A stretch of 64,000 bases of DNA from Acidimicrobiia bacterium (GTDB lineage: Bacteria; Actinomycetota; Acidimicrobiia; Spongiisociales; ZC4RG35): the NCBI GenBank assembly GCA_028285585.1, contig JANQOU010000013.1, forward strand, positions 1 through 64,000, written 5' to 3'. Both the position numbers and the translations under genes were made by a program. The notes below the pieces were generated by a model. It was not told where the DNA came from. It did not search any database and worked only from the letters and a program-made list of their open reading frames with translations. This document shows, piece by piece, positions 1 through 64,000 of this stretch (within the stretch, counting starts at the first letter, position 1; each line of letters begins with the position of its first letter).

Positions 1-1758
1 CGACTCAAGGGACTCTTCTCGGAAGCCGGCTGGCATGTTGCCGAAGCCAAGTACGGCCGACGGCTTGCTGCTGCCTTCGCTCAGCCCGGAGGCGACGCTC
101 TTCGTGCCCACATCGACGCTATGCCCAACGAGGCCTACCAGGCACTCTTCGGACTCAGCGGCCCAGACCTGCGCAAGAAGTTCCTCGACGGCGCCGACTC
201 GGCCGTCGCGGCGCTCACCGAGAGTTACGACGACGAGACACTCGCCACCACCGTCACCGACCTTGGCGGCCATGACATCGACGTTCTCCTCGAGTCCTTC
301 CGGGAATGCGATGCTGCAACCGGGCAACCATCTGTGCTCTTTGCCTACACCGTCAAGGGTTGGGGGCTGCCGATCGCCGGCGACGCGTTGAACCACGCCG
401 CCCTCCTCAGCACAACGCAGATCGACGAGCTCCGCAACGGCGTCGGCTTAGAACTCGCCTCGGAATGGGACAGGTTCGGCCCAGATACGTCCGCCGGACA
501 GGTCTGCGAGTCGGTCGGCGGCGACATAAACAATCCGCGGCCAACCCCAAGACCGCGCTACGCCGTACCGAAGTCGGCGCGGCCTCCGGCCGGCACCGGC
601 ACCGTGTCCACCCAAGAAGCGTTCGGCAGAGTGCTGTCCAGCCTCGCCGATGTCGAAGAGATCGGCGAGCGCATCGTGACCACAGCCCCTGACGTCTCAA
701 TCTCGACGAACCTTGGAGGTTGGATAAACAAGAAGGGGGTCTACTCCCACTCCGAGCGCGACGACCACGGCGGTGCCGAGCGACTGCTGAAGTGGGCGCC
801 AAGTCCCTCCGGCCAACACATCGAGCTCGGCATCAGCGAGATGAACTTGTTCATGCTGCTCGGTCAACTCGGCCTGAGCCAAGACCACCACAGCGAACAG
901 CTCATCCCAATCGGCACCGTTTACGACCCCTTCGTGCTACGCGGCCTCGATGCGTTCATCTACGGCATCTACAACGACTCACGCTTCATCGTCACCGGTA
1001 CGCCATCCGGGGTCACGTTGGCCCCCGAGGGCGGAGCTCACCAATCAACTATCACCGCATCCGTTGGAACCGAGATCCCCGACCTGCACTACGCAGAACC
1101 CGCATACGGCACCGAAGTGGACTGGTTGCTCTGCGACGCCATCGACCAGATCAGCCACCCCGACGGTATGAGCACCTATCTCCGGCTCTCCACACGACCG
1201 ATTGATCAGGCCCCATTTGGCGCCGCGCTCGAACGCATCGGCGAGGAGGCTCTCCGGCGGCTTGTCCTTGCCGGTGGGTACCGCCTCGTCGAGCCCGAGC
1301 TCGACAACCGCCCCGCTGTCACTCTGGTGACCACTGGTGCCATGGCACCCGAAGCACTCGAGGCAGCTACGGAACTGGACATCGAAGGCGTATCGGCAAC
1401 CGTCATCCATCTCACCAGCCCCGACCGCGTCTACCGGTCATGGCGCAACACATACACGGCGACCATTCAAGGGCACCGGGTTCGCCAGCCCAGCCACATC
1501 CACCGCCTGGTCCCGCACGCGGAGAGACTCAACCCAGTCGTCAGCGTCCAAGATGCCGCCAGCCACAGCCTCGCCTGGATCGGGTCTGCGCTCGGCACCC
1601 GTCAATATGCCCTTGGCGTCGACCGATTCGGCGAGTCGGGCACAATTGCAGACCTCCACGACGCGACGGGCATCTCCGCCGGCAACCTTGTCAACGCCGC
1701 ACTCATCGCCATCAGCGACCACGAGCCCGACGACGTCGACTCGGCCGTACGCTCCTGA
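1..1758 (+). CDS. Pyruvate dehydrogenase E1-like protein, homodimeric type (partial, 5' end missing)
   Basis: The reading frame is open from the first base of the window, so the N-terminus is cut off; 585 residues remain. The remaining part corresponds to the middle and C-terminal halves of the homodimeric 2-oxoacid dehydrogenase E1 family (AceE and the related MdeB group), ThDP enzymes that decarboxylate pyruvate or another 2-oxoacid and pass the acyl group to a lipoyl E2. Visible family landmarks are a helix rich in EAKYG near the start, a VKGWGLP segment, an ELGISEMN segment where AceE has its INELG motif, and a GGAHQS segment. The fragment does not settle whether the substrate is pyruvate or 2-oxobutyrate. 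No E2 or E3 gene adjoins it on this side; a separate heterotetrameric E1/E2 operon lies at 35.9-39.1 kb. The next gene starts 93 bases downstream on the same strand. Confidence 0.8.
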   Translation, partial: RLKGLFSEAGWHVAEAKYGRRLAAAFAQPGGDALRAHIDAMPNEAYQALFGLSGPDLRKKFLDGADSAVAALTESYDDETLATTVTDLGGHDIDVLLESFRECDAATGQPSVLFAYTVKGWGLPIAGDALNHAALLSTTQIDELRNGVGLELASEWDRFGPDTSAGQVCESVGGDINNPRPTPRPRYAVPKSARPPAGTGTVSTQEAFGRVLSSLADVEEIGERIVTTAPDVSISTNLGGWINKKGVYSHSERDDHGGAERLLKWAPSPSGQHIELGISEMNLFMLLGQLGLSQDHHSEQLIPIGTVYDPFVLRGLDAFIYGIYNDSRFIVTGTPSGVTLAPEGGAHQSTITASVGTEIPDLHYAEPAYGTEVDWLLCDAIDQISHPDGMSTYLRLSTRPIDQAPFGAALERIGEEALRRLVLAGGYRLVEPELDNRPAVTLVTTGAMAPEALEAATELDIEGVSATVIHLTSPDRVYRSWRNTYTATIQGHRVRQPSHIHRLVPHAERLNPVVSVQDAASHSLAWIGSALGTRQYALGVDRFGESGTIADLHDATGISAGNLVNAALIAISDHEPDDVDSAVRS

Positions 1759-1850
1759 TCTTCGGCACTCACCGCTCCCCAACTATGTTCTCGCCTTCGT
1801 CGTCAAACACATGCAATAGACCTCGATGAGAATGTGTTGGTAGGGCTGGT

Positions 1851-2831
1851 ATGGGTGAGTCAATAAGAGAATTCTTGGATTCGTTCTTCTACGGGTCGCG
1901 CAACGACCTGTCTTTCAAGTTTCTGAAAGGGATGAGCGAGGAAGAAGCGAGCGAGTTCCTATCGCTGCTACTGACCAAGGTCGGTGAGCTCTACGACGGT
2001 GCACCGCCAGACGACCTGATCGACCTCGCGTACCAATGGCAGGTCGACGCCTACACGCCCAAACCTGGAGCTGAACGCAAGTGGGTCCACGAAGACGGGC
2101 CTTTCACTCCCCTTTCGAAACCACTCGCAGAGATGAGCGTGGGCCTGGTCACCTCCTCGGGCCACTTCACCAGCGAAGACCCACCTGGCGACGGCCGAGC
2201 GACCAAGAGCCAGGAAGAGATCGTGAAGGAGATCGACGATTTCTTGGCTCGCACCCCCGAGCTGAGCGAGATCCCAACCTCACACCCAACGGAAGAGTTG
2301 AACGTGCGCCATCCGGGTTACGACACCCGGTCGTCGGCCCTTGACCCCGAGGTAGCACTTCCCATCAGAGCTTTGGAACGGGCTGCGTCCCGTGGCTCGA
2401 TCGGATCTGTCTCATCCCCTGCCTACTCCTTCGTCGGTGCAGCCTCACAGCTGAGGCTGAGAGCGGACAGGGACGGATGGGTTGACCGATGGAAAGAGGC
2501 CGGCGTAGAAGCCCTCTTCTTGGTCCCCGTCTGACCGGTGTGCCATGTGTCGGTCGGACACATCGCCAGGAACGCAGAGAGCAAAGGCATTCCCACCGTC
2601 GCCGTGATGGCCCGGTCGTTCGGTCACGTTGCCTCGGAGATGAAGTACGCCCGAGCGGTGATCACTCGTCACCCGATGGGCCGACCGATGGGCCCGCCAG
2701 GAGACCGCGCCACCCATGACCGAGTAGTCGACGCAGCCCTCGACCTGCTGGCATCCGCAACAAGTGGGACGACCATCGTCGAGCTGCCCGAGCCCTACCG
2801 CCCGCTCAACGAGGCGACCCAGCGGTCCTGA
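1851..2831 (+). CDS. Probable selenoprotein of the GrdB/PrdB-like reductase B family, read through in-frame UGA
   Basis: Two open segments (1851-2531 and 2535-2831) share one frame and are separated only by a single TGA at 2532-2534. Read through, they give one 326-residue protein with selenocysteine at residue 228 in the motif VPV-U-PVCH, a UxxC redox motif. The first segment resembles the glycine/sarcosine/betaine reductase selenoprotein B family (a GLVTSSGHF segment, then YDTRS). The second continues as an ordinary alpha/beta domain (GHIARNAESKGIPTVAV), so it is not random sequence. A 7-bp hairpin with loop GGUCG begins 10 bases after the TGA and fits a bacterial SECIS. Assigning it to the PrdB/GrdB-like family rests on remembered family features; the substrate is unknown. 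selA, selB, selC and selD are not in this window. The start is the ATG at 1851; the ribosome site is weak. Confidence 0.75.
2545..2563 (+). promoter_or_regulatory. Putative bacterial SECIS hairpin
   Basis: The stem is ATGTGTC (2545-2551) and GACACAT (2557-2563), a perfect 7 bp, with apical loop GGTCG (2552-2556). The stem begins 10 bases after the in-frame TGA (2532-2534), and the first loop G is 18 bases after it. The E. coli fdhF SECIS has the same GGUC in its apical loop and similar spacing. Two more pairs (2542-2543 with 2565-2566) extend the stem below a C-C mismatch. The hairpin lies inside codons, as bacterial SECIS elements do. Confidence 0.7.
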
Positions 2832-2857
2832 ACCCCTCGTTTGCGTCGCTCGTCGAG

Positions 2858-3757
2858 TCAGACGCGGGACGGCCTCGCCGATCGTTCCAGACGTACCGCA
2901 TAGACCCCGGCGACGAGAATCACCGCGCAGCCCAAGATGGTGAGCAGGTTGGGGATCTCACCGAAGAAGAGGAAGCCAAAGACAACGGCACCGGGGAGAG
3001 CGATGTAGCGGAACGGTGCCGATGCCGACAGATCACCGACTCGGACGGTCTGAATGGTGAACACGTAGCCGATCATCAGAGACGCACCAGCAAGACCGAG
3101 AGTGACCATGGCGTCGCCGGTAATCGCTCCCCATCCGGCGAACATCGACAGCGCACCGGTGAGCAGAGCCAGACCAACCGCCGTGATCAAGGCTACGAAC
3201 GATGCCGAGACATCTGCGCGCACGTTTCGCGTCGCAAACTCACGCACGACGAGGAAGGCCGCGCTCGCCAGGATCACGAGAGACCAGCCGGAGAACTGGC
3301 TTGTGGCCGGCTGCACCACGAGAACAACCCCGACGAATCCGGCAAGCACCGTGGCATAGAGCCGACCGCTCACCTGCTCGCCCAACCACAACGCTGCGCT
3401 GAGAGTCACGGCCATCGGCACAATCAGAAGGATTGTCTGTGCATTTGCAAAGTCGATATGGACGAAGGCACCAAAAAACAGAGCCGCACCCGAAATCTCC
3501 GCGGCCATGCGCACAATGACCGGCCCGCGAACGGTTGACAAAGAGATCTTCTCTCCTCGAGCCACGACTAACGCTGCAAAGAGCACCGATATGGCGACGC
3601 TCCGAAGGAACAACGACTGATACACACCGAGGCCCTGATCGGTGGCCCGGCGGACCAAGGCGTCGTTCAACACGTAGCCGATCGTCCCGATCGTCATGTA
3701 CAACGCCCCCAGCGCATTCGGTGTGAGACGGGTCGTGAACCGGTTAGCGGTGCTCAA
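2858..3757 (-). CDS. EamA/DMT-family permease
   Basis: A 299-residue integral membrane protein with about ten hydrophobic segments in two similar halves, the architecture of EamA (drug/metabolite transporter) exporters. Characteristic pieces are a glycine-rich first helix (TIGTIGYVLND), the LGEQVSG and FFGEIPN segments at the ends of the fifth and tenth helices of each half, and a basic C-terminal tail. Family members export amino acids, nucleosides or other small metabolites; the substrate cannot be read from sequence. The start is a TTG at 3757. A hexamer TAGGTT lies nine bases upstream, so the mRNA may have little or no leader. It is not in an operon: the upstream neighbour (from 3857) is divergent and the downstream selenoprotein gene is convergent. 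Confidence 0.85.
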   Translation of the reverse strand: MSTANRFTTRLTPNALGALYMTIGTIGYVLNDALVRRATDQGLGVYQSLFLRSVAISVLFAALVVARGEKISLSTVRGPVIVRMAAEISGAALFFGAFVHIDFANAQTILLIVPMAVTLSAALWLGEQVSGRLYATVLAGFVGVVLVVQPATSQFSGWSLVILASAAFLVVREFATRNVRADVSASFVALITAVGLALLTGALSMFAGWGAITGDAMVTLGLAGASLMIGYVFTIQTVRVGDLSASAPFRYIALPGAVVFGFLFFGEIPNLLTILGCAVILVAGVYAVRLERSARPSRV

Positions 3758-3856
3758 AGCCGAGCCAACCTAGCCACGCCGGGGCCAACCGCTGAGCCAA
3801 CACATGCTCATCTAGCCTGATGAACCCCGGTTCGAGGTTGATCGGAGCAAGCACTG

Positions 3857-4426
3857 ATGACGTCCCATGGCCCCTTGGGTGCAATCGAGCGAGGCTCTGG
3901 CCAAACGACACTGCACTTCACGCGAGAGCTTGGCCATGTCCCCACGAAGGTTTGGCAGGCGCTGACCGAATCAGACCACATGAGGTGGTGGATGCCTGCG
4001 GACATGATCGGCGAGCGTGAAACGGGGAGCAGCGTCCGCATGGTGTTCTGGCCAGACGTCGTCGAGAAGAAGGGTCTCGAACCCGACGCCGGGACAGCGG
4101 TGATCCAGGTATGGGATCCTCCGCGCGTCTTCGAGTGGGTCTGGCATGGATCACGGATCAGATTCGAAACCGGCCCGACTGCTGGTGGTTGTCGACTCGA
4201 CCTGGCGGTCAAATTCGACGGCGACGACCCGGACACCGTCGTGGGGAACGCCGGTGGCTATCACCTCTGGATGGACCATCTGACGACCTTGCTGAACACC
4301 GGATCCAGCTCATCAATCGCCGACGTCGACCCTGAGCCACTTCAAGCCGCGTACCTCGCCCAACTCGAAGACTCAGGCCATTTCGAGGATCAGGATGTGT
4401 CTTCGGGCTCCGAGGAGGAGGCCTGA
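3857..4426 (+). CDS. SRPBCC (AHSA1-like) domain protein
   Basis: A 189-residue soluble protein. Residues about 17-145 look like a START/SRPBCC fold of the activator-of-Hsp90 (AHSA1) group: an opening strand with VPTKVWQALTESDHMRWW, a central beta sheet with the VWDPPRVFEWVWHG strand, and a closing helix (GGYHLWMDHLTTLL). These proteins bind hydrophobic ligands in a cavity; the particular role is unknown. The C-terminal 25 residues are acidic and probably disordered. The end overlaps the convergent MFS gene by 37 bases, so the two mRNAs would be complementary at their 3' ends. The ATG at 3857 lacks a clear ribosome site, and a later start is possible. Confidence 0.75.
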   Translation: MTSHGPLGAIERGSGQTTLHFTRELGHVPTKVWQALTESDHMRWWMPADMIGERETGSSVRMVFWPDVVEKKGLEPDAGTAVIQVWDPPRVFEWVWHGSRIRFETGPTAGGCRLDLAVKFDGDDPDTVVGNAGGYHLWMDHLTTLLNTGSSSSIADVDPEPLQAAYLAQLEDSGHFEDQDVSSGSEEEA

Positions 4427-5628
4427 GCGGGTCCCGGCGCCTCCCACTGGTCTCCCGTTAACGAACCCGAAAGTGACCAGACGAACGCTGCCAACATGAG
4501 AGCCAAGGCCAGGACTCCAGGTATCAATTCGCCCTGTTGGTAGAGGGCTCCGCCAACTGTGGGCCCCACCATGAAGCCAACGACCTGGGCAGCGACGGTC
4601 AGACCACCAAGCGCACCTTGCTCACGGTCACCGACCCGAAGGGTGGCTGCTGCGATAGCACCTGAGATAGCGAGTCCTGCACCCGCACCCATCGTCAAGC
4701 CGCTGACGATGAACAAGACCACATTTGGAGACACGAGAAGGATGGCGACACCGGCCATCACCACAGGCAGACCAATACGAAGGAGCCTGGCGGGCGGAGG
4801 CTGATGTCTCTGCACCACCAGCACTTGAACCAGCACGATTCCGACGCCGACCGCGGCAAGAACCGCACCCGTGACCGTCGACGCCGTCTGATCGTCGAGC
4901 TCGAGCCGGTCTTGAAAGAGGAAACCCATGGTTGTGGCAATCAGCGCGATGGCGGTGAACAGCCCGAGAATCAGCACCAAGAACGGCCGAGGCCGCGGAT
5001 CTCGCCAAGAGAGCGGCGCAACCTCTTCTTCTTCGGCTGCCGTCTCAGGCTCTGGGAGCTTTAAGAAGATGACAACGGCGACGACCAAGGCCAAGCCGGC
5101 AGCAGTCCACAGAGGAACCGTCAACCCGAAAGTCGCCAGACCACCGCCAAGGGCCGGTCCCAGGATGGATCCGAGGCCGCTCGCGATGCCAACAAGGGCG
5201 AGGGCGCCGGTCCGCTCCTCTTTGCTGCTGGTGTCGGCCAAATAGGCCTGTGAAGTGGCCGGCACCGCACCAGCGAGCGCACCACCGAGAGGACGTGACA
5301 GCAGGAGAACGGCATAGAGGGCGCCGCCCGCGAGCACTCCGGCAAACCCAAGATCCATACCCAGAGCAAACGCCGCAGAGGCGAGGGCGTAGCCGATGAG
5401 GCCGAGACTGATGATGCGAACCCGACCCACTCTGTCGCTGCGCCGGCCCCACCACGGTGCGGCCAGGCCGAACGCGATCGCTGCCGTGGTCACGAGGAGG
5501 CCACCTTGGAGCTCCGTTAGGTCCAAACTTCTCACTATCCCCGGCAGGATCGAGATATAGATCGAGGAGGCAGCGGCAGCATTGAGCAACGCCAGCAGAA
5601 GCAGCAGACGGGCTGCCCGTTGACTCAT
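4390..5628 (-). CDS. Major facilitator superfamily transporter
   Basis: A 412-residue membrane protein with twelve predicted helices. The loop between helices 2 and 3 carries the MFS signature GRRSDRVGRVRI, and the PLGGALAG region near helix 5 resembles drug-efflux members. The middle is a charged cytoplasmic linker (EPETAAEEEE) between the two six-helix halves, as expected. It is probably a proton-coupled exporter; the substrate is unknown. The start is an ATG at 5628 with a GGTGGAG ribosome site. It follows the methyltransferase gene (stop at 5642) by 13 bases on the same strand, so the two are likely cotranscribed. Its 3' end overlaps the convergent SRPBCC gene. Confidence 0.88.
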   Translation of the reverse strand: MSQRAARLLLLLALLNAAAASSIYISILPGIVRSLDLTELQGGLLVTTAAIAFGLAAPWWGRRSDRVGRVRIISLGLIGYALASAAFALGMDLGFAGVLAGGALYAVLLLSRPLGGALAGAVPATSQAYLADTSSKEERTGALALVGIASGLGSILGPALGGGLATFGLTVPLWTAAGLALVVAVVIFLKLPEPETAAEEEEVAPLSWRDPRPRPFLVLILGLFTAIALIATTMGFLFQDRLELDDQTASTVTGAVLAAVGVGIVLVQVLVVQRHQPPPARLLRIGLPVVMAGVAILLVSPNVVLFIVSGLTMGAGAGLAISGAIAAATLRVGDREQGALGGLTVAAQVVGFMVGPTVGGALYQQGELIPGVLALALMLAAFVWSLSGSLTGDQWEAPGPAQASSSEPEDTS

Positions 5629-5641
5629 GACAACTCCACCC

Positions 5642-6355
5642 TCAGCTCATCGCCATGGCCGAGATCTGGGCGACGCCGGGCTGTGGCTCGGTGACCTGAA
5701 CGTTGTGTCCAGCCACAGCGGTCCGAATGTCGGCGACTGTCACGGCGTGCCAGGACGTGGCATCGTCGAGCGAGCGAACGACTCTTCGCTGGCGGTCGAT
5801 GACCTCGAAGAGCCCTTCGTACCGACCCGGGGCCTGCATGTGCGAGGTGAGGCGATAAAGGTGTCGACCGACGGCTCGTTCCTGGACGACCGGTTCGGTG
5901 TCTTCGGTAGAAGGTTCGGCGCTGACTGTGAGCAACGCGGTTCGGCCCGGAGCGAGACTGGTTGCGATCCATTCGAAGAGGCCATTTCGCTCAGCCTCGG
6001 CGAGGTGCCCGAGCATGTGTGCCACGATGACGCCATCCACCCTTCCGGGAAGGTCACGGAGGCCTTCCGGGAGGGGTTCCGGGATCACGGTCACCCGCTC
6101 AAGGATGCCTAGGGTGTCGAGACGCGCCATCATCATCGCCCGCATCGTCGTGCTCGGCTCCAGAGCGATGATCTCAGCGTCGGTGCATCCCGAGAGCATC
6201 AAGGTTCCCAGGCCGCTCCCGGCCCCAACGTCCACAATCACACCATCGGATCCGATTCCGCCGAATGTGTCTCTCACCAAGTCACGCAGCCGGTCCCACG
6301 CTCCATGCATGTGAATCTCGTGGTATTCCGCCCTCGAGTCGTAATGAGAGTCCAC
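5642..6355 (-). CDS. Class I SAM-dependent methyltransferase
   Basis: A 237-residue protein with the Rossmann-type methyltransferase core: motif I VDVGAGSGLG binds S-adenosylmethionine, an acidic residue closes strand 2 (ALEPS), and VIVAHMLGHL lies at motif IV. The target is unknown. The GTG at 6355 was chosen as start because a TACGAT hexamer ends seven bases upstream, the leaderless spacing seen throughout this window. A GTG at 6376 in the same frame would add seven residues but overlaps that hexamer. It leads a two-gene unit with the MFS transporter, so the methylated product might be the exported compound; that is inference from position only. Confidence 0.85.
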   Translation of the reverse strand: MDSHYDSRAEYHEIHMHGAWDRLRDLVRDTFGGIGSDGVIVDVGAGSGLGTLMLSGCTDAEIIALEPSTTMRAMMMARLDTLGILERVTVIPEPLPEGLRDLPGRVDGVIVAHMLGHLAEAERNGLFEWIATSLAPGRTALLTVSAEPSTEDTEPVVQERAVGRHLYRLTSHMQAPGRYEGLFEVIDRQRRVVRSLDDATSWHAVTVADIRTAVAGHNVQVTEPQPGVAQISAMAMS

Positions 6356-6362
6356 GCTTGGG

Positions 6363-6368
6363 ATCGTA
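6363..6368 (-). promoter_or_regulatory. Leaderless-type -10 element for methyltransferase gene
   Basis: TACGAT on the minus strand ends seven bases before the GTG at 6355. No ribosome binding site lies between, as in a leaderless transcript. Confidence 0.45.
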
Positions 6369-6448
6369 GCTCGCACGCGACAATGAGTCCCATTCTCAAA
6401 AGGTGGCAGAGACGGTCACCCGCAAGCGTGAGCGAAGCGACGCCGTGA

Positions 6449-6495
6449 CGTGGGCCCTGCAGGACTTGAACCTACGACCTCTTGCGTGTCGAGCA
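6449..6495. repeat. Direct repeat copy 1: duplicated 3' part of tRNA-Val (putative att site)
   Basis: These 47 bases are identical to 7852-7898, which is the 3' part of the tRNA-Val gene from the anticodon loop to the discriminator base plus two flanking bases. Here the tRNA sequence stops after the anticodon loop and unrelated sequence follows, so it is a fragment and not a gene. A perfect copy of a tRNA 3' end at a distance is the usual mark left by an integrase using the tRNA as attachment site. Confidence 0.8.
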
Positions 6496-6579
6496 GGATC
6501 AGGACCGTTAGACCGAGTCTGACCGTTCGGACTAGCTAGCTACATTTCCGGGAACCGTACGAAACCCAGCGGGTGGCTA

Positions 6580-7518
6580 CTACAGGCCAGCCTTGTCCAC
6601 CCCGTACGTGGCCTGACTCTGCGTGAACCCCTCGAATAGCAGCTGGTCAATCAACCCGGAACGGGAGAAACTCGAGAACTCCAGGTACTCTTCGGCTTTC
6701 TTCCGGGCCTGATCGTTCCAGTCGACCGTTACAGAGTTGACAGCATGAGCAGCCTGGTTCGACGTGAACCCCTCAAACTCCAACTGCTTCGAAAGACCTG
6801 ACTTGGAGAAGGCCGAGGAGTCAAGATAAGACTCAGCCGAGAGACTCGCTTGCGCGTTCCAGTCGACCTCAAGATAATCCACAGCCAGGGCCGCCTCGGC
6901 ATTGGCGAAGCCCTCGAACTCCAATTGATCAATAAGGCCTGATCGCGAGAATGCCGAGAAGCTCAGATACGATTCAGCTGATGCTACGGCGTTCTCCTGA
7001 GATCGAGTGAACTGAGACGCTGAGGCTGAGGTTTCTGATGTCCGGGCCTCTGTGCCGTTGGACAAGGTGGCACCAGATCCACCATCGCCACCAAGTCCCG
7101 AAGCGATTTCAGAGAAGGTCTCTTCTACTTCACCGCTGCCAAGGCTTCCAACGATCGCTGACGCGACACCGACGGCCACAAGACCTAGGAAGCCGTAGAG
7201 CAACACCTTCCCAATCGAGAACCCTTTGGACGATTTGCTAGGAGACGGAAGGGATCTGGCTGCAACTTGGCCGGTCGACGGCGCTTCGGCTGACCGACTT
7301 GGACGGGTTTCACCTGTCCATTGTTGGCCATCCCAGTAGGCCTGATGTGACATCTGGCCGGATGGGTCGTTGTACCAACCCGGTGCCGTTGGTAATGACT
7401 CGTTCGACATGTCAGCAAGCAGATCGGCTTTGACAATGTCGTACTCATGTTGAGCTATGTCACCCCGTTCCAGCATCGCCTGAAGTTGCTTAAGGTCTTC
7501 GAACTTGCTCGACACCAA
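6580..7518 (-). CDS. Ltp-family repeat membrane protein with SHOCT-like and DUF2510 domains
   Basis: 312 residues. Residues about 5-37 form a short SHOCT-like helical pair (LERGDIAQHEYDIVKADLL). About 45-75 match DUF2510 (PGWYNDPSG, YWDGQQWT). About 103-127 is one transmembrane helix. A serine/threonine-rich linker follows, then three tandem copies of about 45 residues (roughly 175-312), each containing AESYL-like, FSRSGLI-like and QLEFEGF segments. These repeats are the Ltp-type 'host cell surface-exposed lipoprotein' domain. In Streptococcus phage TP-J34, Ltp blocks DNA entry of superinfecting phage. There is no lipobox; the helix would anchor the repeats outside the membrane instead. The start is TTG 7518 or GTG 7515, behind a GGGGGAGAG ribosome site. 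It is the only clear gene of the tRNA-Val island. A phage-exclusion role is inferred from family and location. Confidence 0.82.
   Translation of the reverse strand: MVSSKFEDLKQLQAMLERGDIAQHEYDIVKADLLADMSNESLPTAPGWYNDPSGQMSHQAYWDGQQWTGETRPSRSAEAPSTGQVAARSLPSPSKSSKGFSIGKVLLYGFLGLVAVGVASAIVGSLGSGEVEETFSEIASGLGGDGGSGATLSNGTEARTSETSASASQFTRSQENAVASAESYLSFSAFSRSGLIDQLEFEGFANAEAALAVDYLEVDWNAQASLSAESYLDSSAFSKSGLSKQLEFEGFTSNQAAHAVNSVTVDWNDQARKKAEEYLEFSSFSRSGLIDQLLFEGFTQSQATYGVDKAGL
7504..7515. repeat. Inverted 12-bp copy of the tRNA-Val anticodon-arm sequence at the ltp start
   Basis: On the minus strand the first codons of the Ltp-type gene read GTGTCGAGCAAG. The same 12 bases occur on the plus strand in tRNA-Val at 7889-7900. 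Copy 1 of the direct repeat at 6495 diverges two bases before the end of this word. It may be a relic of att-site shuffling or chance. Confidence 0.35.
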
Positions 7519-7596
7519 CTCTCCCCCTTGTCAACGTCACGAGCATACGACATCTGCCATAAGAACAGAGGACCATTCGAAGCGATCCTGCTGTTG

Positions 7597-7809
7597 ATGA
7601 GAATCGTTCAGGCTGGAGTTCTTGCGGCGTTCGCGATCGTTGCGAGCCAGGCGAATTGGCACTGGTGGGCCGAGTGGGGGTTGGCGACTGTCATGCTGCT
7701 AGTTCTCCTCGCACCGCTTCCGATGCACTTCCCGCAGAGAGACCCCATAGCAAGACATCCACTTCAACGCGTCTGCACTTTGATGCGATTCTGCCACTTG
7801 TGCAGTTAA
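7597..7809 (+). CDS. Possible small membrane peptide in the tRNA-Val island
   Basis: An open frame of 70 codons from the ATG at 7597. The product would have two hydrophobic stretches (VLAAFAIVAS and ATVMLLVLLAP) around a tryptophan-rich WHWWAEW turn, then a basic, cysteine-containing tail. It shows no recognisable family. There is no good ribosome site and no -10 element, and codon bias gives little support. The frame stays open upstream to an ATG at 7447, but that part overlaps the Ltp-type gene on the other strand. It lies between that gene and tRNA-Val, where accessory passengers are expected. Treat it as tentative. Confidence 0.3.
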   Translation: MRIVQAGVLAAFAIVASQANWHWWAEWGLATVMLLVLLAPLPMHFPQRDPIARHPLQRVCTLMRFCHLCS

Positions 7810-7851
7810 GGATCACACTGCGCGCGAAGAGGCGCCCTCATTGGATCTCTT

Positions 7852-7898
7852 CGTGGGCCCTGCAGGACTTGAACCTACGACCTCTTGCGTGTCGAGCA
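7852..7898. repeat. Direct repeat copy 2: 3' part of tRNA-Val (putative att site)
   Basis: Identical over 47 bases to 6449-6495. It covers the 3' part of tRNA-Val from the anticodon loop through the T arm and acceptor stem, plus two bases beyond the gene. Confidence 0.8.
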
Positions 7899-7927
7899 AG
7901 CGCTCTACCAGGCTGAGCTAAGGGCCC
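7854..7927 (-). tRNA. tRNA-Val (GAC)
   Basis: A 74-nt cloverleaf: acceptor stem GGGCCCT/AGGGCCC, D arm GCTC/GAGC, anticodon stem CTTGC/GCAAG with loop TCGACAC (anticodon GAC), T arm GTAGG/CCTGC with T loop TTCAAGT, discriminator A. CCA is not encoded. Its 3' 45 bases are the body of the 47-bp repeat, so this is the intact copy at the island edge. Confidence 0.95.
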
Positions 7928-7940
7928 TCTATTCAGTTGG

Positions 7941-8011
7941 AGGCGACGACCGGAATCGAACCGGTGTAACGGGTTTTGCAGACCCGCGCCTAACCACTCG
8001 GCCACGTCGCC
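7941..8011 (-). tRNA. tRNA-Cys (GCA)
   Basis: A 71-nt cloverleaf with acceptor stem GGCGACG/CGTCGCC, anticodon stem CGGGT/ACCCG around loop CTGCAAA (anticodon GCA), T loop TTCGATT and discriminator T (U), as expected for tRNA-Cys. It lies 13 bases from tRNA-Val and has the same orientation. Confidence 0.95.
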
Positions 8012-8037
8012 AGTGGCGGCCGATCACGACCGTCTGG

Positions 8038-8111
8038 AGCGGAAGACGGGATTCGAACCCGCGACCTCAACCTTGGCAAGGTTGCGCTCTAGCCAACTGA
8101 GCTACTTCCGC
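8038..8111 (-). tRNA. tRNA-Gly (GCC)
   Basis: A 74-nt cloverleaf with acceptor stem GCGGAAG/CTTCCGC, anticodon stem CAACC/GGTTG around loop TTGCCAA (anticodon GCC), T loop TTCGAAT and discriminator T. On the minus strand it is first in the Gly-Cys-Val cluster, probably one transcript. Confidence 0.95.
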
Positions 8112-8158
8112 GAGAAACGAGAAGTGTAGACGGCGGCGACCCGATAGCTAAAGACGTT

Positions 8159-8587
8159 CTACGAGCCGGTCGAGCCGAAACCACCGTCGCCGCGCTCGGT
8201 CTCGTCGAGCGAGTCAACCTCCTGCCACTCGATCGACGGCACCGGGACCACCATCAGCTGGGCGATCCTCTCCCCTCGCTCGAAACGAACCACATCATCA
8301 CCGTGGTTGATCAGCAGCACCGAGATCTCACCGCGGTATCCGGAGTCGATCAACCCGGGCCCGTTGACTACCCCGACACCCGAGCGCCGGGCATGTCCGC
8401 TCCGCGGAAGGACGAAACCAGCGTGTCCATCCGGTATGGCAACGGCCAGCCCGGTGGGCACGGCCTCGCGCTGGCCGGGCTCCAACTCGACGTCGACCCT
8501 GGCGTGAAGATCCACAGCGGCATCGCCGACATGGGCGGTCCTGGGAAGAGGTAGCTGGGAATCGAGACGAACGAAGTTAATCTGCAT
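8159..8587 (-). CDS. dut: Deoxyuridine 5'-triphosphate nucleotidohydrolase (dUTPase)
   Basis: Hydrolyses dUTP to dUMP and diphosphate, keeping uracil out of DNA and supplying dUMP for thymidylate synthesis. The 142-residue product is of trimeric dUTPase length and carries the five motifs: DAAVDL, PRSG, the [13 protein letters not shown] segment with the catalytic Asp, RIAQL, and the C-terminal arm [11 protein letters not shown]. Motif II reads PRSGHA where PRSGLA is usual. The start at ATG 8587 (MQINFVRLD) matches the family; upstream in-frame ATGs would add an unconserved leader. It stands alone on the minus strand, upstream of the tRNA cluster and divergent from the membrane protein gene at 8771. 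Confidence 0.93.
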
Positions 8588-8770
8588 GGTGTCGTGGGGC
8601 ATCGGGCGGGATGACGAAGCGACTGTAAGCGGGTCCAGCCCATGAGTGCCAGACATCTGAGACCGAAACGACGAAACACACGCAGACGCCGGTTTCGGCT
8701 CGTCTCCATGGAGTCCCTCGGCTTCATCGACAAGCCCGCTCAGGCGAGCACATGGGCGACATCGTCCACC

Positions 8771-9604
8771 ATGGTCAAGGAGTCACCCAGGGAACCAGCG
8801 CCACCCGAGCAGAGCGACCGCTTCTTCGAAGACTGGTCATCGGCTGAAGTCGGCAAGAAGTTGCACACCCGCAACATTCGCTGGGGAGTCATCCTCATCA
8901 CCATTCTCACGATTTCGTTGCTGGGCTTCGCCGGCTATTGGATCTACCAGCAGCCTGCTCGCAACGCCGCGGCCGCTGCCGAGAACCTCTCCGTTTCGGC
9001 TAATGCTCTCAGACCAGACGTCGCGGCCCTTCTCTCCCTCGACCTCACTACCGACTTCGAAGCCGTGGTTGCCCTGCTGCCCGCCACGGAGCAGAACGCC
9101 AGAGACCTGTTCAACACCTCCGGAACCTTGCCCTCGTCAATGGGCAGTGATCGCTTGCTGGCCGCTGACGCCGCCGGTGAGGTGCTCGAGGCCGCCCGCT
9201 CACTGAACGACGCTTACAGCTATCGAGCGGCTGTCATACCGATCTTGGCTCTTCCCAACCTCGAGACCGACCCGGCGCTCATCGAGCTGGAAGAAGCGGC
9301 ACAAACCTTCAGCACGTGGCAGGCCAAGTTTGTGAACACCTCAGACTCGCTCCCGACCGGCACCATGGGTGCAGTCGGTGAGTCGCTCCTCGAGTTCGCC
9401 CCGACACTTGCCGACACGCAACGCACCTACTTGGACGCTCTGCGCGAGAACGACCCGGCGACAGCCGCTTTGGTGGTATCCGGATTGACCGAAACGCTCG
9501 GCAGCTTCGAGGCTCTGCTCGAATCGACGATGACTCAGGTCGCCGCCGAGGCTCGCGAGCAACTCGAAGCAGCAGACTTCGGGCTCTCCCAGCTACTCCG
9601 CTGA
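8771..9604 (+). CDS. Single-pass membrane protein of unknown function
   Basis: 277 residues from the ATG at 8771. The first 35 residues are charged and proline-rich and probably cytoplasmic. One transmembrane helix follows (about 38-58, [14 protein letters not shown] core). The remaining 220 or so residues are extracytoplasmic, helical, alanine-rich and acidic with no cysteine, and suggest a coiled or four-helix bundle. No family is recognised. The frame is open upstream to an ATG at 8642 with a very basic leader; none of the candidate starts has a convincing ribosome site. The last 12 bases overlap the end of convergent nrdR. Confidence 0.6.
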
Positions 9605-10042
9605 CTCCAACTCCGCCATCTCACGCTCGAAATCGGCGGCATCCTGGAACTCCTTGTAGACCGACGCGAAGCGCAGGTAGGCGACTTCATCGAGACCTCG
9701 AAGACGGTCCAGTATCTCGCGGCCGATCACCTCGGATGTGACTTGCGGCCCTGACGCCCGCAGCACGCCCTCGACTTCTTCCGCCATCGCCTCGATGCTC
9801 GAGCCGGAGACCGGTCGATCAGCAAGGGCGGCCGAGATCCCGCTTGCCAGCTTCGCCGTGGAGAAGACCTCGAGCCGGCCATTGCGTTTGCGGACCATGA
9901 GCTGCGGTTCGAGACGCTCATACGTGGTGAAACGATGCTCGCACTCGTCACAGATGCGGCGACGACGGATCGATTGGCCGCTGTCGGCCGGACGGCTATC
10001 GATCACGCGCGTGTCTGAGTTCCCACACGACGGGCACAACAT
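9593..10042 (-). CDS. nrdR: Transcriptional repressor NrdR
   Basis: NrdR represses ribonucleotide reductase genes when ATP/dATP levels signal sufficient dNTP. The 149 residues show the N-terminal zinc ribbon (CPSCG near 3-7, CDEC near 31-34, then HRFTTYER), followed by an ATP-cone domain (PQLMVRKRNGRLEVF onward). Length and order are typical. It lies 27 bases downstream of the LysM gene on the same strand and is probably cotranscribed with it from a promoter carrying two SOS boxes, so it may be DNA-damage responsive. The same LysM-nrdR order beside lexA occurs in mycobacteria. Confidence 0.95.
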   Translation of the reverse strand: MLCPSCGNSDTRVIDSRPADSGQSIRRRRICDECEHRFTTYERLEPQLMVRKRNGRLEVFSTAKLASGISAALADRPVSGSSIEAMAEEVEGVLRASGPQVTSEVIGREILDRLRGLDEVAYLRFASVYKEFQDAADFEREMAELESAE

Positions 10043-10069
10043 CGGCCCAGGGTAAACAGACCTGGGTGG

Positions 10070-10351
10070 TCAGCCGCCAGGGATCAGGAGAATCTGCCCG
10101 ACCTGGAGCGAGCTGGAAGTGAGGCCACTTGCCTCTCGAATCGCCGCGATGGCAACCCTGACGTCCTCACCCTCTGGAGTGATCTCAGATGCAATGGCCC
10201 ACAGAGTGTCGCCCGAGGCAACCACATATTCCGCGGCAGGCGGCGCAGGTGACTCTGCATCGGCGGGCCCGCCGATCAGAAGGAACGCCATGAAGATGAC
10301 GGCAAGGATGACGGACAGCCGGACGGAAAGCTGACCTGGTGTCATCTGCAT
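10070..10351 (-). CDS. SOS-regulated LysM protein (YneA/ChiZ/DivS position)
   Basis: A 93-residue protein with an N-terminal membrane segment (about 9-28, core LSVILAVIFMAFLLIG), a short AESPAPP linker and one LysM domain (YVVASGDTLWAIA to QILLIPGG) that binds peptidoglycan. The ATG at 10351 follows an AGGAGG site at ideal spacing; an ATG upstream would cut into the operator region. Small LysM proteins divergent from lexA (YneA in Bacillus, DivS in Corynebacterium, Rv2719c in Mycobacterium) halt or modulate cell division during DNA damage. The same position and two SOS boxes upstream make that role likely here, but it is inferred, not shown. Confidence 0.85.
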   Translation of the reverse strand: MQMTPGQLSVRLSVILAVIFMAFLLIGGPADAESPAPPAAEYVVASGDTLWAIASEITPEGEDVRVAIAAIREASGLTSSSLQVGQILLIPGG

Positions 10352-10401
10352 TGTTTCCTCCTGATCGGACCCGCTGTTTTGCTGAATGACATTCGGCAAG
10401 C

Positions 10402-10415
10402 CGAACGTGCGTTCG
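10402..10415. promoter_or_regulatory. SOS box 1 (LexA operator)
   Basis: CGAACGTGCGTTCG fits the Gram-positive/actinobacterial SOS box CGAAC-N4-GTTCG perfectly. It is 51 bases upstream of the LysM gene start, in the region shared with lexA. Confidence 0.85.
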
Positions 10416-10424
10416 ATACTCTAT

Positions 10425-10438
10425 CGAACAGATGTTCG
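10425..10438. promoter_or_regulatory. SOS box 2 (LexA operator)
   Basis: CGAACAGATGTTCG is a perfect match to CGAAC-N4-GTTCG. Its centre is 23 bases from that of SOS box 1, about two helical turns, so two LexA dimers could sit on the same side of the DNA. Confidence 0.85.
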
Positions 10439-10490
10439 CTGTCAAGTCGGTTCTCGTGCCCGTTGCTTTGAATCTCAAAGATGCCAGCAC

Positions 10491-10504
10491 CGAACAGGTG
10501 TTTG
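10491..10504. promoter_or_regulatory. Degenerate SOS box
   Basis: CGAACAGGTGTTTG has one mismatch in the right half-site (GTTTG for GTTCG). It is a possible weak LexA site 40 bases upstream of the lexA start. Confidence 0.45.
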
Positions 10505-10517
10505 GGTTAGCCTGATG

Positions 10518-10531
10518 CGAACACCAGTTCG
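10518..10531. promoter_or_regulatory. SOS box in front of lexA
   Basis: CGAACACCAGTTCG is a perfect match ending 12 bases before the lexA GTG and abutting the GAGGAGGAG ribosome site, as expected for autorepression. Confidence 0.85.
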
Positions 10532-10543
10532 AGGAGGAGTCAG

Positions 10544-11161
10544 GTGCTCACCGAACGACAGCAGCAAGTGCTGGACTTCATAAGAAAAACAGTCACCGAG
10601 CGGGGCTACCCGCCGTCGGTCCGCGAGATCGGAGATGCGGTTGGGCTCAGCTCACCATCGACGGTTCACTCGCATTTGAACTCATTGGTCGAGGCCGGCG
10701 CCCTGCGCAAGGACCCGTCGAAGCCGCGGGCAATCGTCGTGGTCGACGACGAGGGCCTCGTCGCGCAGTCGGACGGCCGCACCCGCGACATCCCGGTCTT
10801 GGGTCGGATCGCCGCCGGAACCCCGATCCTCGCCGCGGAGCACGTCGACGAAGTGATGGCTCTGCCCACCCAACTCGTCGGCGACGGGCCGGTCTTCCTG
10901 CTCGAGGTCAAAGGCGACTCGATGATCGACGCCGGCATTCACGAAGGTGACCTGGTCGCAGTGCACAGCCAGCCCGACGCCAGAGACGGTGAGATCGTCG
11001 CCGCGCTGGTCGATGGTGAGGAGGCCACAGTGAAACGTCTCCGGCGAGAGAGTGGGAAGGTGATCCTCGAGTCGGAGAACCCTGCCTACGAGCCGATGGT
11101 CTTCACCGAAGGGGTGGAGTTGATCGGCAAGGTGGTCAGCGTCCTGCGACGCTACCCGTGA
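10544..11161 (+). CDS. lexA: SOS repressor LexA
   Basis: LexA represses DNA-damage genes until RecA filaments stimulate its self-cleavage. The 205 residues contain an N-terminal winged helix-turn-helix (about 1-65, with PPSVREIGDAVGLSSPSTVHSH), a linker, and an S24 peptidase domain. Cleavage would be at Ala-Gly in RIAAGTP (about 89-90). The catalytic serine is in GDSM and the lysine in ATVKRL. The start is a GTG at 10544, preceded by a strong GAGGAGGAG site. An SOS box directly upstream indicates autoregulation. The last 26 bases overlap the end of convergent dapF. Confidence 0.97.
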   Translation: MLTERQQQVLDFIRKTVTERGYPPSVREIGDAVGLSSPSTVHSHLNSLVEAGALRKDPSKPRAIVVVDDEGLVAQSDGRTRDIPVLGRIAAGTPILAAEHVDEVMALPTQLVGDGPVFLLEVKGDSMIDAGIHEGDLVAVHSQPDARDGEIVAALVDGEEATVKRLRRESGKVILESENPAYEPMVFTEGVELIGKVVSVLRRYP

Positions 11162-11891
11162 ACACGTAGTCGGCGGGGCCGCGCAACCAGGCGGTCCCGT
11201 CGCGAAAGTCGACGGAGCCGACCCCTCCGGGAACCTTCACCTCGACAGGAGACGACACCCCATTGGCCTCAGTCGCCACCAGCGCGGCTGCTGCCATCCC
11301 GGTTCCACAAGCCATCGTCTCCCCCACTCCGCGCTCCCACACCCTCATCTCGACTCCGGTTTCGGTGAGAGTGATGAACTCGACGTTCACGCCGGCCTCG
11401 AACTCCGGACTCGACTGCATACTGCTGCCAACACCTTCGACGTCGACATCAGACGGGTCGACCACGACCAGCACGGCGTGGGGGTTGCCCACATCCACCA
11501 ACTGGTAGACCGTGCCGTCGATCGTCGCCTCGCCAGTGAGCTCTGCCTCACCCAGCTGGACTTCGACCCCTTCATCGAAGACACGGACCAGCCTCTCTCC
11601 CACTGGCGTCGCCATGGGAAAGTTGCGATCCGCCGACCAGCCCTTGTCGTAGGCGTAGCGGGCGACACACCGAAGGCCGTTTCCGCACATCTCAGCGGCC
11701 GAGCCATCTGCGTTCCAATACTCCATGCGGATCGGGTCAAGTTGACTGACGACCAGCACACCGTCGGCTCCGATCCCGAATCGACGGTCACACAACTCTT
11801 GGATCTCTTGGGTGCTGAGTGCCAACGGGCCTTCGAGTACGACGAAGTCGTTGCCGAGGCCCTGCATCTTGGTGAACTTCAGGCTTCTCAT
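11136..11891 (-). CDS. dapF: Diaminopimelate epimerase
   Basis: Converts LL- to meso-diaminopimelate for lysine and peptidoglycan synthesis. The 251-residue product has the two catalytic cysteines in their usual contexts, MCGNGLRC (first half) and MACGTGMAAA (second half), in the two pseudo-symmetric domains, and opens with FTKMQGLGNDF. The ATG at 11891 was chosen because the conserved N-terminus begins there; the longer open frame would run into the divergent PspC gene. It follows miaB and miaA in the same direction, but the plus-strand PspC gene separates it from miaA. dapA is also in this window, at 45 kb. Confidence 0.95.
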   Translation of the reverse strand: MRSLKFTKMQGLGNDFVVLEGPLALSTQEIQELCDRRFGIGADGVLVVSQLDPIRMEYWNADGSAAEMCGNGLRCVARYAYDKGWSADRNFPMATPVGERLVRVFDEGVEVQLGEAELTGEATIDGTVYQLVDVGNPHAVLVVVDPSDVDVEGVGSSMQSSPEFEAGVNVEFITLTETGVEMRVWERGVGETMACGTGMAAAALVATEANGVSSPVEVKVPGGVGSVDFRDGTAWLRGPADYVFTGSVAGR

Positions 11892-11911
11892 GCCACGACA
11901 CCTGCCGCCTG

Positions 11912-11917
11912 TATCCT
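11912..11917 (+). promoter_or_regulatory. Leaderless-type -10 element for PspC gene
   Basis: TATCCT ends seven bases before the ATG at 11925, with no ribosome site between. Confidence 0.45.
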
Positions 11918-11924
11918 CCTCATC

Positions 11925-12152
11925 ATGAGTAACGGTAGGCAGTTGCGCCGCAGCAAAGACGACAAGATGATCGCCGGGGTCGCTGCCGGTGTTGCCCACT
12001 TCTTCGGTTTGAACGTGAGCCTGATTCGGGTCATCTGGGTCATCACAGCTGTCTTTGGCGGCATGACTCTTCTCATCTACGTCATCCTGTGGCTCGTCAT
12101 CCCAGAGGAGTCCTTGGGACAGGCCGACGGGTCTCCTGCCGAAGAGGAATAA
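11925..12152 (+). CDS. PspC-domain membrane protein
   Basis: A 75-residue protein that is essentially one PspC domain: a basic start (RQLRRSKDDK), a GVAAGVAHFFGLNVSLIRVIW segment read as one amphipathic helix, then a transmembrane helix (VITAVFGGMTLLIYVILWLV) ending at IPEES. PspC proteins take part in envelope-stress responses in many bacteria; the role of stand-alone copies in actinobacteria is not fixed. It sits between divergent dapF and convergent miaA, ending one base before the miaA stop. A leaderless start is likely. Confidence 0.88.
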   Translation: MSNGRQLRRSKDDKMIAGVAAGVAHFFGLNVSLIRVIWVITAVFGGMTLLIYVILWLVIPEESLGQADGSPAEEE

Positions 12153-13046
12153 TCACCCCAGCGCGTCCAACACCCGTTCGACGCGCTCGTGCGAGTTCTC
12201 GACCCATGGCACCCACCTGACACGTGGGTCGCGCTGAAACCAGGTCCTCTGCTTCTTTGCGAGCTTCTTGGTGTTGGCCGCAACCGCAACGAAGGCCTCC
12301 GCTTCAGTGACGTCACCGTCGAGAAACTCCATGATCTCACGGTAGCCAACCGCAAGCGCCGCCGTCCTGCCGAGCCGCGGCATGAGGCGTCGCACTTCCT
12401 CGACAAGGCCACCGTTCTTCATGTCGGCCAGACGTGAGTCGACGCGTTGCTCCAACAGCTCACCAGGGTCAACGCCGACTGCTGAGAACTCGATCTCGGG
12501 TTTGTACCGTCGGAGGTCCTCGGCTTCGGCTGAGCTGGCACGCTGACTCGGCGTTTCACCGGTGAGCCGGAACACCTCAACCGCTCGGACCACCCGACGC
12601 TTGTTGGACAGGTCGACGTGTCTGGCGGCGTTTTCATCGATGCCAGTCAACTCCTCGACCAACCCCGCTATCTCGCTTTCTTCGAGGTCTCTTCTGAGAT
12701 CTGGATCGGTTGGGGCGAAGCTCATCGGGTCGACCAGAGCACGGAAATGGAGCCCCGAGCCACCACTGATGATCAACGGCTTAGACGAGCCTTCCATCAC
12801 CGCCCTCCCCCTTCGCCGGAACTCCGCCACCGAGAACTCGTCTTCAGGCTCGGCGATGTCGATCATGTGATGAGTGACGCCGCTGCGCTCCAGCAATGTC
12901 GGCTTGGCAGTGCCGACGTCCATGCCGCGGTAGACCTGCATCGAGTCGACTGAGATGATCTCGGCGTCGATGCGAGTCGCAACCTCGATGGCAATGTCGG
13001 TCTTGCCCGAGGCAGTTGGACCGACGATCGCCAGGATTCGGCTCAG
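12153..13046 (-). CDS. miaA: tRNA dimethylallyltransferase
   Basis: Adds a dimethylallyl group to N6 of A37 in tRNAs that read codons starting with U; MiaB then methylthiolates it. The P-loop GPTASGKT lies at the N-terminus, with the SVDSMQVYRGMDVGTAKP substrate-binding segment behind it and the family's LTGIDENAARHVDLSNKRRVVRA region further on. There is no ATG or GTG in frame at the conserved N-terminus; the first plausible codon is CTG at 13046, overlapping the miaB stop as CTGA. That gives 297 residues, normal for the family. The next ATG (12941) would delete the P-loop and cannot be right. Confidence 0.9.
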   Translation of the reverse strand: MSRILAIVGPTASGKTDIAIEVATRIDAEIISVDSMQVYRGMDVGTAKPTLLERSGVTHHMIDIAEPEDEFSVAEFRRRGRAVMEGSSKPLIISGGSGLHFRALVDPMSFAPTDPDLRRDLEESEIAGLVEELTGIDENAARHVDLSNKRRVVRAVEVFRLTGETPSQRASSAEAEDLRRYKPEIEFSAVGVDPGELLEQRVDSRLADMKNGGLVEEVRRLMPRLGRTAALAVGYREIMEFLDGDVTEAEAFVAVAANTKKLAKKQRTWFQRDPRVRWVPWVENSHERVERVLDALG

Positions 13047-14428
13047 ACTGGCTCCCCCACCAGGTGGTGTTGCGCGGCTGAGACGATCTCTACCTCCAGG
13101 AACGTCCCCGACGGGTAGTCACCTTCGACATGAACCACCTTGCCTGTGCGGGAGCGAGTGGTCGCGACCTCCGGACGCTTCCGAGAAGGGCCCTCCGAGA
13201 GAACTTTCATTCGCGAGCCGACAGTGGCCGCATTCAACTCACCTGAGATCCTGTTCTGAGTCTCGACGAGACGGCTGAATCTCTCCTGGATGACCTCGTC
13301 GGGAACGAAGCTGTCGGTCATCGAGGCAGCTCGAGTGCCTGGCCGCGGTGAGAAGATGAACATGAACGCCTGATCGAACCGGGCCTCCTCGACTACTTCC
13401 ATCGTGAGATCGAAGTCTTCGTCGGTCTCTCCTGGGAACCCGACGATTATGTCGGTCGACACGGCAAGGCCAGGAATGGTGTCCCTGGCCATCGCCAGGC
13501 GCTCTATGTACTTGCGACGGTTGTAGCCGCGGTGCATCGCCGCCAGCACCCGATCGGAGCCCGACTGGAGCGGGAAGTGGAGCTGCTCGCACACGGCCGT
13601 TGTCTCTGCCATGGCAAGCGCCACGTCCTCGCGGAAGTCGTTGGGATGGGGGCTGGTGAAGCGGACCCGCTCGATGCCTTCTATCTCTCCCACTCGCCGC
13701 AGCAGATCACCAAAGATTGGGCGTCGTTTCCCGTCGATCGCCAGGTCACGCCCGTAAGTGTCGACGTTCTGTCCCAGCAGGGTGACCTCGACCACACCGT
13801 CTCGCTGGAGCCGTTCGACCTCGCGAACGATGTCGCCGGGTCGTCGTGAGACCTCGACCCCACGCACCGAAGGCACGATGCAGAAAGTGCAGGTGTTGTT
13901 GCAGCCGACCTGGATCGTGACCCAGGCGGAGTGAGCAAGCTCACGTTTCGCCGGCAGTGAGCTGGGCATTGCCTGGAGCTCGTCCACAACCTCCGTGATC
14001 GGGCCCCAGTGCTCGGCGTGGTCGAGGAGATCGAGGACGCGATCGAGATTGTGAGTGCCCATGACCACGTCAACCCAGGGTGCCTTCTCACGCACCAGCT
14101 CTCGATCCTTCTGAGCGGCACAACCGCCGACCACAAGCATCATGTCTGGGTTCAGGTCCTTGACCGCCTTCAGCTGCCCGAGGTTCCCGTACATACGGTT
14201 GTCGGCGTTCTCCCGGATGGTGCAGGTGTTGACGTAGACCACATCGGCGGCCTCGAAGCTGTTTGCAGGAGACATGCCGTCGAGCTCGAAGAGCCCGGCG
14301 ATTCGCTCCGAGTCGTGCTCGTTCATCTGACAGCCAAACGTGCGGATGAAGTAGCGCTGACCCGACCGTGTCGGCTGACGCCGCGGCCGCTCGCGTGTCG
14401 ACGGTTCCGGCAATAGGACTTGGGGCAT
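13043..14428 (-). CDS. miaB: tRNA-2-methylthio-N6-dimethylallyladenosine synthase
   Basis: A radical-SAM methylthiotransferase that adds the 2-methylthio group to i6A37 made by MiaA. The 461 residues show the N-terminal UPF0004 domain with its three cluster cysteines (FGCQMNEHDSE, NTCTIRENA, GGCAAQK), the radical-SAM motif CNNTCTFC, and a C-terminal TRAM domain. The order matches characterised MiaB enzymes, and the adjoining miaA confirms the pathway. It precedes miaA with a 4-base overlap and follows rny by 16 bases. Confidence 0.96.
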   Translation of the reverse strand: MPQVLLPEPSTRERPRRQPTRSGQRYFIRTFGCQMNEHDSERIAGLFELDGMSPANSFEAADVVYVNTCTIRENADNRMYGNLGQLKAVKDLNPDMMLVVGGCAAQKDRELVREKAPWVDVVMGTHNLDRVLDLLDHAEHWGPITEVVDELQAMPSSLPAKRELAHSAWVTIQVGCNNTCTFCIVPSVRGVEVSRRPGDIVREVERLQRDGVVEVTLLGQNVDTYGRDLAIDGKRRPIFGDLLRRVGEIEGIERVRFTSPHPNDFREDVALAMAETTAVCEQLHFPLQSGSDRVLAAMHRGYNRRKYIERLAMARDTIPGLAVSTDIIVGFPGETDEDFDLTMEVVEEARFDQAFMFIFSPRPGTRAASMTDSFVPDEVIQERFSRLVETQNRISGELNAATVGSRMKVLSEGPSRKRPEVATTRSRTGKVVHVEGDYPSGTFLEVEIVSAAQHHLVGEPV

Positions 14429-14444
14429 TGGCTTGGGTTTGACC

Positions 14445-15986
14445 TCAGCGTGCGTAGTCGGTTGCCCTGAACTCCCTGATCACTGTGACCTGGATCTGTC
14501 CTGGGTACTGAAGGTCTTCCTCGAGTTTACGGGAGATGGCCCGCGAAAGCTCACGAGCGTGAAGATCGGAGACGGCTCCCGGGTCAACCATCACTCTGAC
14601 CTCGCGGCCGGCCTGGAGGGCAAACACGTCCTCGACGCCAGAGAACTCCATCGCGATGCTCTCGAGGCGCTCGAGTCGTTTCACATAGCCTTCCAGTGTC
14701 TCGCGACGAGCGCCAGGCCGCGCCGCCGAGACGGCATCCGCAGCTTGCACGATGACGGCGAGAACCGTTCGCGGCTCGACTTCGTTGTGATGGGCCTCGA
14801 TGCCATGAACCACAGCCGGGTCTTCGTCGAAGCGCCGGGCGATCTCCGCGCCGATCAAAGCGTGGGAGCCCTCCACCTCGTGAGTGACCGCTTTGCCGAT
14901 GTCGTGGAGCAGTGCGGCCCGCTTGACCGGAGCCGGGTCGATGCCCAACTCCGAGGCAAGCATGGATGCGATGTGTGCGGTCTCGACCAAGTGATTGAGC
15001 ACGTTCTGGCCATAGGACGTCCGGTACTTGAGCCGTCCCATCAGCGTGATCAACTCCGGGTTCACCCTCGAAATCCCCACTTCGACCAACGCCCACTCAC
15101 CGGCGTCCCTGATCGACTGCTCGACTTCGGCCTTTGCCTTCTCGTGGGACTCTTCGATCGAGGCGGGGTGGATACGACCGTCGGTGACCAGCTTCTCGAC
15201 TGTGATCCTGGCGATCTCGCGGCGGACCGGGTCGAAAGAGCTGATAGAGACAGCCTCTGGTGTGTCGTCAACGATCAGGTTGGTTCCGGTGACCGACTCC
15301 AGGTGGCGGATGTTGCGACCCTCCCGGCCGATGATCCGGCCCTTCATCTCATCCGACGGCAGCTGGATCACAGACACCGTCGACTCCGTCACCACCTCGG
15401 CGGAGAGGCGTTGGATGGCGGTAGCAAGAATCCTCCTCGCTCGCCGGTCGGCCTCCTCGCGCGCCTTTATCTCCAGGTCGCGAACGACGATCATCGCCTC
15501 TCGCCTTGCCTCGTCCTCAACCTGAGCCAGCATCTCGTCTTTGGCGGCTGCAACGTCGATGCCCGAGATCTGCTCGAGGCGATAACGCGCTTCTTCTTTG
15601 AGATGCTCGAGATCTCCGCGGGAAGTGGTCAGTTCGTCCTCACGGTCGATGAGTATCTGCTCGCGCTGAGCAAGGTTGGACGCACGTTGCTCCAGGGTCT
15701 CTTCACGCTGGGTGAGCCGGGACTCCAAGTTGGAGAGCTCGAGTTTCCGATGGGCGAGGGCTTCCTCCTCCCGCTCCCGATAGGTGTCGGCCTTGGCCCG
15801 GCCTTCCTCCTCGGCAGTGTTGAGGATGCGCTGAGCATCGACTCTCGCACTCGCCACCATGTCTTCCGCCGATATCCCGTCGCGCTCGCGGCGACGCGCT
15901 ATGGCGAGTCGGGCAATCAAGTACCCGAACCCAAGACCGATGGCGACCCCCAGGACAGAGAGTCCAATCGCCACGGCATTGCTCAT
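14445..15986 (-). CDS. rny: Ribonuclease Y
   Basis: A membrane-anchored endoribonuclease that initiates mRNA decay. Its 513 residues contain an N-terminal transmembrane helix (about 4-24), a long coiled coil rich in Glu, Arg and Ala (about 30-190), a KH RNA-binding domain with GRIIGREGRNIRH, and an HD phosphodiesterase domain with the metal pair HDIGKA, ending with a domain closing on REFRATDYAR. Size and domain order are canonical. In actinobacteria rny commonly lies between recA/recX and miaB; recX is not seen here. Confidence 0.96.
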   Translation of the reverse strand: MSNAVAIGLSVLGVAIGLGFGYLIARLAIARRRERDGISAEDMVASARVDAQRILNTAEEEGRAKADTYREREEEALAHRKLELSNLESRLTQREETLEQRASNLAQREQILIDREDELTTSRGDLEHLKEEARYRLEQISGIDVAAAKDEMLAQVEDEARREAMIVVRDLEIKAREEADRRARRILATAIQRLSAEVVTESTVSVIQLPSDEMKGRIIGREGRNIRHLESVTGTNLIVDDTPEAVSISSFDPVRREIARITVEKLVTDGRIHPASIEESHEKAKAEVEQSIRDAGEWALVEVGISRVNPELITLMGRLKYRTSYGQNVLNHLVETAHIASMLASELGIDPAPVKRAALLHDIGKAVTHEVEGSHALIGAEIARRFDEDPAVVHGIEAHHNEVEPRTVLAVIVQAADAVSAARPGARRETLEGYVKRLERLESIAMEFSGVEDVFALQAGREVRVMVDPGAVSDLHARELSRAISRKLEEDLQYPGQIQVTVIREFRATDYAR

Positions 15987-16023
15987 CGCGGCCCCTTCCT
16001 CCGGGACCCTCTAGACAACTGTG

Positions 16024-16043
16024 GCCGGGCCATGAGGCCCGGC
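16024..16043. terminator. GC-rich hairpin between recA and rny
   Basis: GCCGGGCC and GGCCCGGC form a perfect 8-bp stem with loop ATGA. There is no U tract on either strand, so it may be a pause, processing or factor-assisted termination site, not a classical intrinsic terminator. It sits 38 bases upstream of the rny start. The 16044-16227 stretch between it and the recA stop shows no gene. Confidence 0.45.
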
Positions 16044-16227
16044 ACACGAAAACAAGCAGCTAACTGAATGGGGTTGGTTCACCCGTCTTCTCGTTCGCTC
16101 CTCCTGTAAATGTCTGTTGGGTTCCGGTGTTTGCTGTTCAAAAGGCTATTTCGTGTGTGATCAGACACCATAGCCGAGGACAGCTGATCCCAAGCCAAGA
16201 CTTCGTGAAGCCTGACGGCCTGCCGGT

Positions 16228-18363
16228 CTACTCCTCTTGTGAGGCTGGCTCCTCGGTGAGGTCGACTTCCTCCTCTTCGGCAGTGCTCATGCCCACCGCT
16301 TCGAACACCTTGGCCTGGAGCTGCATCGCCAATTCGGGATTTTCCCGCAGGAACCGCTTCGAGTTCTCTCTTCCCTGGCCAAGCTGATCCTGATCGAATG
16401 TGAACCAGGCCCCGCTCTTGCGCACCACACCGTTGTCAACGGCTACATCGAGAAGGCTTCCCTCGCGTGAGATGCCTTGGCCGAACATGATGTCGAACTC
16501 GGCTTGACGGAACGGTGGGGCCATCTTGTTCTTGACCACCTTGACCCGGACCCGGTTCCCGACATTGTCGGTGCCGTCTTTGATGGCCTCGATGCGCCGG
16601 ATGTCGAGCCGAACCGACGAGTAGAACTTGAGGGCGCGGCCACCCGGTGTTGTCTCAGGTGAGTTGTGAACCATCACACCATCGACCAGGTAGTTGTGAT
16701 GACCTTCGACTTCGATATCGAAGCGCCTCATGCTCCTGGTCTTGGGTTTGACGTGAATGTCGACGATCGGCACAGCAGCCAGCTCATAGCGCTCTTCGGC
16801 TGGCTCGACTTCAACCGCTTCCTTTCCTCGATGATGTCGAAGCAGTTTGTAGGCCATGCAATCGGGCACATAGGGAGCGATCAGGTCGTGCAGAGCCTCG
16901 GTGCCGTCTTTGTCGAAGACGATCAAGGCCTTTCCGCCGCGTTCCGTCAGCTTGCAGCTCAGCCCATAGGTCTCCTTGAGGGTGGCAGCGAGCCGTCGTT
17001 GCGATCCCTTCTCCATCGCCTCAACGACGATGTCAGAGCGGCCGGCCGACCCGTCCTTGCGGCGCTCGGCAAAAGTGCCGTCATCCATGTACCAAACGGC
17101 CAGGGCGAATGGGGTCAGCGCCTTGAGATAGTCCCAACTGAACACCTTCTTGCCACCGATGTAGACCGACTCCCGCAACTCATCGAGCTCTGCCAACGGA
17201 GTGGTCTCGACCATCAGCCCACCCTTGCTGTGAGGTGAGATCGAAAGCGGTACCCCATCAAGGAGGCTGGCTTTCCACTTGGCGTAGTCGTCCTGCTTTG
17301 GCCCATGGCCAAATCGGAACCGCGACTTCATCCCGGAACCATGAGAGTTGGGTCTCTTTGGTGATACGGACCCATCGCCCATCAGGCCGCCGAGCACAAG
17401 CTCTCGTTGCTGACCGGACAGATAGTGCTTGAGGGGCATCAAAACCCGGTCACCCTTGATCAGCTCCCCGGCCTCTCGCCACCCTCCCGGTGTTGAGATC
17501 AGGTGGTTGGCTGTAGCGGCGAACTGAGCACGACCGTTGCCCTCAGGCTTGTAAACGGTGAACTGGAGGAACTCGTCGATGTTCCCGTTGTCGAACCAGT
17601 TGACAATCTTCTTCGGCTCCACTTTTCCGGTGTCGGGGTCGACCGCCATCACCTCGACATCCATCTTCTGATTGACGATCTTGCCGATCTTCTCCTGAGT
17701 GCCATCGGCGAGAGTCACGCGAGTCGAGTACTGGAAGCAGCCGAACATCACCCCTATCTTCTCGCGCAGCTGGTTGATGAAGATGGCAGTGGTCTTCGAC
17801 TTGTTCAGCGTGCCGGCGAGCTTGCGCAATGCCTGGGACATGAGACGTGCTTGGAGGCCGACATGAGCGTCACCCATCTCACCCTCGATCTCGGCGCGTG
17901 GGACCAGTGCGGCCACCGAGTCGATGACAACTACATCGAGAGCGCCGGAGCGGATCAACATGTCGGCGATCTCGAGCGCCTGCTCCCCGGTGTCGGGCTG
18001 CGAGATGAGCAGCTCGTCGACGTCGACACCGATCGCCTTGGCATACACCGGGTCGAGAGCATGCTCAGCGTCGATGAAGGCGGCGATGCCGCCGTTGCGT
18101 TGCGCCTCGGCGACGATGTGCAGCGACAAAGACGTCTTGCCCGAGCTTTCCGGGCCGTAGATCTCCACGACGCGGCCCCGAGGAACCCCGCCGATGCCGA
18201 GGGCGAGGTCCAGTGACAACGCCCCGGTGGGGATGATGTCGAAACTTCTCTGAGCGGCCTCCCCCATCTTCATGATGGCGCCTTTCCCAAACTGCCTCTC
18301 GATCTGACTGACCGCCATGTCGAGTGCCTTATCGCGTTCCACTTCGCGTCCTTCCTGACTCAT
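16228..18363 (-). CDS. recA: RecA recombinase precursor with in-frame intein
   Basis: RecA catalyses strand exchange and activates LexA self-cleavage. The 711-residue precursor is a normal 352-residue RecA split by a 359-residue intein. N-extein: residues 1-208 with Walker A GPESSGKT (about 70-77), ending at the MFG of loop L2. C-extein: residues 568-711, resuming [10 protein letters not shown]. The ATG at 18363 follows the hexamer TACGGT by six bases, and an SOS box lies 49 bases upstream, so transcription is LexA-controlled. The spliced protein should be fully active. No recX follows. Confidence 0.97.
16663..17739 (-). mobile_element. RecA intein (RecA-b site) with LAGLIDADG homing endonuclease
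   Basis: 359 residues inserted between Gly208 and Ser568 of the precursor. It starts [14 protein letters not shown] (nucleophile Cys1; block A) and has an HLI block B near residues 79-81. A LAGLIDADG endonuclease domain follows, with two helices ending GGLMGDG (about 117-123) and VWYMDDG (about 215-221). The end is [14 protein letters not shown] (blocks F and G) with C-terminal Asn359 and a +1 Ser. All splicing residues are present and both LAGLIDADG acidic residues (D122, D220) are kept, so splicing and homing both look intact. The insertion site and sequence resemble the M. leprae RecA intein, not the M. tuberculosis one. Confidence 0.93.
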
Positions 18364-18369
18364 TCCATC

Positions 18370-18375
18370 ACCGTA
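18370..18375 (-). promoter_or_regulatory. Leaderless-type -10 element for recA
   Basis: TACGGT on the minus strand ends six bases before the recA ATG. Confidence 0.4.
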
Positions 18376-18411
18376 TCGAGTAGCTCTGACAAGAACGCGG
18401 AGCATGTTAAC

Positions 18412-18425
18412 CGAACACTTGTTCG
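18412..18425. promoter_or_regulatory. SOS box in the recA promoter region
   Basis: CGAACACTTGTTCG is a perfect match to CGAAC-N4-GTTCG, 49 bases upstream of the recA start and 68 bases upstream of a small plus-strand frame at 18493. Confidence 0.85.
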
Positions 18426-18492
18426 GGTCGTGGCTTTGCGGCCAGGAGGCCCCTCACGGCAGTCGGCGCGCTAGACCACTTGATGTCGTGAG

Positions 18493-18762
18493 ATGACGCG
18501 GTCAGACCCAATTCGCCTCTTGTGGACGACAGCTCAAGGGCCAGTATGTGGATGCTGCATGCAATCGGAGTCAGCTGGGGCCAGGGTGGAGGCGCTTCCC
18601 TGCAATGCCTGCAAGAGGCAGGCTCGATTCTTGACGCCCTACGGGCTCAAATGCTCACTTCACGCCTTGGAGACCGCCATCTACGACGGATCGGGCTCAG
18701 AGGAAGGATGGCTGCCCATCCGGATCAGGCCCCAGGCGATCGCTGACAGCGACCCCGTCTAG
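18493..18762 (+). CDS. Small cysteine-rich protein, uncertain
   Basis: An open frame of 89 codons in the 395-bp gap between recA and thpR, divergent from recA. The product has a zinc-finger-like cysteine pattern (CGCC near residues 19-22, CNAC near 37-40, one more Cys near 54), but no family is recognised. There is no clear ribosome site at the ATG. Its stop shares the bases CTAG with the thpR stop. If real, it would share the SOS box with recA and could be damage-inducible. The gap could equally be non-coding. Confidence 0.38.
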   Translation: MTRSDPIRLLWTTAQGPVCGCCMQSESAGARVEALPCNACKRQARFLTPYGLKCSLHALETAIYDGSGSEEGWLPIRIRPQAIADSDPV

Positions 18763-19310
18763 TCACCGGCCAGCATCAGCGTCTCCAGCTCCTCGTAGTG
18801 AGCCGGACCACCACCGAGGTGACTTCGATAGACGACCACCCGGTCGGCCAACCAGCTCAAGCCAAGCTCGATAGCCGACAGATAGTCGATGCTCTCCGCA
18901 GGCCGCACCCTCGACAGCGAGACGTGAGGTTTGAAGGGCCGCTCCTCCGGCGCCAGGCCCGCCGTCTCCGCCGCTTGCTCGGCGATTTCGTTCAGGGCGG
19001 ACAGACTCTCGAAGGAGCCGGAGGCCAATCCGGCCCAGACCACCGACGCCCGCTCCGGTCGCGGGAACCCGCCGATCCCGTCGAAGCTCACCCTGAAGCC
19101 CGGGATCTCTTCCACAGCGGCGAGACGACTCAGGAAGACTTCGTAGGTCGTTCGCTCGATGTTGCCGAGGAAGCGAAGTGTCAGATGCCAGTTGCCGGCT
19201 GGCACCAGCTTTCCGGGGATGTCGAGTCCTACGAGACGGTCGGCAAGCGCCAGTCGTATCTCGGGCGGCAAGGGAACCGCGACAAAAACCCTGCCTACGG
19301 CTTCCACCAC
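18759..19310 (-). CDS. thpR: RNA 2',3'-cyclic phosphodiesterase (2'-5' RNA ligase family)
   Basis: A 183-residue protein of the 2H phosphoesterase superfamily with the two catalytic HxTx-type motifs HLTL (about 42-45) and HVSL (about 128-131). Bacterial ThpR opens 2',3'-cyclic phosphates to 2'-phosphates; its physiological substrate is uncertain. The start is a GTG at 19310. It overlaps the end of cinA by 16 bases on the same strand, so it is translated from the cinA message. The order rimO-cinA-thpR-recA is common in actinobacteria. Confidence 0.93.
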   Translation of the reverse strand: MVEAVGRVFVAVPLPPEIRLALADRLVGLDIPGKLVPAGNWHLTLRFLGNIERTTYEVFLSRLAAVEEIPGFRVSFDGIGGFPRPERASVVWAGLASGSFESLSALNEIAEQAAETAGLAPEERPFKPHVSLSRVRPAESIDYLSAIELGLSWLADRVVVYRSHLGGGPAHYEELETLMLAGD

Positions 19311-20530
19311 GTCCCTTGCAGAGCCAGACGGGCGAACTGGAGAGCGTTGGTGACTGCGTAGGTACGGACACGCTCCCGGTCGCCGACCATCCGCAACTCC
19401 TTGGACAACACACGCTCGGGGGTGGCCACCGCGATCACCATGGTCCCTGGCGGCTTCTCCAGCGGTTCCGGCCCGGCAGAGCCGGTGACTGAAACCACTA
19501 CGTCTGCATCCAGCAGCTTCCGGCCTCCTTCTGCCATCGCCTCCGCAGTGGCGGCCGTCACCACCGCCGAGACATCCTCCACGCCGAGCAGTTTCTGCTT
19601 CAACTCGGAGTCGTACGCGACCAGGCCGCCCCTGACCACCGAAGACGAGCCGGGCAGCGAGGTAAGAGCTGCGGCGACCAGACCGCCAGTCATCGACTCG
19701 GCCGTCGCAATCGTGTAGCCCAACCCATCGAGCAACTCGAGTATCACCTTCTCGATGATGTCGTCATCGGCACCGAACACGGCGGAGCCCATACGTGCCC
19801 TGACCTCGGCTTCCATCGGGCCGATCAACTCGACCGCGGTCGCCTCATCATCAGCCTTGGCCGTGATCCTGAGCTTGATCTCCCCGCCGGAAGCCAGAAA
19901 CGCCAGCGAGGGATTGGTTGAGCTCCGATAGAGGTCATCGAGCACCTCGGCGACATCCGACTCCGAGCGCCCCCAAGTACGAAGGACTCGGCTCACCAGC
20001 ACCTCGTCGACTCCAGCGGCCTCTCCGAGCCGAGGCAAGAGGTCGTTGTGAAGCAGATACTCCATCTCTGCGGGCACACCGGGCACCACGAAGATGAGCG
20101 TGCCGTCATGCTCAAGTGCAAGCCCCGGAGCGGTCCCTTTCGGGTTCATGAGAAGATCCGCGCCTTCAGGGTGGTACGCCTGGCGGAGGTTGGACTCCGG
20201 CATCACCCTTCCGCGGTCCTCCCACCATCGGCGCAGGTGCTCCGCATAGCTGTCGCTGAACACCAGATCTCGGCCAGTGGCTGCACAGACAGCCTCTCGG
20301 GTGATGTCGTCCTGAGTTGGGCCGATTCCCCCGGTGATGATCACCGCGTCTGACCGCGAGATGGCCAGCTCGATCGTCGAAGTGAGCCTTTCGTGGTTGT
20401 CGCCAACCACCTGCTGGAAGTTTGCGTCGAGGCCCTTCTCAGCCAGAGCAGCCCCGATGGTGGAGGCGTTGGAGTTGACGATCTGGCCCAGCAGCAGCTC
20501 GGTGCCAACGGCGACCACTTCGACATTCAT
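19295..20530 (-). CDS. cinA: CinA family nicotinamide-nucleotide amidohydrolase
   Basis: 411 residues in the usual two-domain CinA layout. Residues about 1-170 are a MoCF/COG1058 domain (VGTELLLGQIVNSN, TGGIGPTQDD), associated with ADP-ribose pyrophosphatase activity. About 250-405 are the PncC domain (AESMTGGLVAAAL, VVSVTGSAGP), which deamidates NMN for NAD recycling. The catalytic-site segment reads AESMTGG where AESCTGG is common. It overlaps rimO by 4 bases and thpR by 16, so all three form one operon ahead of recA. Confidence 0.94.
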   Translation of the reverse strand: MNVEVVAVGTELLLGQIVNSNASTIGAALAEKGLDANFQQVVGDNHERLTSTIELAISRSDAVIITGGIGPTQDDITREAVCAATGRDLVFSDSYAEHLRRWWEDRGRVMPESNLRQAYHPEGADLLMNPKGTAPGLALEHDGTLIFVVPGVPAEMEYLLHNDLLPRLGEAAGVDEVLVSRVLRTWGRSESDVAEVLDDLYRSSTNPSLAFLASGGEIKLRITAKADDEATAVELIGPMEAEVRARMGSAVFGADDDIIEKVILELLDGLGYTIATAESMTGGLVAAALTSLPGSSSVVRGGLVAYDSELKQKLLGVEDVSAVVTAATAEAMAEGGRKLLDADVVVSVTGSAGPEPLEKPPGTMVIAVATPERVLSKELRMVGDRERVRTYAVTNALQFARLALQGTWWKP

Positions 20531-21834
20531 GCCCGGACCGCCTCCATGTCCAGCCCGTAGGCGCCGGTGTACTGAACGGCGACCCAGTCACCCGGCGATC
20601 CGGCGTCGATTCGAACGACCCCGTCGATCTCAGGGGCCTGGCGGTGCGAGCGGCCAACCGGTGTCCCGTCTTCCACCTGATCGATCAGCACGGTGTCGGA
20701 GGCACCGATAAGGCCGGCGTTCTTCTCCATGGTGATCTCTTCTTGGACAGCCGATAGGTGCCGGAGGCGGGTCATGACCTCTTCTCTGGGCACCTGACCG
20801 TCCATCTCGGCCGCCGGAGTTCCCGGCTCTGCCGAGTACGGGAAGAAGCCGGCCCAGTCGAGGCGAGCCTGCTCCAGGAAGTCGGCCAGCTCGTCCACTT
20901 GCGAGTCGGTCTCGCCGGGGAAGCCGACGATGAACGAAGAGCGCAAAGCGGCATCGGGGCTCAAGTCTCGGATCTTGTCGACCAGAGCGAGATGGCGCAC
21001 CCCGTCACCCGGCCGCTTCATCGCCCGCAATAGAGGTTGTGACGCATGTTGCAACGAGAGGTCGAAGTAGTCGGCGACCAGCTTCGAGGAGACCATGGTC
21101 TCGAGAAGCCGGTCGTTGATCTCCCGCGGATGGAGGTAAAGGAGACGGAGACGGGCCAGTTCCTCGACGTCGTCTAAGAACGTCAAGAGGTCAGGCAGTC
21201 CCCCAGGGGCGTCGATGTCGCGGCCATAGGCGGCCAGGTCCTGGGCCACCAAAACGACCTCTCCCACACCTGCATCCACCATCGAGCGCGCTTCCTCGCG
21301 GATCTCCGTGGGCCGACGGGATCGCTGCTTGCCTCTGATCAGCGGGATCGCACAGAAGGTGCATGGTTTGTTGCAACCTTCGGCAACCTTCAGATAGCCG
21401 TATGGAAGACCCGTCGCCGGGCGGCCGGTGGCATGGAGGATGTCCATTGCCGGTCGGCGCTTCATCTCGACCGGATGCCAGCGGGTGAGGTTGTCGAGCG
21501 TGGAGACCAGATCGCCATACCGGTCAAGGCCCAACACCGCATCGACCTCTGGCAACGCGTCGGACACTTCCGTCCCGAACCGCTGCGCCATGCAGCCGAT
21601 CACGATTGAGTGGGCCCCATCGCGCTTTCGATCCTCCAGATCGAGGATGGTCTCCACAGACTCGGCTCGTGCCTCCTCGATGAACGCGCACGTGTTGGTC
21701 ATCACCACATCCGCGGTCTCCGGAGAGTCTGCCCACACATACCCGGCTTCCGAGAGCATGGCTGTGACCTTTTCGGAGTCGACTTGGTTCTTGGCGCAGC
21801 CGAGTGTGGTCAGCCAGAGAGAGGGGGCAGCCAT
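20527..21834 (-). CDS. rimO: Ribosomal protein S12 methylthiotransferase
   Basis: A radical-SAM enzyme that methylthiolates the conserved aspartate of ribosomal protein S12. The 435 residues show UPF0004 cysteines (TLGCAKNQVDSE, TNTCAFIEEA, GCMAQR), the radical-SAM motif CNKPCTFC, and a C-terminal TRAM domain. The TLGCAKN and AFIEEAR signatures distinguish RimO from MiaB, which is also present at 13 kb. It overlaps cinA by 4 bases. pgsA, which often separates rimO and cinA in actinobacteria, is absent at this place. Confidence 0.96.
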   Translation of the reverse strand: MAAPSLWLTTLGCAKNQVDSEKVTAMLSEAGYVWADSPETADVVMTNTCAFIEEARAESVETILDLEDRKRDGAHSIVIGCMAQRFGTEVSDALPEVDAVLGLDRYGDLVSTLDNLTRWHPVEMKRRPAMDILHATGRPATGLPYGYLKVAEGCNKPCTFCAIPLIRGKQRSRRPTEIREEARSMVDAGVGEVVLVAQDLAAYGRDIDAPGGLPDLLTFLDDVEELARLRLLYLHPREINDRLLETMVSSKLVADYFDLSLQHASQPLLRAMKRPGDGVRHLALVDKIRDLSPDAALRSSFIVGFPGETDSQVDELADFLEQARLDWAGFFPYSAEPGTPAAEMDGQVPREEVMTRLRHLSAVQEEITMEKNAGLIGASDTVLIDQVEDGTPVGRSHRQAPEIDGVVRIDAGSPGDWVAVQYTGAYGLDMEAVRA

Positions 21835-21853
21835 GTCGTGAGATTAAGTGCAG

Positions 21854-22111
21854 TCAGTGAGTTCGAGTCGACTCCACCACGGCGAGCAGCTCGGCGGAGT
21901 CAACGGCATCGGCGAGCGTGTTCCAGGTCGAGGTCCCAACATCACCGTCTTCTTCGATCTCGGCGCACGCCAGATAGATTGCGTCGGCGAGAGGGCCGAC
22001 CGTTTGATCGACGTCGAATGCCTGGGCTATCGACGTGCGTGCCGACGGTACGTCGAGCCGGCCCAGAGCCCGTATCGCCTCTTCGGCGAAGCCCGTGGCC
22101 TTCGAGTCCAC
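21854..22111 (-). CDS. Conserved-looking small acidic protein
   Basis: 85 residues from a GTG at 22111, starting 3 bases after the stop of the dehydrogenase gene and ending 19 bases before rimO, all on one strand. The product is soluble, acidic and helical (EEAIRALGRLDVPSARTSIAQAFDV, in two helices), resembling small uncharacterised proteins near rimO/ftsK in actinobacteria. It has no catalytic motif. Tight packing between two genes supports it as real. The role is unknown. Confidence 0.65.
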   Translation of the reverse strand: MDSKATGFAEEAIRALGRLDVPSARTSIAQAFDVDQTVGPLADAIYLACAEIEEDGDVGTSTWNTLADAVDSAELLAVVESTRTH

Positions 22112-22114
22112 GGA

Positions 22115-23170
22115 TCAGATCTCGGTGAACAAGTACCGGCGAAGGATGTCGATTCGCTGATCCAAGGTCTGCTCGTCCAGGTACCAGAGCATCGCTGCCA
22201 CAGTGCTCAGCAAGGGGTTGCCGTCTTGGGGGGTGAAGGAGAAACCGACGATCTCGTTGCCGTTCCGCACGGCGAGAGACTCCAGCGGGATGACAGCCTG
22301 GCTCATGATCCGCCCGTAGTAGCCGTGGTCCCTGCCGAACGAGAACACCTCGTTCGCCGATGTTTTGTGGGTGACCGCGATCCTGGTGTTCTCCGCTAGT
22401 CTCTCCAAGACCTCGTCGAGGGTGATGTCCCGATCCAGTGTCAGCGAGAAGTGCAGCGAATGCATGTACTGCGTGTTCAGCTTGATGGCCGAGGAGTGGA
22501 GATTGAGGTCGTAACCCAGCGTGGCAAAGAGGTCGTGTGAGTCGCGGGCATGATGGGTGCCGAACCTGTCGTCACCGTGCCCACCCACAGTCGGGCTGGC
22601 GATGAACCCGCCGTCCTGTGAGATGTCGTTGGCGCGCCGCATGCAGAGGAACCGCCCGTTCTCGAGATGATTGGTGCCATCAGGGTCCATGCCCAAGGAC
22701 TTCACCAACACCGAGATGTTGTGTGTGTTGCAGCTGACGATCTGGAGGAACCGGTCGTCGTCGTGAGACAACGCGGCGTCGTTGACACCTCGTGCATACG
22801 GCTTCCCGAACCCGTACTCGGACCCTTGGGCCATGAACCCGATAGGCCCGTCTGCATCCGAGTAGAAGTCGTCTTTCATCTGGTTGCCGACGGGCGTGCA
22901 GTCAATGACGACCGTTGCGCGGTTGATGGCCTCCACCGCCTCGTACTTGGGCACGTGTCCGAGCTCTTCGAATGCCGACGTGCGGTCTTCGTCGACGGCG
23001 AGCACTGCCCCTCGACGCTCAAGGTCTCCCACCTTGCCCCTCTCGGTCAGCAGCGGGGTTCGTTTGTGGAACGTCACTTCGTCGATCCCGAAGTGCTCTT
23101 TGTTGTCGGCAAGCAAGCCGATCAGCGGCTCACCGATGGTTCCGGTGCCTACGACGTGGACGATGTTCAT
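22115..23170 (-). CDS. GAPDH-like (type II/archaeal-like) NAD(P) dehydrogenase, function unknown
   Basis: 351 residues. The N-terminus is a Rossmann fold (VVGTGTIGEPL). A VVIDCTPVGN strand and the segment IVSCNTHNIS, with a cysteine placed like the catalytic Cys of glyceraldehyde-3-phosphate dehydrogenase, resemble the archaeal type II GAPDH layout, as does the later GGHGDDRFGTHHARDSHD region. Similarity to true GAPDH is limited, so another aldehyde-phosphate or semialdehyde substrate is possible. The ATG at 23170 has a GGAGGGC ribosome site. It lies 61 bases behind the Rieske-ThDP gene on the same strand, so the two may act in one pathway. Confidence 0.72.
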   Translation of the reverse strand: MNIVHVVGTGTIGEPLIGLLADNKEHFGIDEVTFHKRTPLLTERGKVGDLERRGAVLAVDEDRTSAFEELGHVPKYEAVEAINRATVVIDCTPVGNQMKDDFYSDADGPIGFMAQGSEYGFGKPYARGVNDAALSHDDDRFLQIVSCNTHNISVLVKSLGMDPDGTNHLENGRFLCMRRANDISQDGGFIASPTVGGHGDDRFGTHHARDSHDLFATLGYDLNLHSSAIKLNTQYMHSLHFSLTLDRDITLDEVLERLAENTRIAVTHKTSANEVFSFGRDHGYYGRIMSQAVIPLESLAVRNGNEIVGFSFTPQDGNPLLSTVAAMLWYLDEQTLDQRIDILRRYLFTEI

Positions 23171-23231
23171 TGTGCCCTCCGGCCTTGTGATCCGGAAAGG
23201 CATGGTAACTCTGAGAGGTCGCTCCCCTAAG

Positions 23232-25181
23232 TCAGACCAGCAATGAGTCGGTGTCGATTTGAACCAGCGACGGTCCCTTGTGATCCAGGGCGTACTGGAT
23301 CGCCGAGTCGAGCTCCGAGGGCTGGGTGACACGAACGCCCCTGCCCCCGCACAACTCGGCGAACTCGGCAAAGTCGGGGTTGTGGAGGCTGGTCTGCCAG
23401 ACGTTCAACTCGGCGGTTCTCTGCTCTTTGCTGATCTTCCCCAACTCGTCGTTGACGAGGAGGATCAGAGTGATGTCCATGTCGTGTTTGACGGCCGTTG
23501 TGAACTCCATGGCGTACTGGCCGAAACCTCCGTCGCCGGCCACGGCCAGCACCTGACGCTCGCCGCTGACGGCCGCCCACAGCCCCATGGCGGCCGGGAA
23601 GGCAAACCCGATCGAGCCGAGATAGCCGGACATGACCAGCGACTGCCTCTCCACTTCGAAGTAACGGCCAAAGGAGTAGGTGTTGTTGCCGACGTCGACG
23701 GCGATGGCTGCATCAGGGTCGACCAATCGTGACATGGAGTCGAAGATGGCGGCCGAGTTGACCCCGGCACCGGAGTCGTCCCTGCGCCGGCTTTCCTTCT
23801 CCGCACGCCAGATCGCCCAACGCTCCGCCACCTCTTCGGTGCGATCTGTGAAGCCGTGCTCCGCAGGCATCCGCTCCTCGAAGAGCCGGGCCGTGACCCC
23901 GACATCGCCTTGAACCGGGACCGTGACCGGGTGAAACCGACCCAACGCCATCGGATCGAAGTCGACCTGGACCAGAGGCTTGTAATCGGCGATTCCGGTG
24001 TGATTCGAGAAGGATGCTCCGAACGCGATCAGGACATCACTCTCGTTCATGAACCAAGAGGCGATTGGCGTGCCGCTTCGACCCAACACTCCGCATCCAA
24101 GCGGATGACTGTCGCTGATCTGGCCCTTGGCCTTGAAAGTTGTGACAACCGGAATCCCCATGGTCTCGGCGCATTGCACGATCGGCTCCATGTGGTGCCT
24201 TGCACCCTGGCCGACGATGAACAAGGGACGCTCCGCCTTTGCGATGACCTCGAGCGCCTCGTCGAGAGCTTCTTCGGGCGGTGCGATCGAGCGACTGCCG
24301 AGTCGACCCTGACGTGATCCGGCTGGCTGCTCGCTGGCAAGCACCTGAACCTCGTCGGGGAGGTTGATGTGTGCGACGTCACGCTCGATGATCGCTGTCT
24401 TACAGGCGAGAGTCATCAACTCGGCACCGTCGCTGCCTTCCTGCACGGACTCGGAGAATCGCGCGACGTCGGCAAAGGCAGCCTCGAGATCCAGGTCCTG
24501 AAACGCGCCACGACCTTTCACACTCGATGGGACCTGGCCTGAGACGGCGAGAATCGGAGCACGATCGACCTTGGCGTCGTAGAGGCCGGTGAGAAGGTTG
24601 GTCGAGCCCGGCCCGGCAATTCCGAAACATGCGGCTAACTCACCGGTCAGCTTGCCGTATGCGCTGGCGGCAAAGGCCGCAGCGCCTTCGTGGCGGATCC
24701 CGACATAGGTGAGGTCTCCTCGCTCTTCGGCTATCCGCATCGCATCGGCGAATCCGAGGTTGGAGTGCCCTACCATCCCGAACACATGGGTTACACCCCA
24801 GTTGACCATCGTCTCGACAAGCACATCCGAGACCGTTCGTTCTCTCGCCGGGTCTGGAGGGACCGCCACGTAGACGCCGTCATCCCGGACCTCGGTGGCG
24901 AAACAGGTGGGGGCGTCGTCAAAGCCCTCGGGTGGTGACCCGTCGAGCGGGTTGTAGTCGTAGCCGTGCCACGGGCAGCGCAGCCAGCCGTGCTCTATCG
25001 ACCCTTCACCAAGAGGCCCGCCCTGGTGGGGGCAGCGGTTGTCGAGCGCCCCGTATTGGCCCTGATAGTGGGCGAGGGCAAGCGAGTGCTTCCCGACGTG
25101 AACGGTCTTGACCCGCCCCTCCGGCAACTCGTCCAGCTCGGCCACTTTGTGCCATTGAGTCTCGGGGTGGCTGCAATCCAT
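23232..25181 (-). CDS. Rieske [2Fe-2S] domain fused to a ThDP-dependent (PoxB/acetolactate synthase-like) enzyme
   Basis: 649 residues. About 1-108 form a complete Rieske ferredoxin domain (CPHQGG near residue 50, CPWHGYDYNP near 69). About 115-649 form a full ThDP enzyme of the pyruvate oxidase/acetolactate synthase family: N-terminal Pyr domain with IRHEGAAAFAASAYGKLTG, a central domain, and a C-terminal PP domain with the ThDP/Mg motif starting GDGGFGQYAMEF and ending NDELGK. The Rieske cluster could take electrons from the hydroxyalkyl-ThDP intermediate, making the enzyme an oxidative decarboxylase, perhaps quinone- or ferredoxin-linked. That is inference. A hexamer TAGCTT ends six bases before the ATG. 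Confidence 0.88.
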   Translation of the reverse strand: MDCSHPETQWHKVAELDELPEGRVKTVHVGKHSLALAHYQGQYGALDNRCPHQGGPLGEGSIEHGWLRCPWHGYDYNPLDGSPPEGFDDAPTCFATEVRDDGVYVAVPPDPARERTVSDVLVETMVNWGVTHVFGMVGHSNLGFADAMRIAEERGDLTYVGIRHEGAAAFAASAYGKLTGELAACFGIAGPGSTNLLTGLYDAKVDRAPILAVSGQVPSSVKGRGAFQDLDLEAAFADVARFSESVQEGSDGAELMTLACKTAIIERDVAHINLPDEVQVLASEQPAGSRQGRLGSRSIAPPEEALDEALEVIAKAERPLFIVGQGARHHMEPIVQCAETMGIPVVTTFKAKGQISDSHPLGCGVLGRSGTPIASWFMNESDVLIAFGASFSNHTGIADYKPLVQVDFDPMALGRFHPVTVPVQGDVGVTARLFEERMPAEHGFTDRTEEVAERWAIWRAEKESRRRDDSGAGVNSAAIFDSMSRLVDPDAAIAVDVGNNTYSFGRYFEVERQSLVMSGYLGSIGFAFPAAMGLWAAVSGERQVLAVAGDGGFGQYAMEFTTAVKHDMDITLILLVNDELGKISKEQRTAELNVWQTSLHNPDFAEFAELCGGRGVRVTQPSELDSAIQYALDHKGPSLVQIDTDSLLV

Positions 25182-25187
25182 CAGCTG

Positions 25188-25193
25188 AAGCTA
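25188..25193 (-). promoter_or_regulatory. Leaderless-type -10 element for the Rieske-ThDP gene
   Basis: TAGCTT on the minus strand ends six bases before the ATG at 25181. Confidence 0.4.
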
Positions 25194-25276
25194 ACCGGAT
25201 CCACGGACGACATATGCCCTTGCGCGGCGCACACCCCTCGCCCAACCCCTGCACTCGCCACAACTGCCGTGCACAG

Positions 25277-25345
25277 CGTCGCGCTGACCGTCACGCGTTG
25301 CTATAGCAACCGGTCGCGGTCAGCGCGACGGCTTGCTATAGCAAG
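25277..25345. repeat. Compound intergenic repeat with TTGCTATAGCAA palindromes (locus 1)
   Basis: A 14-bp perfect inverted repeat (CGTCGCGCTGACCG at 25277-25290; its complement at 25317-25330) encloses the palindrome GTTGCTATAGCAAC (25297-25310). A second palindrome CTTGCTATAGCAAG follows at 25332-25345. It lies between the aceA stop (25350) and the Rieske-ThDP start. The same 12-bp core appears twice, in a similar layout, at 55.1 kb and nowhere else noticed in the window. Confidence 0.85.
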
Positions 25346-25349
25346 GGGG

Positions 25350-26627
25350 TCAGAACTGCTCTTCCTCGGTGCTCCCGACGAGAGCGAGCGTTGACGAGTC
25401 GCCGCCGGAGACCGTCTGGCTGACCAGATCGAAGTAGCCGGCGCCCACCTCGCGCTGGTGCCTGGTCGCCGTGTAGCCAAGCTCCTCGTTGGCGAACTCC
25501 CGGTTTTGCAACTCGACGTAGGCGCTCATCCCCGACTCCGCGTAGCCACGCGCCAGCTCGAACATCGAGTCGTTGAGCGCATGGAACCCGGCAAGGGTGA
25601 TGAACTGATAGCGGTAGCCCATCGCACCAAGCTCCTTCTGGAACCCGGCGATGGTCGCCTCGTCGAGATGGGCCGACCAGTTGAAGCTGGGTGAGCAGTT
25701 GTAGGCCAGCATCTTGCCCGGATGCTCGGCGTGGATCGCCTCGGCGAACCTTCTCGCCTCGTCGAGGTCCGGCTTGGCCGTCTCGCACCAGATCAGATCG
25801 CAGTACGGCGCATAAGCCAGCCCGCGGGCGATTGCAGAGTCGAGACCACCCGTGACTTGGTGGAAGCCCTCAGCGGTCCGGTCCCCGCGGATGAATTCGC
25901 GATCACGAGGGTCGATGTCGGACGTGAGCAGAGTTGCAGAGTTGGCGTCCGTGCGCGCCACCACGATCGTCGGGACACCCATGACGTCGGAAGCGAGACG
26001 CGCCGACTGCAGCGTGCGGATGTGCTGGCTGGTCGGCACCAGCACCTTTCCACCCATGTGCCCGCACTTCTTCTCAGCCGCCAGCTGATCTTCGAAGTGA
26101 ACCCCGGCGGCTCCTGCCTGGATGAAGGCCTTCGTCAGCTCGAAGACGTTGAGGGCACCCCCGAATCCCGCCTCTCCGTCGGCGACTATCGGCACGAACC
26201 AATCGGTGTCGCCGTCGCCCTCGGCCCACTGGATTTGATCCGCCCTGCGCAGGGCGTTGTTGATTCTCTTCACCAGAGCCGGTGCCGAGTTGGCCGGATA
26301 CAGCGACTGATCCGGGTACACCTCGCCGGCGAGGTTGCCGTCACCAGCCACCTGCCAGCCCGATAGGTAGATCGTCTTCAGCCCGGCCTTGACCATCTGC
26401 ACCGCCTGCCCGCCACTCAACGCGCCAAGTGCGTTGAGATAGTCCTCCTGGCCAAGGAGTGCCCACAACTTCTCCGCGGTGTGACCTGCGAGAGTGCTCT
26501 CCTCTCGGAGGCTTCCACGCAGGCGCACGACATCTTCTGCTGAGTAGTCCCTGGTCAACCCTGCCCACCGTGGGTTCTTTTCCCAGTCCTCTTTGAGGGC
26601 TGCTGCTTCTTTGCTGATCTCGGACAT
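25350..26627 (-). CDS. aceA: Isocitrate lyase
   Basis: Splits isocitrate to succinate and glyoxylate, the first step of the glyoxylate shunt. The 425 residues carry the catalytic signature KKCGHMGGK with its cysteine, the TIM-barrel segments [11 protein letters not shown] and IYLSGWQVA, and the SPSFNW substrate loop. Length fits the short bacterial AceA form. The start is an ATG at 26627 behind an AGGAGA site. It follows aceB by 8 bases, so aceBA is one operon. The family-typical length and start reject the much longer upstream frame, which overlaps aceB. Confidence 0.97.
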
Positions 26628-26635
26628 GCGGTCTC

Positions 26636-28195
26636 CTAGTTGATGTGCTCGTAGGCGGGAATGGTCAGGAAGTCGACGAAGTCGTCTGACAAGGCGACTT
26701 CCTCGAACACTTTGCGGGCAGTGGTCAGAACCTCCGGGTCGTAGACGCCAGAAGCCTCCAAGTCGGCTACCACTTCGGCCGCCATCGACCTCACGAAAGC
26801 CTCGGTGACTTCCGAGCCCTCTTCCGTGGTGACCCGGTGCCTGATCCACTGCCAGATCTGGGACCGGGAGATCTCGGCGGTAGCGACGTCTTCCATCAGA
26901 TTGTCGATCGCAGCCGCGCCGGTCCCCGACAGCCATGCCGCCAAATACCTGATCCCAACCGACACGTTGGTCCGCACACCCGAGGTGGTGACCTTGCCTT
27001 CGAACTCCAGGTCGAGGAGGTCATCCGCAGTGACCTCGACATCGTCCCGCTGCCTGCCGACCTGGTTCGGGGCGTCACCGAGCACGGAATCGAACTCAGC
27101 CCTCGCAATTGGCACCAGGTCTGGGTGAGCCACCCACGTCCCGTCGCATCCCGATGCTGCCTCTCGTGCCTTGTCCGCAGCGACCGCATCAAACGCCCTC
27201 TGGGTCGTCTCCGGCTCGCGCCTGTTCGGGACGAAGGCACTCATCCCGCCGATTGCATGCGCCCCGCGGCGATGACAGGTCTTGACCATCAGCTCCGTGT
27301 ACGCCTTCATGAAGGGCACCGTCATCGTGACCTGGGCACGATCAGGAAGGACAAATTCCGGATCATCACGGAACTTCTTGATCACGGAGAAGATGTAGTC
27401 CCAGCGCCCGGCGTTCAATCCCGCGGCGTGATCTCTCAACTCGTAGAGGATCTCGTCCATCTCAAAGGCAGCGAGGACGTTCTCGATCAGAACCGTTGCC
27501 CTGATGGTCCCGTGCGGGATGCCAAGGCGCTCTTGAGCCCAGACGAAGACGTCGTTCCAGAGACGTGCTTCCAAGTGTGACTCGAGCTTGGGCAGGTAGA
27601 GGTAGGGGCCGCTGCCGTTGGCCAGGGCCGCCCGCCCTCCATGGAACAGATAGAGGCCAAAGTCGAAGAGCGATGCGGACATCGGCGACCCCTCGACGAG
27701 AAAGTGCTTCTCGTTGAGATGCCATCCCCGAGGACGAACGACGAGAGTTGCCGGTGCGTCCCCCAACTCGTAGACCTTGGCCTCGGTCTCGAACCTCAAA
27801 GTGCCCTCAGCCGCGGCCACCAGGTTGAGATGCCCTTCCAGGAGGTTGCCCCATGTCGGCGACGTCGCATCCTCGAAGTCGGCCATGAACACGCGAGCCC
27901 CGGAGTTCAGAGCGTTGATCATCATCTTGGCGTCGACCGGGCCGGTGATCTCAACCCGCCGATCTGCCAGGTCGGGAGGAGCCGGTGCCACGGTCCAATC
28001 GGCGTCACGGACCGAACCGGTCTCCGTCAGGAAGGCTGGACTGGAGCCGGAGCGGATCAGTTCCTCTCGCGCCGAGCGAGCCTCGAGCAGCTGACCCCTT
28101 CTCCACCCAAACTCCAACTCGAGCTCGATCAGAAAGGCAACGGCCTCCTCCGTCAGCACCCTGCGCTCGATATCACTGTGTCGAAACTGGTTCAT
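26636..28195 (-). CDS. aceB: Malate synthase A
   Basis: Condenses glyoxylate with acetyl-CoA to malate, the second shunt step. The 519 residues have malate synthase A hallmarks: [13 protein letters not shown] (metal site), [11 protein letters not shown], and [12 protein letters not shown] with the catalytic region behind. The length is that of isoform A, not the 720-residue G form typical of mycobacteria. First gene of the aceBA operon. It starts 81 bases from the divergent RamB-like regulator. Confidence 0.97.
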
Positions 28196-28197
28196 AA

Positions 28198-28234
28198 AGA
28201 TGCAGTGTCTTGTTAATCAGACGGACATGCATCT
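28198..28234. promoter_or_regulatory. Shared aceBA/ramB control region with inverted repeat
   Basis: The 81-bp gap between aceB and the divergent regulator contains AGATGCA (28198-28204) and its complement TGCATCT (28228-28234), with an inner inverted repeat GTCT/AGAC (28207-28210, 28219-28222) around TGTTAATC. It is a candidate operator for the adjacent regulator, based on symmetry and position only. Confidence 0.4.
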
Positions 28235-28276
28235 ACTCTGGAAGACAAGAACGACTGATCTTTCATATGGAGGAAG

Positions 28277-29725
28277 ATGGTGGATTCACAACACCACGAT
28301 CCCCTGGTCCTGGGGAGACGTCTTCGTCATCACCGACGCTCTGCTGGGCTGACCCTTGACCAGCTCGCAGCCAAGGTGGGGAAACAGGCGCCGTTCCTCT
28401 CACTGCTGGAGAACGGCCACAAAGAGCCCAAAGTGACGTTGATCGTCGAGCTGGCAAACGCCCTCGGAGTCGATGTGACCGAGCTCCTCGACCCGACTCC
28501 CCCGTCACGTCGCGATGCTCTGGAGGTCTCGTTGATGCGCTCCCAGGGATCAGCCCTGTTCGACTCACTGGACCTTCCAGCCATCAAGCCGACAGCGAAG
28601 ATGGACACCAAGACCCTGTCGCACATAGTGGGGCTCCACGATGTGCTGCGGGAGCGATCGAGCCTGGACGCGGCGGGCCCCGAGGAGATACGCCGGGCAA
28701 ACGGAGCCGTGCACACACACCTGATCGAGCGCGACGGGTATCTGGAGGATGTCGAAAAAGCTGCGCGGGCCGCTCTGGCCTCGTCAGGCCATGACGGAGA
28801 GGGCCCCTTCAATTCTCGCAACCTCCTCGACCTCACCTCGAGCGCCGGCTTCGAGCTGACGCCGATCGACGACATGCCCGGATTCGCCCGTTCGATCATC
28901 GACACCGAGAACCGGCGCTTGTACATCGCGCAGAGGAACGAGTTGCGAACCCGCCAAGCCCGTAAAGCGGTGTTGCAAACACTCGCCGGGTTCTTGCTCG
29001 ACCATGAGACCGAGCCTGATCTCGACACATTTCTCCTCCAACGAATGGAAACTGCCTACTTCGCAGCAGCTGTTCTCGCGCCGGAGGACTCGGTGGTGGC
29101 CCGGCTGATGGTTGCCAAGGAGAACCATGACATCGACGTCGAAGACGTCAAGGAGGCCTTCTACATCTCCTACGAGATGGCCGGTTGGCGGACTGCGAAC
29201 CTCCTGACTCGGCATCTCGGCATCCGGTGCCATCTGGTTGTGAGCAACGAGCTGGGCACGATCGTCAAGGGTTACGCCAACGACGAGGTGCCAGTTCAGC
29301 GAGACGAGCATGGGGGCATGGAGACCCAACGTCTCTGCCGCTGGTGGGGATCGCGGGCCACGCTGGAGTCACCAGACCGTTTCGGGACACATCATCAGTA
29401 CACCGACACCCCGGTCGGGACCTACTTCTGCACGACGCATGTGGAGGCGGGCCGTGAACCGGCACGAGCCATCACTCTCGGTGTGCCATTCTCCGAGGCA
29501 CGCTGGTTCAGGGGCCGCGACACCGAGACGCGGATGAAGTCCACCTGCCCCGACCCGGCCTGCTGCCGGCTCCCCGAGGACAGCCTCGATGAGCGCTGGC
29601 GGGACAAAGTCATCGTGTCGGCACGCAGTCAGGACCGGATTCTGGGCCTGCTCGCACCAGACCCGTACCCGGAGCTCGACATGCCCGAGGTGCTAGCCGT
29701 TATCGAGGCTCACGCGGCCGACTGA
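28277..29725 (+). CDS. RamB-like XRE-family regulator of acetate/glyoxylate metabolism
   Basis: 482 residues. About 9-65 form an XRE helix-turn-helix (LGRRLRHHRRSAGLTLDQLA, ENGHKEPKV). The middle is an IrrE/ImmA-like region, and the C-terminal third is a short-chain fatty-acyl regulator domain with clustered cysteines (TYFCTTH; CPDPACCRLP). This is the layout of RamB of Corynebacterium and Rv0465c of Mycobacterium, which control isocitrate lyase, malate synthase and acetate genes. The gene is divergent from aceBA with an 81-bp shared promoter, which supports the assignment strongly. The ATG follows a GGAGG site. Confidence 0.9.
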   Translation: MVDSQHHDPLVLGRRLRHHRRSAGLTLDQLAAKVGKQAPFLSLLENGHKEPKVTLIVELANALGVDVTELLDPTPPSRRDALEVSLMRSQGSALFDSLDLPAIKPTAKMDTKTLSHIVGLHDVLRERSSLDAAGPEEIRRANGAVHTHLIERDGYLEDVEKAARAALASSGHDGEGPFNSRNLLDLTSSAGFELTPIDDMPGFARSIIDTENRRLYIAQRNELRTRQARKAVLQTLAGFLLDHETEPDLDTFLLQRMETAYFAAAVLAPEDSVVARLMVAKENHDIDVEDVKEAFYISYEMAGWRTANLLTRHLGIRCHLVVSNELGTIVKGYANDEVPVQRDEHGGMETQRLCRWWGSRATLESPDRFGTHHQYTDTPVGTYFCTTHVEAGREPARAITLGVPFSEARWFRGRDTETRMKSTCPDPACCRLPEDSLDERWRDKVIVSARSQDRILGLLAPDPYPELDMPEVLAVIEAHAAD

Positions 29726-29738
29726 AGCTCTTCGAGCG

Positions 29739-30278
29739 TTAAGCCACGCCGCTGATGGCGTCGCCTCGAGTGACCACACCCGACTCGATCACTCTGGCGT
29801 TGACCCCGCGCAATCTGAGACGTTTGCCTTCGTCGGTCATGGTCGACCTCAGCACATCACGACCAAACCTCTTCGAGAACTTTGCGCAGCCGGTGTGGGG
29901 CTCTTCGGAGATCTCCACAATTGCAGTGCCGATCTGGAAGCGCGATCCAGCAGGGGCGTTGTCGTGGCTGATGTCGAAGTCGACGTAGAACTGGTCGCCA
30001 GCGATCTCCCACCCTTCACCGGCGGGAGTGACCGCAGCAACGAAACGGGAGTTCATCAGAGTGACCTGAGCATGATGGCTGACTTCGCCCTCTGCAGCGG
30101 CCCGTTCTAGCCAGTTGTCACCTTCGACCCCCGACTCCGAGGCCACCGACGCCGACTGGACCACGCGGCGCTCGCCTTCAGCAGGCCGGACCGCGATCAA
30201 CTCGACAGAACCGCGGTCTGCGGGCGACGCTCTGTATGCCGATATCGCCGCATCGAGGTTCACTGTGCTCGTGGTCAT
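29739..30278 (-). CDS. MOSC-domain protein
   Basis: 179 residues forming a single MOSC (molybdenum cofactor sulfurase C-terminal) domain: GVEGDNW near the start of the barrel and the conserved cysteine in HTGCAKFSKRFG. MOSC domains bind molybdenum cofactor or transfer sulfur in molybdoenzymes such as mARC; stand-alone bacterial copies (YiiM type) reduce N-hydroxylated compounds. The ATG at 30278 lies six bases behind the hexamer CATAAT, so it is probably leaderless. The neighbours have no clear functional link. Confidence 0.88.
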   Translation of the reverse strand: MTTSTVNLDAAISAYRASPADRGSVELIAVRPAEGERRVVQSASVASESGVEGDNWLERAAAEGEVSHHAQVTLMNSRFVAAVTPAGEGWEIAGDQFYVDFDISHDNAPAGSRFQIGTAIVEISEEPHTGCAKFSKRFGRDVLRSTMTDEGKRLRLRGVNARVIESGVVTRGDAISGVA

Positions 30279-30284
30279 CGGGAC

Positions 30285-30290
30285 ATTATG
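30285..30290 (-). promoter_or_regulatory. Leaderless-type -10 element for the MOSC gene
   Basis: CATAAT on the minus strand ends six bases before the ATG at 30278. Confidence 0.45.
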
Positions 30291-30339
30291 ACTGATCGAG
30301 ATGGCCGGAGTGCCGCGAGCCGACACCCCGGCCATGCTC

Positions 30340-33168
30340 TCACTCTGTCCGCAGGGCGACAGCGGGCGTGATCTGCGCTGCTCGACGCGCTGGGAGCACA
30401 GCGGCAAGAAGGGCAGCGACAGTAGGCACGATGACCACGAAAGCGAGACCCAACCATGGCCATGAGAACTCGAAGCCACTCGTCTCGAAGGTGTCGGAGT
30501 TGACGATCACCTGATAGGCGGTGACGAGGCCGAGAACGGCACCTATGACCACACCTTGTATCGCTACAAAAGCCGACTCGATCAGGAACGAGCGTCGAAC
30601 GGTCTTCGACTGTGCCCCTAAGGAACGAAGGACGCCGATTGCGCGGCGGCGCTCGCGTACCGCCCTCACCAGCACGACGGCCAGGCCTGCGATGCCGATG
30701 AGAAGGCCAAGGGACAGGAATCCCTGAAACAACCTGAAGATGCCCAACGTCTGGCTGACTTCACGCTCAACAGCCGAGTCGAAAGTCTCGGCGCTCATCC
30801 CGTGGGAGATCAGCTGCGCATTGAGTCGTCCAGCGACATTCTCCGCGTCGTCACCCGAGCTCACCGAGACGTAGTACCGGCCGAGCCGCGGTTCGAGGTT
30901 GGCCGCGACCAACTCCTCGGAGGCATAGGAGCCGGCAAAGGTGAAGTCGCTGGCAAGGACACCGGCGATTGTCATCTCCAGCTCGAGCCCTTCGCCAGTG
31001 AGCATGACGATCTCGTCTCCAACACCGTGGCGCTGCCCACCGACCTCGTCTAGAAAGAACTCGTCGACGACTAGAAGCTTTGGATCGACAGCCACGGCCT
31101 CGAACAACGCACGGTCGGTTTCGTAGCCATTGAGCCTCTCGGCCAAAGCAGGAGTACCGAACTGGAGCAGGGTTTCATCAAAGCCCGTCACACGCCAGTA
31201 CAGCGGATCCTCGCGACCCTCGACGATGAACTCAGCCGGTGAGACTGCCAGTGGAGCCAAGGCATCGACACCGTCGATCGCTTGAACTTGTTCAGCGGAA
31301 GCCGGGTTGAAAGGTGTGGATACAGCAATGATGTCATAGCCCGCACTGCTGTCGTCGGCCAGGCTCCGCGTCTCGTCCGAGAGGATCTGCGCGAAAACCG
31401 CAAGAAACGTGATGGTGAACACCACCAGCGAGAACATGCCAAGAAGCAGCCCGGTGCGACCCTTACGAGCCAACGGGTAAACAAGGCCGAGCCTGGACGA
31501 GAGGCCGGATCCAGCTCGCGACATCAAATCGACGGCGCGACTCCAGAGCACCGCCGCCGAAGCAGACACCGTTACAGCCCCGGCGACCAAAACCACACCC
31601 TGCACCACGAAGACGCTGATCTCAGCCTCTCTCATCACGTCTGGGAGGAAGCTGAAGACCAGGATTCCCCAGGTCAGAGCGACAACGCCGGCGAGCAAGC
31701 CTGTGATCTTCTCTCCAGCCCAAGGTCGGACCAGTGGAACCATCGAGAAGGCGGCCAGGGGAACTCCAGCCATTGCAGCCTCAGCAACCTCCTGGGACAC
31801 ACCCAAGAAGGTGAGGCCGGCACCAGCGGCGACACCAAGCAGCGATGCAACGGTCACCCTGACACGACCCCGCCGTGTCGGCGGCTGAGGGAGGTCACGG
31901 ACGGCAGCAATCACGTTGAACTGAGAGATCCGAGTCGCCGTGGCCCAGATGGTGAGCATTGTGATGCCGAGACCCAAGGCGGCGGCGAGCAACATGCTCT
32001 CCAGCTGAGGCGCATAGGTGAACGTGACGGAACTGCTTTCCTGGAAGAAGATGCTCTCCAACACCTGGACTAGCACCCAACCGATGCCGATCCCAGACGC
32101 AACTCCGACCACGGAGGCAGTCGCCGCGTACACGGCGCCCTCTATCGCAAACGACTTCGTCACCTGGGCACGAGAGAAACCGATGGCCCTCATCACTCCA
32201 AGTGACGTCTTTCGCTCTTCAGCGAGCATCACGAACAAGTTGACGATCAAAAGGATGCCGGCGATCACGGCGAACGCGCCAATGCCGTTGAACAGCGTCG
32301 TGAACTCATTGCCATCAGCAGCCGCTTGATCGAGCAGGTTCGACTTGACCGGCTCCACCTGCACACCGGTCAAACCGGCTACCGCCTCCTCGAGCTCTGC
32401 CACCACCTGTTCACTCAGACCAGCGCCGGATGTCCAGCCACCGCTATTCGAAACCAGCACTTCGGCGCGTGGCGGCTGTCCTGTTGCGGCGGCATCGGCT
32501 GCGAAAGCAGCGATGGTTCCTGCCGGTAGATAGACAGCGTTGTAACCGGCGGCGCTGTAGCGCTCGACGACTTGGCGCACCGTGAACGTTTGACTCGTGC
32601 CGTAGGCATGGACCTCGATCTGATCACCCCGCTCCAAGGCAAGTCGACTCGCCAGACTGGAAATCACCACCGCCTCATCCTCGGTGGGGGTGGCACCGGC
32701 CGTTGCGAAACCGCTGGTTTCGGGATCGCCCCCGAAGACCCTCGCCTCGTCGAAGTCGATCTCGGCGATCCACACGTCAGGCTCCCCAATCGGATCCACA
32801 CCAACCGTCGTGACCGCCGTGGGCAGCGACAGCACAGGAACCACGCCGTCGACCAGCGATGAGCCCATCCCGGAGACAACCTGATGCAGGGTTAGAAGTT
32901 GATCTGGGTCCTCGATGACAACGGACTCGTCGATTGGCCCAAGGGACGTGTCAACAACGCCGCCTATCCCCTCCCTGATCGTGTCTCCGACTGCAAAGGA
33001 GGCGACGATGATCGCCGTGCCGAGCATGGTGCCAACGGTGACGAGCACGGCCTCTGCTGGCCGAGCAACCACATTTCTCAAAGCGAGCCGGCGAAGAGTG
33101 GCTTTGCGCGCCACCCACAAGGCCGGTACCAGCAACACCAACGCTGTGATGAGCGCTACCTGTGCCAT
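30340..33168 (-). CDS. ABC transporter permease, duplicated FtsX/MacB type
   Basis: A 942-residue membrane protein. A helix at the N-terminus is followed by a large extracytoplasmic MacB-type periplasmic core domain, a three-helix FtsX domain (around NGIGAFAVIAGILLIVNLFV), central helices, a second extracytoplasmic domain and a second FtsX domain ending LPARRAAQITPAVALRTE. This is the usual architecture of the large actinobacterial permeases that pair with a LolD/MacB-like ATPase to export or extract lipids, peptides or antibiotics. The substrate is unknown. Start and stop codons of the permease and ATPase genes overlap by one base, so they form one exporter. Confidence 0.9.
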   Translation of the reverse strand: MAQVALITALVLLVPALWVARKATLRRLALRNVVARPAEAVLVTVGTMLGTAIIVASFAVGDTIREGIGGVVDTSLGPIDESVVIEDPDQLLTLHQVVSGMGSSLVDGVVPVLSLPTAVTTVGVDPIGEPDVWIAEIDFDEARVFGGDPETSGFATAGATPTEDEAVVISSLASRLALERGDQIEVHAYGTSQTFTVRQVVERYSAAGYNAVYLPAGTIAAFAADAAATGQPPRAEVLVSNSGGWTSGAGLSEQVVAELEEAVAGLTGVQVEPVKSNLLDQAAADGNEFTTLFNGIGAFAVIAGILLIVNLFVMLAEERKTSLGVMRAIGFSRAQVTKSFAIEGAVYAATASVVGVASGIGIGWVLVQVLESIFFQESSSVTFTYAPQLESMLLAAALGLGITMLTIWATATRISQFNVIAAVRDLPQPPTRRGRVRVTVASLLGVAAGAGLTFLGVSQEVAEAAMAGVPLAAFSMVPLVRPWAGEKITGLLAGVVALTWGILVFSFLPDVMREAEISVFVVQGVVLVAGAVTVSASAAVLWSRAVDLMSRAGSGLSSRLGLVYPLARKGRTGLLLGMFSLVVFTITFLAVFAQILSDETRSLADDSSAGYDIIAVSTPFNPASAEQVQAIDGVDALAPLAVSPAEFIVEGREDPLYWRVTGFDETLLQFGTPALAERLNGYETDRALFEAVAVDPKLLVVDEFFLDEVGGQRHGVGDEIVMLTGEGLELEMTIAGVLASDFTFAGSYASEELVAANLEPRLGRYYVSVSSGDDAENVAGRLNAQLISHGMSAETFDSAVEREVSQTLGIFRLFQGFLSLGLLIGIAGLAVVLVRAVRERRRAIGVLRSLGAQSKTVRRSFLIESAFVAIQGVVIGAVLGLVTAYQVIVNSDTFETSGFEFSWPWLGLAFVVIVPTVAALLAAVLPARRAAQITPAVALRTE

Positions 33169-33878
33169 CAGACAGCCTCGAGACGACGTGGCGCTGTCGA
33201 CGGGGCTCCGTCGTATTCGACCATCCCGTCGCGAATCAACACCAGCCGGTCGGCCATCGCTGCGATGTCTGACTCATGGGTGACCATCACGATCGTCTGG
33301 CCATCGGCATTCACTTCGGTCAGAAGACCGAGTACCGATGCTGCCGTCTCAGAGTCGAGGTTCCCTGTGGGCTCGTCAGCCCACACAATTGACGGTTCGG
33401 CCACCAGAGCTCGCGCGATGGTGACTCGCTGCTGCTCGCCGCCAGACAGCTCGTTGGGACGATGACCCATCCGGCCACCTAAGCCAACCCTCCCCAACAT
33501 CTCTGCGGCTCGAGCTCGAGCGCTCTTCGGGCTGATGCCGTTGACCAGCAGGGGTAGCTCCGCGTTCTCGACCGCAGAGAGCACCGGGATCAGGTTGTAG
33601 GCCTGAAACACGAAGCCCATCGTCAGTGCCCTGCTCCTGGTCCGCTTGCGGTCACTGAGCTGATGGATCGATTGGCCTTCGATCTCAACTGTGCCTTCGT
33701 CGATCTCGTCGAGACCGCTGAGACAGTTGAGCAGCGTCGTCTTCCCATTGCCGGACGGTCCCATCACGATGACGAACTCCCCGGCTTCGACATCCAGATC
33801 GACACCCCTGAGAGCGTTCACTTCGAGATTCCCCGACCTGTATGTCTTGGCCACATTTTTGGCCGAAAGGATCGGCAT
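33168..33878 (-). CDS. ABC transporter ATP-binding protein (LolD/MacB type)
   Basis: A 236-residue ATPase with Walker A GPSGNGKT, signature LSGGEQQR, Walker B and catalytic Glu in IVWADEPTGNLDSE, and the H-loop VTHESD. It pairs with the following FtsX-type permease gene. An AGGAGG ribosome site precedes the ATG at 33878. The first gene of the two-gene operon. The 105 bases up to the DUF1801-type gene stop at 33984 show no gene. Confidence 0.93.
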   Translation of the reverse strand: MPILSAKNVAKTYRSGNLEVNALRGVDLDVEAGEFVIVMGPSGNGKTTLLNCLSGLDEIDEGTVEIEGQSIHQLSDRKRTRSRALTMGFVFQAYNLIPVLSAVENAELPLLVNGISPKSARARAAEMLGRVGLGGRMGHRPNELSGGEQQRVTIARALVAEPSIVWADEPTGNLDSETAASVLGLLTEVNADGQTIVMVTHESDIAAMADRLVLIRDGMVEYDGAPSTAPRRLEAV

Positions 33879-33983
33879 TGCTTCCTCCTATCGCTTACCC
33901 CAGCCGAAGCTATGGGCAAGAAGAGGTGCCGAGTATTGGGGACGACCCCCGAGAGACCCTGAGCGGCTCAGGGTCGAAAGCAG

Positions 33984-34400
33984 TCAGCCTCGAAGTTGCT
34001 CGCCGGCGCGCTCAACCAGCTCCAAGAGGACATCGAGCTCGACATCGCTCACCGAGTCGAAGCTGATAGAAGCGCTTCCCGTCTTTACCTTGCCGAGGCG
34101 AGCCTTGTACTCATCGAGCAGATAACCGCCGTCGCTCACCGCATTGACGTACATGCTGATGTAGTTCTTCTGCTGGGCCAGGCCGACCATGAACCATTCG
34201 ACCTCTTTGCCACTCGAGTTCTTGTAGGAGAAGTGCCCGTATCCGATGATGGCCTGGTCGGTGCCACCCCACATCTTGCCCTCCCAGAGCAAGCGAGCCG
34301 CACCTGGCATCCTCGCGGTGATCTCGCGATCGAGCAGGCTCATGTCATCGTCGTCGAGTTGAGCTAGATGCTCGTCCGGAGTTGTCTTCGAGATCTCCAC
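33984..34400 (-). CDS. DUF1801-family protein
   Basis: A 138-residue protein with a YdhG/DUF1801-like fold: an LLDREITARMPGAARLLWEGKMWG helix-strand unit (two segments), a central aromatic strand (GYGHFSYK) and an NYISMYVNAV strand. Members are uncharacterised small alpha/beta proteins. It overlaps the carboxypeptidase stop by one base and is last in the five-gene unit with the 2-oxoacid dehydrogenase genes. No catalytic residues are evident. Confidence 0.75.
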   Translation of the reverse strand: MEISKTTPDEHLAQLDDDDMSLLDREITARMPGAARLLWEGKMWGGTDQAIIGYGHFSYKNSSGKEVEWFMVGLAQQKNYISMYVNAVSDGGYLLDEYKARLGKVKTGSASISFDSVSDVELDVLLELVERAGEQLRG

Positions 34401-35872
34401 TACTTCGTCTCCTCCACAAATGAGCGCAAGTGGCCCGCTAGCCGCTCGAGAGACGGGATGTGGACGTACATCATGTGCCCAGCCTCGTAGTACTCCATCC
34501 GGACGTTGTCCCGCACCTCTGGGTCGAGCCCCATGTGAGAAAAGGTGTACTCAGTCGCGAAGTGCGGTGTCGCCAAGTCGTAATACCCGTTGGCGACGAG
34601 CACCTTGGTTCCTGGCGAGCGAGACATCAGCTCACGCATCTTCTCCGACGTGTCCACGTACCTGTTCTTGAAGTCCTCGTAGTTCCACCGCTCGTTCACC
34701 TTCATCGACATGATCTTGTAGATCTTCTCCGAGTCGAACCCCATCTCGTCGCGAAGCAACGCGTTGAGAGCCGACGTTGCCACTGCACTGGTGGAGTCGA
34801 TGCTGGGATCCGCTTCCATGATGTCGCCGTCGGCGACCTTGCCGATGCCGAGGTACCGGGAGTCGATGCGCCCGACGGTCCGACGCTGATCGCGCAGCAG
34901 CTCTTTGCAGAAGCGAAGGATGTGAATGCGGAGGTCGTACCGGTCGACGTACGTCTCGCTCAGCCCGGTGTAGCCGGCGACCCGAGAGACCATCTCCTTG
35001 CGCTCTTCGTCAGAGAGCCGGTCGCCTTTCGCCAATGCAAGCCAATAGTCACCGAGAGCGAAGGCCTCCACCTCGTCGAGTAGGTCGCGAAGCGCCATCG
35101 ACTGATAACCCTCGTCGAGCGCGCCGTGGTACCAGGCCGTGGCCGCGTAAGTCGGCAGATAGAGCGCAAAGGGAAGATCGTTGCCGGGGTGAACCATCCA
35201 GTTCTCGCGGCCTATCGCTGAGGTCTGATAGTTGAGGATCGTCGAGATGAGGACCACTCCGTTGAGATCGACGCCGTGCTCAGTGAACAGGCTGTTTGCT
35301 ATCGCGGCGCCTCGCAAAGTCCCGTAGCTCTCCCCCGCCAAGTACTTCGGCGATGCCCACCGCCCGTTTGCGTTCAAGTAGTTGACGATGAAGTGACTGA
35401 AGGCCTGCACGTCGTGTTTGAAGTGCAGGAAGTCCTCCTCGTCCTCCTTCTCAACGGTGGTGCTGAAGCCTGTGCCGATCGCATCGACACACACGACATC
35501 GGACACATCCAGGATCGAGTAGTCGTTGTCGACCAGGCGGCCCTGCATGCCGACTTTGAATCCCTCATCGTCGAACTCCATGCGCTTCGGCCCGAACAGG
35601 CCAAGGTGCAACCACACCGTCGACGAGCCCGGCCCGCCGTTGAAGCAGAAGAGGATGGGACGGTCTGCCGGGTCGGCCTCGTCCTTCGTGTAGGCGACGT
35701 AGAAGAACTCGGCTTTCTTCTCGTTGACTTCGAAGATCGTCGTCGCCGCAGTCGCGGTGTAGGCAACCTCGGTGCCTCCGAAAACACCTTCGTACTGGCG
35801 GGTCTTCTTCTTCGGCTTGACCGCGGGGACCTCGGGCTTCGGCTTCTTCTTCGACTCTTTCTTCTTGGCCAT
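34400..35872 (-). CDS. Serine carboxypeptidase-like protein (peptidase family S10)
   Basis: 490 residues with an S10 alpha/beta-hydrolase core: oxyanion-region motif FNGGPGSS (about 88-95), nucleophile serine in AGESYG, then an Asp in NGYYDLATP and the catalytic His in YEAGHMMYVH. There is no signal peptide; the N-terminus is a lysine-rich tail (AKKKESKKKPKPE), so it is likely cytoplasmic or associates with nucleic acid or the membrane. S10 enzymes remove C-terminal residues at acid pH in eukaryotes; bacterial roles are poorly known. It lies 29 bases behind the E2 gene. Confidence 0.88.
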   Translation of the reverse strand: MAKKKESKKKPKPEVPAVKPKKKTRQYEGVFGGTEVAYTATAATTIFEVNEKKAEFFYVAYTKDEADPADRPILFCFNGGPGSSTVWLHLGLFGPKRMEFDDEGFKVGMQGRLVDNDYSILDVSDVVCVDAIGTGFSTTVEKEDEEDFLHFKHDVQAFSHFIVNYLNANGRWASPKYLAGESYGTLRGAAIANSLFTEHGVDLNGVVLISTILNYQTSAIGRENWMVHPGNDLPFALYLPTYAATAWYHGALDEGYQSMALRDLLDEVEAFALGDYWLALAKGDRLSDEERKEMVSRVAGYTGLSETYVDRYDLRIHILRFCKELLRDQRRTVGRIDSRYLGIGKVADGDIMEADPSIDSTSAVATSALNALLRDEMGFDSEKIYKIMSMKVNERWNYEDFKNRYVDTSEKMRELMSRSPGTKVLVANGYYDLATPHFATEYTFSHMGLDPEVRDNVRMEYYEAGHMMYVHIPSLERLAGHLRSFVEETK

Positions 35873-35901
35873 GCTGGCGAGGCTATAGGGGTCGCGCCGC
35901 T

Positions 35902-37176
35902 TCAGTCAGCCAGAAACAGCGCCGGCTCCTCCAGGTTCTCCATCAGCAGTGCCATGAACCTGCGGCCTTGACCTCCGTCGATCACGCGGTGGTCGTACGA
36001 CAGCGACAGGGGCATGACCGGTGCGACGACCACTTCGCCATTCGCTGCAATCGGCCGTTCCACCGCTCGTCCTACCGAGAGGATCGCTGTCGTCCCGTGA
36101 GGGACGATGGGGGTCCCGTGGCCACCCCCAACGGCACCGATGTTGGAGACAGTGAAAGTCTGGCCGGTCAGCTCGCCTGGTGTGAGACTGCGATCACGCG
36201 CTCCTTCTCCGAGCCGTGTCACTTCTGCGGCGAGTTGAAGCACGGTCATGTCGTCCGCAGCCGGGATCACGGCGACCAGCAACCCGTCGGGGGTGTCGAC
36301 TGCGATGCCAACGTTGTGCGTCGAGTGGATGATGAGATCGTCCCCATCGAGGGTCGAGTTGAAGTCGGGGAATGCTCGAAGAGTCGGGATGACCGCCTTG
36401 ACCACCAGCGCCTCGATCGGGATCTTCATCTCGTTGCGCTCCGCCAATGCCGCCCTCACGGCCAGTAGACGGGTGGCGTCGACATCGTCGAAGGTGGTGA
36501 CGTGGGGAATCTCCGCCCAACTCTTCGACATGTTGGCTGCGATTGTGCGGCGAAGCCGCGACATGGTGACTCGACCGGCAGTTGCTTGAGAGCTCGGTGC
36601 AGGCGCCACCGGCTCTGACCTCGGCAGCTGTGTCACCGGCGCACCGTCATGAGAGGCAGCTGGCGCCGCCGATCCGATAGCCGCCTCGATGTCGTCGCGG
36701 GTGATTCGGCCATCCGGGCCGGTCCCTGTCACAGCTTCGATATCGATGCCGGCGTCGCGCGCCATCTTCCGGACGATCGGCAAGGCCTTGACCCGGCTGC
36801 TCCCAGCGGGCTCGGCAACCCGAACCGGCTCGATGGTCTCGGGCTCCTCATCCAGAGTGCCCACAATCGGGGCGACCTGCTGAACCGGCGCCGGCTCAGG
36901 GTGATCTGGAGACGAATCTTTGGCATCCAGGCCCTCACCCTCGTCGCCAATCACCACCAGGACCGCACCCACCGCCACGACGTCGCCTTCGGCACCGCCA
37001 TGGGACAGCACCACGCCGGCGTACGGGGAAGGAATCTCAACGACAGCCTTGTCAGTCTCCACCTCGACGAGAGGCTGATCGGCTTCGACCGAGTCGCCCT
37101 CCGCCACCAGCCAAGAGACGATCTCGGCCTCGGTGAGGCCCTCACCGATGTCTGGAAGCTTGAACTCGCGGGCCAC
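35902..37176 (-). CDS. 2-oxoacid dehydrogenase E2 (lipoyl acyltransferase)
   Basis: Transfers the acyl group from E1 to CoA. The 424 residues show one N-terminal lipoyl domain (about 1-78, lipoyl-lysine in ETDKAVVEI), a flexible linker rich in Pro and Glu, a peripheral-subunit-binding domain (about 130-167, VRKMARDAGIDIEAVTGTG), and the catalytic domain ending with the acyltransferase motif SYDHRVIDGG. The enzyme could serve pyruvate or branched-chain oxoacids. The start overlaps the E1-beta stop by one base. No E3 gene adjoins. Confidence 0.94.
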   Translation of the reverse strand: MAREFKLPDIGEGLTEAEIVSWLVAEGDSVEADQPLVEVETDKAVVEIPSPYAGVVLSHGGAEGDVVAVGAVLVVIGDEGEGLDAKDSSPDHPEPAPVQQVAPIVGTLDEEPETIEPVRVAEPAGSSRVKALPIVRKMARDAGIDIEAVTGTGPDGRITRDDIEAAIGSAAPAASHDGAPVTQLPRSEPVAPAPSSQATAGRVTMSRLRRTIAANMSKSWAEIPHVTTFDDVDATRLLAVRAALAERNEMKIPIEALVVKAVIPTLRAFPDFNSTLDGDDLIIHSTHNVGIAVDTPDGLLVAVIPAADDMTVLQLAAEVTRLGEGARDRSLTPGELTGQTFTVSNIGAVGGGHGTPIVPHGTTAILSVGRAVERPIAANGEVVVAPVMPLSLSYDHRVIDGGQGRRFMALLMENLEEPALFLAD

Positions 37177-38162
37177 TAATTCTCCAAGGTCTTCTCAGCG
37201 GAAGCGACGATCCGCTCCACGCTCGGAAGGTAGTGCGATTCGGACCGCTTCAGCGGGAAGACTGTGTCGTCCCCGGCGACACGCTCCACCGGGGCCAGCA
37301 AGGTGTAAAGGCAATTCTCCTGGATGGTCGCTGCGATCTCGGCGCCGAACCCGCCGGTGAGCGGCGCTTCGTGGACAATCACCGCTCGACCTGTCTTCTC
37401 GACGGAGCGAACGATCCCGGAGCGGTCCAGCGGAACCAACGTGCGCACATCGACCACCTCCACGGATATCCCCCGGTCTCTCATCTGTCGTGCCGCAGCA
37501 CGGGTCTCTTTCATCATCGCCCCCCACGAGATGAGCGTCACGTCGTCACCCTCGCTCTCCACTTTCACAGGTCCGATGTCGACGGTGTAGTAGATCTCAG
37601 GGATCTCCTCTTTGACGGCCCGGTAGAGCCTGATCGGCTCGAGAAAAACGACTGGATCGGGATCCTCGATGGCAGCCAGCAACAGCCCCCGGGCGTCATA
37701 GGGAGTAGAGGGGACAACAACTTTGAGCCCTGGGATATGCGCGTAGATCGTCTCCATCGACTCCGAGTGGTGCTCGGCAGCACCGATGCCTCCGCCGTAG
37801 GGGATCCGTATGACCAACGGCGAGGTGAACCTGTGATTGGACCGGTTCCTGATCCTGGCGACGTGATTGATCACCTGGTCGTAAGCCGGATACGAGAAGC
37901 CCATGAATTGAATCTCGGCGACTGGCCGCATGCCGGCGACAGCCATGCCAAACGCCGCTCCGACGATGCCGGACTCGGCCACCGGCGTGTCGAACACTCT
38001 GTCGTCGCCGTATTTGGCTTGCAGGTCGTCGGTGATGCGGAACACGCCGCCGGTTCTGCCGATGTCCTCACCCAGAAGGACAACGCGGTCGTCGGAGCCG
38101 AGGGCTGTGTCGAGGGCACCATTGAGAGCCTGAGCGAGGTTCACGTCGGTCATCTCAGCCAT
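37176..38162 (-). CDS. 2-oxoacid dehydrogenase E1 beta subunit
   Basis: 328 residues of the transketolase pyrimidine domain plus C-terminal domain, as in PdhB/BkdA2. Landmarks are VVLLGEDIGRTGGVFRIT (catalytic Glu and potassium site), the FDTPVAESGIVGAAFGMA helix, and the later VVDVRTLVPLD strand. It forms an alpha2beta2 E1 with the overlapping upstream gene (8-base overlap) and feeds the E2 encoded next. Substrate choice between pyruvate and branched-chain oxoacids cannot be made with confidence. Confidence 0.94.
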   Translation of the reverse strand: MAEMTDVNLAQALNGALDTALGSDDRVVLLGEDIGRTGGVFRITDDLQAKYGDDRVFDTPVAESGIVGAAFGMAVAGMRPVAEIQFMGFSYPAYDQVINHVARIRNRSNHRFTSPLVIRIPYGGGIGAAEHHSESMETIYAHIPGLKVVVPSTPYDARGLLLAAIEDPDPVVFLEPIRLYRAVKEEIPEIYYTVDIGPVKVESEGDDVTLISWGAMMKETRAAARQMRDRGISVEVVDVRTLVPLDRSGIVRSVEKTGRAVIVHEAPLTGGFGAEIAATIQENCLYTLLAPVERVAGDDTVFPLKRSESHYLPSVERIVASAEKTLEN

Positions 38163-39141
38163 CCTCCGGTGCGAACATCCGGCTCAGCATCTCTTCACGA
38201 GTCGGCTCCGGCACCCTCTCGGCCCATTCCACAGCTTCTTCGATGACGTCGGAAGACGTGGACTCCAGCTCGCTCTGCCACGTCTCGTCCCAGCCCCCTG
38301 CCTTCTCCAACAGCAATCTGACCCGGAGCAGCGGGTCGCGACCGGCCCAGCTCTCGGCTTCTTCGTCATCCCGATAGCGGGTGGGGTCGTCCGCCGTCGT
38401 GTGAGGCCCTACCCGGTAGGTCACAGCTTCGATCAGGCTTGGGCCTTCGCCTCGACGAGCCCGATCGGCAGCTTCGCGCACAGCGACCAAGACCGCGACC
38501 ACGTCGTTGCCGTCGACTCGCACGCCAGGCATCCCGTATGCGCCGGCTTTGGCGGCGATGGTCTCCGACTTCGTCTGCTCCCAAGTCGGGTAGCTGATCG
38601 CATAGCCGTTGTTCTGGCAGAGAAACACGGTGGGTGTCTGATAGACGGCGGCGAAGTTCATCGCCTCGTGGAAGTCGCCTTCAGAGGTGGCCCCGTCGCC
38701 GAAGGAAGTCAGTGCGATCCGATGGGAGCCGTTCAACTTCTCGGCCCAGGCCAGGCCGACTGCGTGGATCATGTGACCGCCGACCGTGATCGATGGCGGG
38801 AGGATGTTGACGTCGTCGGGCACTTCGCCGCCGCGCTCGTCGCCCGTCCTGCCCAAAATCAGCAGTCGCCACGAATATCCGGCACGCCAATTGAGAGCGG
38901 CATCGCGATAGGTGCCCGCCACCCAGTCGCCCTCAGAGAGCGCCGCCGCTGCGCCGATCTGAGCGGCTTCCTGCCCATGGAATGGCGCATAAGTGGCCAG
39001 CCGGCCCTGTCGCTGCATAGCCATCGACTTGGTGTCGTAGGTGCGAGCTTCGACCATGTCGGCGTAGAGACTCTTCATCTCTTCGAGCGTGACCGGGAGA
39101 CGATCACGAACCGTTCCGTCAGAGTTCACAAAAGCAAACAT
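38155..39141 (-). CDS. 2-oxoacid dehydrogenase E1 alpha subunit
   Basis: 328 residues from the ATG at 39141. The ThDP-binding motif is GDGATSEGDFHEAMNFA ending at QNN; RQGRLATYAPFHGQEAAQIG and the phosphorylation-loop-like YRVGPHTTADDPTRYR are typical of E1 alpha. It catalyses ThDP-dependent decarboxylation with E1 beta. The frame is open 38 codons further upstream to a GTG (39255) that has its own AGGAG site, and those codons spell a ParB-like N-terminus; the family-matching protein begins at the ATG. A strong hairpin holds the ATG's ribosome site in its loop. Confidence 0.92.
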   Translation of the reverse strand: MFAFVNSDGTVRDRLPVTLEEMKSLYADMVEARTYDTKSMAMQRQGRLATYAPFHGQEAAQIGAAAALSEGDWVAGTYRDAALNWRAGYSWRLLILGRTGDERGGEVPDDVNILPPSITVGGHMIHAVGLAWAEKLNGSHRIALTSFGDGATSEGDFHEAMNFAAVYQTPTVFLCQNNGYAISYPTWEQTKSETIAAKAGAYGMPGVRVDGNDVVAVLVAVREAADRARRGEGPSLIEAVTYRVGPHTTADDPTRYRDDEEAESWAGRDPLLRVRLLLEKAGGWDETWQSELESTSSDVIEEAVEWAERVPEPTREEMLSRMFAPEDG

Positions 39142-39161
39142 CCCGGGACTCCTGTCCCGGG
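39142..39161. promoter_or_regulatory. Hairpin holding the E1-alpha Shine-Dalgarno sequence
   Basis: CCCGGGAC and GTCCCGGG form a perfect 8-bp stem with a 4-base loop (AGGA on the coding strand), ending at the base next to the ATG. The stem would hide the ribosome site unless ribosomes translating the upstream ParB-like codons open it. Confidence 0.6.
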
Positions 39162-39255
39162 CAGTTTGGCTCGTGATTCGTGGTGTTGTCGTCCGTGGGC
39201 GGGGTGGAATCAGTGCTTCGAGACCCCGGCCCAATCCTGGCTTGCGTGCAGTCAC
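39142..39255 (-). pseudogene. ParB-like N-terminal leader fused in frame to E1 alpha
   Basis: From the GTG at 39255 (ribosome site AGGAG just upstream) the frame reads TARKPGLGRGLEALIPPRP, the signature N-terminus of chromosome-partitioning ParB/Spo0J, the peptide that contacts ParA. After about 20 residues the match stops and the frame continues into E1 alpha without a stop. It may be a remnant of a parB gene joined by recombination, or a functional extension. No parA or rest of parB is nearby. Confidence 0.6.
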
Positions 39256-39320
39256 GCTGCTCCTGAAGAATCGCCGCCCGATTGGCTATACGAGCTTAGA
39301 CCGGCTGAGGTGACACTCAA

Positions 39321-39342
39321 CCTTCGCCGAGGCCGGCGAAGG
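39321..39342. terminator. Hairpin downstream of ftsK
   Basis: CCTTCGCC (39321-39328) pairs with GGCGAAGG (39335-39342) over a 6-base loop. It sits 57 bases behind the ftsK stop, before the ParB-like leader. There is no clear U tract, so it is a possible terminator only. Confidence 0.4.
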
Positions 39343-39398
39343 CGAGGCGAGCCAACGCGACTCCATCGATCCGTGACCATGGGAAGAGACAGCTATCG

Positions 39399-41687
39399 CT
39401 AGACCGAAGCGGACTCGGCCTCGAGCATCTCTTCGAGCTCCTCGACCGTCATCAACACGTCACGGGCCTTGCTTCCCACCGATGGCCCGACAACACCCTT
39501 TCGCTCCAGGGCATCCATCACTCTCCCGGCCCTGGCGAAGCCAATCCGGAGTTTGCGCTGAAGCATGGAAGTGGATCCCAGCTGCGAGCGCACGACCAGC
39601 TCCGTGGCCTGGCGGATGAGGATGGCGTCTTCGTCGTCCTCGTCGTCGGCTGCGGCGGCAGCAGCTGCGGCCGCAGCCGCCTCGAGCACCTCTTTGTCCT
39701 GATAGCGGGCCTCGCGCTGCTTCTTCACCCAGTCGACGACGGAGTGGATCTCCGACTCTCGCACCCAGGCGCCCTGGATTCGCTGGGCTCTTGGCTCTTT
39801 CGCCGTCACGACGAGCATGTCGCCCATGCCGACCAGCTTCTCTGCGCCCGATCCGTCGAGGATCACCCGGCTGTCGGTCTGCGACGCCACACTGAAGGCA
39901 AGCCTGCTGGGCACGTTGGCCTTGATGACACCGGTGATGACATCCACAGATGGCCTCTGTGTCGCGATGACAAGGTGAATTCCAACGGCTCGCGCCATTT
40001 GAGCGATCCGCACGATGGACTCCTCCACCTCCCGGCCGGCGACCATCATCAGGTCGTTCAACTCGTCGATGAGGACAACGATGAACGGGAACCGGTCGAA
40101 CCCGTCAGGGTCGAGATCGCCGGCGTCCCACTTCTCCCGGTAGCCCTCGATGTCACGCACCTTGGCGTCGGCGAGCAGGTCGTAGCGCCGATCCATCTCT
40201 GCGACGGTCCACTTGAGCGCGTCGTTGGCCTTCTTCGGGTTGGTGATGACTCGCGTGAGCAGATGGGGAACCCCGTTGTACTGTCCAAGCTCGACACGCT
40301 TGGGGTCAACCATGATCAGTCGCACGTCATCAGGGTGTGTCCTCATCAGGAGGGAGGTGACGATCGAGTTGATGCACGAAGACTTTCCGGCACCCGTGGC
40401 TCCGGCGATGAGGACATGGGGCAGCTCGGCGAGGTTGAGCAGCTTCGGCATGCCGGAGATGTCCATCCCCAAGCCGACCGTCAGCGGCCCGGCGGGGCGG
40501 CCTGCCTCGCTGCTGGCGAGGATGTCACCGAGAGACACGAGCCGTCGCTTGGTGTTGGGCACCTCGACCCCGATCGCCGACTTGCCTGGTATCGGCACCA
40601 GTAGCCGAACATCCGGCGTGGCCAGCGCATATGCGATGTCATGAGAGAGGTTGGACACTCGGTTCACCTTCACGCCGGGGGCCAGCTCGATCTCGTAACG
40701 GGTGACGGTTGGGCCCGGGACGATCTTGGTCAGCGTGGCGTCGACGCCATGCTGGAGCAGGGTGTCTTCGAGCTGGCGGGCAGTGTCCTCCAACGACCTC
40801 TTGTTGATCTCTCCGCCGGTTCCCCCCTCCAGCAAGTCGAGGGGTGGTAATTCGTAGTCGGTCTCGGTCAAGTCGACCGTGGCGACGATCACCTCTTGCT
40901 GCGGCTCGGGCTCTGGCTCCGGCTCGACAGCCTTCTCGACTTTCGGCGGCTTCTTCGGCTTCGGCCGCTGGTGCTTGCCCTTGCGCGGGGTGACTATCGG
41001 GACCGGCGCCGGAGCCGCTGTCGTCGAGTCGGCTCTCATCCCCGAATATGCCTCCGTGGCAAACCTCTTGACGCTTCTTGCCATGTCGGCCAGGCCGTGG
41101 AAGAGCTCGCGAACACTGGTCTTGGTCATGATCAGCACACCCATGCCGATAGCGGCCGACAGCACAACGGACGACCCCCATATGCCAAGGACACGCCGCA
41201 TTGGGAACGCGATCAGCGCGCCTACCGCGCCCCCTCGCTCTTGGACCATCTCGATGTTGGGACGCAACGCGACAGCACCGGTGAGCAGGTGGAACAGGGC
41301 AAGGGTGCCGATGAACGTGGTGAGCCCACCGACGACGAGCCTCCTGGCGCCATCCCGCGGTTTGCCGACGATCATCGCCAGGCCGATCCCGAGCAGGGCG
41401 ACCGGCAACGCATATCGCCATACGCCGAACAGGAAGGTGCTGCCGGTGGCGAGACCCTCTCCCACCGGACCGGCTAGGTCGAAGAAAGCAAGTGCCACCA
41501 GGATGGCGAGAACTACGAGAACGAGGCCCCAGACATCATCGGTCTGGCGACCCAGGGTGACCCGGACTGAGGTGCGAAACGCCGCCAGCTTCTGGCGAAT
41601 CGTGGTCCGTTGTGGTCGCTTGGTTGTCTTTGTCTTGGACACCCGTCTCCGCCCGGATCCCTTCCGGGTGGGTGTCCGGTTTGGCAT
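39399..41687 (-). CDS. ftsK: DNA translocase FtsK/SpoIIIE
   Basis: Pumps chromosome ends through the closing septum. 762 residues: a basic N-terminal tail, four to five transmembrane helices (about 50-200), a short Pro/Lys/Glu linker, then the motor with Walker A GATGAGKSS and Walker B VVLIDEL, and a C-terminal gamma winged helix (STSMLQRKLRIGFARAGRVMD) that reads KOPS sites. An alanine run of 11 residues followed by an acidic stretch (DDEDDEDA) links motor and gamma. Length is typical of actinobacterial FtsK. The dapA-rnj-ftsK order is kept on this strand but is split by two opposite genes. Confidence 0.96.
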   Translation of the reverse strand: MPNRTPTRKGSGRRRVSKTKTTKRPQRTTIRQKLAAFRTSVRVTLGRQTDDVWGLVLVVLAILVALAFFDLAGPVGEGLATGSTFLFGVWRYALPVALLGIGLAMIVGKPRDGARRLVVGGLTTFIGTLALFHLLTGAVALRPNIEMVQERGGAVGALIAFPMRRVLGIWGSSVVLSAAIGMGVLIMTKTSVRELFHGLADMARSVKRFATEAYSGMRADSTTAAPAPVPIVTPRKGKHQRPKPKKPPKVEKAVEPEPEPEPQQEVIVATVDLTETDYELPPLDLLEGGTGGEINKRSLEDTARQLEDTLLQHGVDATLTKIVPGPTVTRYEIELAPGVKVNRVSNLSHDIAYALATPDVRLLVPIPGKSAIGVEVPNTKRRLVSLGDILASSEAGRPAGPLTVGLGMDISGMPKLLNLAELPHVLIAGATGAGKSSCINSIVTSLLMRTHPDDVRLIMVDPKRVELGQYNGVPHLLTRVITNPKKANDALKWTVAEMDRRYDLLADAKVRDIEGYREKWDAGDLDPDGFDRFPFIVVLIDELNDLMMVAGREVEESIVRIAQMARAVGIHLVIATQRPSVDVITGVIKANVPSRLAFSVASQTDSRVILDGSGAEKLVGMGDMLVVTAKEPRAQRIQGAWVRESEIHSVVDWVKKQREARYQDKEVLEAAAAAAAAAAADDEDDEDAILIRQATELVVRSQLGSTSMLQRKLRIGFARAGRVMDALERKGVVGPSVGSKARDVLMTVEELEEMLEAESASV

Positions 41688-41793
41688 GTGTTCAGAGACA
41701 CTACCCGTGATCCGGCTTCAGCACGGTGAATCCGATTCGGCACCGGTCGACCAGCCCACCAACGCCACGAGCCATAGGAAGGTGGTCACTGCC

Positions 41794-41799
41794 TAAGGT
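41794..41799 (+). promoter_or_regulatory. Leaderless-type -10 element for methyltransferase gene
   Basis: TAAGGT ends six bases before the ATG at 41806. Confidence 0.45.
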
Positions 41800-41805
41800 G
41801 CCGTC

Positions 41806-42588
41806 ATGGAGCGCTGGGACGGGGGCGACGCCTACGAATTGTTCATGGGCAGATGGAGCCACGAGGTGGCAACCGTGTTCGTGGGCGAACTGGCTCCGTC
41901 CGACGGCCTGAAATGGCTCGATGTCGGATGCGGCACCGGTGCCCTCCTCGAGGTGATTACGACTCGAGCGAACCCATCGAGCATCAGCGGTGTCGACCCA
42001 TCCCCAGAGTTTCTCGCAACCGCCGCAGACCGCCTCGGCGGGCTTGCCGACTTGCATGTGGCCGATGGCGAGCATTTGCCGTTCGACGACAACAGCTTCG
42101 ACGTCGTGGTCAGCGGGCTTGCACTGAACTTCATGCCAGACCCCGAAGCCGCCGTCAAGGATTGGCGGAGAGTCACAGGCCCTGGTGGTGTGGTGTCAGC
42201 CTACGTTTGGGATTACGCCGACGGAATGCAGTTTCTACGAAGTTTCTGGGACGCCGCGATTGCGTTGGACCCCGCCGCTGAGCCTCTCGACGAAGCGCGA
42301 CGGTTCCCGGTGTGTCAGCCCGATGCCCTCGGTGGCATTTTCGAAGCAAATGGACTCGCGAACGTGACGACGTCCTCAGTGGAGGTGCCAACGGTCTTCT
42401 CTGACTTCGATGACTACTGGAGCCCTTTCCTGCTCGGACAAGGTCCCGCACCCAGCTACACGTCGGCGCTTTCAGAGTCGGCAAGGGATGCCCTCCAACA
42501 CAGGCTCCGGGAAGTGCTTGAAGACGAAGGCCAGTCTCAGATCTCACTCTCAGCGCGCGCATGGACCGTGACCGGCCATTTACGGTGA
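41806..42588 (+). CDS. Class I SAM-dependent methyltransferase
   Basis: 260 residues of the Methyltransf_11/UbiE-like type. SAM-binding motif I is LDVGCGTGAL (about 38-47), the acidic end of strand 2 is SGVDPS, motif II is DGEHLPFDDNSFDVVVSG, and a post-I RVTGPGGVVSAYVWDY strand follows. The substrate is unknown. It is transcribed opposite to ftsK and rnj and precedes the nitroreductase gene by 4 bases, so the two form a small operon inserted in an otherwise minus-strand housekeeping block. Confidence 0.88.
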   Translation: MERWDGGDAYELFMGRWSHEVATVFVGELAPSDGLKWLDVGCGTGALLEVITTRANPSSISGVDPSPEFLATAADRLGGLADLHVADGEHLPFDDNSFDVVVSGLALNFMPDPEAAVKDWRRVTGPGGVVSAYVWDYADGMQFLRSFWDAAIALDPAAEPLDEARRFPVCQPDALGGIFEANGLANVTTSSVEVPTVFSDFDDYWSPFLLGQGPAPSYTSALSESARDALQHRLREVLEDEGQSQISLSARAWTVTGHLR

Positions 42589-42592
42589 TCCC

Positions 42593-43273
42593 ATGCCGGC
42601 ACCGATGATCCCCTACCGACCAGCCCGAATCGACACGGACGAGCAACTGAGGCGGGCGTCCGACTTCTACGACGAGATGGATGGTCGCCGCAGCGTCCGA
42701 TACTTCAGCGACGACCCGGTTCCGCGCGAGGTCGTCGAACACGCCATCCTCACGGCATCAACCGCTCCGTCAGGTGCTCATCGACAGCCTTGGCGTTTTG
42801 TGCTCATCGGCGACCCCGACGTGAAACGGCAGATCCGGGAGGCCGCCGAGGAGGAGGAGAGGATCAACTACGAGGGTGGCCGGCTTCCTGATCACTGGAA
42901 GGAAGCCTTAGAACCCCTAGGCACCGACTGGCAGAAAGGGTATCTGGAGAAGGTCCCGTGGATCGTCATCTTGTTCGAGGAGCGGTACGGGATCGACGAT
43001 GACGGCGAGCGAGTCCACAACTTCTACGTGAAGGAATCATGTGGGATCGCCGCCGGGCTGTTCATCGCAGCACTGCATCATGCCGGGCTGGCCACACTCA
43101 CCCATACGCCGTCGCCGATGGCCTTCCTCACCAAGCTGCTGGAACGGCCTAAGAACGAGCGGCCGTTCTGCATGTTCCCGATCGGGTACCCGTCCGACGA
43201 CTGTGTCGTCCCCGATTTGGAGCGGAAGCCTCTCGAGGACGTGATGGTCGAGGTCGGAGCCGCTTCAAGCTGA
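42593..43273 (+). CDS. Nitroreductase-family flavoprotein
   Basis: A 226-residue FMN-dependent enzyme of the nitroreductase fold, close to the iodotyrosine-deiodinase/BluB-like branch: N-terminal DGRRSVRYFSDDPVP (FMN phosphate contacts), TASTAPSGAHRQPWRF (ribityl contacts), and a C-terminal PIGYPSDD segment. The lid insertion (YEGGRLPDHWKEALEPLG) resembles that of iodotyrosine deiodinase-like proteins, which reductively dehalogenate tyrosines; bacterial substrates are unclear. The second gene of the plus-strand pair. A hairpin array follows its stop. Confidence 0.88.
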   Translation: MPAPMIPYRPARIDTDEQLRRASDFYDEMDGRRSVRYFSDDPVPREVVEHAILTASTAPSGAHRQPWRFVLIGDPDVKRQIREAAEEEERINYEGGRLPDHWKEALEPLGTDWQKGYLEKVPWIVILFEERYGIDDDGERVHNFYVKESCGIAAGLFIAALHHAGLATLTHTPSPMAFLTKLLERPKNERPFCMFPIGYPSDDCVVPDLERKPLEDVMVEVGAASS

Positions 43274-43289
43274 GGCTATGACGACCAAG

Positions 43290-43380
43290 CGCCTCGCTAG
43301 CGAGGCGTGTGAGTTTCCGAAGGAAACTCAAATGTGGTGCGTTGGAGTTTCTCGCAGAAACTCCAACCTGATTTCATCAG
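43290..43380. repeat. Array of four hairpins between convergent genes
   Basis: In order: palindrome CGCCTCGCTAGCGAGGCG (43290-43307); stem GAGTTTCC/GGAAACTC with loop GAA (43311-43329); stem GTTGGAGTTTCT/AGAAACTCCAAC with loop CGC (43341-43367); stem CTGAT/ATCAG with loop TTC (43368-43380). The third is a perfect 12-bp stem, and the second and third share GAGTTTC. It lies between the nitroreductase stop and the rnj stop, probably a two-way transcription end. Confidence 0.8.
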
Positions 43381-43408
43381 GCATTACCTGAGGTTCGCAG
43401 TTGGGGGG

Positions 43409-45043
43409 TCAGAGTTCCATGACGATGGGGACGATGACCGGTTTGCGCGAGGTCTCGGCTCGGATCACGCGGCCGGCCGCCTGTCGCACCGTCTTCTGAA
43501 GCTCGGCATGGTCGGTGCGGCCGGTTTTGTGTTCCTCGATGACCGAACGGACCGCGTCAGCCGCCTTATCCAAGACCGCCGAGGGATCGTCCATGACCCC
43601 GTGACTGTCCATGTCGGGGCCGTAGAGGATCTCCCCCGTGTCGTGATCGATGCCCACCGTCACCACCACGACACCATCATCGGCGAGGTGAGACCGGTCG
43701 CGAAGGACAGCATTCTGCACGTCTCCGATCGACGAGCCGTCCAAGTAGACGTAACCCGCCGGCACTGCACGGTGCTCCACAGACGTCTTCTTCCCGTTGA
43801 GCACGATGCGGTCACCGTCTTCGAGTATCTCGACCGTCTTCACGCCCATCGTCCTGGCGAGATCGGCATGTGCTGCCAGATGCCGATATTCGCCGTGCAC
43901 CGGGACGAACGCCCTGGGACGGACCACGTTGAGGAACGTGAGCAGCTCTTCGCGAGCAGCATGGCCGGAGACGTGAACATGTGAGCTGCGGCCATGGATC
44001 ACCTTGGCACCTCGTCGCATCAGGTTCGAGATCACCTTCGAGACCGCCGTCTCATTCCCCGGGATCGGCTTGGCCGAGATCAACACCGTGTCGGATTCGT
44101 CCAACTCGACGAACTTGTGACGGCCCTGCGACATCAGCGACAACGCAGCGAACGGCTCACCCTGGCTGCCCGTTGTGATCAGGAGCTGCTTGTGATCAGG
44201 AAGGTCGGTCAGCTCTTCGATGTCAACGACGGCCCCGTCGGGCAGGTCGAGAACACCTAACTCAGTGGCGATGGCCGTGTTCCGATGCATCGACCGGCCG
44301 AAGAAGGCGATCTTCCGGCCCGCGGCGACACCCGCGTCGGCTATCTGCTGGATGCGGTGGACGTGACTGGCAAAACATGCGGAGATGACCCGGCCCTTGG
44401 CATCTCTGATCACATCGGCGATGGGGCGGCCCACCGAGCTCTCCGAAGGTTCGAACCCCTCCTTCTCGGCATTGGTCGAGTCGGAAAGCAGCAGCCGGAC
44501 GCCCTTTCGCGCCAACGATGCAAATGCCGGCAGGTCGGTCGGTGTCCTGTCCACCGGCGTGGGGTCGAGCTTGAAGTCCCCGGAGTGAACGATGATCCCC
44601 TCGGGCGTGTCGACCGCCACCCCAGAAGCTTCCGGGACCGAGTGGCTCACCGGGATCAGCATGAAACGGAACGGACCGTGGTCGATCCACTTCTTCTGTG
44701 GGACGGTGCGCATCTCGGCCTCAACCCCGAGCTCCTCCACCCTCCCACTGGCCAGCTCGAGTGTGAGGTGAGTCCCGTACACCGGGACGTTGATATCTCT
44801 CAGGAAGTACCCGAGGGCCCCCATGTGGTCCTCGTGCCCGTGGGTGATGATCACGCACTCGACGTCTGAGGCCCGCTCGGTCAACCAGGACCAATCCGGG
44901 AAAACGAGATCGACCCCGAGCATGTCCTCCTCAGGGAACATCAGGCCGACGTCGATCAAGGCGAGCTTGCCCTCAACTTCGATCGCCGCGCAGTTGCGCC
45001 CGATCTCGCCGAGGCCACCGAGGAAGGTGACGGAAACGCTCAC
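43409..45043 (-). CDS. rnj: Ribonuclease J
   Basis: A metallo-beta-lactamase/beta-CASP nuclease with 5'-3' exo- and endonuclease activity in RNA processing and decay. The 544 residues include the zinc motif HGHEDHMGA (about 66-74), HSGDFKLD, the beta-CASP region (SDSTNAEKEGF, HVSGHA) and the C-terminal domain. Length fits the RNase J form without long extensions. It overlaps dapA by 4 bases. It coexists with RNase Y (14.4 kb). Confidence 0.96.
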   Translation of the reverse strand: MSVSVTFLGGLGEIGRNCAAIEVEGKLALIDVGLMFPEEDMLGVDLVFPDWSWLTERASDVECVIITHGHEDHMGALGYFLRDINVPVYGTHLTLELASGRVEELGVEAEMRTVPQKKWIDHGPFRFMLIPVSHSVPEASGVAVDTPEGIIVHSGDFKLDPTPVDRTPTDLPAFASLARKGVRLLLSDSTNAEKEGFEPSESSVGRPIADVIRDAKGRVISACFASHVHRIQQIADAGVAAGRKIAFFGRSMHRNTAIATELGVLDLPDGAVVDIEELTDLPDHKQLLITTGSQGEPFAALSLMSQGRHKFVELDESDTVLISAKPIPGNETAVSKVISNLMRRGAKVIHGRSSHVHVSGHAAREELLTFLNVVRPRAFVPVHGEYRHLAAHADLARTMGVKTVEILEDGDRIVLNGKKTSVEHRAVPAGYVYLDGSSIGDVQNAVLRDRSHLADDGVVVVTVGIDHDTGEILYGPDMDSHGVMDDPSAVLDKAADAVRSVIEEHKTGRTDHAELQKTVRQAAGRVIRAETSRKPVIVPIVMEL

Positions 45044-45933
45044 AACCCCTGCAATGCCCCCAATGCCTTCTCCACGGCCCGCAGCGTGTCCTGAGAAGCT
45101 GCGACGAGTGGAAGGCGGACGTCGCCAACCGGCTCCCAGAAAGCGCCCATCGCCGACTTGACCGGAGCGGGGTTGGTCTCGAGGAAACAGGCCTCACACA
45201 ACGGGAGCAGGAGGTTGTGAAGCCGTCGAGCCTCATCCCAATTGCCGGCGTATGCGGCATCGATCATTGCCTTGATGGTGAGACCAGCAAGGTTGGCAAC
45301 CACAGAGACGACACCAACTGCCCCCACTGCAAGCATCGGCAATGTGAACGTGTCCTGACCTGAGTAGATCGGCAGGCTTGGAGCACGGTTGATGGTCGCC
45401 GACGTGAACTCGAGATCGAGGACGGCGTCCTTCACCGCCGCGATGTTGGGATGCCCGGACAGCTCGGCCAGGGTGTCTACTTCGGTGAGAACCGAGGTGC
45501 GGCCGGGGATGTTGTACACCATCACCGGAAGGCCGACGTCGGCGATGGCGGAGAAGTGAGCGAGCTGACCAGCCTGCGACGGCTTGTTGTAATAGGGGGT
45601 GACCGCAAGAGCCCCGTCGACTCCCACCTCCTTGGCCCTCTGAGTCATCTCTACCGAATGGTGGGTGCTGTAGCTACCTGTGCCGGCTACGACCAGTGTG
45701 TCCTTCTGAGCGACGGCGTCGACGACGGTCTTGAACAGAGCCACTGCCTCGTCATCAGAGAGTGTCGGGGCCTCTCCTGTCGTCCCGGCCACCACCAGGG
45801 TGTCGGTTCCATGGTCGGAGAGGTGACGGGCGAGACGCCAAGCGGTCTGATGATCCACCGCTCCATCTTCGGCGAACGGGGTGATCATCGCAGTTGCCAC
45901 ACGGCCAAAGGGAGCTGAGGGTTTCGACGTCAA
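45040..45933 (-). CDS. dapA: 4-hydroxy-tetrahydrodipicolinate synthase
   Basis: Condenses pyruvate with aspartate semialdehyde at the start of the diaminopimelate/lysine branch. 297 residues with the motifs GTTGEAPTLS, YNIPGRT and AVKDAV (Schiff-base lysine region) on a TIM barrel. The TTG at 45933 is the only start that leaves a normal N-terminus (TSKPSAPFGRVATAMITPF); the hexamer TAGGCT ends seven bases upstream of it. Longer frames run into the divergent gene. First in dapA-rnj. Confidence 0.95.
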   Translation of the reverse strand: MTSKPSAPFGRVATAMITPFAEDGAVDHQTAWRLARHLSDHGTDTLVVAGTTGEAPTLSDDEAVALFKTVVDAVAQKDTLVVAGTGSYSTHHSVEMTQRAKEVGVDGALAVTPYYNKPSQAGQLAHFSAIADVGLPVMVYNIPGRTSVLTEVDTLAELSGHPNIAAVKDAVLDLEFTSATINRAPSLPIYSGQDTFTLPMLAVGAVGVVSVVANLAGLTIKAMIDAAYAGNWDEARRLHNLLLPLCEACFLETNPAPVKSAMGAFWEPVGDVRLPLVAASQDTLRAVEKALGALQGL

Positions 45934-45940
45934 CGAGGCA

Positions 45941-45946
45941 AGCCTA
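45941..45946 (-). promoter_or_regulatory. Leaderless-type -10 element for dapA
   Basis: TAGGCT on the minus strand ends seven bases before the TTG at 45933. Together with the element at 45960-45965 it makes a divergent leaderless pair in a 39-bp gap. Confidence 0.45.
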
Positions 45947-45959
45947 CCGCTCGACCGGC

Positions 45960-45965
45960 TAGAAA
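45960..45965 (+). promoter_or_regulatory. Leaderless-type -10 element for the kinase-LLM gene
   Basis: TAGAAA ends seven bases before the GTG at 45973. Confidence 0.4.
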
Positions 45966-45972
45966 CCGGCTT

Positions 45973-47439
45973 GTGAGCACGCTCCAACTTCCCACTCCGT
46001 GTGTCGTGGTGTTGGTCGGGCCGAGCGGAACGGGCAAGACGACCTGGGCCCACGAGCACTTCACCGCAAGCGAGATCGTGTCATCCGACGCCCTTCGAGC
46101 CCTCGTCGGCATCGACGAAGCCGATCTAATGGCCAGCGCCGCCGCGTTCGACTTGTTGCACCGCATCGTGTCGGAACGGCTCCGGCGCGGGCTCACCACC
46201 GTGATCGACACCACGGGTCTCGACAAAGAGGATCGGCTCAGGTGGGTGGAATCGGCGCGGGAAGTGGAATTGCCCGTCTATGCGGTGCTGTTCACAGCGG
46301 GGTACGACGAGGTTGCTCCACGCCATGCCGGCAAGCCACGCCCGATTCCCCAGGCCACCTTGCGCAAGCAGTTCTCCAGGATGAGCCAGGCCGTGGTCGA
46401 GATACCCAATGAAGGCTTCGACGAGGTGCACACGGAGCAACCGGTCAGAGTCGTTGCCACCAAGGTGGTCCCACCATCAGCGCCAACGGAGCCACAGCGA
46501 CGTCACTCCTTTGGCTTGATCATCAGCCGGTTCAACTGGGAAGAGGACGACCTAGGTGGACAATTGGCCCAAATCGCTCGAAGAGCCGAAGAAGCAGGGT
46601 TCTCGGATCTGTGGCTGATGGATCACTTTCGTCAGATCCCTGTGGTGGGAAGGAATTGGGAGGACATTCCCGAGGCCTACACGGCACTGGCACACATCGG
46701 AGCTTCAACGGAGCGCATCCGGCTGGGGACTTTGGTGACAGGAGTCACTCACAGAAGCCCGGTCGTGCTCGGGAAGATGGTGGCAACACTCGACGTCCTG
46801 ACCGGAGGCCGCGCCATCTGCGGCTTGGGTGCCGCATGGGATCAGGCTGAGCACAAAGCATACGGCATCCCTTTCCCGCCACTGACCGAGAGATATGCCC
46901 TGCTCGAGGACACGCTCCAGATGCTGCCACTGCTCTGGGGAAAGGGTTCCTCCAGTTTCGAGGGTGCCACCTTCTCGGCAAGTGAGCTGATCTGCTACCC
47001 GCGCCCGATCCAGGACCCGATACCGATCCTGGTTGGCGGTGGAGGAGAGAAACGGACACTTCACCTGGTCGCCGAGTACGCAGATGCCTGCAATGTCATG
47101 GGCAGCCCCGAAGAGGTACGGCACAAGGTCGAGGTGCTGGAGCGCCACTGTGCCGACGTCCGTCGAGACCCGGCAGAGATACTCGTCACCAACCTGCACC
47201 ACACCCTGGTGGCCAGGGACCGACCCGCCATGCACGATCGCATTCATCAACTGCGAAGCCGCAACCAATCGGTCGAGCAGTACGCGGTACGTCACAATGC
47301 TGGGACCGTCGAAGACCTCGTTGATGTGTTCAGCGCCTATTCGGAGGCAGGTGCCCGCCACACCATCGTGTCTCTACCCGACGTGGCGTTGGAAGGGTCA
47401 ATCGAGACGTTTGGCGACGTGATCGCAGCATTCGAATAG
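45973..47439 (+). CDS. Fusion of P-loop kinase-like domain and LLM-class oxidoreductase
   Basis: 488 residues in one frame. About 1-165 is a P-loop kinase of the AAA_33/polynucleotide kinase type: Walker A GPSGTGKTT (about 16-24), SSDALRALVG, and VIDTTGLDKEDR. About 178-488 is a luciferase-like (LLM) flavin/F420-dependent oxidoreductase: FGLIISRF, AEEAGFSDLWLMDHF, GTLVTGVTHRSP, GRAICGLGAAW. Each half appears complete. Joining of a phosphotransferase and an F420/FMN enzyme is unusual; substrates are unknown. The GTG start is leaderless. The redoxin gene follows 15 bases on. Confidence 0.85.
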   Translation: MSTLQLPTPCVVVLVGPSGTGKTTWAHEHFTASEIVSSDALRALVGIDEADLMASAAAFDLLHRIVSERLRRGLTTVIDTTGLDKEDRLRWVESAREVELPVYAVLFTAGYDEVAPRHAGKPRPIPQATLRKQFSRMSQAVVEIPNEGFDEVHTEQPVRVVATKVVPPSAPTEPQRRHSFGLIISRFNWEEDDLGGQLAQIARRAEEAGFSDLWLMDHFRQIPVVGRNWEDIPEAYTALAHIGASTERIRLGTLVTGVTHRSPVVLGKMVATLDVLTGGRAICGLGAAWDQAEHKAYGIPFPPLTERYALLEDTLQMLPLLWGKGSSSFEGATFSASELICYPRPIQDPIPILVGGGGEKRTLHLVAEYADACNVMGSPEEVRHKVEVLERHCADVRRDPAEILVTNLHHTLVARDRPAMHDRIHQLRSRNQSVEQYAVRHNAGTVEDLVDVFSAYSEAGARHTIVSLPDVALEGSIETFGDVIAAFE

Positions 47440-47442
47440 CCG

Positions 47443-47448
47443 TAGACT
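47443..47448 (+). promoter_or_regulatory. Leaderless-type -10 element for the redoxin gene
   Basis: TAGACT ends six bases before the ATG at 47455. Confidence 0.45.
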
Positions 47449-47454
47449 CTGATC

Positions 47455-48033
47455 ATGGCTGTTACATCCACGATGCTGGCGCTCGGCACAGAAGCGCCCG
47501 ACTTCTCCCTTCGCGACACCGTGAGCGGTGCCACGGTCTCGCTGTCCGACTACACCGACAAGACCGGTGTGCTGGTGATGTTCATCTGCAACCACTGCCC
47601 GTACGTCAAGCACGTCCGCGAAGAGCTGGCGCGTCTGGGCACGGACTACGCAGACTCCGGGCTGGGGATCATCGCCATCTCCTCAAACGACATAGATGCC
47701 TATCCCGCCGATTCGCCCGAAGCGATGAAGGCTGAAGCCGAAGAGTTCGGCTACGTCTTCCCATACCTTTTCGACGAGTCACAGGCTGTCGCAGCGGCGT
47801 ACACCGCCATGTGCACGCCCGACTTCTTCTTGTTCGGTCCTGACAAGACTCTCGTCTACAGGGGAAGGCTCGACGAGTCCCGGCCGGACAGTGGCATCCC
47901 CGTGACCGGTGCCGATCTCCGAGCCGCCATCGACGCAGTGCTCGCCGGCCAGGCCGTGCCCGAAGATCAACTTCCCTCGATGGGCTGTTCGATCAAGTGG
48001 AAGCCCGGCAACACCCCGGCCTATTTCGGATAG
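47455..48033 (+). CDS. Thioredoxin-like (redoxin/AhpC-TSA) protein
   Basis: A 192-residue thioredoxin-fold protein: the N-terminal APDFSLRDTVSG strand of peroxiredoxin-like proteins, the active-site region MFICNHCPYVKH with a CxxC motif, and the cis-proline region CTPDFFLF. It resembles the cytoplasmic thioredoxin-family group whose members are poorly characterised; there is no signal peptide. It likely reduces disulfides or peroxides. It has its own promoter-like hexamer close behind the kinase-LLM gene. Confidence 0.9.
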   Translation: MAVTSTMLALGTEAPDFSLRDTVSGATVSLSDYTDKTGVLVMFICNHCPYVKHVREELARLGTDYADSGLGIIAISSNDIDAYPADSPEAMKAEAEEFGYVFPYLFDESQAVAAAYTAMCTPDFFLFGPDKTLVYRGRLDESRPDSGIPVTGADLRAAIDAVLAGQAVPEDQLPSMGCSIKWKPGNTPAYFG

Positions 48034-48040
48034 GACTCAG

Positions 48041-48238
48041 TCACTTCGACGCTCTGCTCGGTAGCCAGGAGCGGTACCGAGCCAGAGCAACTGTGAGAGC
48101 CACGAGGAGGCCACCGAACCACCAAATCCCGTCGGACAGGACGGCGATCACAGAGCCGACGGCGAACGAGAAAAGCAACAGTGCCGCCTCCCCGATGCTG
48201 AGCCGGACGGCGAAGTAACGGCGCAGCCTCTCGGTCAA
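48041..48238 (-). CDS. Small two-helix membrane protein
   Basis: 65 residues with two hydrophobic segments (about 16-33, IGEAALLLFSFAVGSVIA, and 38-53, IWWFGGLLVALTVALA) and basic ends. No family is recognised. The TTG start (48238) overlaps the stop of the gene before it as TTGA, implying translational coupling. It ends 8 bases from the convergent redoxin stop. Confidence 0.65.
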   Translation of the reverse strand: MTERLRRYFAVRLSIGEAALLLFSFAVGSVIAVLSDGIWWFGGLLVALTVALARYRSWLPSRASK

Positions 48239-48540
48239 GGGCCGAGCCCGGCAGCCGCCGCTTCACGTCCTCGACCGGTGACTGCGAGTCGCTCCACCAT
48301 TCTCACGATCACCACCGACCCTGCCAGAGCTAGAGCGAATCCAACAAGGCTCAGTTCGGCCGGCCACTCGCCGGAAAAGAGTCGGATCACGATCCATGCG
48401 AAGGCCCATCCACCCGTGCCGATCGCCCCGTTGACCAAGATGGGTCGGTCCTCCCTGCCCCTCCCAACGAGAGCGCCTGCCAAGCCTCCTGTGACGCTGG
48501 CAATGAGAAGGAAGATCAAACCAATCGCCACCCAAAGCAC
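48235..48540 (-). CDS. Membrane protein, function unknown
   Basis: 101 residues with three hydrophobic segments (about 2-25, 36-55 and 64-82) separated by a GRGREDRP loop, like small YccF/GlsB-like proteins, though no family can be named with confidence. It forms a coupled pair with the 65-residue membrane protein. The mRNA probably starts from the TACTCT element at 48570-48575, giving a leader of about 23 bases with GGGAG and AAAGG runs. Confidence 0.65.
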   Translation of the reverse strand: MLWVAIGLIFLLIASVTGGLAGALVGRGREDRPILVNGAIGTGGWAFAWIVIRLFSGEWPAELSLVGFALALAGSVVIVRMVERLAVTGRGREAAAAGLGP

Positions 48541-48565
48541 CTACGACCCCTTTCGCCTGCTCCCC

Positions 48566-48576
48566 GATCAGAGTAG
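48566..48576. repeat. Inverted repeat arm 1 in a divergent promoter region
   Basis: GATCAGAGTAG; its exact complement CTACTCTGATC is at 48661-48671. Each copy points toward one of the two divergent genes and contains a TACTCT hexamer, so both may be promoter cores. Confidence 0.6.
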
Positions 48577-48660
48577 CTGGCGATCCTTTGCCGCTGACGG
48601 GCTCGCAACGGCCAGGCGCTCAGATTCCGAGATCTTCAGAATTGTTTGCGAGTAGTTGGC

Positions 48661-48671
48661 CTACTCTGATC
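48661..48671. repeat. Inverted repeat arm 2; leaderless-type -10 for the cyclophilin gene
   Basis: CTACTCTGATC, exact complement of 48566-48576. TACTCT (48662-48667) ends eight bases before the cyclophilin ATG. Confidence 0.6.
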
Positions 48672-48675
48672 AGCT

Positions 48676-49191
48676 ATGACCCAGCCCAAGCAATACAGCG
48701 CCCCGCCAGAGCTGACCATCGACCTCGACAAGAGCTACTCCGCCCTTCTCGACACGAACCATGGCCCGATTGAGATCCAGTTCGATGCGGCCGGCTCACC
48801 TCAGACGGTGAACAACTTCGTGTTCCTGGCCAACGACGGCTTCTACGACGGTGTGATCTTTCATCGGGTCATCGAGAACTTCATGATTCAAGGTGGCGAC
48901 CCGACCGGAACGGGCCGGGGTGGGCCCGGCTACCGCTTCCGAGACGAGATCGAAGGATCGGGCACCTACTCGCGCGGCACGGTGGCGATGGCCAACGCCG
49001 GCCCCAATACCAACGGGTCTCAGTTCTTCATCTGTCACACCGACGTTGGGCTGCCCCACAGCTACACGATCTTCGGCCAGGTCACATCTGGGATGGAGGC
49101 TGTCGACTCGATTGCCACCTCGGCAACCGACAATGCCGACCGCCCTCACGACGATGTCGTGATCTCAAAGGTGACCATCACCGAGAGCTGA
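48676..49191 (+). CDS. Peptidyl-prolyl cis-trans isomerase, cyclophilin type
   Basis: 171 residues forming one cyclophilin domain with the active-site residues in FHRVIENFMIQGGDPTGTG, FRDE, VAMANAGPNTNGSQFFI and the H of LPHSYTIFGQV. There is no signal peptide, so it is a cytoplasmic folding helper that speeds prolyl isomerisation. Length is typical of small bacterial cyclophilins. A leaderless start at ATG 48676 is likely. Confidence 0.95.
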   Translation: MTQPKQYSAPPELTIDLDKSYSALLDTNHGPIEIQFDAAGSPQTVNNFVFLANDGFYDGVIFHRVIENFMIQGGDPTGTGRGGPGYRFRDEIEGSGTYSRGTVAMANAGPNTNGSQFFICHTDVGLPHSYTIFGQVTSGMEAVDSIATSATDNADRPHDDVVISKVTITES

Positions 49192-49197
49192 TCTCGC

Positions 49198-49827
49198 TCA
49201 GCCGAGAAGCCGGGGGTTCTGGGTGTAGGTGCCTTCGACCGAAGCCTGGGCGAGGACGTGACCTTCGATGGCGTCCCTAACGTCGTGACCAGTGAAGTCG
49301 CCATCGACATCGACCATCTCGACGTCAAGCGCATACACGGTGAACACATAATGATGGATGATGCTGTCGTTCCAAGGTGGAGCCGGCCCGTCATAGCCGT
49401 AGTAGTTGCCACCCATCTCGGGATCGCCTGAGAACCAGCCAGTGAAGTCGTTGAGGCCTTGCCGTGAGCCATGCGGCCCCTCGGCCACCTGCTGGCCGCC
49501 GGGGACGACACCATCCGCAAACGAGCCCTCCGCGATCTCACGCAGGTGAGGTGGAAGGTCCACGGCAACCCAGTGGAAGAAGTCGACTCGGGGCAGGTCG
49601 GCGGGGACCTCCCGGTCCGCCTGGTTGACATCCTCGCCGGAGCTGGGCACGTCGTAGTCGTGGCAAATCAGCGCAAACGACTTCGTTGCATCGGGCACAT
49701 CGCTCCAAGCCAGCTGTGGGTTTCGATTGCCGGCCAAAGTCACACGATCCTCAGGGTGCGGCTCGGCGAAGGCACAACGCGTCGGGATTGGGCCGCCCTT
49801 TTCGAAGCTCTCAGTGGTCAGATCCAT
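49198..49827 (-). CDS. YbhB/YbcL-type PEBP family protein
   Basis: A 209-residue phosphatidylethanolamine-binding-like protein: NPQLAWSDVP with the conserved DPD-like HDYDVP segment, FHWVAVDLPP, and GYDGPAPPW with the His-rich IIHHYVFTVYALD strand, all in the order of YbhB/YbcL. Their bacterial function is not settled; Raf-inhibitor names refer to animal relatives. The ATG at 49827 follows the hexamer TAACGT by seven bases. The LLM oxidoreductase gene upstream is on the same strand. Confidence 0.92.
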   Translation of the reverse strand: MDLTTESFEKGGPIPTRCAFAEPHPEDRVTLAGNRNPQLAWSDVPDATKSFALICHDYDVPSSGEDVNQADREVPADLPRVDFFHWVAVDLPPHLREIAEGSFADGVVPGGQQVAEGPHGSRQGLNDFTGWFSGDPEMGGNYYGYDGPAPPWNDSIIHHYVFTVYALDVEMVDVDGDFTGHDVRDAIEGHVLAQASVEGTYTQNPRLLG

Positions 49828-49834
49828 GTGCCGA

Positions 49835-49840
49835 ACGTTA
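49835..49840 (-). promoter_or_regulatory. Leaderless-type -10 element for the PEBP gene
   Basis: TAACGT on the minus strand ends seven bases before the ATG at 49827. It overlaps the end of the LLM gene. Confidence 0.4.
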
Positions 49841-49844
49841 CCGA

Positions 49845-50747
49845 TCACATCAGGGCGACGATCTCGGCCAGCTCTTCGACGGCGGCGGCGTCGATGGGAT
49901 CGAGAACCACCTGGATGTGACTGAGCCCGGCTTCACCGAAAGCCCCGATCCTCTCAGCGATCTCATGATGCGAGCCTGAGATCGGAAGGGCCTTGGGACG
50001 CTCGGAGCTACCGGCGATCCGGCCTTCTCCTCGCGACAACTGGACATAGATGGCGGCGGTCCTCCCGACCTCTGCTGGATCCCTGTCCGTTTCGTGGCAC
50101 GCGGCGTCGACCTCGGCGAGCAGAGGACCGAGGTTCTCCGGACGGTTGTTGAACCACACGTGCCAGCTGTTCCAGAGATCGACATGCGGTGCGGTGATCC
50201 TCAGCATTCGAGGCCCATTCGACCCGACCATGAGCGGGATGCCAGGTCGTGCGTTGGGCAGCAACTCCATCTCCCTGATCTCGTAGAACGCCCCCTCGAA
50301 GTCGATGGCACCGTCTCTCAGCAGAGCGTGGATGACAGTGAAGGCTTCCTCGAATCTCGCCACCCTCCTGTCGTAGGCAAACCCAAACGCGTCGTACTCA
50401 GGCTTGTGCCAGCCGGCACCCAGCCCGAGGACCAGCCGGCCACCGCTGATGTCGTCGACCGTCGCCGCCTTCTTGGCGATCATCGCCGGCGAATGGAATG
50501 ACGTTGCCGCCACGAGCGGGCCGATCTGAACGCGCTCCGTGGCCTCGCCGAGCGCGGCGAGGAGAGACCAGGCCTCATGAGGCCCGCGAGCCCCGGTGAT
50601 CTCATCTCGAAACAGGAGATGATCACCCACCCACACCGAGTCGAACCCGCAGTCTTCAGCCGTGGTTGCGATGTCTCTGATCTCGGGCCAATGCAGCTCC
50701 CGCTCTGCCTCGGGAAGCTGAACACCGATCTTCATGGTTTCTCTCAC
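49845..50747 (-). CDS. LLM-class flavin/F420-dependent oxidoreductase
   Basis: 300 residues of the luciferase-like TIM-barrel family: KIGVQLPE strand, CGFDSVWVGDHLLF, IGPLVAATSFHSPAMIAKK (two parts of the cofactor site), and GRLVLGLGAGWHKPEYDAFG. Actinobacterial members of this type usually use coenzyme F420. The substrate is unknown. The GTG at 50747 was chosen because the hexamer TACGAT ends seven bases upstream; an ATG further up lies within that hexamer, and the internal ATG at 50735 would also be possible. Confidence 0.9.
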   Translation of the reverse strand: MRETMKIGVQLPEAERELHWPEIRDIATTAEDCGFDSVWVGDHLLFRDEITGARGPHEAWSLLAALGEATERVQIGPLVAATSFHSPAMIAKKAATVDDISGGRLVLGLGAGWHKPEYDAFGFAYDRRVARFEEAFTVIHALLRDGAIDFEGAFYEIREMELLPNARPGIPLMVGSNGPRMLRITAPHVDLWNSWHVWFNNRPENLGPLLAEVDAACHETDRDPAEVGRTAAIYVQLSRGEGRIAGSSERPKALPISGSHHEIAERIGAFGEAGLSHIQVVLDPIDAAAVEELAEIVALM

Positions 50748-50754
50748 CCTGGTC

Positions 50755-50760
50755 ATCGTA
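50755..50760 (-). promoter_or_regulatory. Leaderless-type -10 element for the LLM gene
   Basis: TACGAT on the minus strand ends seven bases before the GTG at 50747. The divergent glpD element lies within 10 bases. Confidence 0.4.
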
Positions 50761-50781
50761 GGAGGGCGCTAAAAAGTGCGA

Positions 50782-52476
50782 ATGCGAAGCTCGGAACTGA
50801 GCCCGAAGCAACGGGAGCGCGATCTGGAACGCCTTGACAGCGAGCCACTCGATGTGCTCGTCATCGGTGGCGGCGTGACCGGAGCAGGAGCAGCCCTCGA
50901 TGCCGCGAGCCGAGGGCTCAAGGTCGGGATGGTGGAACAGCGTGACTACGCCTCCGGCACGTCGAGCCGCTCATCGAAACTCTTCCACGGCGGGCTGCGC
51001 TACCTCGAGCAGTTCGACTTCGGCTTGGTCAGAGAGGCACTCGCCGAGCGCAACCTGATGCTGGAGACGTTGTGCCCCCACCTGGCCAAGCCGGTCTCGT
51101 TCCTGTATCCGCTGAAACACCGAATCTGGGAGCGCTTCTACGTCGGGGCCGGGGTGCTGCTTTATGACCTGATGGCACGGGCCTCCGGGAGCCCGCTCCC
51201 CCGGCACCGCCACCTGTCCAAGAAGCAGATGGCGACGGTGGCCCCGTCGATCGACGGGAACGCATACGTGGGCGGCGTCCAGTATTGGGACGCTCGCGTC
51301 GACGACGCCCGGCACACCATGACGCTGGCCAGAACGGCGGCGTCTCACGGAGCTTTGATGAGCCCGAGCACCCGTGTCGTCGAGATATCCAGCGACGCAA
51401 CCGGCTGGGTCGAAGTCGGAGCGGTCGATCTCGAAGACGGTGGCCACCTCGCCGTGCAGACGAAGTCGGTGATCAACGCCACCGGGGTTTGGAGTGACGA
51501 CATCCAAGAGCTGGCCGGCAGCAACCCTTTCGATGTCGAGGCCTCAAAAGGGATTCATCTCGTCGTCCCGAGAGATACGATCCACTCCGAGACGGGGATC
51601 ATCATCCGCACCAAGGCTTCGGTTCTGTTCGTGATCCCCTGGGGCGATCAATGGATCGTGGGCACGACCGACACACCGTGGTCGCTTCGACGGGCACATC
51701 CAGCAGCGAGCAAAACCGACATCGAATACCTGCTGACCTGGGTGAACAGTGTGCTGAGCAGGCCGATCACCGAAGAGCAGGTGGTGGGGGTGTACGCCGG
51801 CCTACGGCCGCTTCTGGCCGGCGAGTCCGAGCAGACGTCGAAGCTCAGCCGCGAGCACGCAGTCACCGACGATGGCAAAGGAGTCATCTCGGTTGCGGGA
51901 GGCAAGTACACGACTTACAGGGTCATGGCCAAAGACGCTGTCGACGCGACAACGCGTTACTTGTCGGACTCTGTGCCCGAATCAAAGACAGAGTCGTTGC
52001 CACTCGTAGGTGCCGACATGAGTGCTTGGGATAGCGGACAGCCTCCTCCCGAGGCCGTCGACTCGGAAGTTCACGAGCGTCTTCTCGGCCGGTATGGCGG
52101 CAACGTCTCCGACCTATACGAGATGATCGAGGAAGAGCCCGCCATGGCGGAAAGGGTCGATACCGAAGCGCCGTACCTCGCCGCCGAGCTTCTATACGCA
52201 GCTACCCATGAGGGTGCCCTGCATCTCGACGACTTCCTCACCCGGCGGACACGGCTGTCGATCGAGACCAGAAGCCGTGGCATTGACGCGACCAAGCCGG
52301 TCGCCGATCTCGTCGCAAGCTCGCTGGGCTGGTCCGAGTCAGACAAGACCCGTGAGATCGAGCACTACACGGCGAGAGTGGACGCGGAGCTGGATTCACA
52401 ACGGCAACCAGATGACCGGACAGCCGACGCCGCTCGGATGGGTGCCCCCGACGTGCGAACCGGCGGTGCCGAGTAG
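50782..52476 (+). CDS. glpD: Glycerol-3-phosphate dehydrogenase (FAD, respiratory)
   Basis: Oxidises glycerol 3-phosphate to dihydroxyacetone phosphate and passes electrons to quinone at the inner membrane face. The 564 residues show the FAD motif VIGGGVTGAGAALDAASRG (about 31-49), SSKLFHGGLRYLEQFDFGLV, GIHLVVPR, TDTPW and the C-terminal DAO_C domain. The ATG at 50782 (a GTG two codons up is possible) follows TAAAAA by six bases. glpK and glpF are not nearby. Confidence 0.94.
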   Translation: MRSSELSPKQRERDLERLDSEPLDVLVIGGGVTGAGAALDAASRGLKVGMVEQRDYASGTSSRSSKLFHGGLRYLEQFDFGLVREALAERNLMLETLCPHLAKPVSFLYPLKHRIWERFYVGAGVLLYDLMARASGSPLPRHRHLSKKQMATVAPSIDGNAYVGGVQYWDARVDDARHTMTLARTAASHGALMSPSTRVVEISSDATGWVEVGAVDLEDGGHLAVQTKSVINATGVWSDDIQELAGSNPFDVEASKGIHLVVPRDTIHSETGIIIRTKASVLFVIPWGDQWIVGTTDTPWSLRRAHPAASKTDIEYLLTWVNSVLSRPITEEQVVGVYAGLRPLLAGESEQTSKLSREHAVTDDGKGVISVAGGKYTTYRVMAKDAVDATTRYLSDSVPESKTESLPLVGADMSAWDSGQPPPEAVDSEVHERLLGRYGGNVSDLYEMIEEEPAMAERVDTEAPYLAAELLYAATHEGALHLDDFLTRRTRLSIETRSRGIDATKPVADLVASSLGWSESDKTREIEHYTARVDAELDSQRQPDDRTADAARMGAPDVRTGGAE

Positions 52477-52482
52477 CGACCC

Positions 52483-53778
52483 TCAGTCGCTCACTTCATC
52501 ATCGGTCGGCAGAGCCTCGATGTCGAAGTTGCTTCTGGCGTTCCAGAGAATCCAGCCCACTCCCCTGTCCTCGGCTGCCTGGATGGAAAGGCGGATCTGG
52601 GCGTTTGTCCACCAGAACGCTTGCAGCCAGGGACGGAGCACCGTTCCCGGCTCCAGCCGCGGCAAAGCGTCGTCAATCGCGTCTGCCGTCACCTCGTAGG
52701 GGAAATCGTTCGGGTCGGCAAAGCCGAGCCAACCGTCTGAGTAGTGGCTCGGGTAGACCATGGGACTGACGGCATCCAGCTGGCGGGACAGCTCCTCCGG
52801 CCGCTGACCCAACCCCTGGTCGTTGGGCACCGAGACAACGATGGCGAAGATGTCGGCGCTCACCGCGCATCCGAGTGGGATCAGCTCCGACCGGGCGGCC
52901 TCGAGGAAGCCTTCGATGGCGGCTATTCGCTCGGCCTGTGACAGGTCGAGCTGCCCGCTCACCTGAGCAGTCCTCCCTGAGGGGAAGCGTACGTAGTCGA
53001 ACTGGATCTCATCGAACCCCAGCTCACAGGCTTCGACAGCCAAGTCGATGTTGTATCGCCAGGCGTCGGTCGACCTGGGGTCGACCCATCCGCCAGCCAG
53101 CTTGTCCTCTGGAAAGGCGGCCACTCGGTATGAGTCCTCGAACACCACCACTCGGGTTATGGCATAGAGGCCATGCTCATGGGCCTGGGCGATTGTCTTC
53201 ACAGGGTCGTAGAGATCAGCCACGGCACCAGACTCGTGTGCGGCTGCAACCTCGGTGTTGTAGACCACCTTCCCGCCTTCTTGCTTGGTGTCGAACACGA
53301 AGGCGTTGACTGCGGTCTTCCCGGCCAAGTCGAGCATCCTGTCAAACGCGGACTCATCACCGGCTGCATCGGCTCCGACACGAAGGGCTCTGATCGTCCT
53401 CGGCTCCAGTGAGACGTGTGTGAACCGTTCACGGGACTCCAAACTCACCTCGGTCCAACCCGGCTTGCTGACCGAGAGCAGCGAAGACGGGGAGGCCTCG
53501 ACCTCGAACATCCCGTCTTTGGACGTCACCATCTCACCTATGTCGGACGAGATCCGGACACCGGCCAAGGGCTTCAAGTCAGGCCCGATCACCCGGCCTC
53601 TGATCAGCGTCGGTGGCGGCTCGGTGGTGGTCGTTGTCTGCGACGCCGTTGTTGTGGTCGCGACCGGTGCCGTCGTGATCGAGGCTAGGGGCTCGCTGGT
53701 GCCGGGAGATGTGGCTCCGCTCGCACAGCCGGCCAGCCCGAAGCCGACGAGTGTGATGAGCAGAAGGCGCAAACGCAC
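52483..53778 (-). CDS. Lipoprotein with DUF4015-type putative glycosidase domain
   Basis: 431 residues. A lipoprotein signal peptide ends at the lipobox LAGC (Cys near 18), then a Thr-rich linker (TTTTASQTTTTTEPPP), a small carboxypeptidase-regulatory-like beta domain (about 58-115), and a TIM-barrel domain of the DUF4015/YngK-like putative glycoside hydrolase group with the motif FDEIQFDYVRFPSG. It would be anchored outside the cell membrane and act on a cell-wall or surface glycan; the substrate is unknown. The GTG at 53778 follows TACGAT by seven bases. Confidence 0.87.
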   Translation of the reverse strand: MRLRLLLITLVGFGLAGCASGATSPGTSEPLASITTAPVATTTTASQTTTTTEPPPTLIRGRVIGPDLKPLAGVRISSDIGEMVTSKDGMFEVEASPSSLLSVSKPGWTEVSLESRERFTHVSLEPRTIRALRVGADAAGDESAFDRMLDLAGKTAVNAFVFDTKQEGGKVVYNTEVAAAHESGAVADLYDPVKTIAQAHEHGLYAITRVVVFEDSYRVAAFPEDKLAGGWVDPRSTDAWRYNIDLAVEACELGFDEIQFDYVRFPSGRTAQVSGQLDLSQAERIAAIEGFLEAARSELIPLGCAVSADIFAIVVSVPNDQGLGQRPEELSRQLDAVSPMVYPSHYSDGWLGFADPNDFPYEVTADAIDDALPRLEPGTVLRPWLQAFWWTNAQIRLSIQAAEDRGVGWILWNARSNFDIEALPTDDEVSD

Positions 53779-53785
53779 CTTCAGG

Positions 53786-53791
53786 ATCGTA
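53786..53791 (-). promoter_or_regulatory. Leaderless-type -10 element for the lipoprotein gene
   Basis: TACGAT on the minus strand ends seven bases before the GTG at 53778. Confidence 0.4.
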
Positions 53792-53794
53792 TGG

Positions 53795-54247
53795 CTAAGA
53801 CCAGGCTATGGCCATGGCGGCGATGGTGAGCACGATGAGCACCGTGTCGACCGTGCCCCACGCAGCTAGACGCGATGTGGCCCTTTTGATGGCGCCCTCG
53901 TCGCCGGACTCGACAGCCTGAGCTGCGGCTTCCCCGCCGGGGGCAAAGATCACGATCCCCAGAATGGTGCCTATCACGATCATTGAAAACCCAACGGTGA
54001 CGAACCTGGTTCCGAAGCCGAATGCCTCGATGCGAAGCACCATCCACACGCCGGTCACCAGCAGCGTGATCGCCGCCGGCATGTAAACCCTGCGAGAGAA
54101 CTGTGATGTGGTCCTGAACCAGGCGGCGGTGGCCTCTGTTCCGTGTCGTGCCATCATCGCCGGTGTCACCGCCTGGACGATGTTCGTGCCCAGCCATGCG
54201 CCGGCGGCAACGATGTGAACGATCAACAGGAATTGGGTGAGGTCCAT
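53795..54247 (-). CDS. DUF2269-like four-helix membrane protein
   Basis: 150 residues with four transmembrane helices, an early AAGAWLGTNIVQ motif in helix 1 and a helix-2 start after FSRRVYMPAA, matching the DUF2269 family of predicted integral membrane proteins. The function is unknown; conserved His and Trp residues hint at a haem or metal link, but that is only a suggestion. The ATG at 54247 follows TAGGTT by eight bases. It is divergent from the next membrane protein gene. Confidence 0.75.
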   Translation of the reverse strand: MDLTQFLLIVHIVAAGAWLGTNIVQAVTPAMMARHGTEATAAWFRTTSQFSRRVYMPAAITLLVTGVWMVLRIEAFGFGTRFVTVGFSMIVIGTILGIVIFAPGGEAAAQAVESGDEGAIKRATSRLAAWGTVDTVLIVLTIAAMAIAWS

Positions 54248-54255
54248 GGCCGGCC

Positions 54256-54261
54256 AACCTA
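54256..54261 (-). promoter_or_regulatory. Leaderless-type -10 element for the DUF2269-like gene
   Basis: TAGGTT on the minus strand ends eight bases before the ATG at 54247. Confidence 0.35.
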
Positions 54262-54292
54262 ATCCGACGTTCTCATTCATGCCTGGCAGCCG

Positions 54293-54298
54293 TACGAT
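54293..54298 (+). promoter_or_regulatory. Leaderless-type -10 element for the 124-residue membrane protein gene
   Basis: TACGAT ends eight bases before the GTG at 54307. Confidence 0.4.
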
Positions 54299-54306
54299 CT
54301 GAGACG

Positions 54307-54681
54307 GTGGCACCCGTCAACGAAGCACCTGGCTGCAAAGACTCGGCAATAGCCACGGGCTTGATGCTCGGGGTAGCTGTGGTGTTCATGGCCACGGGCC
54401 TCACCCTGACCAACCAGACGGACTGTGTTGGTAGCTGCGAGGTCGTCGGGCTGACGTTGCTCTATGCGGGTGGGCCGATCTCTGCCGCGCTCGGCGTCTT
54501 TCTCGGCTGGGTGTTGATTGCCTGGCCGCTAGAGATCACCTTCTGGGTCGTTCTGGGGTTTCTGTCGGCTTCATGGGCGGGCCGTCGTGACCGGGGGGTT
54601 CTCGGAGTAGCCCTCATCTTGATCCTCATCGCCCTGGCCTATGGACTAGTCCTCTCGCGACTGGTGGAATTAGCCCTGTAG
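54307..54681 (+). CDS. Membrane protein, function unknown
   Basis: 124 residues with three to four hydrophobic helices (from LMLGVAVVFMATGL to VALILILIALAYGLVL) and an extracytoplasmic loop with two cysteines (DCVGSC) that could form a disulfide. No family is recognised. The start is a GTG. It lies 33 bases before the secreted protein gene and runs in the same direction. Confidence 0.65.
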   Translation: MAPVNEAPGCKDSAIATGLMLGVAVVFMATGLTLTNQTDCVGSCEVVGLTLLYAGGPISAALGVFLGWVLIAWPLEITFWVVLGFLSASWAGRRDRGVLGVALILILIALAYGLVLSRLVELAL

Positions 54682-54714
54682 CCGACATCGTTGCCCACTT
54701 AGCGTGATAGGCGA

Positions 54715-55080
54715 ATGCAAAGCGTGATATCGACATCGACACGACTCTTTCGTCTTCTGGGGCTGGGTCTGGCCGCGGCGACACTCGTCGCCGCCACAAC
54801 GGCTGCAACCACCCAGTTCCAGGCGGCTTCACCGGGCTCGGAGCTCGAGCTGGTGGGTGGAACGGGGGCCCTGGTCGAGGTCGTGCAGGGTCAGGAGACT
54901 GTGCTCTGGACGGCCTTGGCAGGAACCGTGAGCAACATCACGACTCTGGGGTGGCCGACATCGGACGGCGTCCATGAGCTGGGCGGCGCACTGACCATCG
55001 AGCGGCCTGCCAACGGCCAGGCCGGCATCGTCGACTTCGGTGACAGGCCGATGTCGATGCGCTTCGACCTCAACCGCTGA
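54715..55080 (+). CDS. Exported protein, function unknown
   Basis: 121 residues. A basic N-terminus and a hydrophobic stretch (about 10-33, LFRLLGLGLAAATLVAAT core) form a signal peptide or anchor. The rest is a small beta-rich domain with GTGALVEV and VSNITTLGW strands. No family is recognised. It may be cotranscribed with the membrane protein before it. Its stop lies 10 bases from the palindromic repeat locus at 55.1 kb. Confidence 0.6.
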   Translation: MQSVISTSTRLFRLLGLGLAAATLVAATTAATTQFQAASPGSELELVGGTGALVEVVQGQETVLWTALAGTVSNITTLGWPTSDGVHELGGALTIERPANGQAGIVDFGDRPMSMRFDLNR

Positions 55081-55090
55081 CCGACACTCG

Positions 55091-55140
55091 TTGCTATAGC
55101 AAGGCGTCGCGCCAGGCGACACGCGTTGCTATAGCAACGC
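55091..55140. repeat. Compound intergenic repeat with TTGCTATAGCAA palindromes (locus 2)
   Basis: TTGCTATAGCAA at 55091-55102, then a GC-rich hairpin GTCGC-GCCAG-GCGAC (55106-55120), then the 18-bp palindrome GCGTTGCTATAGCAACGC (55123-55140). It sits between the convergent exported-protein and M16 peptidase genes. The layout (palindrome, GC-rich inverted segment, palindrome) parallels locus 1 at 25.3 kb. Confidence 0.85.
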
Positions 55141-55152
55141 TGCCATTCGGTC

Positions 55153-56409
55153 TCAGACTGGGAGGTATTCCTCCAGATCGGAGGCCTCGAATGGGCCGAC
55201 GGCACCGATCATTCGCTTCTCCGCTCCGTATAGATCAGCGGCCACCGCCTTGATGTCGTCGAGGTCGATCGACTCCAGCTTGTCCAAACGCTCGCCCACC
55301 GAGAGATGTGGCATTCCCGAAAGCTCGTCGCGGCCCAGGCGGACCATGCGGCTGTTGGCATCCTCCATCGACAACGCCAAACCACCTCTCATCGAGCCTT
55401 TGGCCCGCTCCAACTCTTCAGCCGTGATCCCGTAGGCAACCACCTTCGCCAGCTCCTCGCGAATGATGTTGAGGGCCGTGTCGGTCTGCGAGGGTGTGGT
55501 CCCCACGTAGACACCCCACGCCCCGTTGTCGGCGTAGGCGAGCTTGAAGCCGTAGACGGCGTAGGCAAGACCGCGTTCCTCCCGCACCTCGCGGAACAGA
55601 CGCGAGGACATCCCCGATCCCATCACGTGGTTGAGGATCTCGAAGGCCCAGCGCCGCTCGTCGGAGCGATCGAGGCCCGGGCCACCGATGACAATGTGAG
55701 CCTGCTCGGTCTCTCTGGTCTTCACGTGCACCTTGGGCTCGGCCATCACCGGGGTGTGATCGTGATCCACGACATCTCCACCCCAGTCGGCGAAACGCTC
55801 ACCGATCATCCCCACCAGGTCACCGTGATCGACCGACCCGGCTGCTGCCACGACCATGGACCCCGCCCCATATCGACGCTTCCAGTACCCGGCTATCTCG
55901 TCTCGGGAGACACCCCTGATGGAGTCACGAGTACCCAACACCGGATCGGCGAGGTCATGCCCGGCGAAGACGGCAGTGGTGAATCTCTCGAAGGCGACAT
56001 CGTTGGGATCGTCCTCGTACATGTTGATCTCTTCGATGACCACTTGGCGCTCGGCGTCTATCTCGTTGCTACGGAACGCGGGTCGCTGAATGATCTCGGA
56101 CAAGACGTCGAGCCCCGTTTCCAGGCTTTGGTCGAGAAGCCGCGCCCAGTAGCAAGTCGCCTCTTTGGAGGTGAAGGCATTCGACTCCGCTCCTATCGCG
56201 TCGAAGGTCTCCGACACCTCGCGTGCCGGCATGTCCTCAGACCCTTTGAATAGAAGATGCTCGAGGAAATGGGAGATCCCGGCTTCGTTGCCGTTCTCGT
56301 CACGACTGCCGGTGTCGACCCAGCAGCCGACGGCCACCGAGCGAAGGGACGGCATTGACTCGGTGATGACTCGAAGCCCGTTGGGCAGGGTTGTGAGGTC
56401 GTAGTGCAC
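55153..56409 (-). CDS. M16-family zinc metallopeptidase
   Basis: 418 residues of the M16B (mitochondrial-processing-peptidase-like) family. The inverted zinc motif HFLEH is at about 47-51, followed by the downstream Glu in VIEEINMYEDDP; the second half is the non-catalytic repeat (FRSNEIDAE to SRLFREVREERGLAY). There is no signal peptide. Such enzymes cut peptides in a closed chamber; in actinobacteria the gene is often next to pnp, which is absent here. The GTG at 56409 follows TACCCT by six bases. Confidence 0.93.
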   Translation of the reverse strand: MHYDLTTLPNGLRVITESMPSLRSVAVGCWVDTGSRDENGNEAGISHFLEHLLFKGSEDMPAREVSETFDAIGAESNAFTSKEATCYWARLLDQSLETGLDVLSEIIQRPAFRSNEIDAERQVVIEEINMYEDDPNDVAFERFTTAVFAGHDLADPVLGTRDSIRGVSRDEIAGYWKRRYGAGSMVVAAAGSVDHGDLVGMIGERFADWGGDVVDHDHTPVMAEPKVHVKTRETEQAHIVIGGPGLDRSDERRWAFEILNHVMGSGMSSRLFREVREERGLAYAVYGFKLAYADNGAWGVYVGTTPSQTDTALNIIREELAKVVAYGITAEELERAKGSMRGGLALSMEDANSRMVRLGRDELSGMPHLSVGERLDKLESIDLDDIKAVAADLYGAEKRMIGAVGPFEASDLEEYLPV

Positions 56410-56440
56410 CCGGGCAGGGTATTACGCCCCCGCCGGTGTG

Positions 56441-57898
56441 TTAGCTGCGAACCGCGCTCAGATCCGACGTGAGCATTGTCGCCCACAGTTTGATCCCGTA
56501 CCAAAGGTTGCCGATTCTCAGGTTCTCGTCAGGTGCGTGCTGGTTGTTGTCGTGATTGGCGATGGGAAGCATGGCAACCGGAGCGCCGAGAAGATCCTCG
56601 AACAGATACAACGGGATCGAGCCGCCAAAGGTGGGCAGAGCGATCACGTCTTCTCCTGAAGCTTCCCGGGCCACCTCAACCATCGCGAGCGCCAGAGGCG
56701 AGTCGAGTGGGATCCGACCAGCCCGGTAGCCACCAACGTCTCGCTTCATAGTGACCAGGCGCCGGGACCGACGACGCTCGGCTGCCGTCGGCTCACGGTC
56801 GAGAACCACATACCCAGCCTGCTCCAGATGCCGCTCCACCCGATCCAGCATTCGGTCCGGGACGTCCCCGGCCGCGAGGCGGATGTCGACGGAGGCCGAC
56901 GCCTCGGACGGGATGGCGTTTCTGGCACCAGACCCCACCTCGGAAGCCCTGATGCCGCGAACGTTGAAGCTGGGGTACATGAGCGACTCCGCATAGCTGG
57001 GATACGCATCGTCCGACCCAGAGAACCCCAGGCTCCCTTCGAGCAGGTCCTCGACTGCGGGCAATGCCTCTATCGCCTTGATGTCGGCGCTGGAGATCGG
57101 CCATGTGTCGTCGTAGAACCCCTCGATCACAACTCTTCCTGTTTCGTCTTTGCAAGACGCAAGGAAGTGAGCCAGCTCGAAAGCGGGGTTGGGAACCCAG
57201 TTGCCGTAGTGACCGGAGTGCAACTCCCTCTCCGGCCCGTAGAACGTGAGATCGAATCCGGCGAAGCCTCGGCAACCGAAGACCACCTGAGGAGTGCCGC
57301 TCTGATGAACCGGCCCGTCGCAGAGGAGCCAGGCGTCGGCCTCGAGGCGGCCGGCCAGTTCTTCCATGTATCGGGCGAGGTTTGGGCTTCCCGACTCTTC
57401 CTCCCCCTCGAAGAGGAAGACGAGATCGACCGTGCGCTCCAGTTCGGCTATCGCGTCGAGGGCTGCCGTGATGGCTGCCAGGGGTGCTTTGTCGTCCGAA
57501 GCTCCTCTGGCGTAGATCCGCCATTCCGAGTCGACATCGTTCGACACATCGACCTCGCTGTCACCATCGAGAATGGTCGGGGCGAAGGGCGGGAACGTCC
57601 AGTTCTCAGGATGCACGGGCTGGCCGTCGTAGTGGACGTACACGCCGATCGTGGCCGTCGGGTTGTCACAACGAAGCTCCCCGATCACTACCGGCGACGC
57701 CCCGTCCAGCTGGACCACTTCCATGGTGGCTCCTCTCGACTCGAAGCGAGCCACGATCTCGTCGGCGTTTCGTTGGAGATCGGCGACGGATCCGGTCACA
57801 TTGGGGATGGCGAGAAGATCGGCGAACTCTCCGACGATCGCGGACCCGTTGCCTCGGATGTGCCTGTCGACGGCTTCATGTGCGGGTGACGATGCCAT
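56441..57898 (-). CDS. M20-family metallopeptidase (dipeptidase-like)
   Basis: 485 residues of the M20/ArgE-DapE-CPG2 family. Metal ligands fall at VYVHYDGQP (His-x-Asp), GASDDKAP, FEGEEESGSP (catalytic Glu and ligand) and LLCDGP; the dimerisation insert (GPERELHSGHYG) follows. It is closest in layout to cytosolic non-specific dipeptidase-like hydrolases; the substrate is unknown. The ATG at 57898 follows TACGAT by six bases. The gene ahead of it, the VWA protein gene at 57953, is divergent. Confidence 0.93.
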   Translation of the reverse strand: MASSPAHEAVDRHIRGNGSAIVGEFADLLAIPNVTGSVADLQRNADEIVARFESRGATMEVVQLDGASPVVIGELRCDNPTATIGVYVHYDGQPVHPENWTFPPFAPTILDGDSEVDVSNDVDSEWRIYARGASDDKAPLAAITAALDAIAELERTVDLVFLFEGEEESGSPNLARYMEELAGRLEADAWLLCDGPVHQSGTPQVVFGCRGFAGFDLTFYGPERELHSGHYGNWVPNPAFELAHFLASCKDETGRVVIEGFYDDTWPISSADIKAIEALPAVEDLLEGSLGFSGSDDAYPSYAESLMYPSFNVRGIRASEVGSGARNAIPSEASASVDIRLAAGDVPDRMLDRVERHLEQAGYVVLDREPTAAERRRSRRLVTMKRDVGGYRAGRIPLDSPLALAMVEVAREASGEDVIALPTFGGSIPLYLFEDLLGAPVAMLPIANHDNNQHAPDENLRIGNLWYGIKLWATMLTSDLSAVRS

Positions 57899-57904
57899 GA
57901 GGCG

Positions 57905-57910
57905 ATCGTA
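57905..57910 (-). promoter_or_regulatory. Leaderless-type -10 element for the M20 peptidase gene
   Basis: TACGAT on the minus strand ends six bases before the ATG at 57898. Confidence 0.45.
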
Positions 57911-57952
57911 GGTCGATTTCGTCTTGACAAGTCGTGAGACAATGGGCGGCCT

Positions 57953-60040
57953 ATGCGCGGACGCGACCAGACGTTCCTAGCCGACCTGATAGGGCCAGAG
58001 GACCAGGCCATCGAGGCCGTGGTCAATCGCTATCAGCGGGTCGCTCCGGCAGTCACCAGATTGGCGCGAAGCCTGTCAGAGAACCCCAACCTCCGAGTCC
58101 GGCTCGGGTCCGAGGCCGCAGCGTCAGAAGACGAGATCGTCTGCGACCCTCGTATCTTCCAGGCCGCCTATCACCGCAACGCACCCGTGACACCCGACGA
58201 AGTGGCTCTGGCGTCTGCGCTACACGAGGTCATGCATCTCGTCTCGACCAACCTCGACGAGACAAGAGAGCTTCCCGACGACTGGCCGATCGAAGGCGAG
58301 GTCGCCGAAGGCGTCGAGTTGGACCTGCTGGAAGCGTTGGAGAGAACGGACCGGCCGGTCGCCGAAGTCCTCTTCTTCAGTCTTGAAGACGCCAGGCAAG
58401 AGGTCCAGGGGCTCGCCTCGTATCCGGGTGCTCGATCCGTGCTGCAAGACCTCTACTTGTCCTCGCTCAGCCAGGCGATCTCCAAGTCGGGAGCGCTGAG
58501 CCAATTCGTGCTCGGCTGCTTCCTGCTCACAGGCGGCTACGTGGAGCGGGAAGTCTTGGAGACGAGGTTCGAGGCCCGAGCCGCCGTCGCTCTTGACGAC
58601 GCCACTGAACACTGCAAGATGGCGTCGGAGACCGACGACCCCTGGTATGTGGCCCAGCTGGCTCTGGAACTGGAAGCCATTGCACGAGCCAACGGGCTGA
58701 TCACCGAGGTCCCGGGCACCGCCACCAACGCTCAACGCAAACTCGCCGGTGAGGCTGATGCCGAGAAGGCCGCGCAGGGTGTCGATTCGGTGCGAATGGT
58801 CTCACCGATCGTCGCCGACGCAGACTCGTATCAGGACACACGACGCGCCGCAGAGTCGAGATCGGGAGCGTCCGACAAGAAGGGTGCCTCGGAGACGGCA
58901 GGAGACGAGTCGACCGATCAGTTGCTGCGAGTCAGCCAAGCCCCCGAGGTGTATCTGCCCACTGGGCAGGGCGGGAAGCTTCTTGTGACGCCTATCCCCT
59001 CTACGTTCTCCACCTTCGGCAAAGAAGGCTTGGAGGCCATCGATGCCGCCGCCAAGAGATGGGAAGTGGCTCAGCGACGGGTCTCCGGCGAGCTGTTCCC
59101 TCTCTTCGCAGCCAACCAGCGTCGCGGCTTGCGGTCCGGCTTCGACCAGGGTGACGTCTCGCCCCATGCCGCTCTCTTCATCGGTGCCGGCCTCTACCAG
59201 CGTCTCTATGAGCGCCGGGCTTCGCGAACCCGCAGGCGGTACGCGGTCTCGCTCCTCGTTGATGCGTCCGCGTCGATGCTCAGCCCGGGTAGAGGCCGGG
59301 GCCCAGGCACGGCTTGGGCGATGTCCGCAGCTCTTCTCGGGGCCTGGACCATGGCGCGTCTGTGCGACGAGCTTCAGATCGACTTCGAGGTTGCTTTGTT
59401 CAATCGCGGCTTCGCCGCACGACCCGGAGACACAGAGGACTCCTACCGAAAAGCGCGCTCCGCCGCCACGGCCGGCCTTCGACAAACCCAAGGGACGGCG
59501 GCAGACCGCCTGACCACCACGGTCAACCACTACCTGGTGAAGGCCTTCGACCGACGATGGAGAGACAGCCAGCAGACGCTTGCCGGCCTGTTCCTCACCG
59601 CTCAAGACCCTCGCCGAGCAGCTGCCATGGCCCGGCGCAACCCCGGGAGCGCGCCACCGGTCTCACTCTTCGAGAAGGCTGCAAATGTCGACGAGTTCAA
59701 CGTGATCCACGCATCAGAGCGCATGGCGCGCCTGGGTGCAGACGTGCGGATCCTGATGGTCCTCGCCGACGGGATGACACGAGGCTCCCTCGATGCTCTC
59801 ACCGAGTCGGTGTCAGCGGTTGAATCGACCGGCACCACCGTGATCGGCATAGGGATCGGCGATCACACCGTGGACGAGGCCTACGGCAGGCACGAGGTGG
59901 TGGAACAACCGGAGAGGCTCGCCAACGCGATGATCGACGGCACCCGCCATGCCCTCCGCCGCAGTCTCGCCATGTCGGGGCTGGACGGCTGGTGGATCAA
60001 GGTTTCGGAATATCAATCCAAGGAGAAAGCAATTGCCTGA
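57953..60040 (+). CDS. CobT-like VWA-domain protein
   Basis: 695 residues. The N-terminal half has a HEVMH motif (about 92-96) and a helical region with SLEDARQEVQGL, resembling the N-terminus of cobaltochelatase CobT-like proteins. A charged linker follows (about 280-320). The C-terminal 260 residues are a von Willebrand A domain with MIDAS motif VDASASM (about 439-445), GTTVIGIGIGD and conserved metal-site threonines. It overlaps the AAA+ gene by 8 bases, the classic VWA/MoxR pairing. No CobN is nearby, so cobalt insertion is unproven; a metal-insertion or remodelling role is inferred. Confidence 0.85.
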   Translation: MRGRDQTFLADLIGPEDQAIEAVVNRYQRVAPAVTRLARSLSENPNLRVRLGSEAAASEDEIVCDPRIFQAAYHRNAPVTPDEVALASALHEVMHLVSTNLDETRELPDDWPIEGEVAEGVELDLLEALERTDRPVAEVLFFSLEDARQEVQGLASYPGARSVLQDLYLSSLSQAISKSGALSQFVLGCFLLTGGYVEREVLETRFEARAAVALDDATEHCKMASETDDPWYVAQLALELEAIARANGLITEVPGTATNAQRKLAGEADAEKAAQGVDSVRMVSPIVADADSYQDTRRAAESRSGASDKKGASETAGDESTDQLLRVSQAPEVYLPTGQGGKLLVTPIPSTFSTFGKEGLEAIDAAAKRWEVAQRRVSGELFPLFAANQRRGLRSGFDQGDVSPHAALFIGAGLYQRLYERRASRTRRRYAVSLLVDASASMLSPGRGRGPGTAWAMSAALLGAWTMARLCDELQIDFEVALFNRGFAARPGDTEDSYRKARSAATAGLRQTQGTAADRLTTTVNHYLVKAFDRRWRDSQQTLAGLFLTAQDPRRAAAMARRNPGSAPPVSLFEKAANVDEFNVIHASERMARLGADVRILMVLADGMTRGSLDALTESVSAVESTGTTVIGIGIGDHTVDEAYGRHEVVEQPERLANAMIDGTRHALRRSLAMSGLDGWWIKVSEYQSKEKAIA

Positions 60041-61025
60041 GACAGTCACCTTCGAGGACCCCACAGGAGAGGGTGCCCCGATCGAGTTGGAGAAGTTCAC
60101 GCTTCCCGGCGATGTGGACGACGCCGAGCTGCGGCAGCGAAAGATCCCGGATCCCGACCCTCACTACGTCGACCTAGGGATGCTGTACCGGTTCGCACAG
60201 GTGGAACGGGCCCGCCGTTCCGGAGCCGAAGGAACCGTCCCGCTTCACATCGCCGTGCGGGGCCACATGGGGACCGGGAAAGACCACGACATCGAGCAGT
60301 TCGCCGCGGCGATGGGCCTCCCCTACTTCAGGATCCCGCTGACGGGTGAGGTCCGTGATGTGACGCTGATCGGATCCACCCACCTTCACGGAGACGGCAA
60401 GGGCGGCACCGAAAGCCGCTGGGAGGACGGCGACATCACGCGCGCACTTCGCGGCCCTGCCCTGCTCAACTTGTCAGAACTCAACGCAGCCGGCGCCGAG
60501 ACGCTTTTTGCTCTGCACGGCCTTCTCGACCGTTACGGAGCCCTCGATCTCCCCAACGGCGAGACCGTCGCTCTTCGTGATGACGTCAGGGTGTTCGGGA
60601 CGATGAACCCGACCGACATACGCGACTACGCCGGGACACAGACTCTCAACAAGGCCTTCGCCGACCGCTGGGTGATCTGGGAGAAGAGATTCCCGGCAGA
60701 CGAGCAAGTCAAGGAGATGCTGGCGACTCGCTACCCGTCACTCAAGGACGAGTACGTCGAGGCCATTTCCCGGCTGACTGTTGAGATAAACGCCTCCTTT
60801 GAGACCGTGGACAGCGGGGTGAGGGTGGAGACACCGCTGTCACTCCGATCCGTGCTCGACCGGGTGCCTACGGGTCTTCTCGTCTACGCAGACCGCGACG
60901 ATCCCCTGCGCCATGCATGGGACGAGTTCGTGCTCCCTCATGTCGACGCCTACGACCGTGACCACTACGAGACAGTGTGGAACGCCGTTGTACGAAAGGG
61001 ACCGTCGGCAAAGCCGTTCAAGTAA
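60033..61025 (+). CDS. CobS/MoxR-like AAA+ protein with altered Walker motifs
   Basis: 330 residues from a TTG at 60033 with an AGGAGA site inside the VWA gene. The length and core match CobS/MoxR ATPases, but the Walker A reads GHMGTGKDHDIEQ where CobS has GTGKS/T, and the Walker B region reads ALLNLSELNAA where a family member has FDE or VDE. The Mg-binding Ser/Thr and the Walker B Asp are therefore both replaced. The sensor Asn (GTMNPTD) and the DRW segment are kept. Either it hydrolyses ATP poorly or not at all, or it uses different residues. It presumably forms a ring that works with the VWA partner. Confidence 0.85.
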   Translation: MPETVTFEDPTGEGAPIELEKFTLPGDVDDAELRQRKIPDPDPHYVDLGMLYRFAQVERARRSGAEGTVPLHIAVRGHMGTGKDHDIEQFAAAMGLPYFRIPLTGEVRDVTLIGSTHLHGDGKGGTESRWEDGDITRALRGPALLNLSELNAAGAETLFALHGLLDRYGALDLPNGETVALRDDVRVFGTMNPTDIRDYAGTQTLNKAFADRWVIWEKRFPADEQVKEMLATRYPSLKDEYVEAISRLTVEINASFETVDSGVRVETPLSLRSVLDRVPTGLLVYADRDDPLRHAWDEFVLPHVDAYDRDHYETVWNAVVRKGPSAKPFK

Positions 61026-61057
61026 GAACGCTGCCAACACGGGCCGGATAGGCTCGC

Positions 61058-61954
61058 ATGATGCTCGAAGTTCTGCGTACCGACGACGACCGCTTCGCCG
61101 ATCTTCCCGACTGGCCGTACCAGCCTCGCTACACCGCAGACCTGGCCGGCTACGAGGGCCTTCGGATGCACTACGTCGACGAAGGCCCCAAAGACGCCTC
61201 CGAGACGTTCCTATGCCTCCACGGACAACCGACCTGGGCCTATCTCTACCGGCGAATGATCCCGGCGTTCCTCGAGAGTGGGGCTCGTGTGATAGCCCCC
61301 GACTTCTTCGGCTTCGGGCGCAGTGACAAGCCAGTAAACGATGACGAGTACACATGGGAGTTTCATCGAGAATCACTGACGTCTTTCATCGAGAAACTCG
61401 ACCTCCGCAACATCAGCCTGGTCGTCCAAGACTGGGGCGGGCTGCTCGGTCTCAGCCTGGGTGCGGACATGGGTGATCGAATCGCCGGCCTGATCGTGAT
61501 GAACACCACGTTCGCCGTGGGTGAGGAGCCGAGCCAAGGCTTTCTCGACTGGCGTGACTACGTGGCCCGCACCCCGGACCTCCCCGTCGGGACACTGATG
61601 AGCCGCACGGTCCCTCATCTCACGCCCGAAGAAGCCGCCGCTTACGACGCTCCGTTCCCCGACACCACCTTCAAGGCGGGGGTCCGCTCGTTCCCGCAGC
61701 TGGTCCCCACCGATCCGTCGTTCGACGGCGTTGAAACCTCCGAACGGGCGATGGAGTGGTGGTCCAACGAGTTCGGCGGGAAGTCGTTCATGGCGATCGG
61801 GGCAACCGACCCGGTCCTCGCGGGAGTGATGCCGTGGGTGCGCGAGCGGATACAGGGATGCCCTGCCCCACTGGTCCTAGACGATGCCGGGCACTTCGTG
61901 CAGGAGTGGGGCGAAGTGGTCGCCCGAGAAGCTCTGAAGAGCTGGCAACGCTGA
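61058..61954 (+). CDS. Haloalkane dehalogenase
   Basis: 298 residues of the alpha/beta-hydrolase fold, close to haloalkane dehalogenase subfamily I (DhlA/DmbB-like). Landmarks are HGQPTWAYLYR (oxyanion-hole region), nucleophile Asp and halide-binding Trp in VVQDWGG, an Asp in GATDPVLAG, and the catalytic His in DDAGHFVQEWGE. It hydrolyses carbon-halogen bonds; the natural substrate is not evident. It stands 32 bases downstream of the AAA+ gene and may be cotranscribed, though TAGGCT before its ATG could also serve as its own promoter. Confidence 0.88.
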   Translation: MMLEVLRTDDDRFADLPDWPYQPRYTADLAGYEGLRMHYVDEGPKDASETFLCLHGQPTWAYLYRRMIPAFLESGARVIAPDFFGFGRSDKPVNDDEYTWEFHRESLTSFIEKLDLRNISLVVQDWGGLLGLSLGADMGDRIAGLIVMNTTFAVGEEPSQGFLDWRDYVARTPDLPVGTLMSRTVPHLTPEEAAAYDAPFPDTTFKAGVRSFPQLVPTDPSFDGVETSERAMEWWSNEFGGKSFMAIGATDPVLAGVMPWVRERIQGCPAPLVLDDAGHFVQEWGEVVAREALKSWQR

Positions 61955-61962
61955 GCCCCGGC

Positions 61963-61968
61963 TACGTT
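61963..61968 (+). promoter_or_regulatory. Leaderless-type -10 element for the LOG-family gene
   Basis: TACGTT ends seven bases before the GTG at 61976. Confidence 0.45.
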
Positions 61969-61975
61969 TCAGTCT

Positions 61976-63058
61976 GTGGCCTACGACCTCGGTAACCCCG
62001 ACCTCGACGAACGTCTGCGGCAGATCGTCGCCGATGCTTCCGAGAACGAGAACCAAGACATCATCGCCGAGCTGCTGACCACGGTCCTCAAGCTGCACCG
62101 GGACGGAGCGACCCGTGGCGATCTCAAGCTGATCAACACGGCGGTCAAGGAGATGCGATATTCGAACCTCGTGTTCTCCCGACACGAAGAGCCAAAGGTG
62201 ACGATCTACGGATCGGCTCGCCTCAAAGAGGGGGACCCCGACTACCAGCTCACCGCGAGCTTCGCATCGCTCATGGCGGAGCACGGATGGGGAGTCATCA
62301 CCGGAGCGGGCCCAGGAATCATGGAGGCCGGCAACCGGGGCGCCGGAGTGGACAACTCCTACGGTGTGAACATCCGGCTCCCGTTCGAGGCCAAGCCGAA
62401 CGACTACCTATCCGGTGACCGAACCGTCAACTTCAAGTACTTCTTCACCCGCAAGCTGGGTTTCGTCAAGGAGTCACATGCCTTCGTGATCATGCCAGGC
62501 GGGTTCGGAACCCTCGACGAGGCGTTCGAGCTTCTGACCCTCATCCAGACCGGGAAGAGCGATCTGCATCCGATCGTGCTGCTCGAGGCCGAAGAGACCG
62601 AGTACTGGGGACCTGTGATGCGGTTCATCGAAGACACACAGTTGGCCAAAGGCCTGATCTCCGAGTCGGACCTCTCGCTGTTCTTCCACACGAACGACGC
62701 CCAGCAGGCCTGCGACCACATCCTCGAGTTCTACACCAACTATCACTCACAGAGATACTCGTCAGGCCGCTTGATTCTCCGGCTCAGGCAAGCGCCCACC
62801 GCTGAAGATCTGAGAGCACTCAACGAGGAGTTCTCGGACATCGTCGTCGAAGGCGAGATCGAGTCGACCCCGCCGACCCAAGCCGAGATCGAGGACGAAG
62901 ACGCCCTTGACTGCGAGCGGATCTCCTTCGTCTTCGACAGACGCCATTTTGGCCGTCTCCGCCAGCTCATCGACCGCCTCAACGAGTCGGCAGGCCTCCC
63001 CGAGACGACCAAGATTCCCCAGCCGATGCGGGAAGAACAGGTCGAAAGGGCCTGGTAA
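61976..63058 (+). CDS. LOG-family Rossmann-fold protein
   Basis: 360 residues. About 70-250 form the LOG (lysine decarboxylase-like) nucleotide-binding domain with GAGPGIMEAGNRGA and the signature PGGFGTLDEAFE. LOG enzymes release the base from nucleoside 5'-monophosphates; in other bacteria they make cytokinins or recycle nucleotides. An N-terminal helical segment and an extra C-terminal domain of about 100 residues make it longer than the plain 190-residue type, as in the PpnN-like group. The GTG start is leaderless. Confidence 0.88.
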   Translation: MAYDLGNPDLDERLRQIVADASENENQDIIAELLTTVLKLHRDGATRGDLKLINTAVKEMRYSNLVFSRHEEPKVTIYGSARLKEGDPDYQLTASFASLMAEHGWGVITGAGPGIMEAGNRGAGVDNSYGVNIRLPFEAKPNDYLSGDRTVNFKYFFTRKLGFVKESHAFVIMPGGFGTLDEAFELLTLIQTGKSDLHPIVLLEAEETEYWGPVMRFIEDTQLAKGLISESDLSLFFHTNDAQQACDHILEFYTNYHSQRYSSGRLILRLRQAPTAEDLRALNEEFSDIVVEGEIESTPPTQAEIEDEDALDCERISFVFDRRHFGRLRQLIDRLNESAGLPETTKIPQPMREEQVERAW

Positions 63059-63096
63059 ACGACAATCTCTCTTGGGAATACAAAATCCTGCGCTAC

Positions 63097-63102
63097 TAGA
63101 AT
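63097..63102 (+). promoter_or_regulatory. Leaderless-type -10 element for the TIGR03084-like gene
   Basis: TAGAAT ends six bases before the GTG at 63109. Confidence 0.5.
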
Positions 63103-63108
63103 TGGCTG

Positions 63109-63840
63109 GTGCGCGACATCCTTTCAGACCTCGTAGCCGAGCAGCAGTTCCTCGACCAATCGCTCCAGCGAATCCCGATCAAAGTCTGGGATAAGGTCAC
63201 GCCCAACAAACCTTGGACGGTCCGCGACACAATCGCCCACCTCGCCGGCTTCGAGGAGCTGGGCGCCGACTCGATCAGTGGCGGTGACAAGATCGCAGAG
63301 TGGCAGAACTCCTCCGATCTGGAGGCTTTGAAGAAGCGCGCCATCAAGAAAGGCCGTTCGATGAGACCACAAGATGTCATCGAGTGGTGGCGCGGCGGCA
63401 GGGCCAAGGTGGTGGAACCGCTGTCACACATGAGCGGCGAGGACCGCGTCGACTGGGTGGCCGGTGACATGAGCGCTCGCACCTTTGCCACCTTCAGGCT
63501 CATGGAGACCTGGATGCACGGGCTCAACATCTACGACACGCTCGGTCTCGAAGTCGAGGACACGCCACGGATTCGCCATGTGGCTTGGCTGGGATGGAAG
63601 ACACTCCCCTATGCCTTCAAGCAAGCAGGTGAGCACTATGAGCCGATCAGGGTCGAGGTGATCGGCCCCGGCTATGCGAAATGGGTTTACGGGCCAGACG
63701 ACACCGATCAGCTGATCAAAGGCTCGGCGTCCGACTGGGCTCGGATAGTCATCAGGCGAGTCAAGCCGAAAGACACCCGTCTCAAACTGACGGGCGAACA
63801 CGCCGAGAAGGCAGTCGAGGTAGCCAAGGCCTGGCTGTGA
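63109..63840 (+). CDS. TIGR03084-like protein (DinB/maleylpyruvate-isomerase fold)
   Basis: 243 residues. An N-terminal DinB-like four-helix bundle has a WTVRDTIAHLAGFEELGA segment and the later METWMHGLNIYDTLGL helix, which supply metal ligands in mycothiol-dependent maleylpyruvate isomerases. The C-terminal third is a smaller beta domain (RVEVIGPGYAKWVYGP). It matches the TIGR03084 family in order and size; catalytic function is not known, but a mycothiol-related role is plausible in an actinobacterium. The GTG start is leaderless, and the stop overlaps the next start. Confidence 0.82.
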   Translation: MRDILSDLVAEQQFLDQSLQRIPIKVWDKVTPNKPWTVRDTIAHLAGFEELGADSISGGDKIAEWQNSSDLEALKKRAIKKGRSMRPQDVIEWWRGGRAKVVEPLSHMSGEDRVDWVAGDMSARTFATFRLMETWMHGLNIYDTLGLEVEDTPRIRHVAWLGWKTLPYAFKQAGEHYEPIRVEVIGPGYAKWVYGPDDTDQLIKGSASDWARIVIRRVKPKDTRLKLTGEHAEKAVEVAKAWL

Positions 63841-64000
63841 TCTCAGTTCCCCACTTGGTGGGGATGGTCCATCTGCTCCCACTTCCCGGGGCTCCTGCCT
63901 ATGGAGGCTCTATGACCGAGGTTGTAGAGACTGCGGTTCGCGATGCCCACGAGCTGACCACTGCCGGATTTCCGGCGTTGATGGTCGAGAATTTTGGTGA
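63837..64000 (+). CDS. BtpA/SgcQ-family protein (partial, 3' end beyond window)
   Basis: 54 codons before the window ends. The segment MVHLLPLPGAPAYGGSM followed by VRDAHELTTAGFPALMVENFGD matches the start of BtpA-family TIM barrels (BtpA stabilises photosystem I in cyanobacteria; SgcQ is a sugar-related relative). In non-photosynthetic bacteria the role is unknown. GTG 63837 overlaps the TIGR03084-like stop as GTGA; GTG 63858 is an alternative start. Confidence 0.8.
   Translation, partial: MISVPHLVGMVHLLPLPGAPAYGGSMTEVVETAVRDAHELTTAGFPALMVENFG

What the first reader, a model, noticed from the sequence alone, without database searches (positions are those of the whole stretch)
1851..2831. 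Probable selenoprotein: one frame read through UGA, with a SECIS-like hairpin
Directly seen: two open segments in one frame, separated by a single TGA; both halves look like structured protein; the join gives VPV-U-PVCH, a UxxC redox motif; a perfect 7-bp stem with a GGUCG loop starts 10 bases after the TGA. Known: bacterial SECIS elements sit just behind the UGA and the E. coli fdhF loop contains GGUC. Inference: a GrdB/PrdB-like reductase using selenocysteine. A plain annotation would show a truncated gene plus a small orphan.
Basis: partly seen in the sequence, partly recalled or inferred. Interest (0 to 1): 0.82.

Follow-up and report, generated by a model that had tools for sequence, protein, structure and literature searches.

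The report
GrdB/PrdB-related selenoprotein gene, UGA read-through
This bacterial gene uses its internal UGA "stop" codon to insert selenocysteine into a redox enzyme related to the amino-acid reductases GrdB and PrdB; the kind of protein is already known, but this branch is poorly covered by annotation models and its chemical job is unknown.

Summary
Window 1851-2831 (+) is one 326-codon frame interrupted only by TGA at 2532-2534, with a 7-bp hairpin (loop GGUCG) starting 10 nt after it. The genome has tRNA-Sec (UCA), adjacent selA and selB, and a selD that itself carries an in-frame UGA. Homologues keep TGA in this column: of 113 loci read, 110 are TGA, 2 Cys (TGC), 1 unreadable. The hairpin covaries (19 two-sided changes against 5.3 expected, 0 of 500 shuffles as high). 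The part behind the TGA is at least as conserved as the part before it. Selenocysteine insertion is very well supported, though only by comparative genomics.

The protein belongs to the GrdB/PrdB-related superfamily, and its Sec aligns with that of a GrdB found beside GrdE. It is not a proven glycine or D-proline reductase: it scores 76.5 bits against a PrdB cut-off of 300, has UxxC rather than UxxCxxC, and the GrdE/PrdA-type partner was not found in its genome. PrdB-like UxxC selenoproteins have been known from marine metagenomes since 2005. This is a new member of a known kind, in a branch with an N-terminal helical extension found in Acidimicrobiia, Chloroflexota, Desulfobacterota and others. 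Its substrate is unknown.

The parts
1851..2831 (+). Full-length selenoprotein gene, 326 residues with Sec at 228, ending at TGA 2829-2831
1851..2102 (+). N-terminal helical extension (about residues 1-84: helices 5-10, 20-27, 30-47, 54-68) shared by the close branch; no Pfam match on its own
2103..2531 (+). First part of the GrdB/PrdB-related region; contains the VRHPGYD motif (residues 152-158)
2532..2534 (+). In-frame UGA, selenocysteine codon 228
2541..2543 (+). TGC codon for Cys231, second residue of the UxxC motif, invariant in the close branch
2545..2563 (+). bSECIS-like hairpin: 7-bp stem 2545-2551/2557-2563, loop GGUCG 2552-2556
2535..2831 (+). Part of the gene behind the UGA (98 codons plus stop), would be lost in plain annotation

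Best explanation
The gene encodes a selenoprotein. During translation, UGA at 2532 is decoded as selenocysteine by Sec-tRNA(UCA) and SelB, which is recruited by the hairpin at 2545-2563; SelA makes the Sec-tRNA and SelD supplies selenophosphate. The product is a 326-residue, probably cytosolic enzyme: a helical N-terminal extension followed by a Rossmann-like domain of the GrdB/PrdB superfamily. Sec228 sits between a beta strand and the N-terminus of the next helix and forms a UxxC redox centre with Cys231. Shown: the frame, the machinery, conservation of the UGA, coding constraint on both sides, and covariation of the hairpin. Inferred: SelB binding, actual Sec insertion, and that the selenolate attacks an electrophilic substrate with Cys231 resolving the selenenyl-sulfide (a two-electron reduction). 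The substrate is not known. It is unlikely to be glycine or D-proline, because the known partner subunits were not found.
For: Machinery in the same 2.59-Mb genome: tRNA-Sec 71.8 bits, anticodon TCA; SelB 346.6 bits directly behind SelA 412.4 bits on C4; SelD 373.5 bits with one in-frame TGA in its active-site motif. Conservation: 29 of 60 relatives have a homologue, and all 29 carry one TGA in the best match. Of 113 loci read, 110 have TGA at the homologous column, 2 TGC, 1 unreadable (some loci are the same gene fetched twice, giving 100 distinct sequences). The genome-contig scan used two patterns, one of which back-translates Sec as Cys and so favoured Cys forms, yet it found almost only TGA. 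Downstream identity is 53-68% against 41-57% upstream, with dN below dS on both sides. Hairpin: 97.4% of cells paired, 19 cells with two-sided changes against 5.3 in shuffles (0/500), and slid controls far lower. His codon CAU/CAC tracks Ile/Val further on, so a silent base follows its pairing partner. In the phylum sample, 56 of 59 genomes with a TGA form have selA, against 127 of 237 of the rest (Fisher p = 2e-10); the 3 exceptions are only 75-82% complete. Model pLDDT 91.5 overall, high on both sides of the Sec. Sec aligns with the Sec of GrdB: hhalign probability 98.9, E 1.5e-17.
Against: No protein-level evidence. A single-sequence fold of the hairpin is not more stable than shuffles. Part of the hairpin covariation could ride on amino-acid changes and on relatedness of the sequences. 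No partner gene is conserved across the branch, so the substrate is a guess.
Confidence: 0.95

Rival explanations
1. It is a true D-proline reductase PrdB or a GrdB-type subunit acting with its usual partners.
For: PF07355 GRDB 24.7 bits (cut-off 22) and best NCBIfam match PrdB 2e-21; Sec aligns with the Sec of GrdB.
Against: 76.5 bits against a PrdB cut-off of 300. GrdE/PrdA-type family PF09338 gives nothing in this genome but rings at E 9e-207 and 7e-118 in two genomes reached through relatives. GrdA not found, without a positive control. The GrdB motif is UGTCTRC, here UPVCHVS. It has an N-terminal extension of its own.
Confidence: 0.04
2. A pseudogene or a sequencing error: the TGA is a real nonsense mutation or a misread Cys codon.
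For: TGA differs from the Cys codon TGC by one base; a plain reading gives two ORFs.
Against: The same TGA in independent genomes of several phyla; constraint behind the TGA; covarying hairpin.
Confidence: 0.01
3. UGA is read as another amino acid (a changed genetic code) or by unspecific read-through.
For: The frame stays open under any reading of UGA as a residue.
Against: The same gene and the gene upstream end at TGA, the genome has a complete Sec system, and rare homologues have Cys, not Trp or Gly, here.
Confidence: 0.01
4. The UGA works as a regulated stop: a 227-residue form is also a product, with Sec insertion depending on selenium supply. This adds to, and does not replace, the best explanation.
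For: Competition between Sec insertion and termination at UGA is general knowledge for selenoprotein genes (from memory, not tested here).
Against: The truncated form would lack Sec, Cys231 and the last third of the conserved fold; nothing here shows that it has a function.
Confidence: 0.1

Closest known systems
PrdB-like UxxC selenoprotein family of marine metagenomes (Sargasso Sea, PMC1088965; GOS, PMC2398784)
   Same: Sec in a UxxC motif, pfam07355 relation, bacterial SECIS behind the UGA, Cys forms known, mostly uncultured aquatic bacteria
   Different: Those sequences were not compared here, so whether this branch with its N-terminal extension was among them is not known
D-proline reductase PrdB (TIGR04483)
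   Same: Best NCBIfam match, residues 85-317 to profile 20-235 of 238
   Different: Far under the equivalog cut-off; extra N-terminal part; no PF09338 (GrdE/PrdA-type) partner found in the genome
Glycine/sarcosine/betaine reductase selenoprotein B, GrdB/GrdF/GrdH (PF07355, TIGR01917, TIGR01918)
   Same: Homologous C-terminal half, H-GYD motif and Sec column shared
   Different: UxxC instead of UxxCxxC, lacks the N-terminal half of GrdB, partners not found
UGSC family (PF24696, NF041046)
   Same: UxxC-type Sec motif (PMC2398784); weak match over the region behind the UGA (E 0.014)
   Different: Far under cut-off (15.4 against 125 bits); different motif

Membership tests
Bacterial selenoprotein | In-frame UGA at a column held by Sec or Cys in homologues | tested here: met
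   110 TGA, 2 TGC of 113 loci
Bacterial selenoprotein | selA, selB, selC, selD in the genome | tested here: met
Bacterial selenoprotein | SECIS hairpin just behind the UGA with G in a small apical loop | tested here: met
   feature described in PMC1088965; SelB binding itself not testable
Bacterial selenoprotein | Sec found in the protein | not testable with these tools
   needs mass spectrometry or 75Se label
GrdB/PrdB superfamily (PF07355) | Match above the Pfam gathering score | tested here: met
   24.7 bits, cut-off 22; only over the last 80 model positions, and the model ends just before the UGA
D-proline reductase PrdB (TIGR04483) | Match above the equivalog cut-off | tested here: not met
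   76.5 against 300 bits
Glycine reductase family selenoprotein B (TIGR01918 subfamily) | Match above the subfamily cut-off | tested here: not met
   32.7 against 65.45 bits
GrdB | UxxCxxC motif | tested here: not met
   UPVCHVS here, UGTCTRC in GrdB beside GrdE; motif described in PMC13188914
Glycine/D-proline reductase complexes | GrdE/PrdA-type subunit (PF09338) in the genome | tested here: not met
   no match in G000 (96.85% complete); the search rings in two other genomes
Glycine reductase complex | GrdA (PF04723) in the genome | tested here: inconclusive
   no match, but no positive control rang
GrdB/PrdB enzymes | Reductive cleavage activity on an amino acid | not testable with these tools
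   needs an enzyme assay

The most novel reading that the evidence does not exclude
The branch with the N-terminal extension is a separate, almost always selenium-dependent enzyme with a new substrate, possibly in arsenic or other metalloid/methyl chemistry (an arsenite methyltransferase gene lies directly upstream in 3 loci and one gene away in a fourth), not an amino-acid reductase.
Probability: 0.3. Interest if true: 0.5.

Novelty: new member of a known kind. Interest (0 to 1): 0.3.

Why it matters
The gene falls below the specific NCBIfam cut-offs and would be split by a plain ORF caller, so a widespread selenium-dependent enzyme of uncultured Acidimicrobiia, Chloroflexota and Desulfobacterota can go unnoticed. 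The scale of conservation (54 distinct UGA/hairpin sequences) makes it a clean case for correcting annotation and for asking what the GrdB/PrdB fold does where its known partner subunits are missing.

Tried and rejected
Viral contigs gave no relative. PDB sequence search with the alignment gave nothing significant. Foldseek against PDB gave no match at E <= 0.001, and the second look gave best Z 7.9, within the range the tool calls a common arrangement: Rossmann-like neighbours only, no functional hint. A conserved gene neighbourhood was sought: apart from pieces of the gene itself (either strand), no neighbour is shared by more than 5 of 55 loci. Rejected: pseudogene or sequencing error, reassigned UGA, true PrdB/GrdB (see rivals). 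No Rfam family matches the hairpin; the window's only Rfam hits are three tRNAs. No paper in the library holds 'Acidimicrobi' together with selenoprotein and selenocysteine.

Full report
WHAT IS THERE. Window 1851-2831 (+) is a single frame from ATG 1851 to TGA 2829, open but for one TGA at 2532-2534. Table 11 shows it as a 227-aa ORF and a 97-aa ORF starting at GTG 2538. A perfect 7-bp stem (2545-2551 with 2557-2563) closing a GGUCG loop begins 10 nt after the TGA. Such hairpins follow 1.6% of TGA triplets in the window; among 49 TGAs with at least 90 open codons on either side, this is the only one with both UxxC and the hairpin. On energy alone the hairpin is ordinary (z = -0.46).

THE GENOME CAN INSERT SELENOCYSTEINE. 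G000 (2.59 Mb, 96.85% complete) holds tRNA-Sec with anticodon TCA on C13 (71.8 bits, gathering 47), selA and selB side by side on C4 (412 and 347 bits, both over cut-off) and selD on C14 (373.5 bits). SelD carries its own in-frame TGA, in ...GAG-U-GCKLGP..., a second UGA that must be read through.

HOMOLOGUES RUN THROUGH THE UGA. In 60 relatives, 29 genomes have a match, and the best match of every one contains one TGA. In 296 genomes of the phylum, 67 match, of which 59 have a TGA form; 56 of these 59 have selA, against 127 of the other 237 (Fisher p = 2e-10), and the three exceptions are 75-82% complete. A scan of named genomes gave 54 loci in Acidimicrobiia and other Actinomycetota, Chloroflexota, Desulfobacterota/Deltaproteobacteria, SAR324, Spirochaetes and Acidobacteria. 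Over 113 loci the homologous codon is TGA in 110, TGC in 2 (L073, L133), and unreadable in 1 (L129). These are not all independent: several loci are the same gene fetched by two tools, and the set collapses to 100 distinct sequences. Constraint continues behind the TGA: downstream identity 53-68% against 41-57% upstream, dN below dS on both sides (dS is close to saturation upstream).

THE HAIRPIN IS SELECTED AS RNA. In 54 distinct, gap-free sequences of the close branch, 97.4% of pair cells are standard pairs. Two-sided changes occur in 19 cells (5.3 expected from shuffles, 0/500 as high) and sliding the partner by 1-3 columns destroys the signal. At pair 15/31 the silent third base of a His codon follows whether Ile or Val is encoded later; at 16/30 Val-to-Met is matched by a silent change in another His codon. 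Shuffles ignore relatedness, so this is support, not a probability. Loop sequence goes with lineage: GGUCG in the Actinomycetota members and one Spirochaetia locus, CGUGG or CGUCG in most others.

WHAT THE PROTEIN IS. Pfam GRDB matches above its gathering score (24.7 against 22), over model positions 265-344 of 347. That Pfam model stops just before the Sec column: in a GrdB it covers residues 4-349 with Sec at 350. The best NCBIfam match is PrdB (2e-21) but at 76.5 bits against a cut-off of 300. A GrdB lying beside a GrdE-type gene aligns with the Sec residues in one column (hhalign probability 98.9, E 1.5e-17) and shares the H-GYD motif. Differences: GrdB has UGTCTRC, this protein UPVCHVS; it has an N-terminal helical extension (about residues 1-84) with no Pfam match; the partner family PF09338 is absent from G000 while the same search finds it in two other genomes. 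The AlphaFold model is confident (pLDDT 91.5, pTM 0.91): Sec228 lies between strand 221-225 and helix 229-244. No solved relative was found by sequence or Foldseek; the second look shows generic Rossmann-like folds at Z under 8.

FUNCTION. Shown: a conserved UxxC centre in a confident predicted fold. Inferred: a selenol-dependent two-electron reductase. No neighbour is conserved over the branch. In L084, L086 and L090 an arsenite methyltransferase gene (NF008823, above cut-off) lies 27-103 bp upstream on the same strand, and in L122 one gene away. This is a lead, not evidence for the window's own gene, whose upstream neighbour is a pyruvate-dehydrogenase-E1-like gene.

WHAT IS KNOWN. PrdB-like UxxC selenoproteins are among the most abundant selenoprotein families of the Sargasso Sea (42 sequences, PMC1088965) and GOS (235 selenoproteins, 110 Cys homologues, pfam07355, PMC2398784). 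The finding is therefore a new member of a known kind. Whether this branch has been described separately could not be settled: no paper in the library joins Acidimicrobi with selenoprotein and selenocysteine, but the library is not complete.

Noticed in passing
L084:3107-3940, L086:1771-2571, L090:446-1249, L122:1981-2745: Arsenite methyltransferase (NF008823, above cut-off) directly upstream of the selenoprotein gene in three Actinomycetota loci and one gene away in L122; in L084 and L122 a second methyltransferase with an Rv2258c-like HTH domain is next to it.
   Followed up: partly
window 2552-2556 and homologous loops: Apical loop of the hairpin is GGUCG in Actinomycetota members (and L127, Spirochaetia) but CGUGG/CGUCG in most Chloroflexota and Desulfobacterota members; other branches of the family within the same order use CGUGG too.
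   Followed up: partly
L019 (G000:C14:80024-80953, minus strand): SelD of this genome is itself a selenoprotein gene with in-frame TGA in the active-site motif.
   Followed up: partly
Pfam PF07355 (GRDB), seen on L134:172-1476: The Pfam model of GrdB ends just before the Sec residue, apparently because it was built on sequences cut at the UGA; the C-terminal third is not modelled.
   Followed up: no
L048 (G053): A more distant relative has the motif STUGTGTRCGATLA, GrdB-like but with Gly in place of the first Cys.
   Followed up: no
window 1-1758: Upstream gene on the same strand is an incomplete pyruvate-dehydrogenase-E1-like protein (aceE model 106 bits, cut-off 860); similar genes lie near the selenoprotein in L089 and L097.
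   Followed up: partly
L105:3133-3906: Neighbour matches the Rcas_1661 family thioredoxin-like (seleno)lipoprotein, under its cut-off.
   Followed up: no

What the first reader, a model, noticed from the sequence alone, without database searches (positions are those of the whole stretch)
6449..7898. 1.4-kb tRNA-Val mini-island carrying a phage-exclusion-type gene but no integrase
A 47-bp perfect duplicate of the tRNA-Val 3' part brackets a segment whose only clear gene is an Ltp-repeat membrane protein. Ltp proteins of phages such as TP-J34 block DNA injection by other phages. A defence-type cargo with almost nothing else suggests either the last remnant of a prophage or a minimal passenger that borrows an integrase.
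Basis: partly seen in the sequence, partly recalled or inferred. Interest (0 to 1): 0.75.

Follow-up and report, generated by a model that had tools for sequence, protein, structure and literature searches.

The report
Integrase-less mini-island in a tRNA-Val gene
A 1.4-kb piece of foreign DNA sits in a valine tRNA gene that phages and islands of related bacteria often enter; it has kept both boundary marks and one gene resembling known phage-blocking proteins, but has lost or never had its own integration enzyme, so it is most likely a stranded remnant of a mobile element.

Summary
The 47-bp exact repeat is the 3' part of tRNA-Val(GAC), displaced by 1,403 bp. It starts at the anticodon stem-loop, a usual crossover site for tyrosine integrases. 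The enclosed DNA is foreign: it has the lowest G+C of any 1.36-kb stretch of the window, and Ltp-domain genes occur in only 12 of 395 genomes of the class. No integrase or integrase remnant lies inside, and the genome holds only XerC/XerD-like recombinases and one broken integrase elsewhere. The same tRNA is an integration hotspot: eight relatives carry islands there with other cargo (0.49-11 kb), some with an intact integrase, others with only its C-terminal stump. A virus contig carries an integrase plus this attachment core. Elsewhere in the class, several Ltp genes sit beside integrases or 3' of tRNAs. The best reading is a stripped, CIME-like remnant whose Ltp gene was retained; a passenger using another element's integrase is possible but undemonstrated. 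The protein has the TP-J34 Ltp fold but no cysteine, so it cannot be a lipoprotein; a transmembrane helix takes that role. Phage exclusion is inferred from homology only. The kind is known; islands this small and integrase-free are excluded by the Islander survey's filters.

The parts
7853..7927 (-). tRNA-Val(GAC), restored target gene (att site on the tRNA side)
   Evidence: ARAGORN; Rfam tRNA match
7852..7898 (-). 47-bp core repeat, copy inside the intact tRNA gene
   Evidence: the repeat finder, 100% identity
6449..6495 (-). 47-bp core repeat, displaced 3' tRNA fragment (distal att site)
   Evidence: the repeat finder; begins 5 nt 5' of the anticodon as in other elements at this tRNA
6496..7851 (.). 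island interior, G+C 0.560, lowest of all 1.36-kb stretches in the window (mean 0.623, sd 0.015)
6580..7518 (-). Ltp-domain membrane protein, 312 aa: helical N-terminus with a weak, below-cut-off SHOCT-like match, DUF2510, TM helix, serine-rich spacer, three Ltp repeats; no cysteine
   Evidence: Pfam, PHROG 'superinfection exclusion' E=1e-58, AlphaFold model and PDB 4eqq match
7597..7809 (+). 70-aa hydrophobic ORF, divergent from the Ltp gene; no homologue found, gene status doubtful
   Evidence: ORF list; no Pfam, PHROG, PADLOC or NCBIfam match

Best explanation
A mobile element entered the tRNA-Val(GAC) gene by tyrosine-integrase recombination in the anticodon loop, restoring the tRNA and pushing the old 3' part 1.4 kb downstream. 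Its integrase and other mobility genes were then lost, leaving both att cores and one retained cargo gene. That gene encodes an Ltp-repeat protein anchored by a TM helix with its repeat domain outside the cell, where by homology it would block DNA entry of other phages. Shown: site signature, foreign composition, patchy distribution, hotspot with graded decay in relatives, absence of an integrase. Inferred: the order of loss, retention by selection, membrane topology, and phage exclusion.
For: tRNA plus displaced 3' fragment in the same orientation. The repeat starts at the anticodon stem-loop in G000 and in the elements of eight relatives at the same tRNA. Island G+C is 4 sd below the window mean. 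Ltp domains occur in only 12 of 395 genomes of the class, in 12 different genera. The host has two XerC/XerD-like genes and one integrase with a stop at tRNA-Ile, nothing at tRNA-Val. At the same tRNA, G037 has a 7.4-kb island with an intact integrase frame; its congener G050 has a 4.07-kb island keeping only the last 30 aa of that integrase (87% identity); G002 has a 0.49-kb island holding just an integrase C-terminal piece; G086 keeps an integrase stump beside its fragment. A virus contig carries integrase plus this core. Ltp genes lie directly beside integrases in G025 and L101 and beside weak integrase fragments in G222.
Against: No integrase trace is left in this island, whereas G050, G002 and G086 keep a stump. 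The 47-bp fragment is still perfect, so the insertion is either young or the fragment is kept identical somehow; a young insertion leaves less time for decay. No full-length parent with this Ltp gene at tRNA-Val was found.
Confidence: 0.72

Rival explanations
1. Minimal passenger: a one-gene unit with an att core that moves in and out of tRNA-Val using integrases of phages or islands that share the site, much as a gene cassette uses an integron integrase.
For: Three integrase-free mini-islands with unrelated single cargo genes occupy the same tRNA in three genera: Ltp in G000, a 153-aa membrane ORF in G012 (0.64 kb), a CHRD-domain protein in G013 (2.5 kb), each gene in the tRNA's orientation. 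In G013 it sits next to an integrase domain at the shared att. A virus contig brings an integrase plus this core. The core in G000 is perfect.
Against: No cargo was seen at tRNA-Val in two genomes; no Ltp unit at tRNA-Val in the other searched genomes of the order. The G013 integrase frame is short (230 aa). The host has no intact integrase for the site. Decay explains small size more simply.
Confidence: 0.17
2. No mobile element: a local duplication or gene conversion of the tRNA 3' end flanking a resident host gene.
For: Only one recognisable gene lies inside and there is no integrase.
Against: Anomalous G+C, rarity of Ltp in the class, duplicates in eight other genomes with the same 5' boundary around different cargo, and integrases beside several of them.
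Confidence: 0.03
3. The Ltp protein is an ordinary cell-envelope protein with no role against phages, and the island is a neutral relic. (This concerns the gene's function and can hold together with the remnant reading.)
For: The DUF2510 and TM architecture differs from phage Ltp lipoproteins; Ltp-domain genes also occur in genomes of Firmicutes, other Actinobacteria and methanogens; no PADLOC match.
Against: Best PHROG matches are 'superinfection exclusion', the fold matches TP-J34 Ltp, many Gordonia phages carry relatives, and several Ltp genes in the class sit beside integrases or tRNAs.
Confidence: 0.35

Closest known systems
tRNA-gene genomic islands catalogued by Islander (PMC4383910)
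   Same: Intact tRNA plus displaced 3' fragment in the same orientation bounding foreign DNA; anticodon-centred crossover, one of its main classes
   Different: No integrase and only 1.4 kb; Islander's filters reject islands without integrase and those under 2 kb
CIME, cis-mobilizable element (PMC5704250)
   Same: Keeps both att sites, lacks integration and transfer genes; relatives at the same site form tandems as in accretion
   Different: Origin from an ICE or IME not shown; no integrase-bearing neighbour in tandem in this genome; mobilization not shown
Ltp of Streptococcus thermophilus phage TP-J34 (PMC3952083; PDB 4eqq)
   Same: Ltp repeat fold and a serine-rich spacer before the repeats
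   Different: No cysteine, hence no lipid anchor; TM helix instead; N-terminal DUF2510; three repeats rather than the two aligned in 4eqq

Membership tests
tRNA-gene genomic island (Islander signature) | Intact tRNA gene plus displaced 3' fragment in the same orientation on its 3' side | tested here: met
tRNA-gene genomic island (Islander signature) | Integrase gene inside the island | tested here: not met
tRNA-gene genomic island (Islander signature) | Length 2-200 kb | tested here: not met
   1,403 bp; threshold from PMC4383910
CIME (cis-mobilizable element) | attL and attR retained | tested here: met
   47/47 identical cores
CIME (cis-mobilizable element) | No integration or transfer genes | tested here: met
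CIME (cis-mobilizable element) | Derived by decay of an ICE or IME | tested here: inconclusive
   decay series at the same tRNA in relatives but no direct parent found
CIME (cis-mobilizable element) | Can be mobilized by an element integrated in tandem | not testable with these tools
   needs an excision or transfer assay; no tandem integrase in this genome
Ltp superinfection-exclusion proteins | PF07553 repeats above Pfam cut-off | tested here: met
   142 bits against cut-off 23.2, three stretches
Ltp superinfection-exclusion proteins | Fold of TP-J34 Ltp | tested here: met
   4eqq: Foldseek probability 1.00, TM by target 0.83-0.84; VIA Z 13.6, rmsd 1.5 over 98 residues. RecX structures score as high, so sequence match 1.7e-7 is the stronger evidence
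Ltp superinfection-exclusion proteins | Lipid anchor (lipobox cysteine) | tested here: not met
   no cysteine in the 312-aa translation; helix 104-120 in the model
Ltp superinfection-exclusion proteins | Blocks phage DNA injection | not testable with these tools
   bench assay needed

The most novel reading that the evidence does not exclude
tRNA-Val(GAC) in this order works as a receiving dock for single-gene cassettes that carry only an att core and are inserted, excised and exchanged by integrases of visiting phages and islands, an integron-like exchange without a resident integrase; the Ltp unit would be a defence cassette of that pool.
Probability: 0.12. Interest if true: 0.75.

Novelty: new member of a known kind. 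Interest (0 to 1): 0.36.

Why it matters
Surveys of tRNA islands such as Islander discard islands without integrase or under 2 kb, so the smallest end of the island spectrum goes uncounted. This site shows that end directly: at one tRNA gene, across several genera, islands range from 11 kb down to 0.5 kb with intact, partial or no integrase. What survives longest at such a site, here a surface protein of a phage-exclusion family, bears on how hosts may keep defence genes from mobile elements. If such units still move with borrowed integrases, they would be among the smallest site-specifically mobile gene units.

Tried and rejected
Exact 28-30-nt versions of this genome's own core in viral contigs: no hit; a version of the relatives' core gave one virus contig. 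Relatives of the Ltp gene in viral contigs: 5 distant loci, screened only for integrases with tblastn (none). Integrase remnants in the island: only chance-level alignments. Imperfect tRNA-fragment duplicates next to the other tRNA-linked Ltp genes: none above shuffled background except a weak one in G221 (17 of 20 nt), so those are not shown to be bounded islands. Enrichment of Ltp genes near tRNAs over 75 Ltp loci of many phyla: few tRNAs nearby, not convincing; within the class, 4 of 11 other genomes have a tRNA within 2.6 kb with the gene on its 3' side (P about 3e-4 using this genome's tRNA density, but the distance was chosen after seeing the data). An empty site with both flanks conserved was not found: of the left flank only the methyltransferase was seen, and only in G012, where it lies next to tRNA-Val(CAC). 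G049 also matched the core twice, but both copies are full tRNAs at contig ends, so it was not counted as an island. Promoter and terminator scans gave nothing above background.

Full report
Observation. The repeat is real and exact: 47 nt at 6449-6495 and 7852-7898, 1,403 bp apart. The second copy is the 3' part of tRNA-Val(GAC), 7853-7927 on the minus strand, in a tRNA-Val/Cys/Gly cluster. Together they form the standard signature of DNA inserted into a tRNA gene: intact tRNA, insert, displaced 3' fragment in the same orientation. The best other match to the tRNA 3' end downstream scores 11, shuffled DNA 9-13, this copy 45 of 45. Among the stretches read downstream of the genome's tRNAs no other tRNA has an exact 3' copy.

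Contents. The insert has G+C 0.560; every other 1.36-kb stretch of the 64-kb window that was sampled is higher (mean 0.623, sd 0.015). Its one clear gene, 6580-7518 on the minus strand, codes for 312 aa with three PF07553 repeats and a DUF2510 domain. The best PHROGs are annotated superinfection exclusion, and PDB 4eqq, the TP-J34 Ltp, matches by sequence (1.7e-7). The AlphaFold model of the repeat region has pLDDT near 97 and aligns to 4eqq at rmsd 1.5 over 98 residues; RecX proteins align about as well, so fold alone is not decisive. The translation has no cysteine, so unlike TP-J34 Ltp, which has a lipid anchor, a serine-rich spacer and a repeat domain (PMC3952083), it cannot be lipidated; a helix at residues 104-120 is the likely membrane anchor, followed by a serine-rich spacer. 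A 70-aa hydrophobic ORF on the other strand (7597-7809) has no relatives in the libraries searched.

No integrase. Integrases from seven related sites gave only chance alignments inside the island, and an HMM built from nine integrases found nothing in the window's first 20 kb. The genome, 96.85% complete by the tool's estimate, has three PF00589 matches: two XerC/XerD-like genes and one with an internal stop beside tRNA-Ile.

Relatives. A core-pattern search found the tRNA-Val(GAC) 3' part in 63 of 137 genomes of the order, 54 of them with one copy. Eight other genomes carry a displaced copy attributable to the same tRNA, counting G002, whose copy is too diverged for that pattern and appeared only with more mismatches allowed. 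Island sizes: G002 0.49 kb, G012 0.64 kb, G013 2.5 kb, G050 4.07 kb, G037 7.4 kb, G079 11 kb, and G025 and G086 split over contigs; in G013 the full tRNA itself lies off the contig. In all of them, as here, the repeat begins 2-7 nt before the anticodon, matching the anticodon-centred site class of Islander. G037 has an intact integrase next to the tRNA and G025 has one too. G050, of the same genus as G037, keeps only the last 30 aa of that integrase at 87% identity. G002 keeps just a C-terminal piece, and G086 keeps a stump. G012 and G013 hold single cargo genes with no integrase inside; the G013 unit borders an integrase domain across the shared core. Virus contig L203 has an integrase ending about 260 bp from this core, with phage structural genes on the far side.

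Ltp elsewhere. In the class, 12 of 395 genomes have the domain, each in a different genus. In G025 and in L101, the latter with the same DUF2510 plus Ltp architecture, the gene lies beside an integrase. In G222 it lies beside weak integrase fragments. In G008, G124, G221, G315 and L101 a tRNA lies within 2.5 kb, with the gene on its 3' side. In the remaining genomes neither was seen. This fits a gene that often travels with integrating elements.

Interpretation. A mobile element integrated at the anticodon loop, then lost its integrase and other genes, leaving two att cores and an Ltp gene with an intact frame. The decay series at the same tRNA is the main argument. Against it, this island has no integrase stump, and its core is perfect, suggesting a recent event. 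The alternative, a one-gene passenger moved by another element's integrase, is supported by three such units with unrelated cargo at one tRNA, but no unit was found twice and no movement was seen. Phage exclusion is an inference from family and fold.

Comparison. The closest categories are tRNA islands as defined by Islander, which this fails on integrase and length, and CIMEs, whose structural features it meets while origin and mobilization remain untested. It is a small member of a known kind, not a new kind.

Noticed in passing
window 7853-7927; L045, L049, L050, L051, L052, L054, L197, L198, L199: tRNA-Val(GAC) in 12 genomes of the family including this one has loop UCGACAC or CCGACAC, i.e. 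C33 where nearly all elongator tRNAs have U33; other genomes of the order have CUGAC or UUGAC loops. The loop is also the integrase crossover, and virus contig L203 carries the C33 version of the core.
   Followed up: partly
L045 11908-16755 (G012): Next to its tRNA-Val mini-island G012 carries a 4.7-kb island in tRNA-Cys(GCA), bounded by an exact 47-nt 3' fragment, with only an integrase C-terminal piece left at 16452-16643; G013 has a full-length integrase frame beside the same tRNA-Cys.
   Followed up: partly
L084, near 8497-9586 (G000 C4, beside tRNA-Ile(GAT)): This genome has a decayed integrase of the G037 type, its frame broken, next to tRNA-Ile; no tRNA-Ile fragment was found downstream.
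   Followed up: partly
L191 (G079), between 4628 and 15699: An 11-kb island at tRNA-Val(GAC) shows no PF00589 integrase in its contig; contents not examined.
   Followed up: no
L101 53-3371: Ilumatobacteraceae contig end: integrase C-terminal domain, DUF2510-Ltp gene, a lipoprotein-like ORF and tRNA-Ile(GAT) within 3.4 kb; possibly a relative of the element that brought Ltp here.
   Followed up: partly
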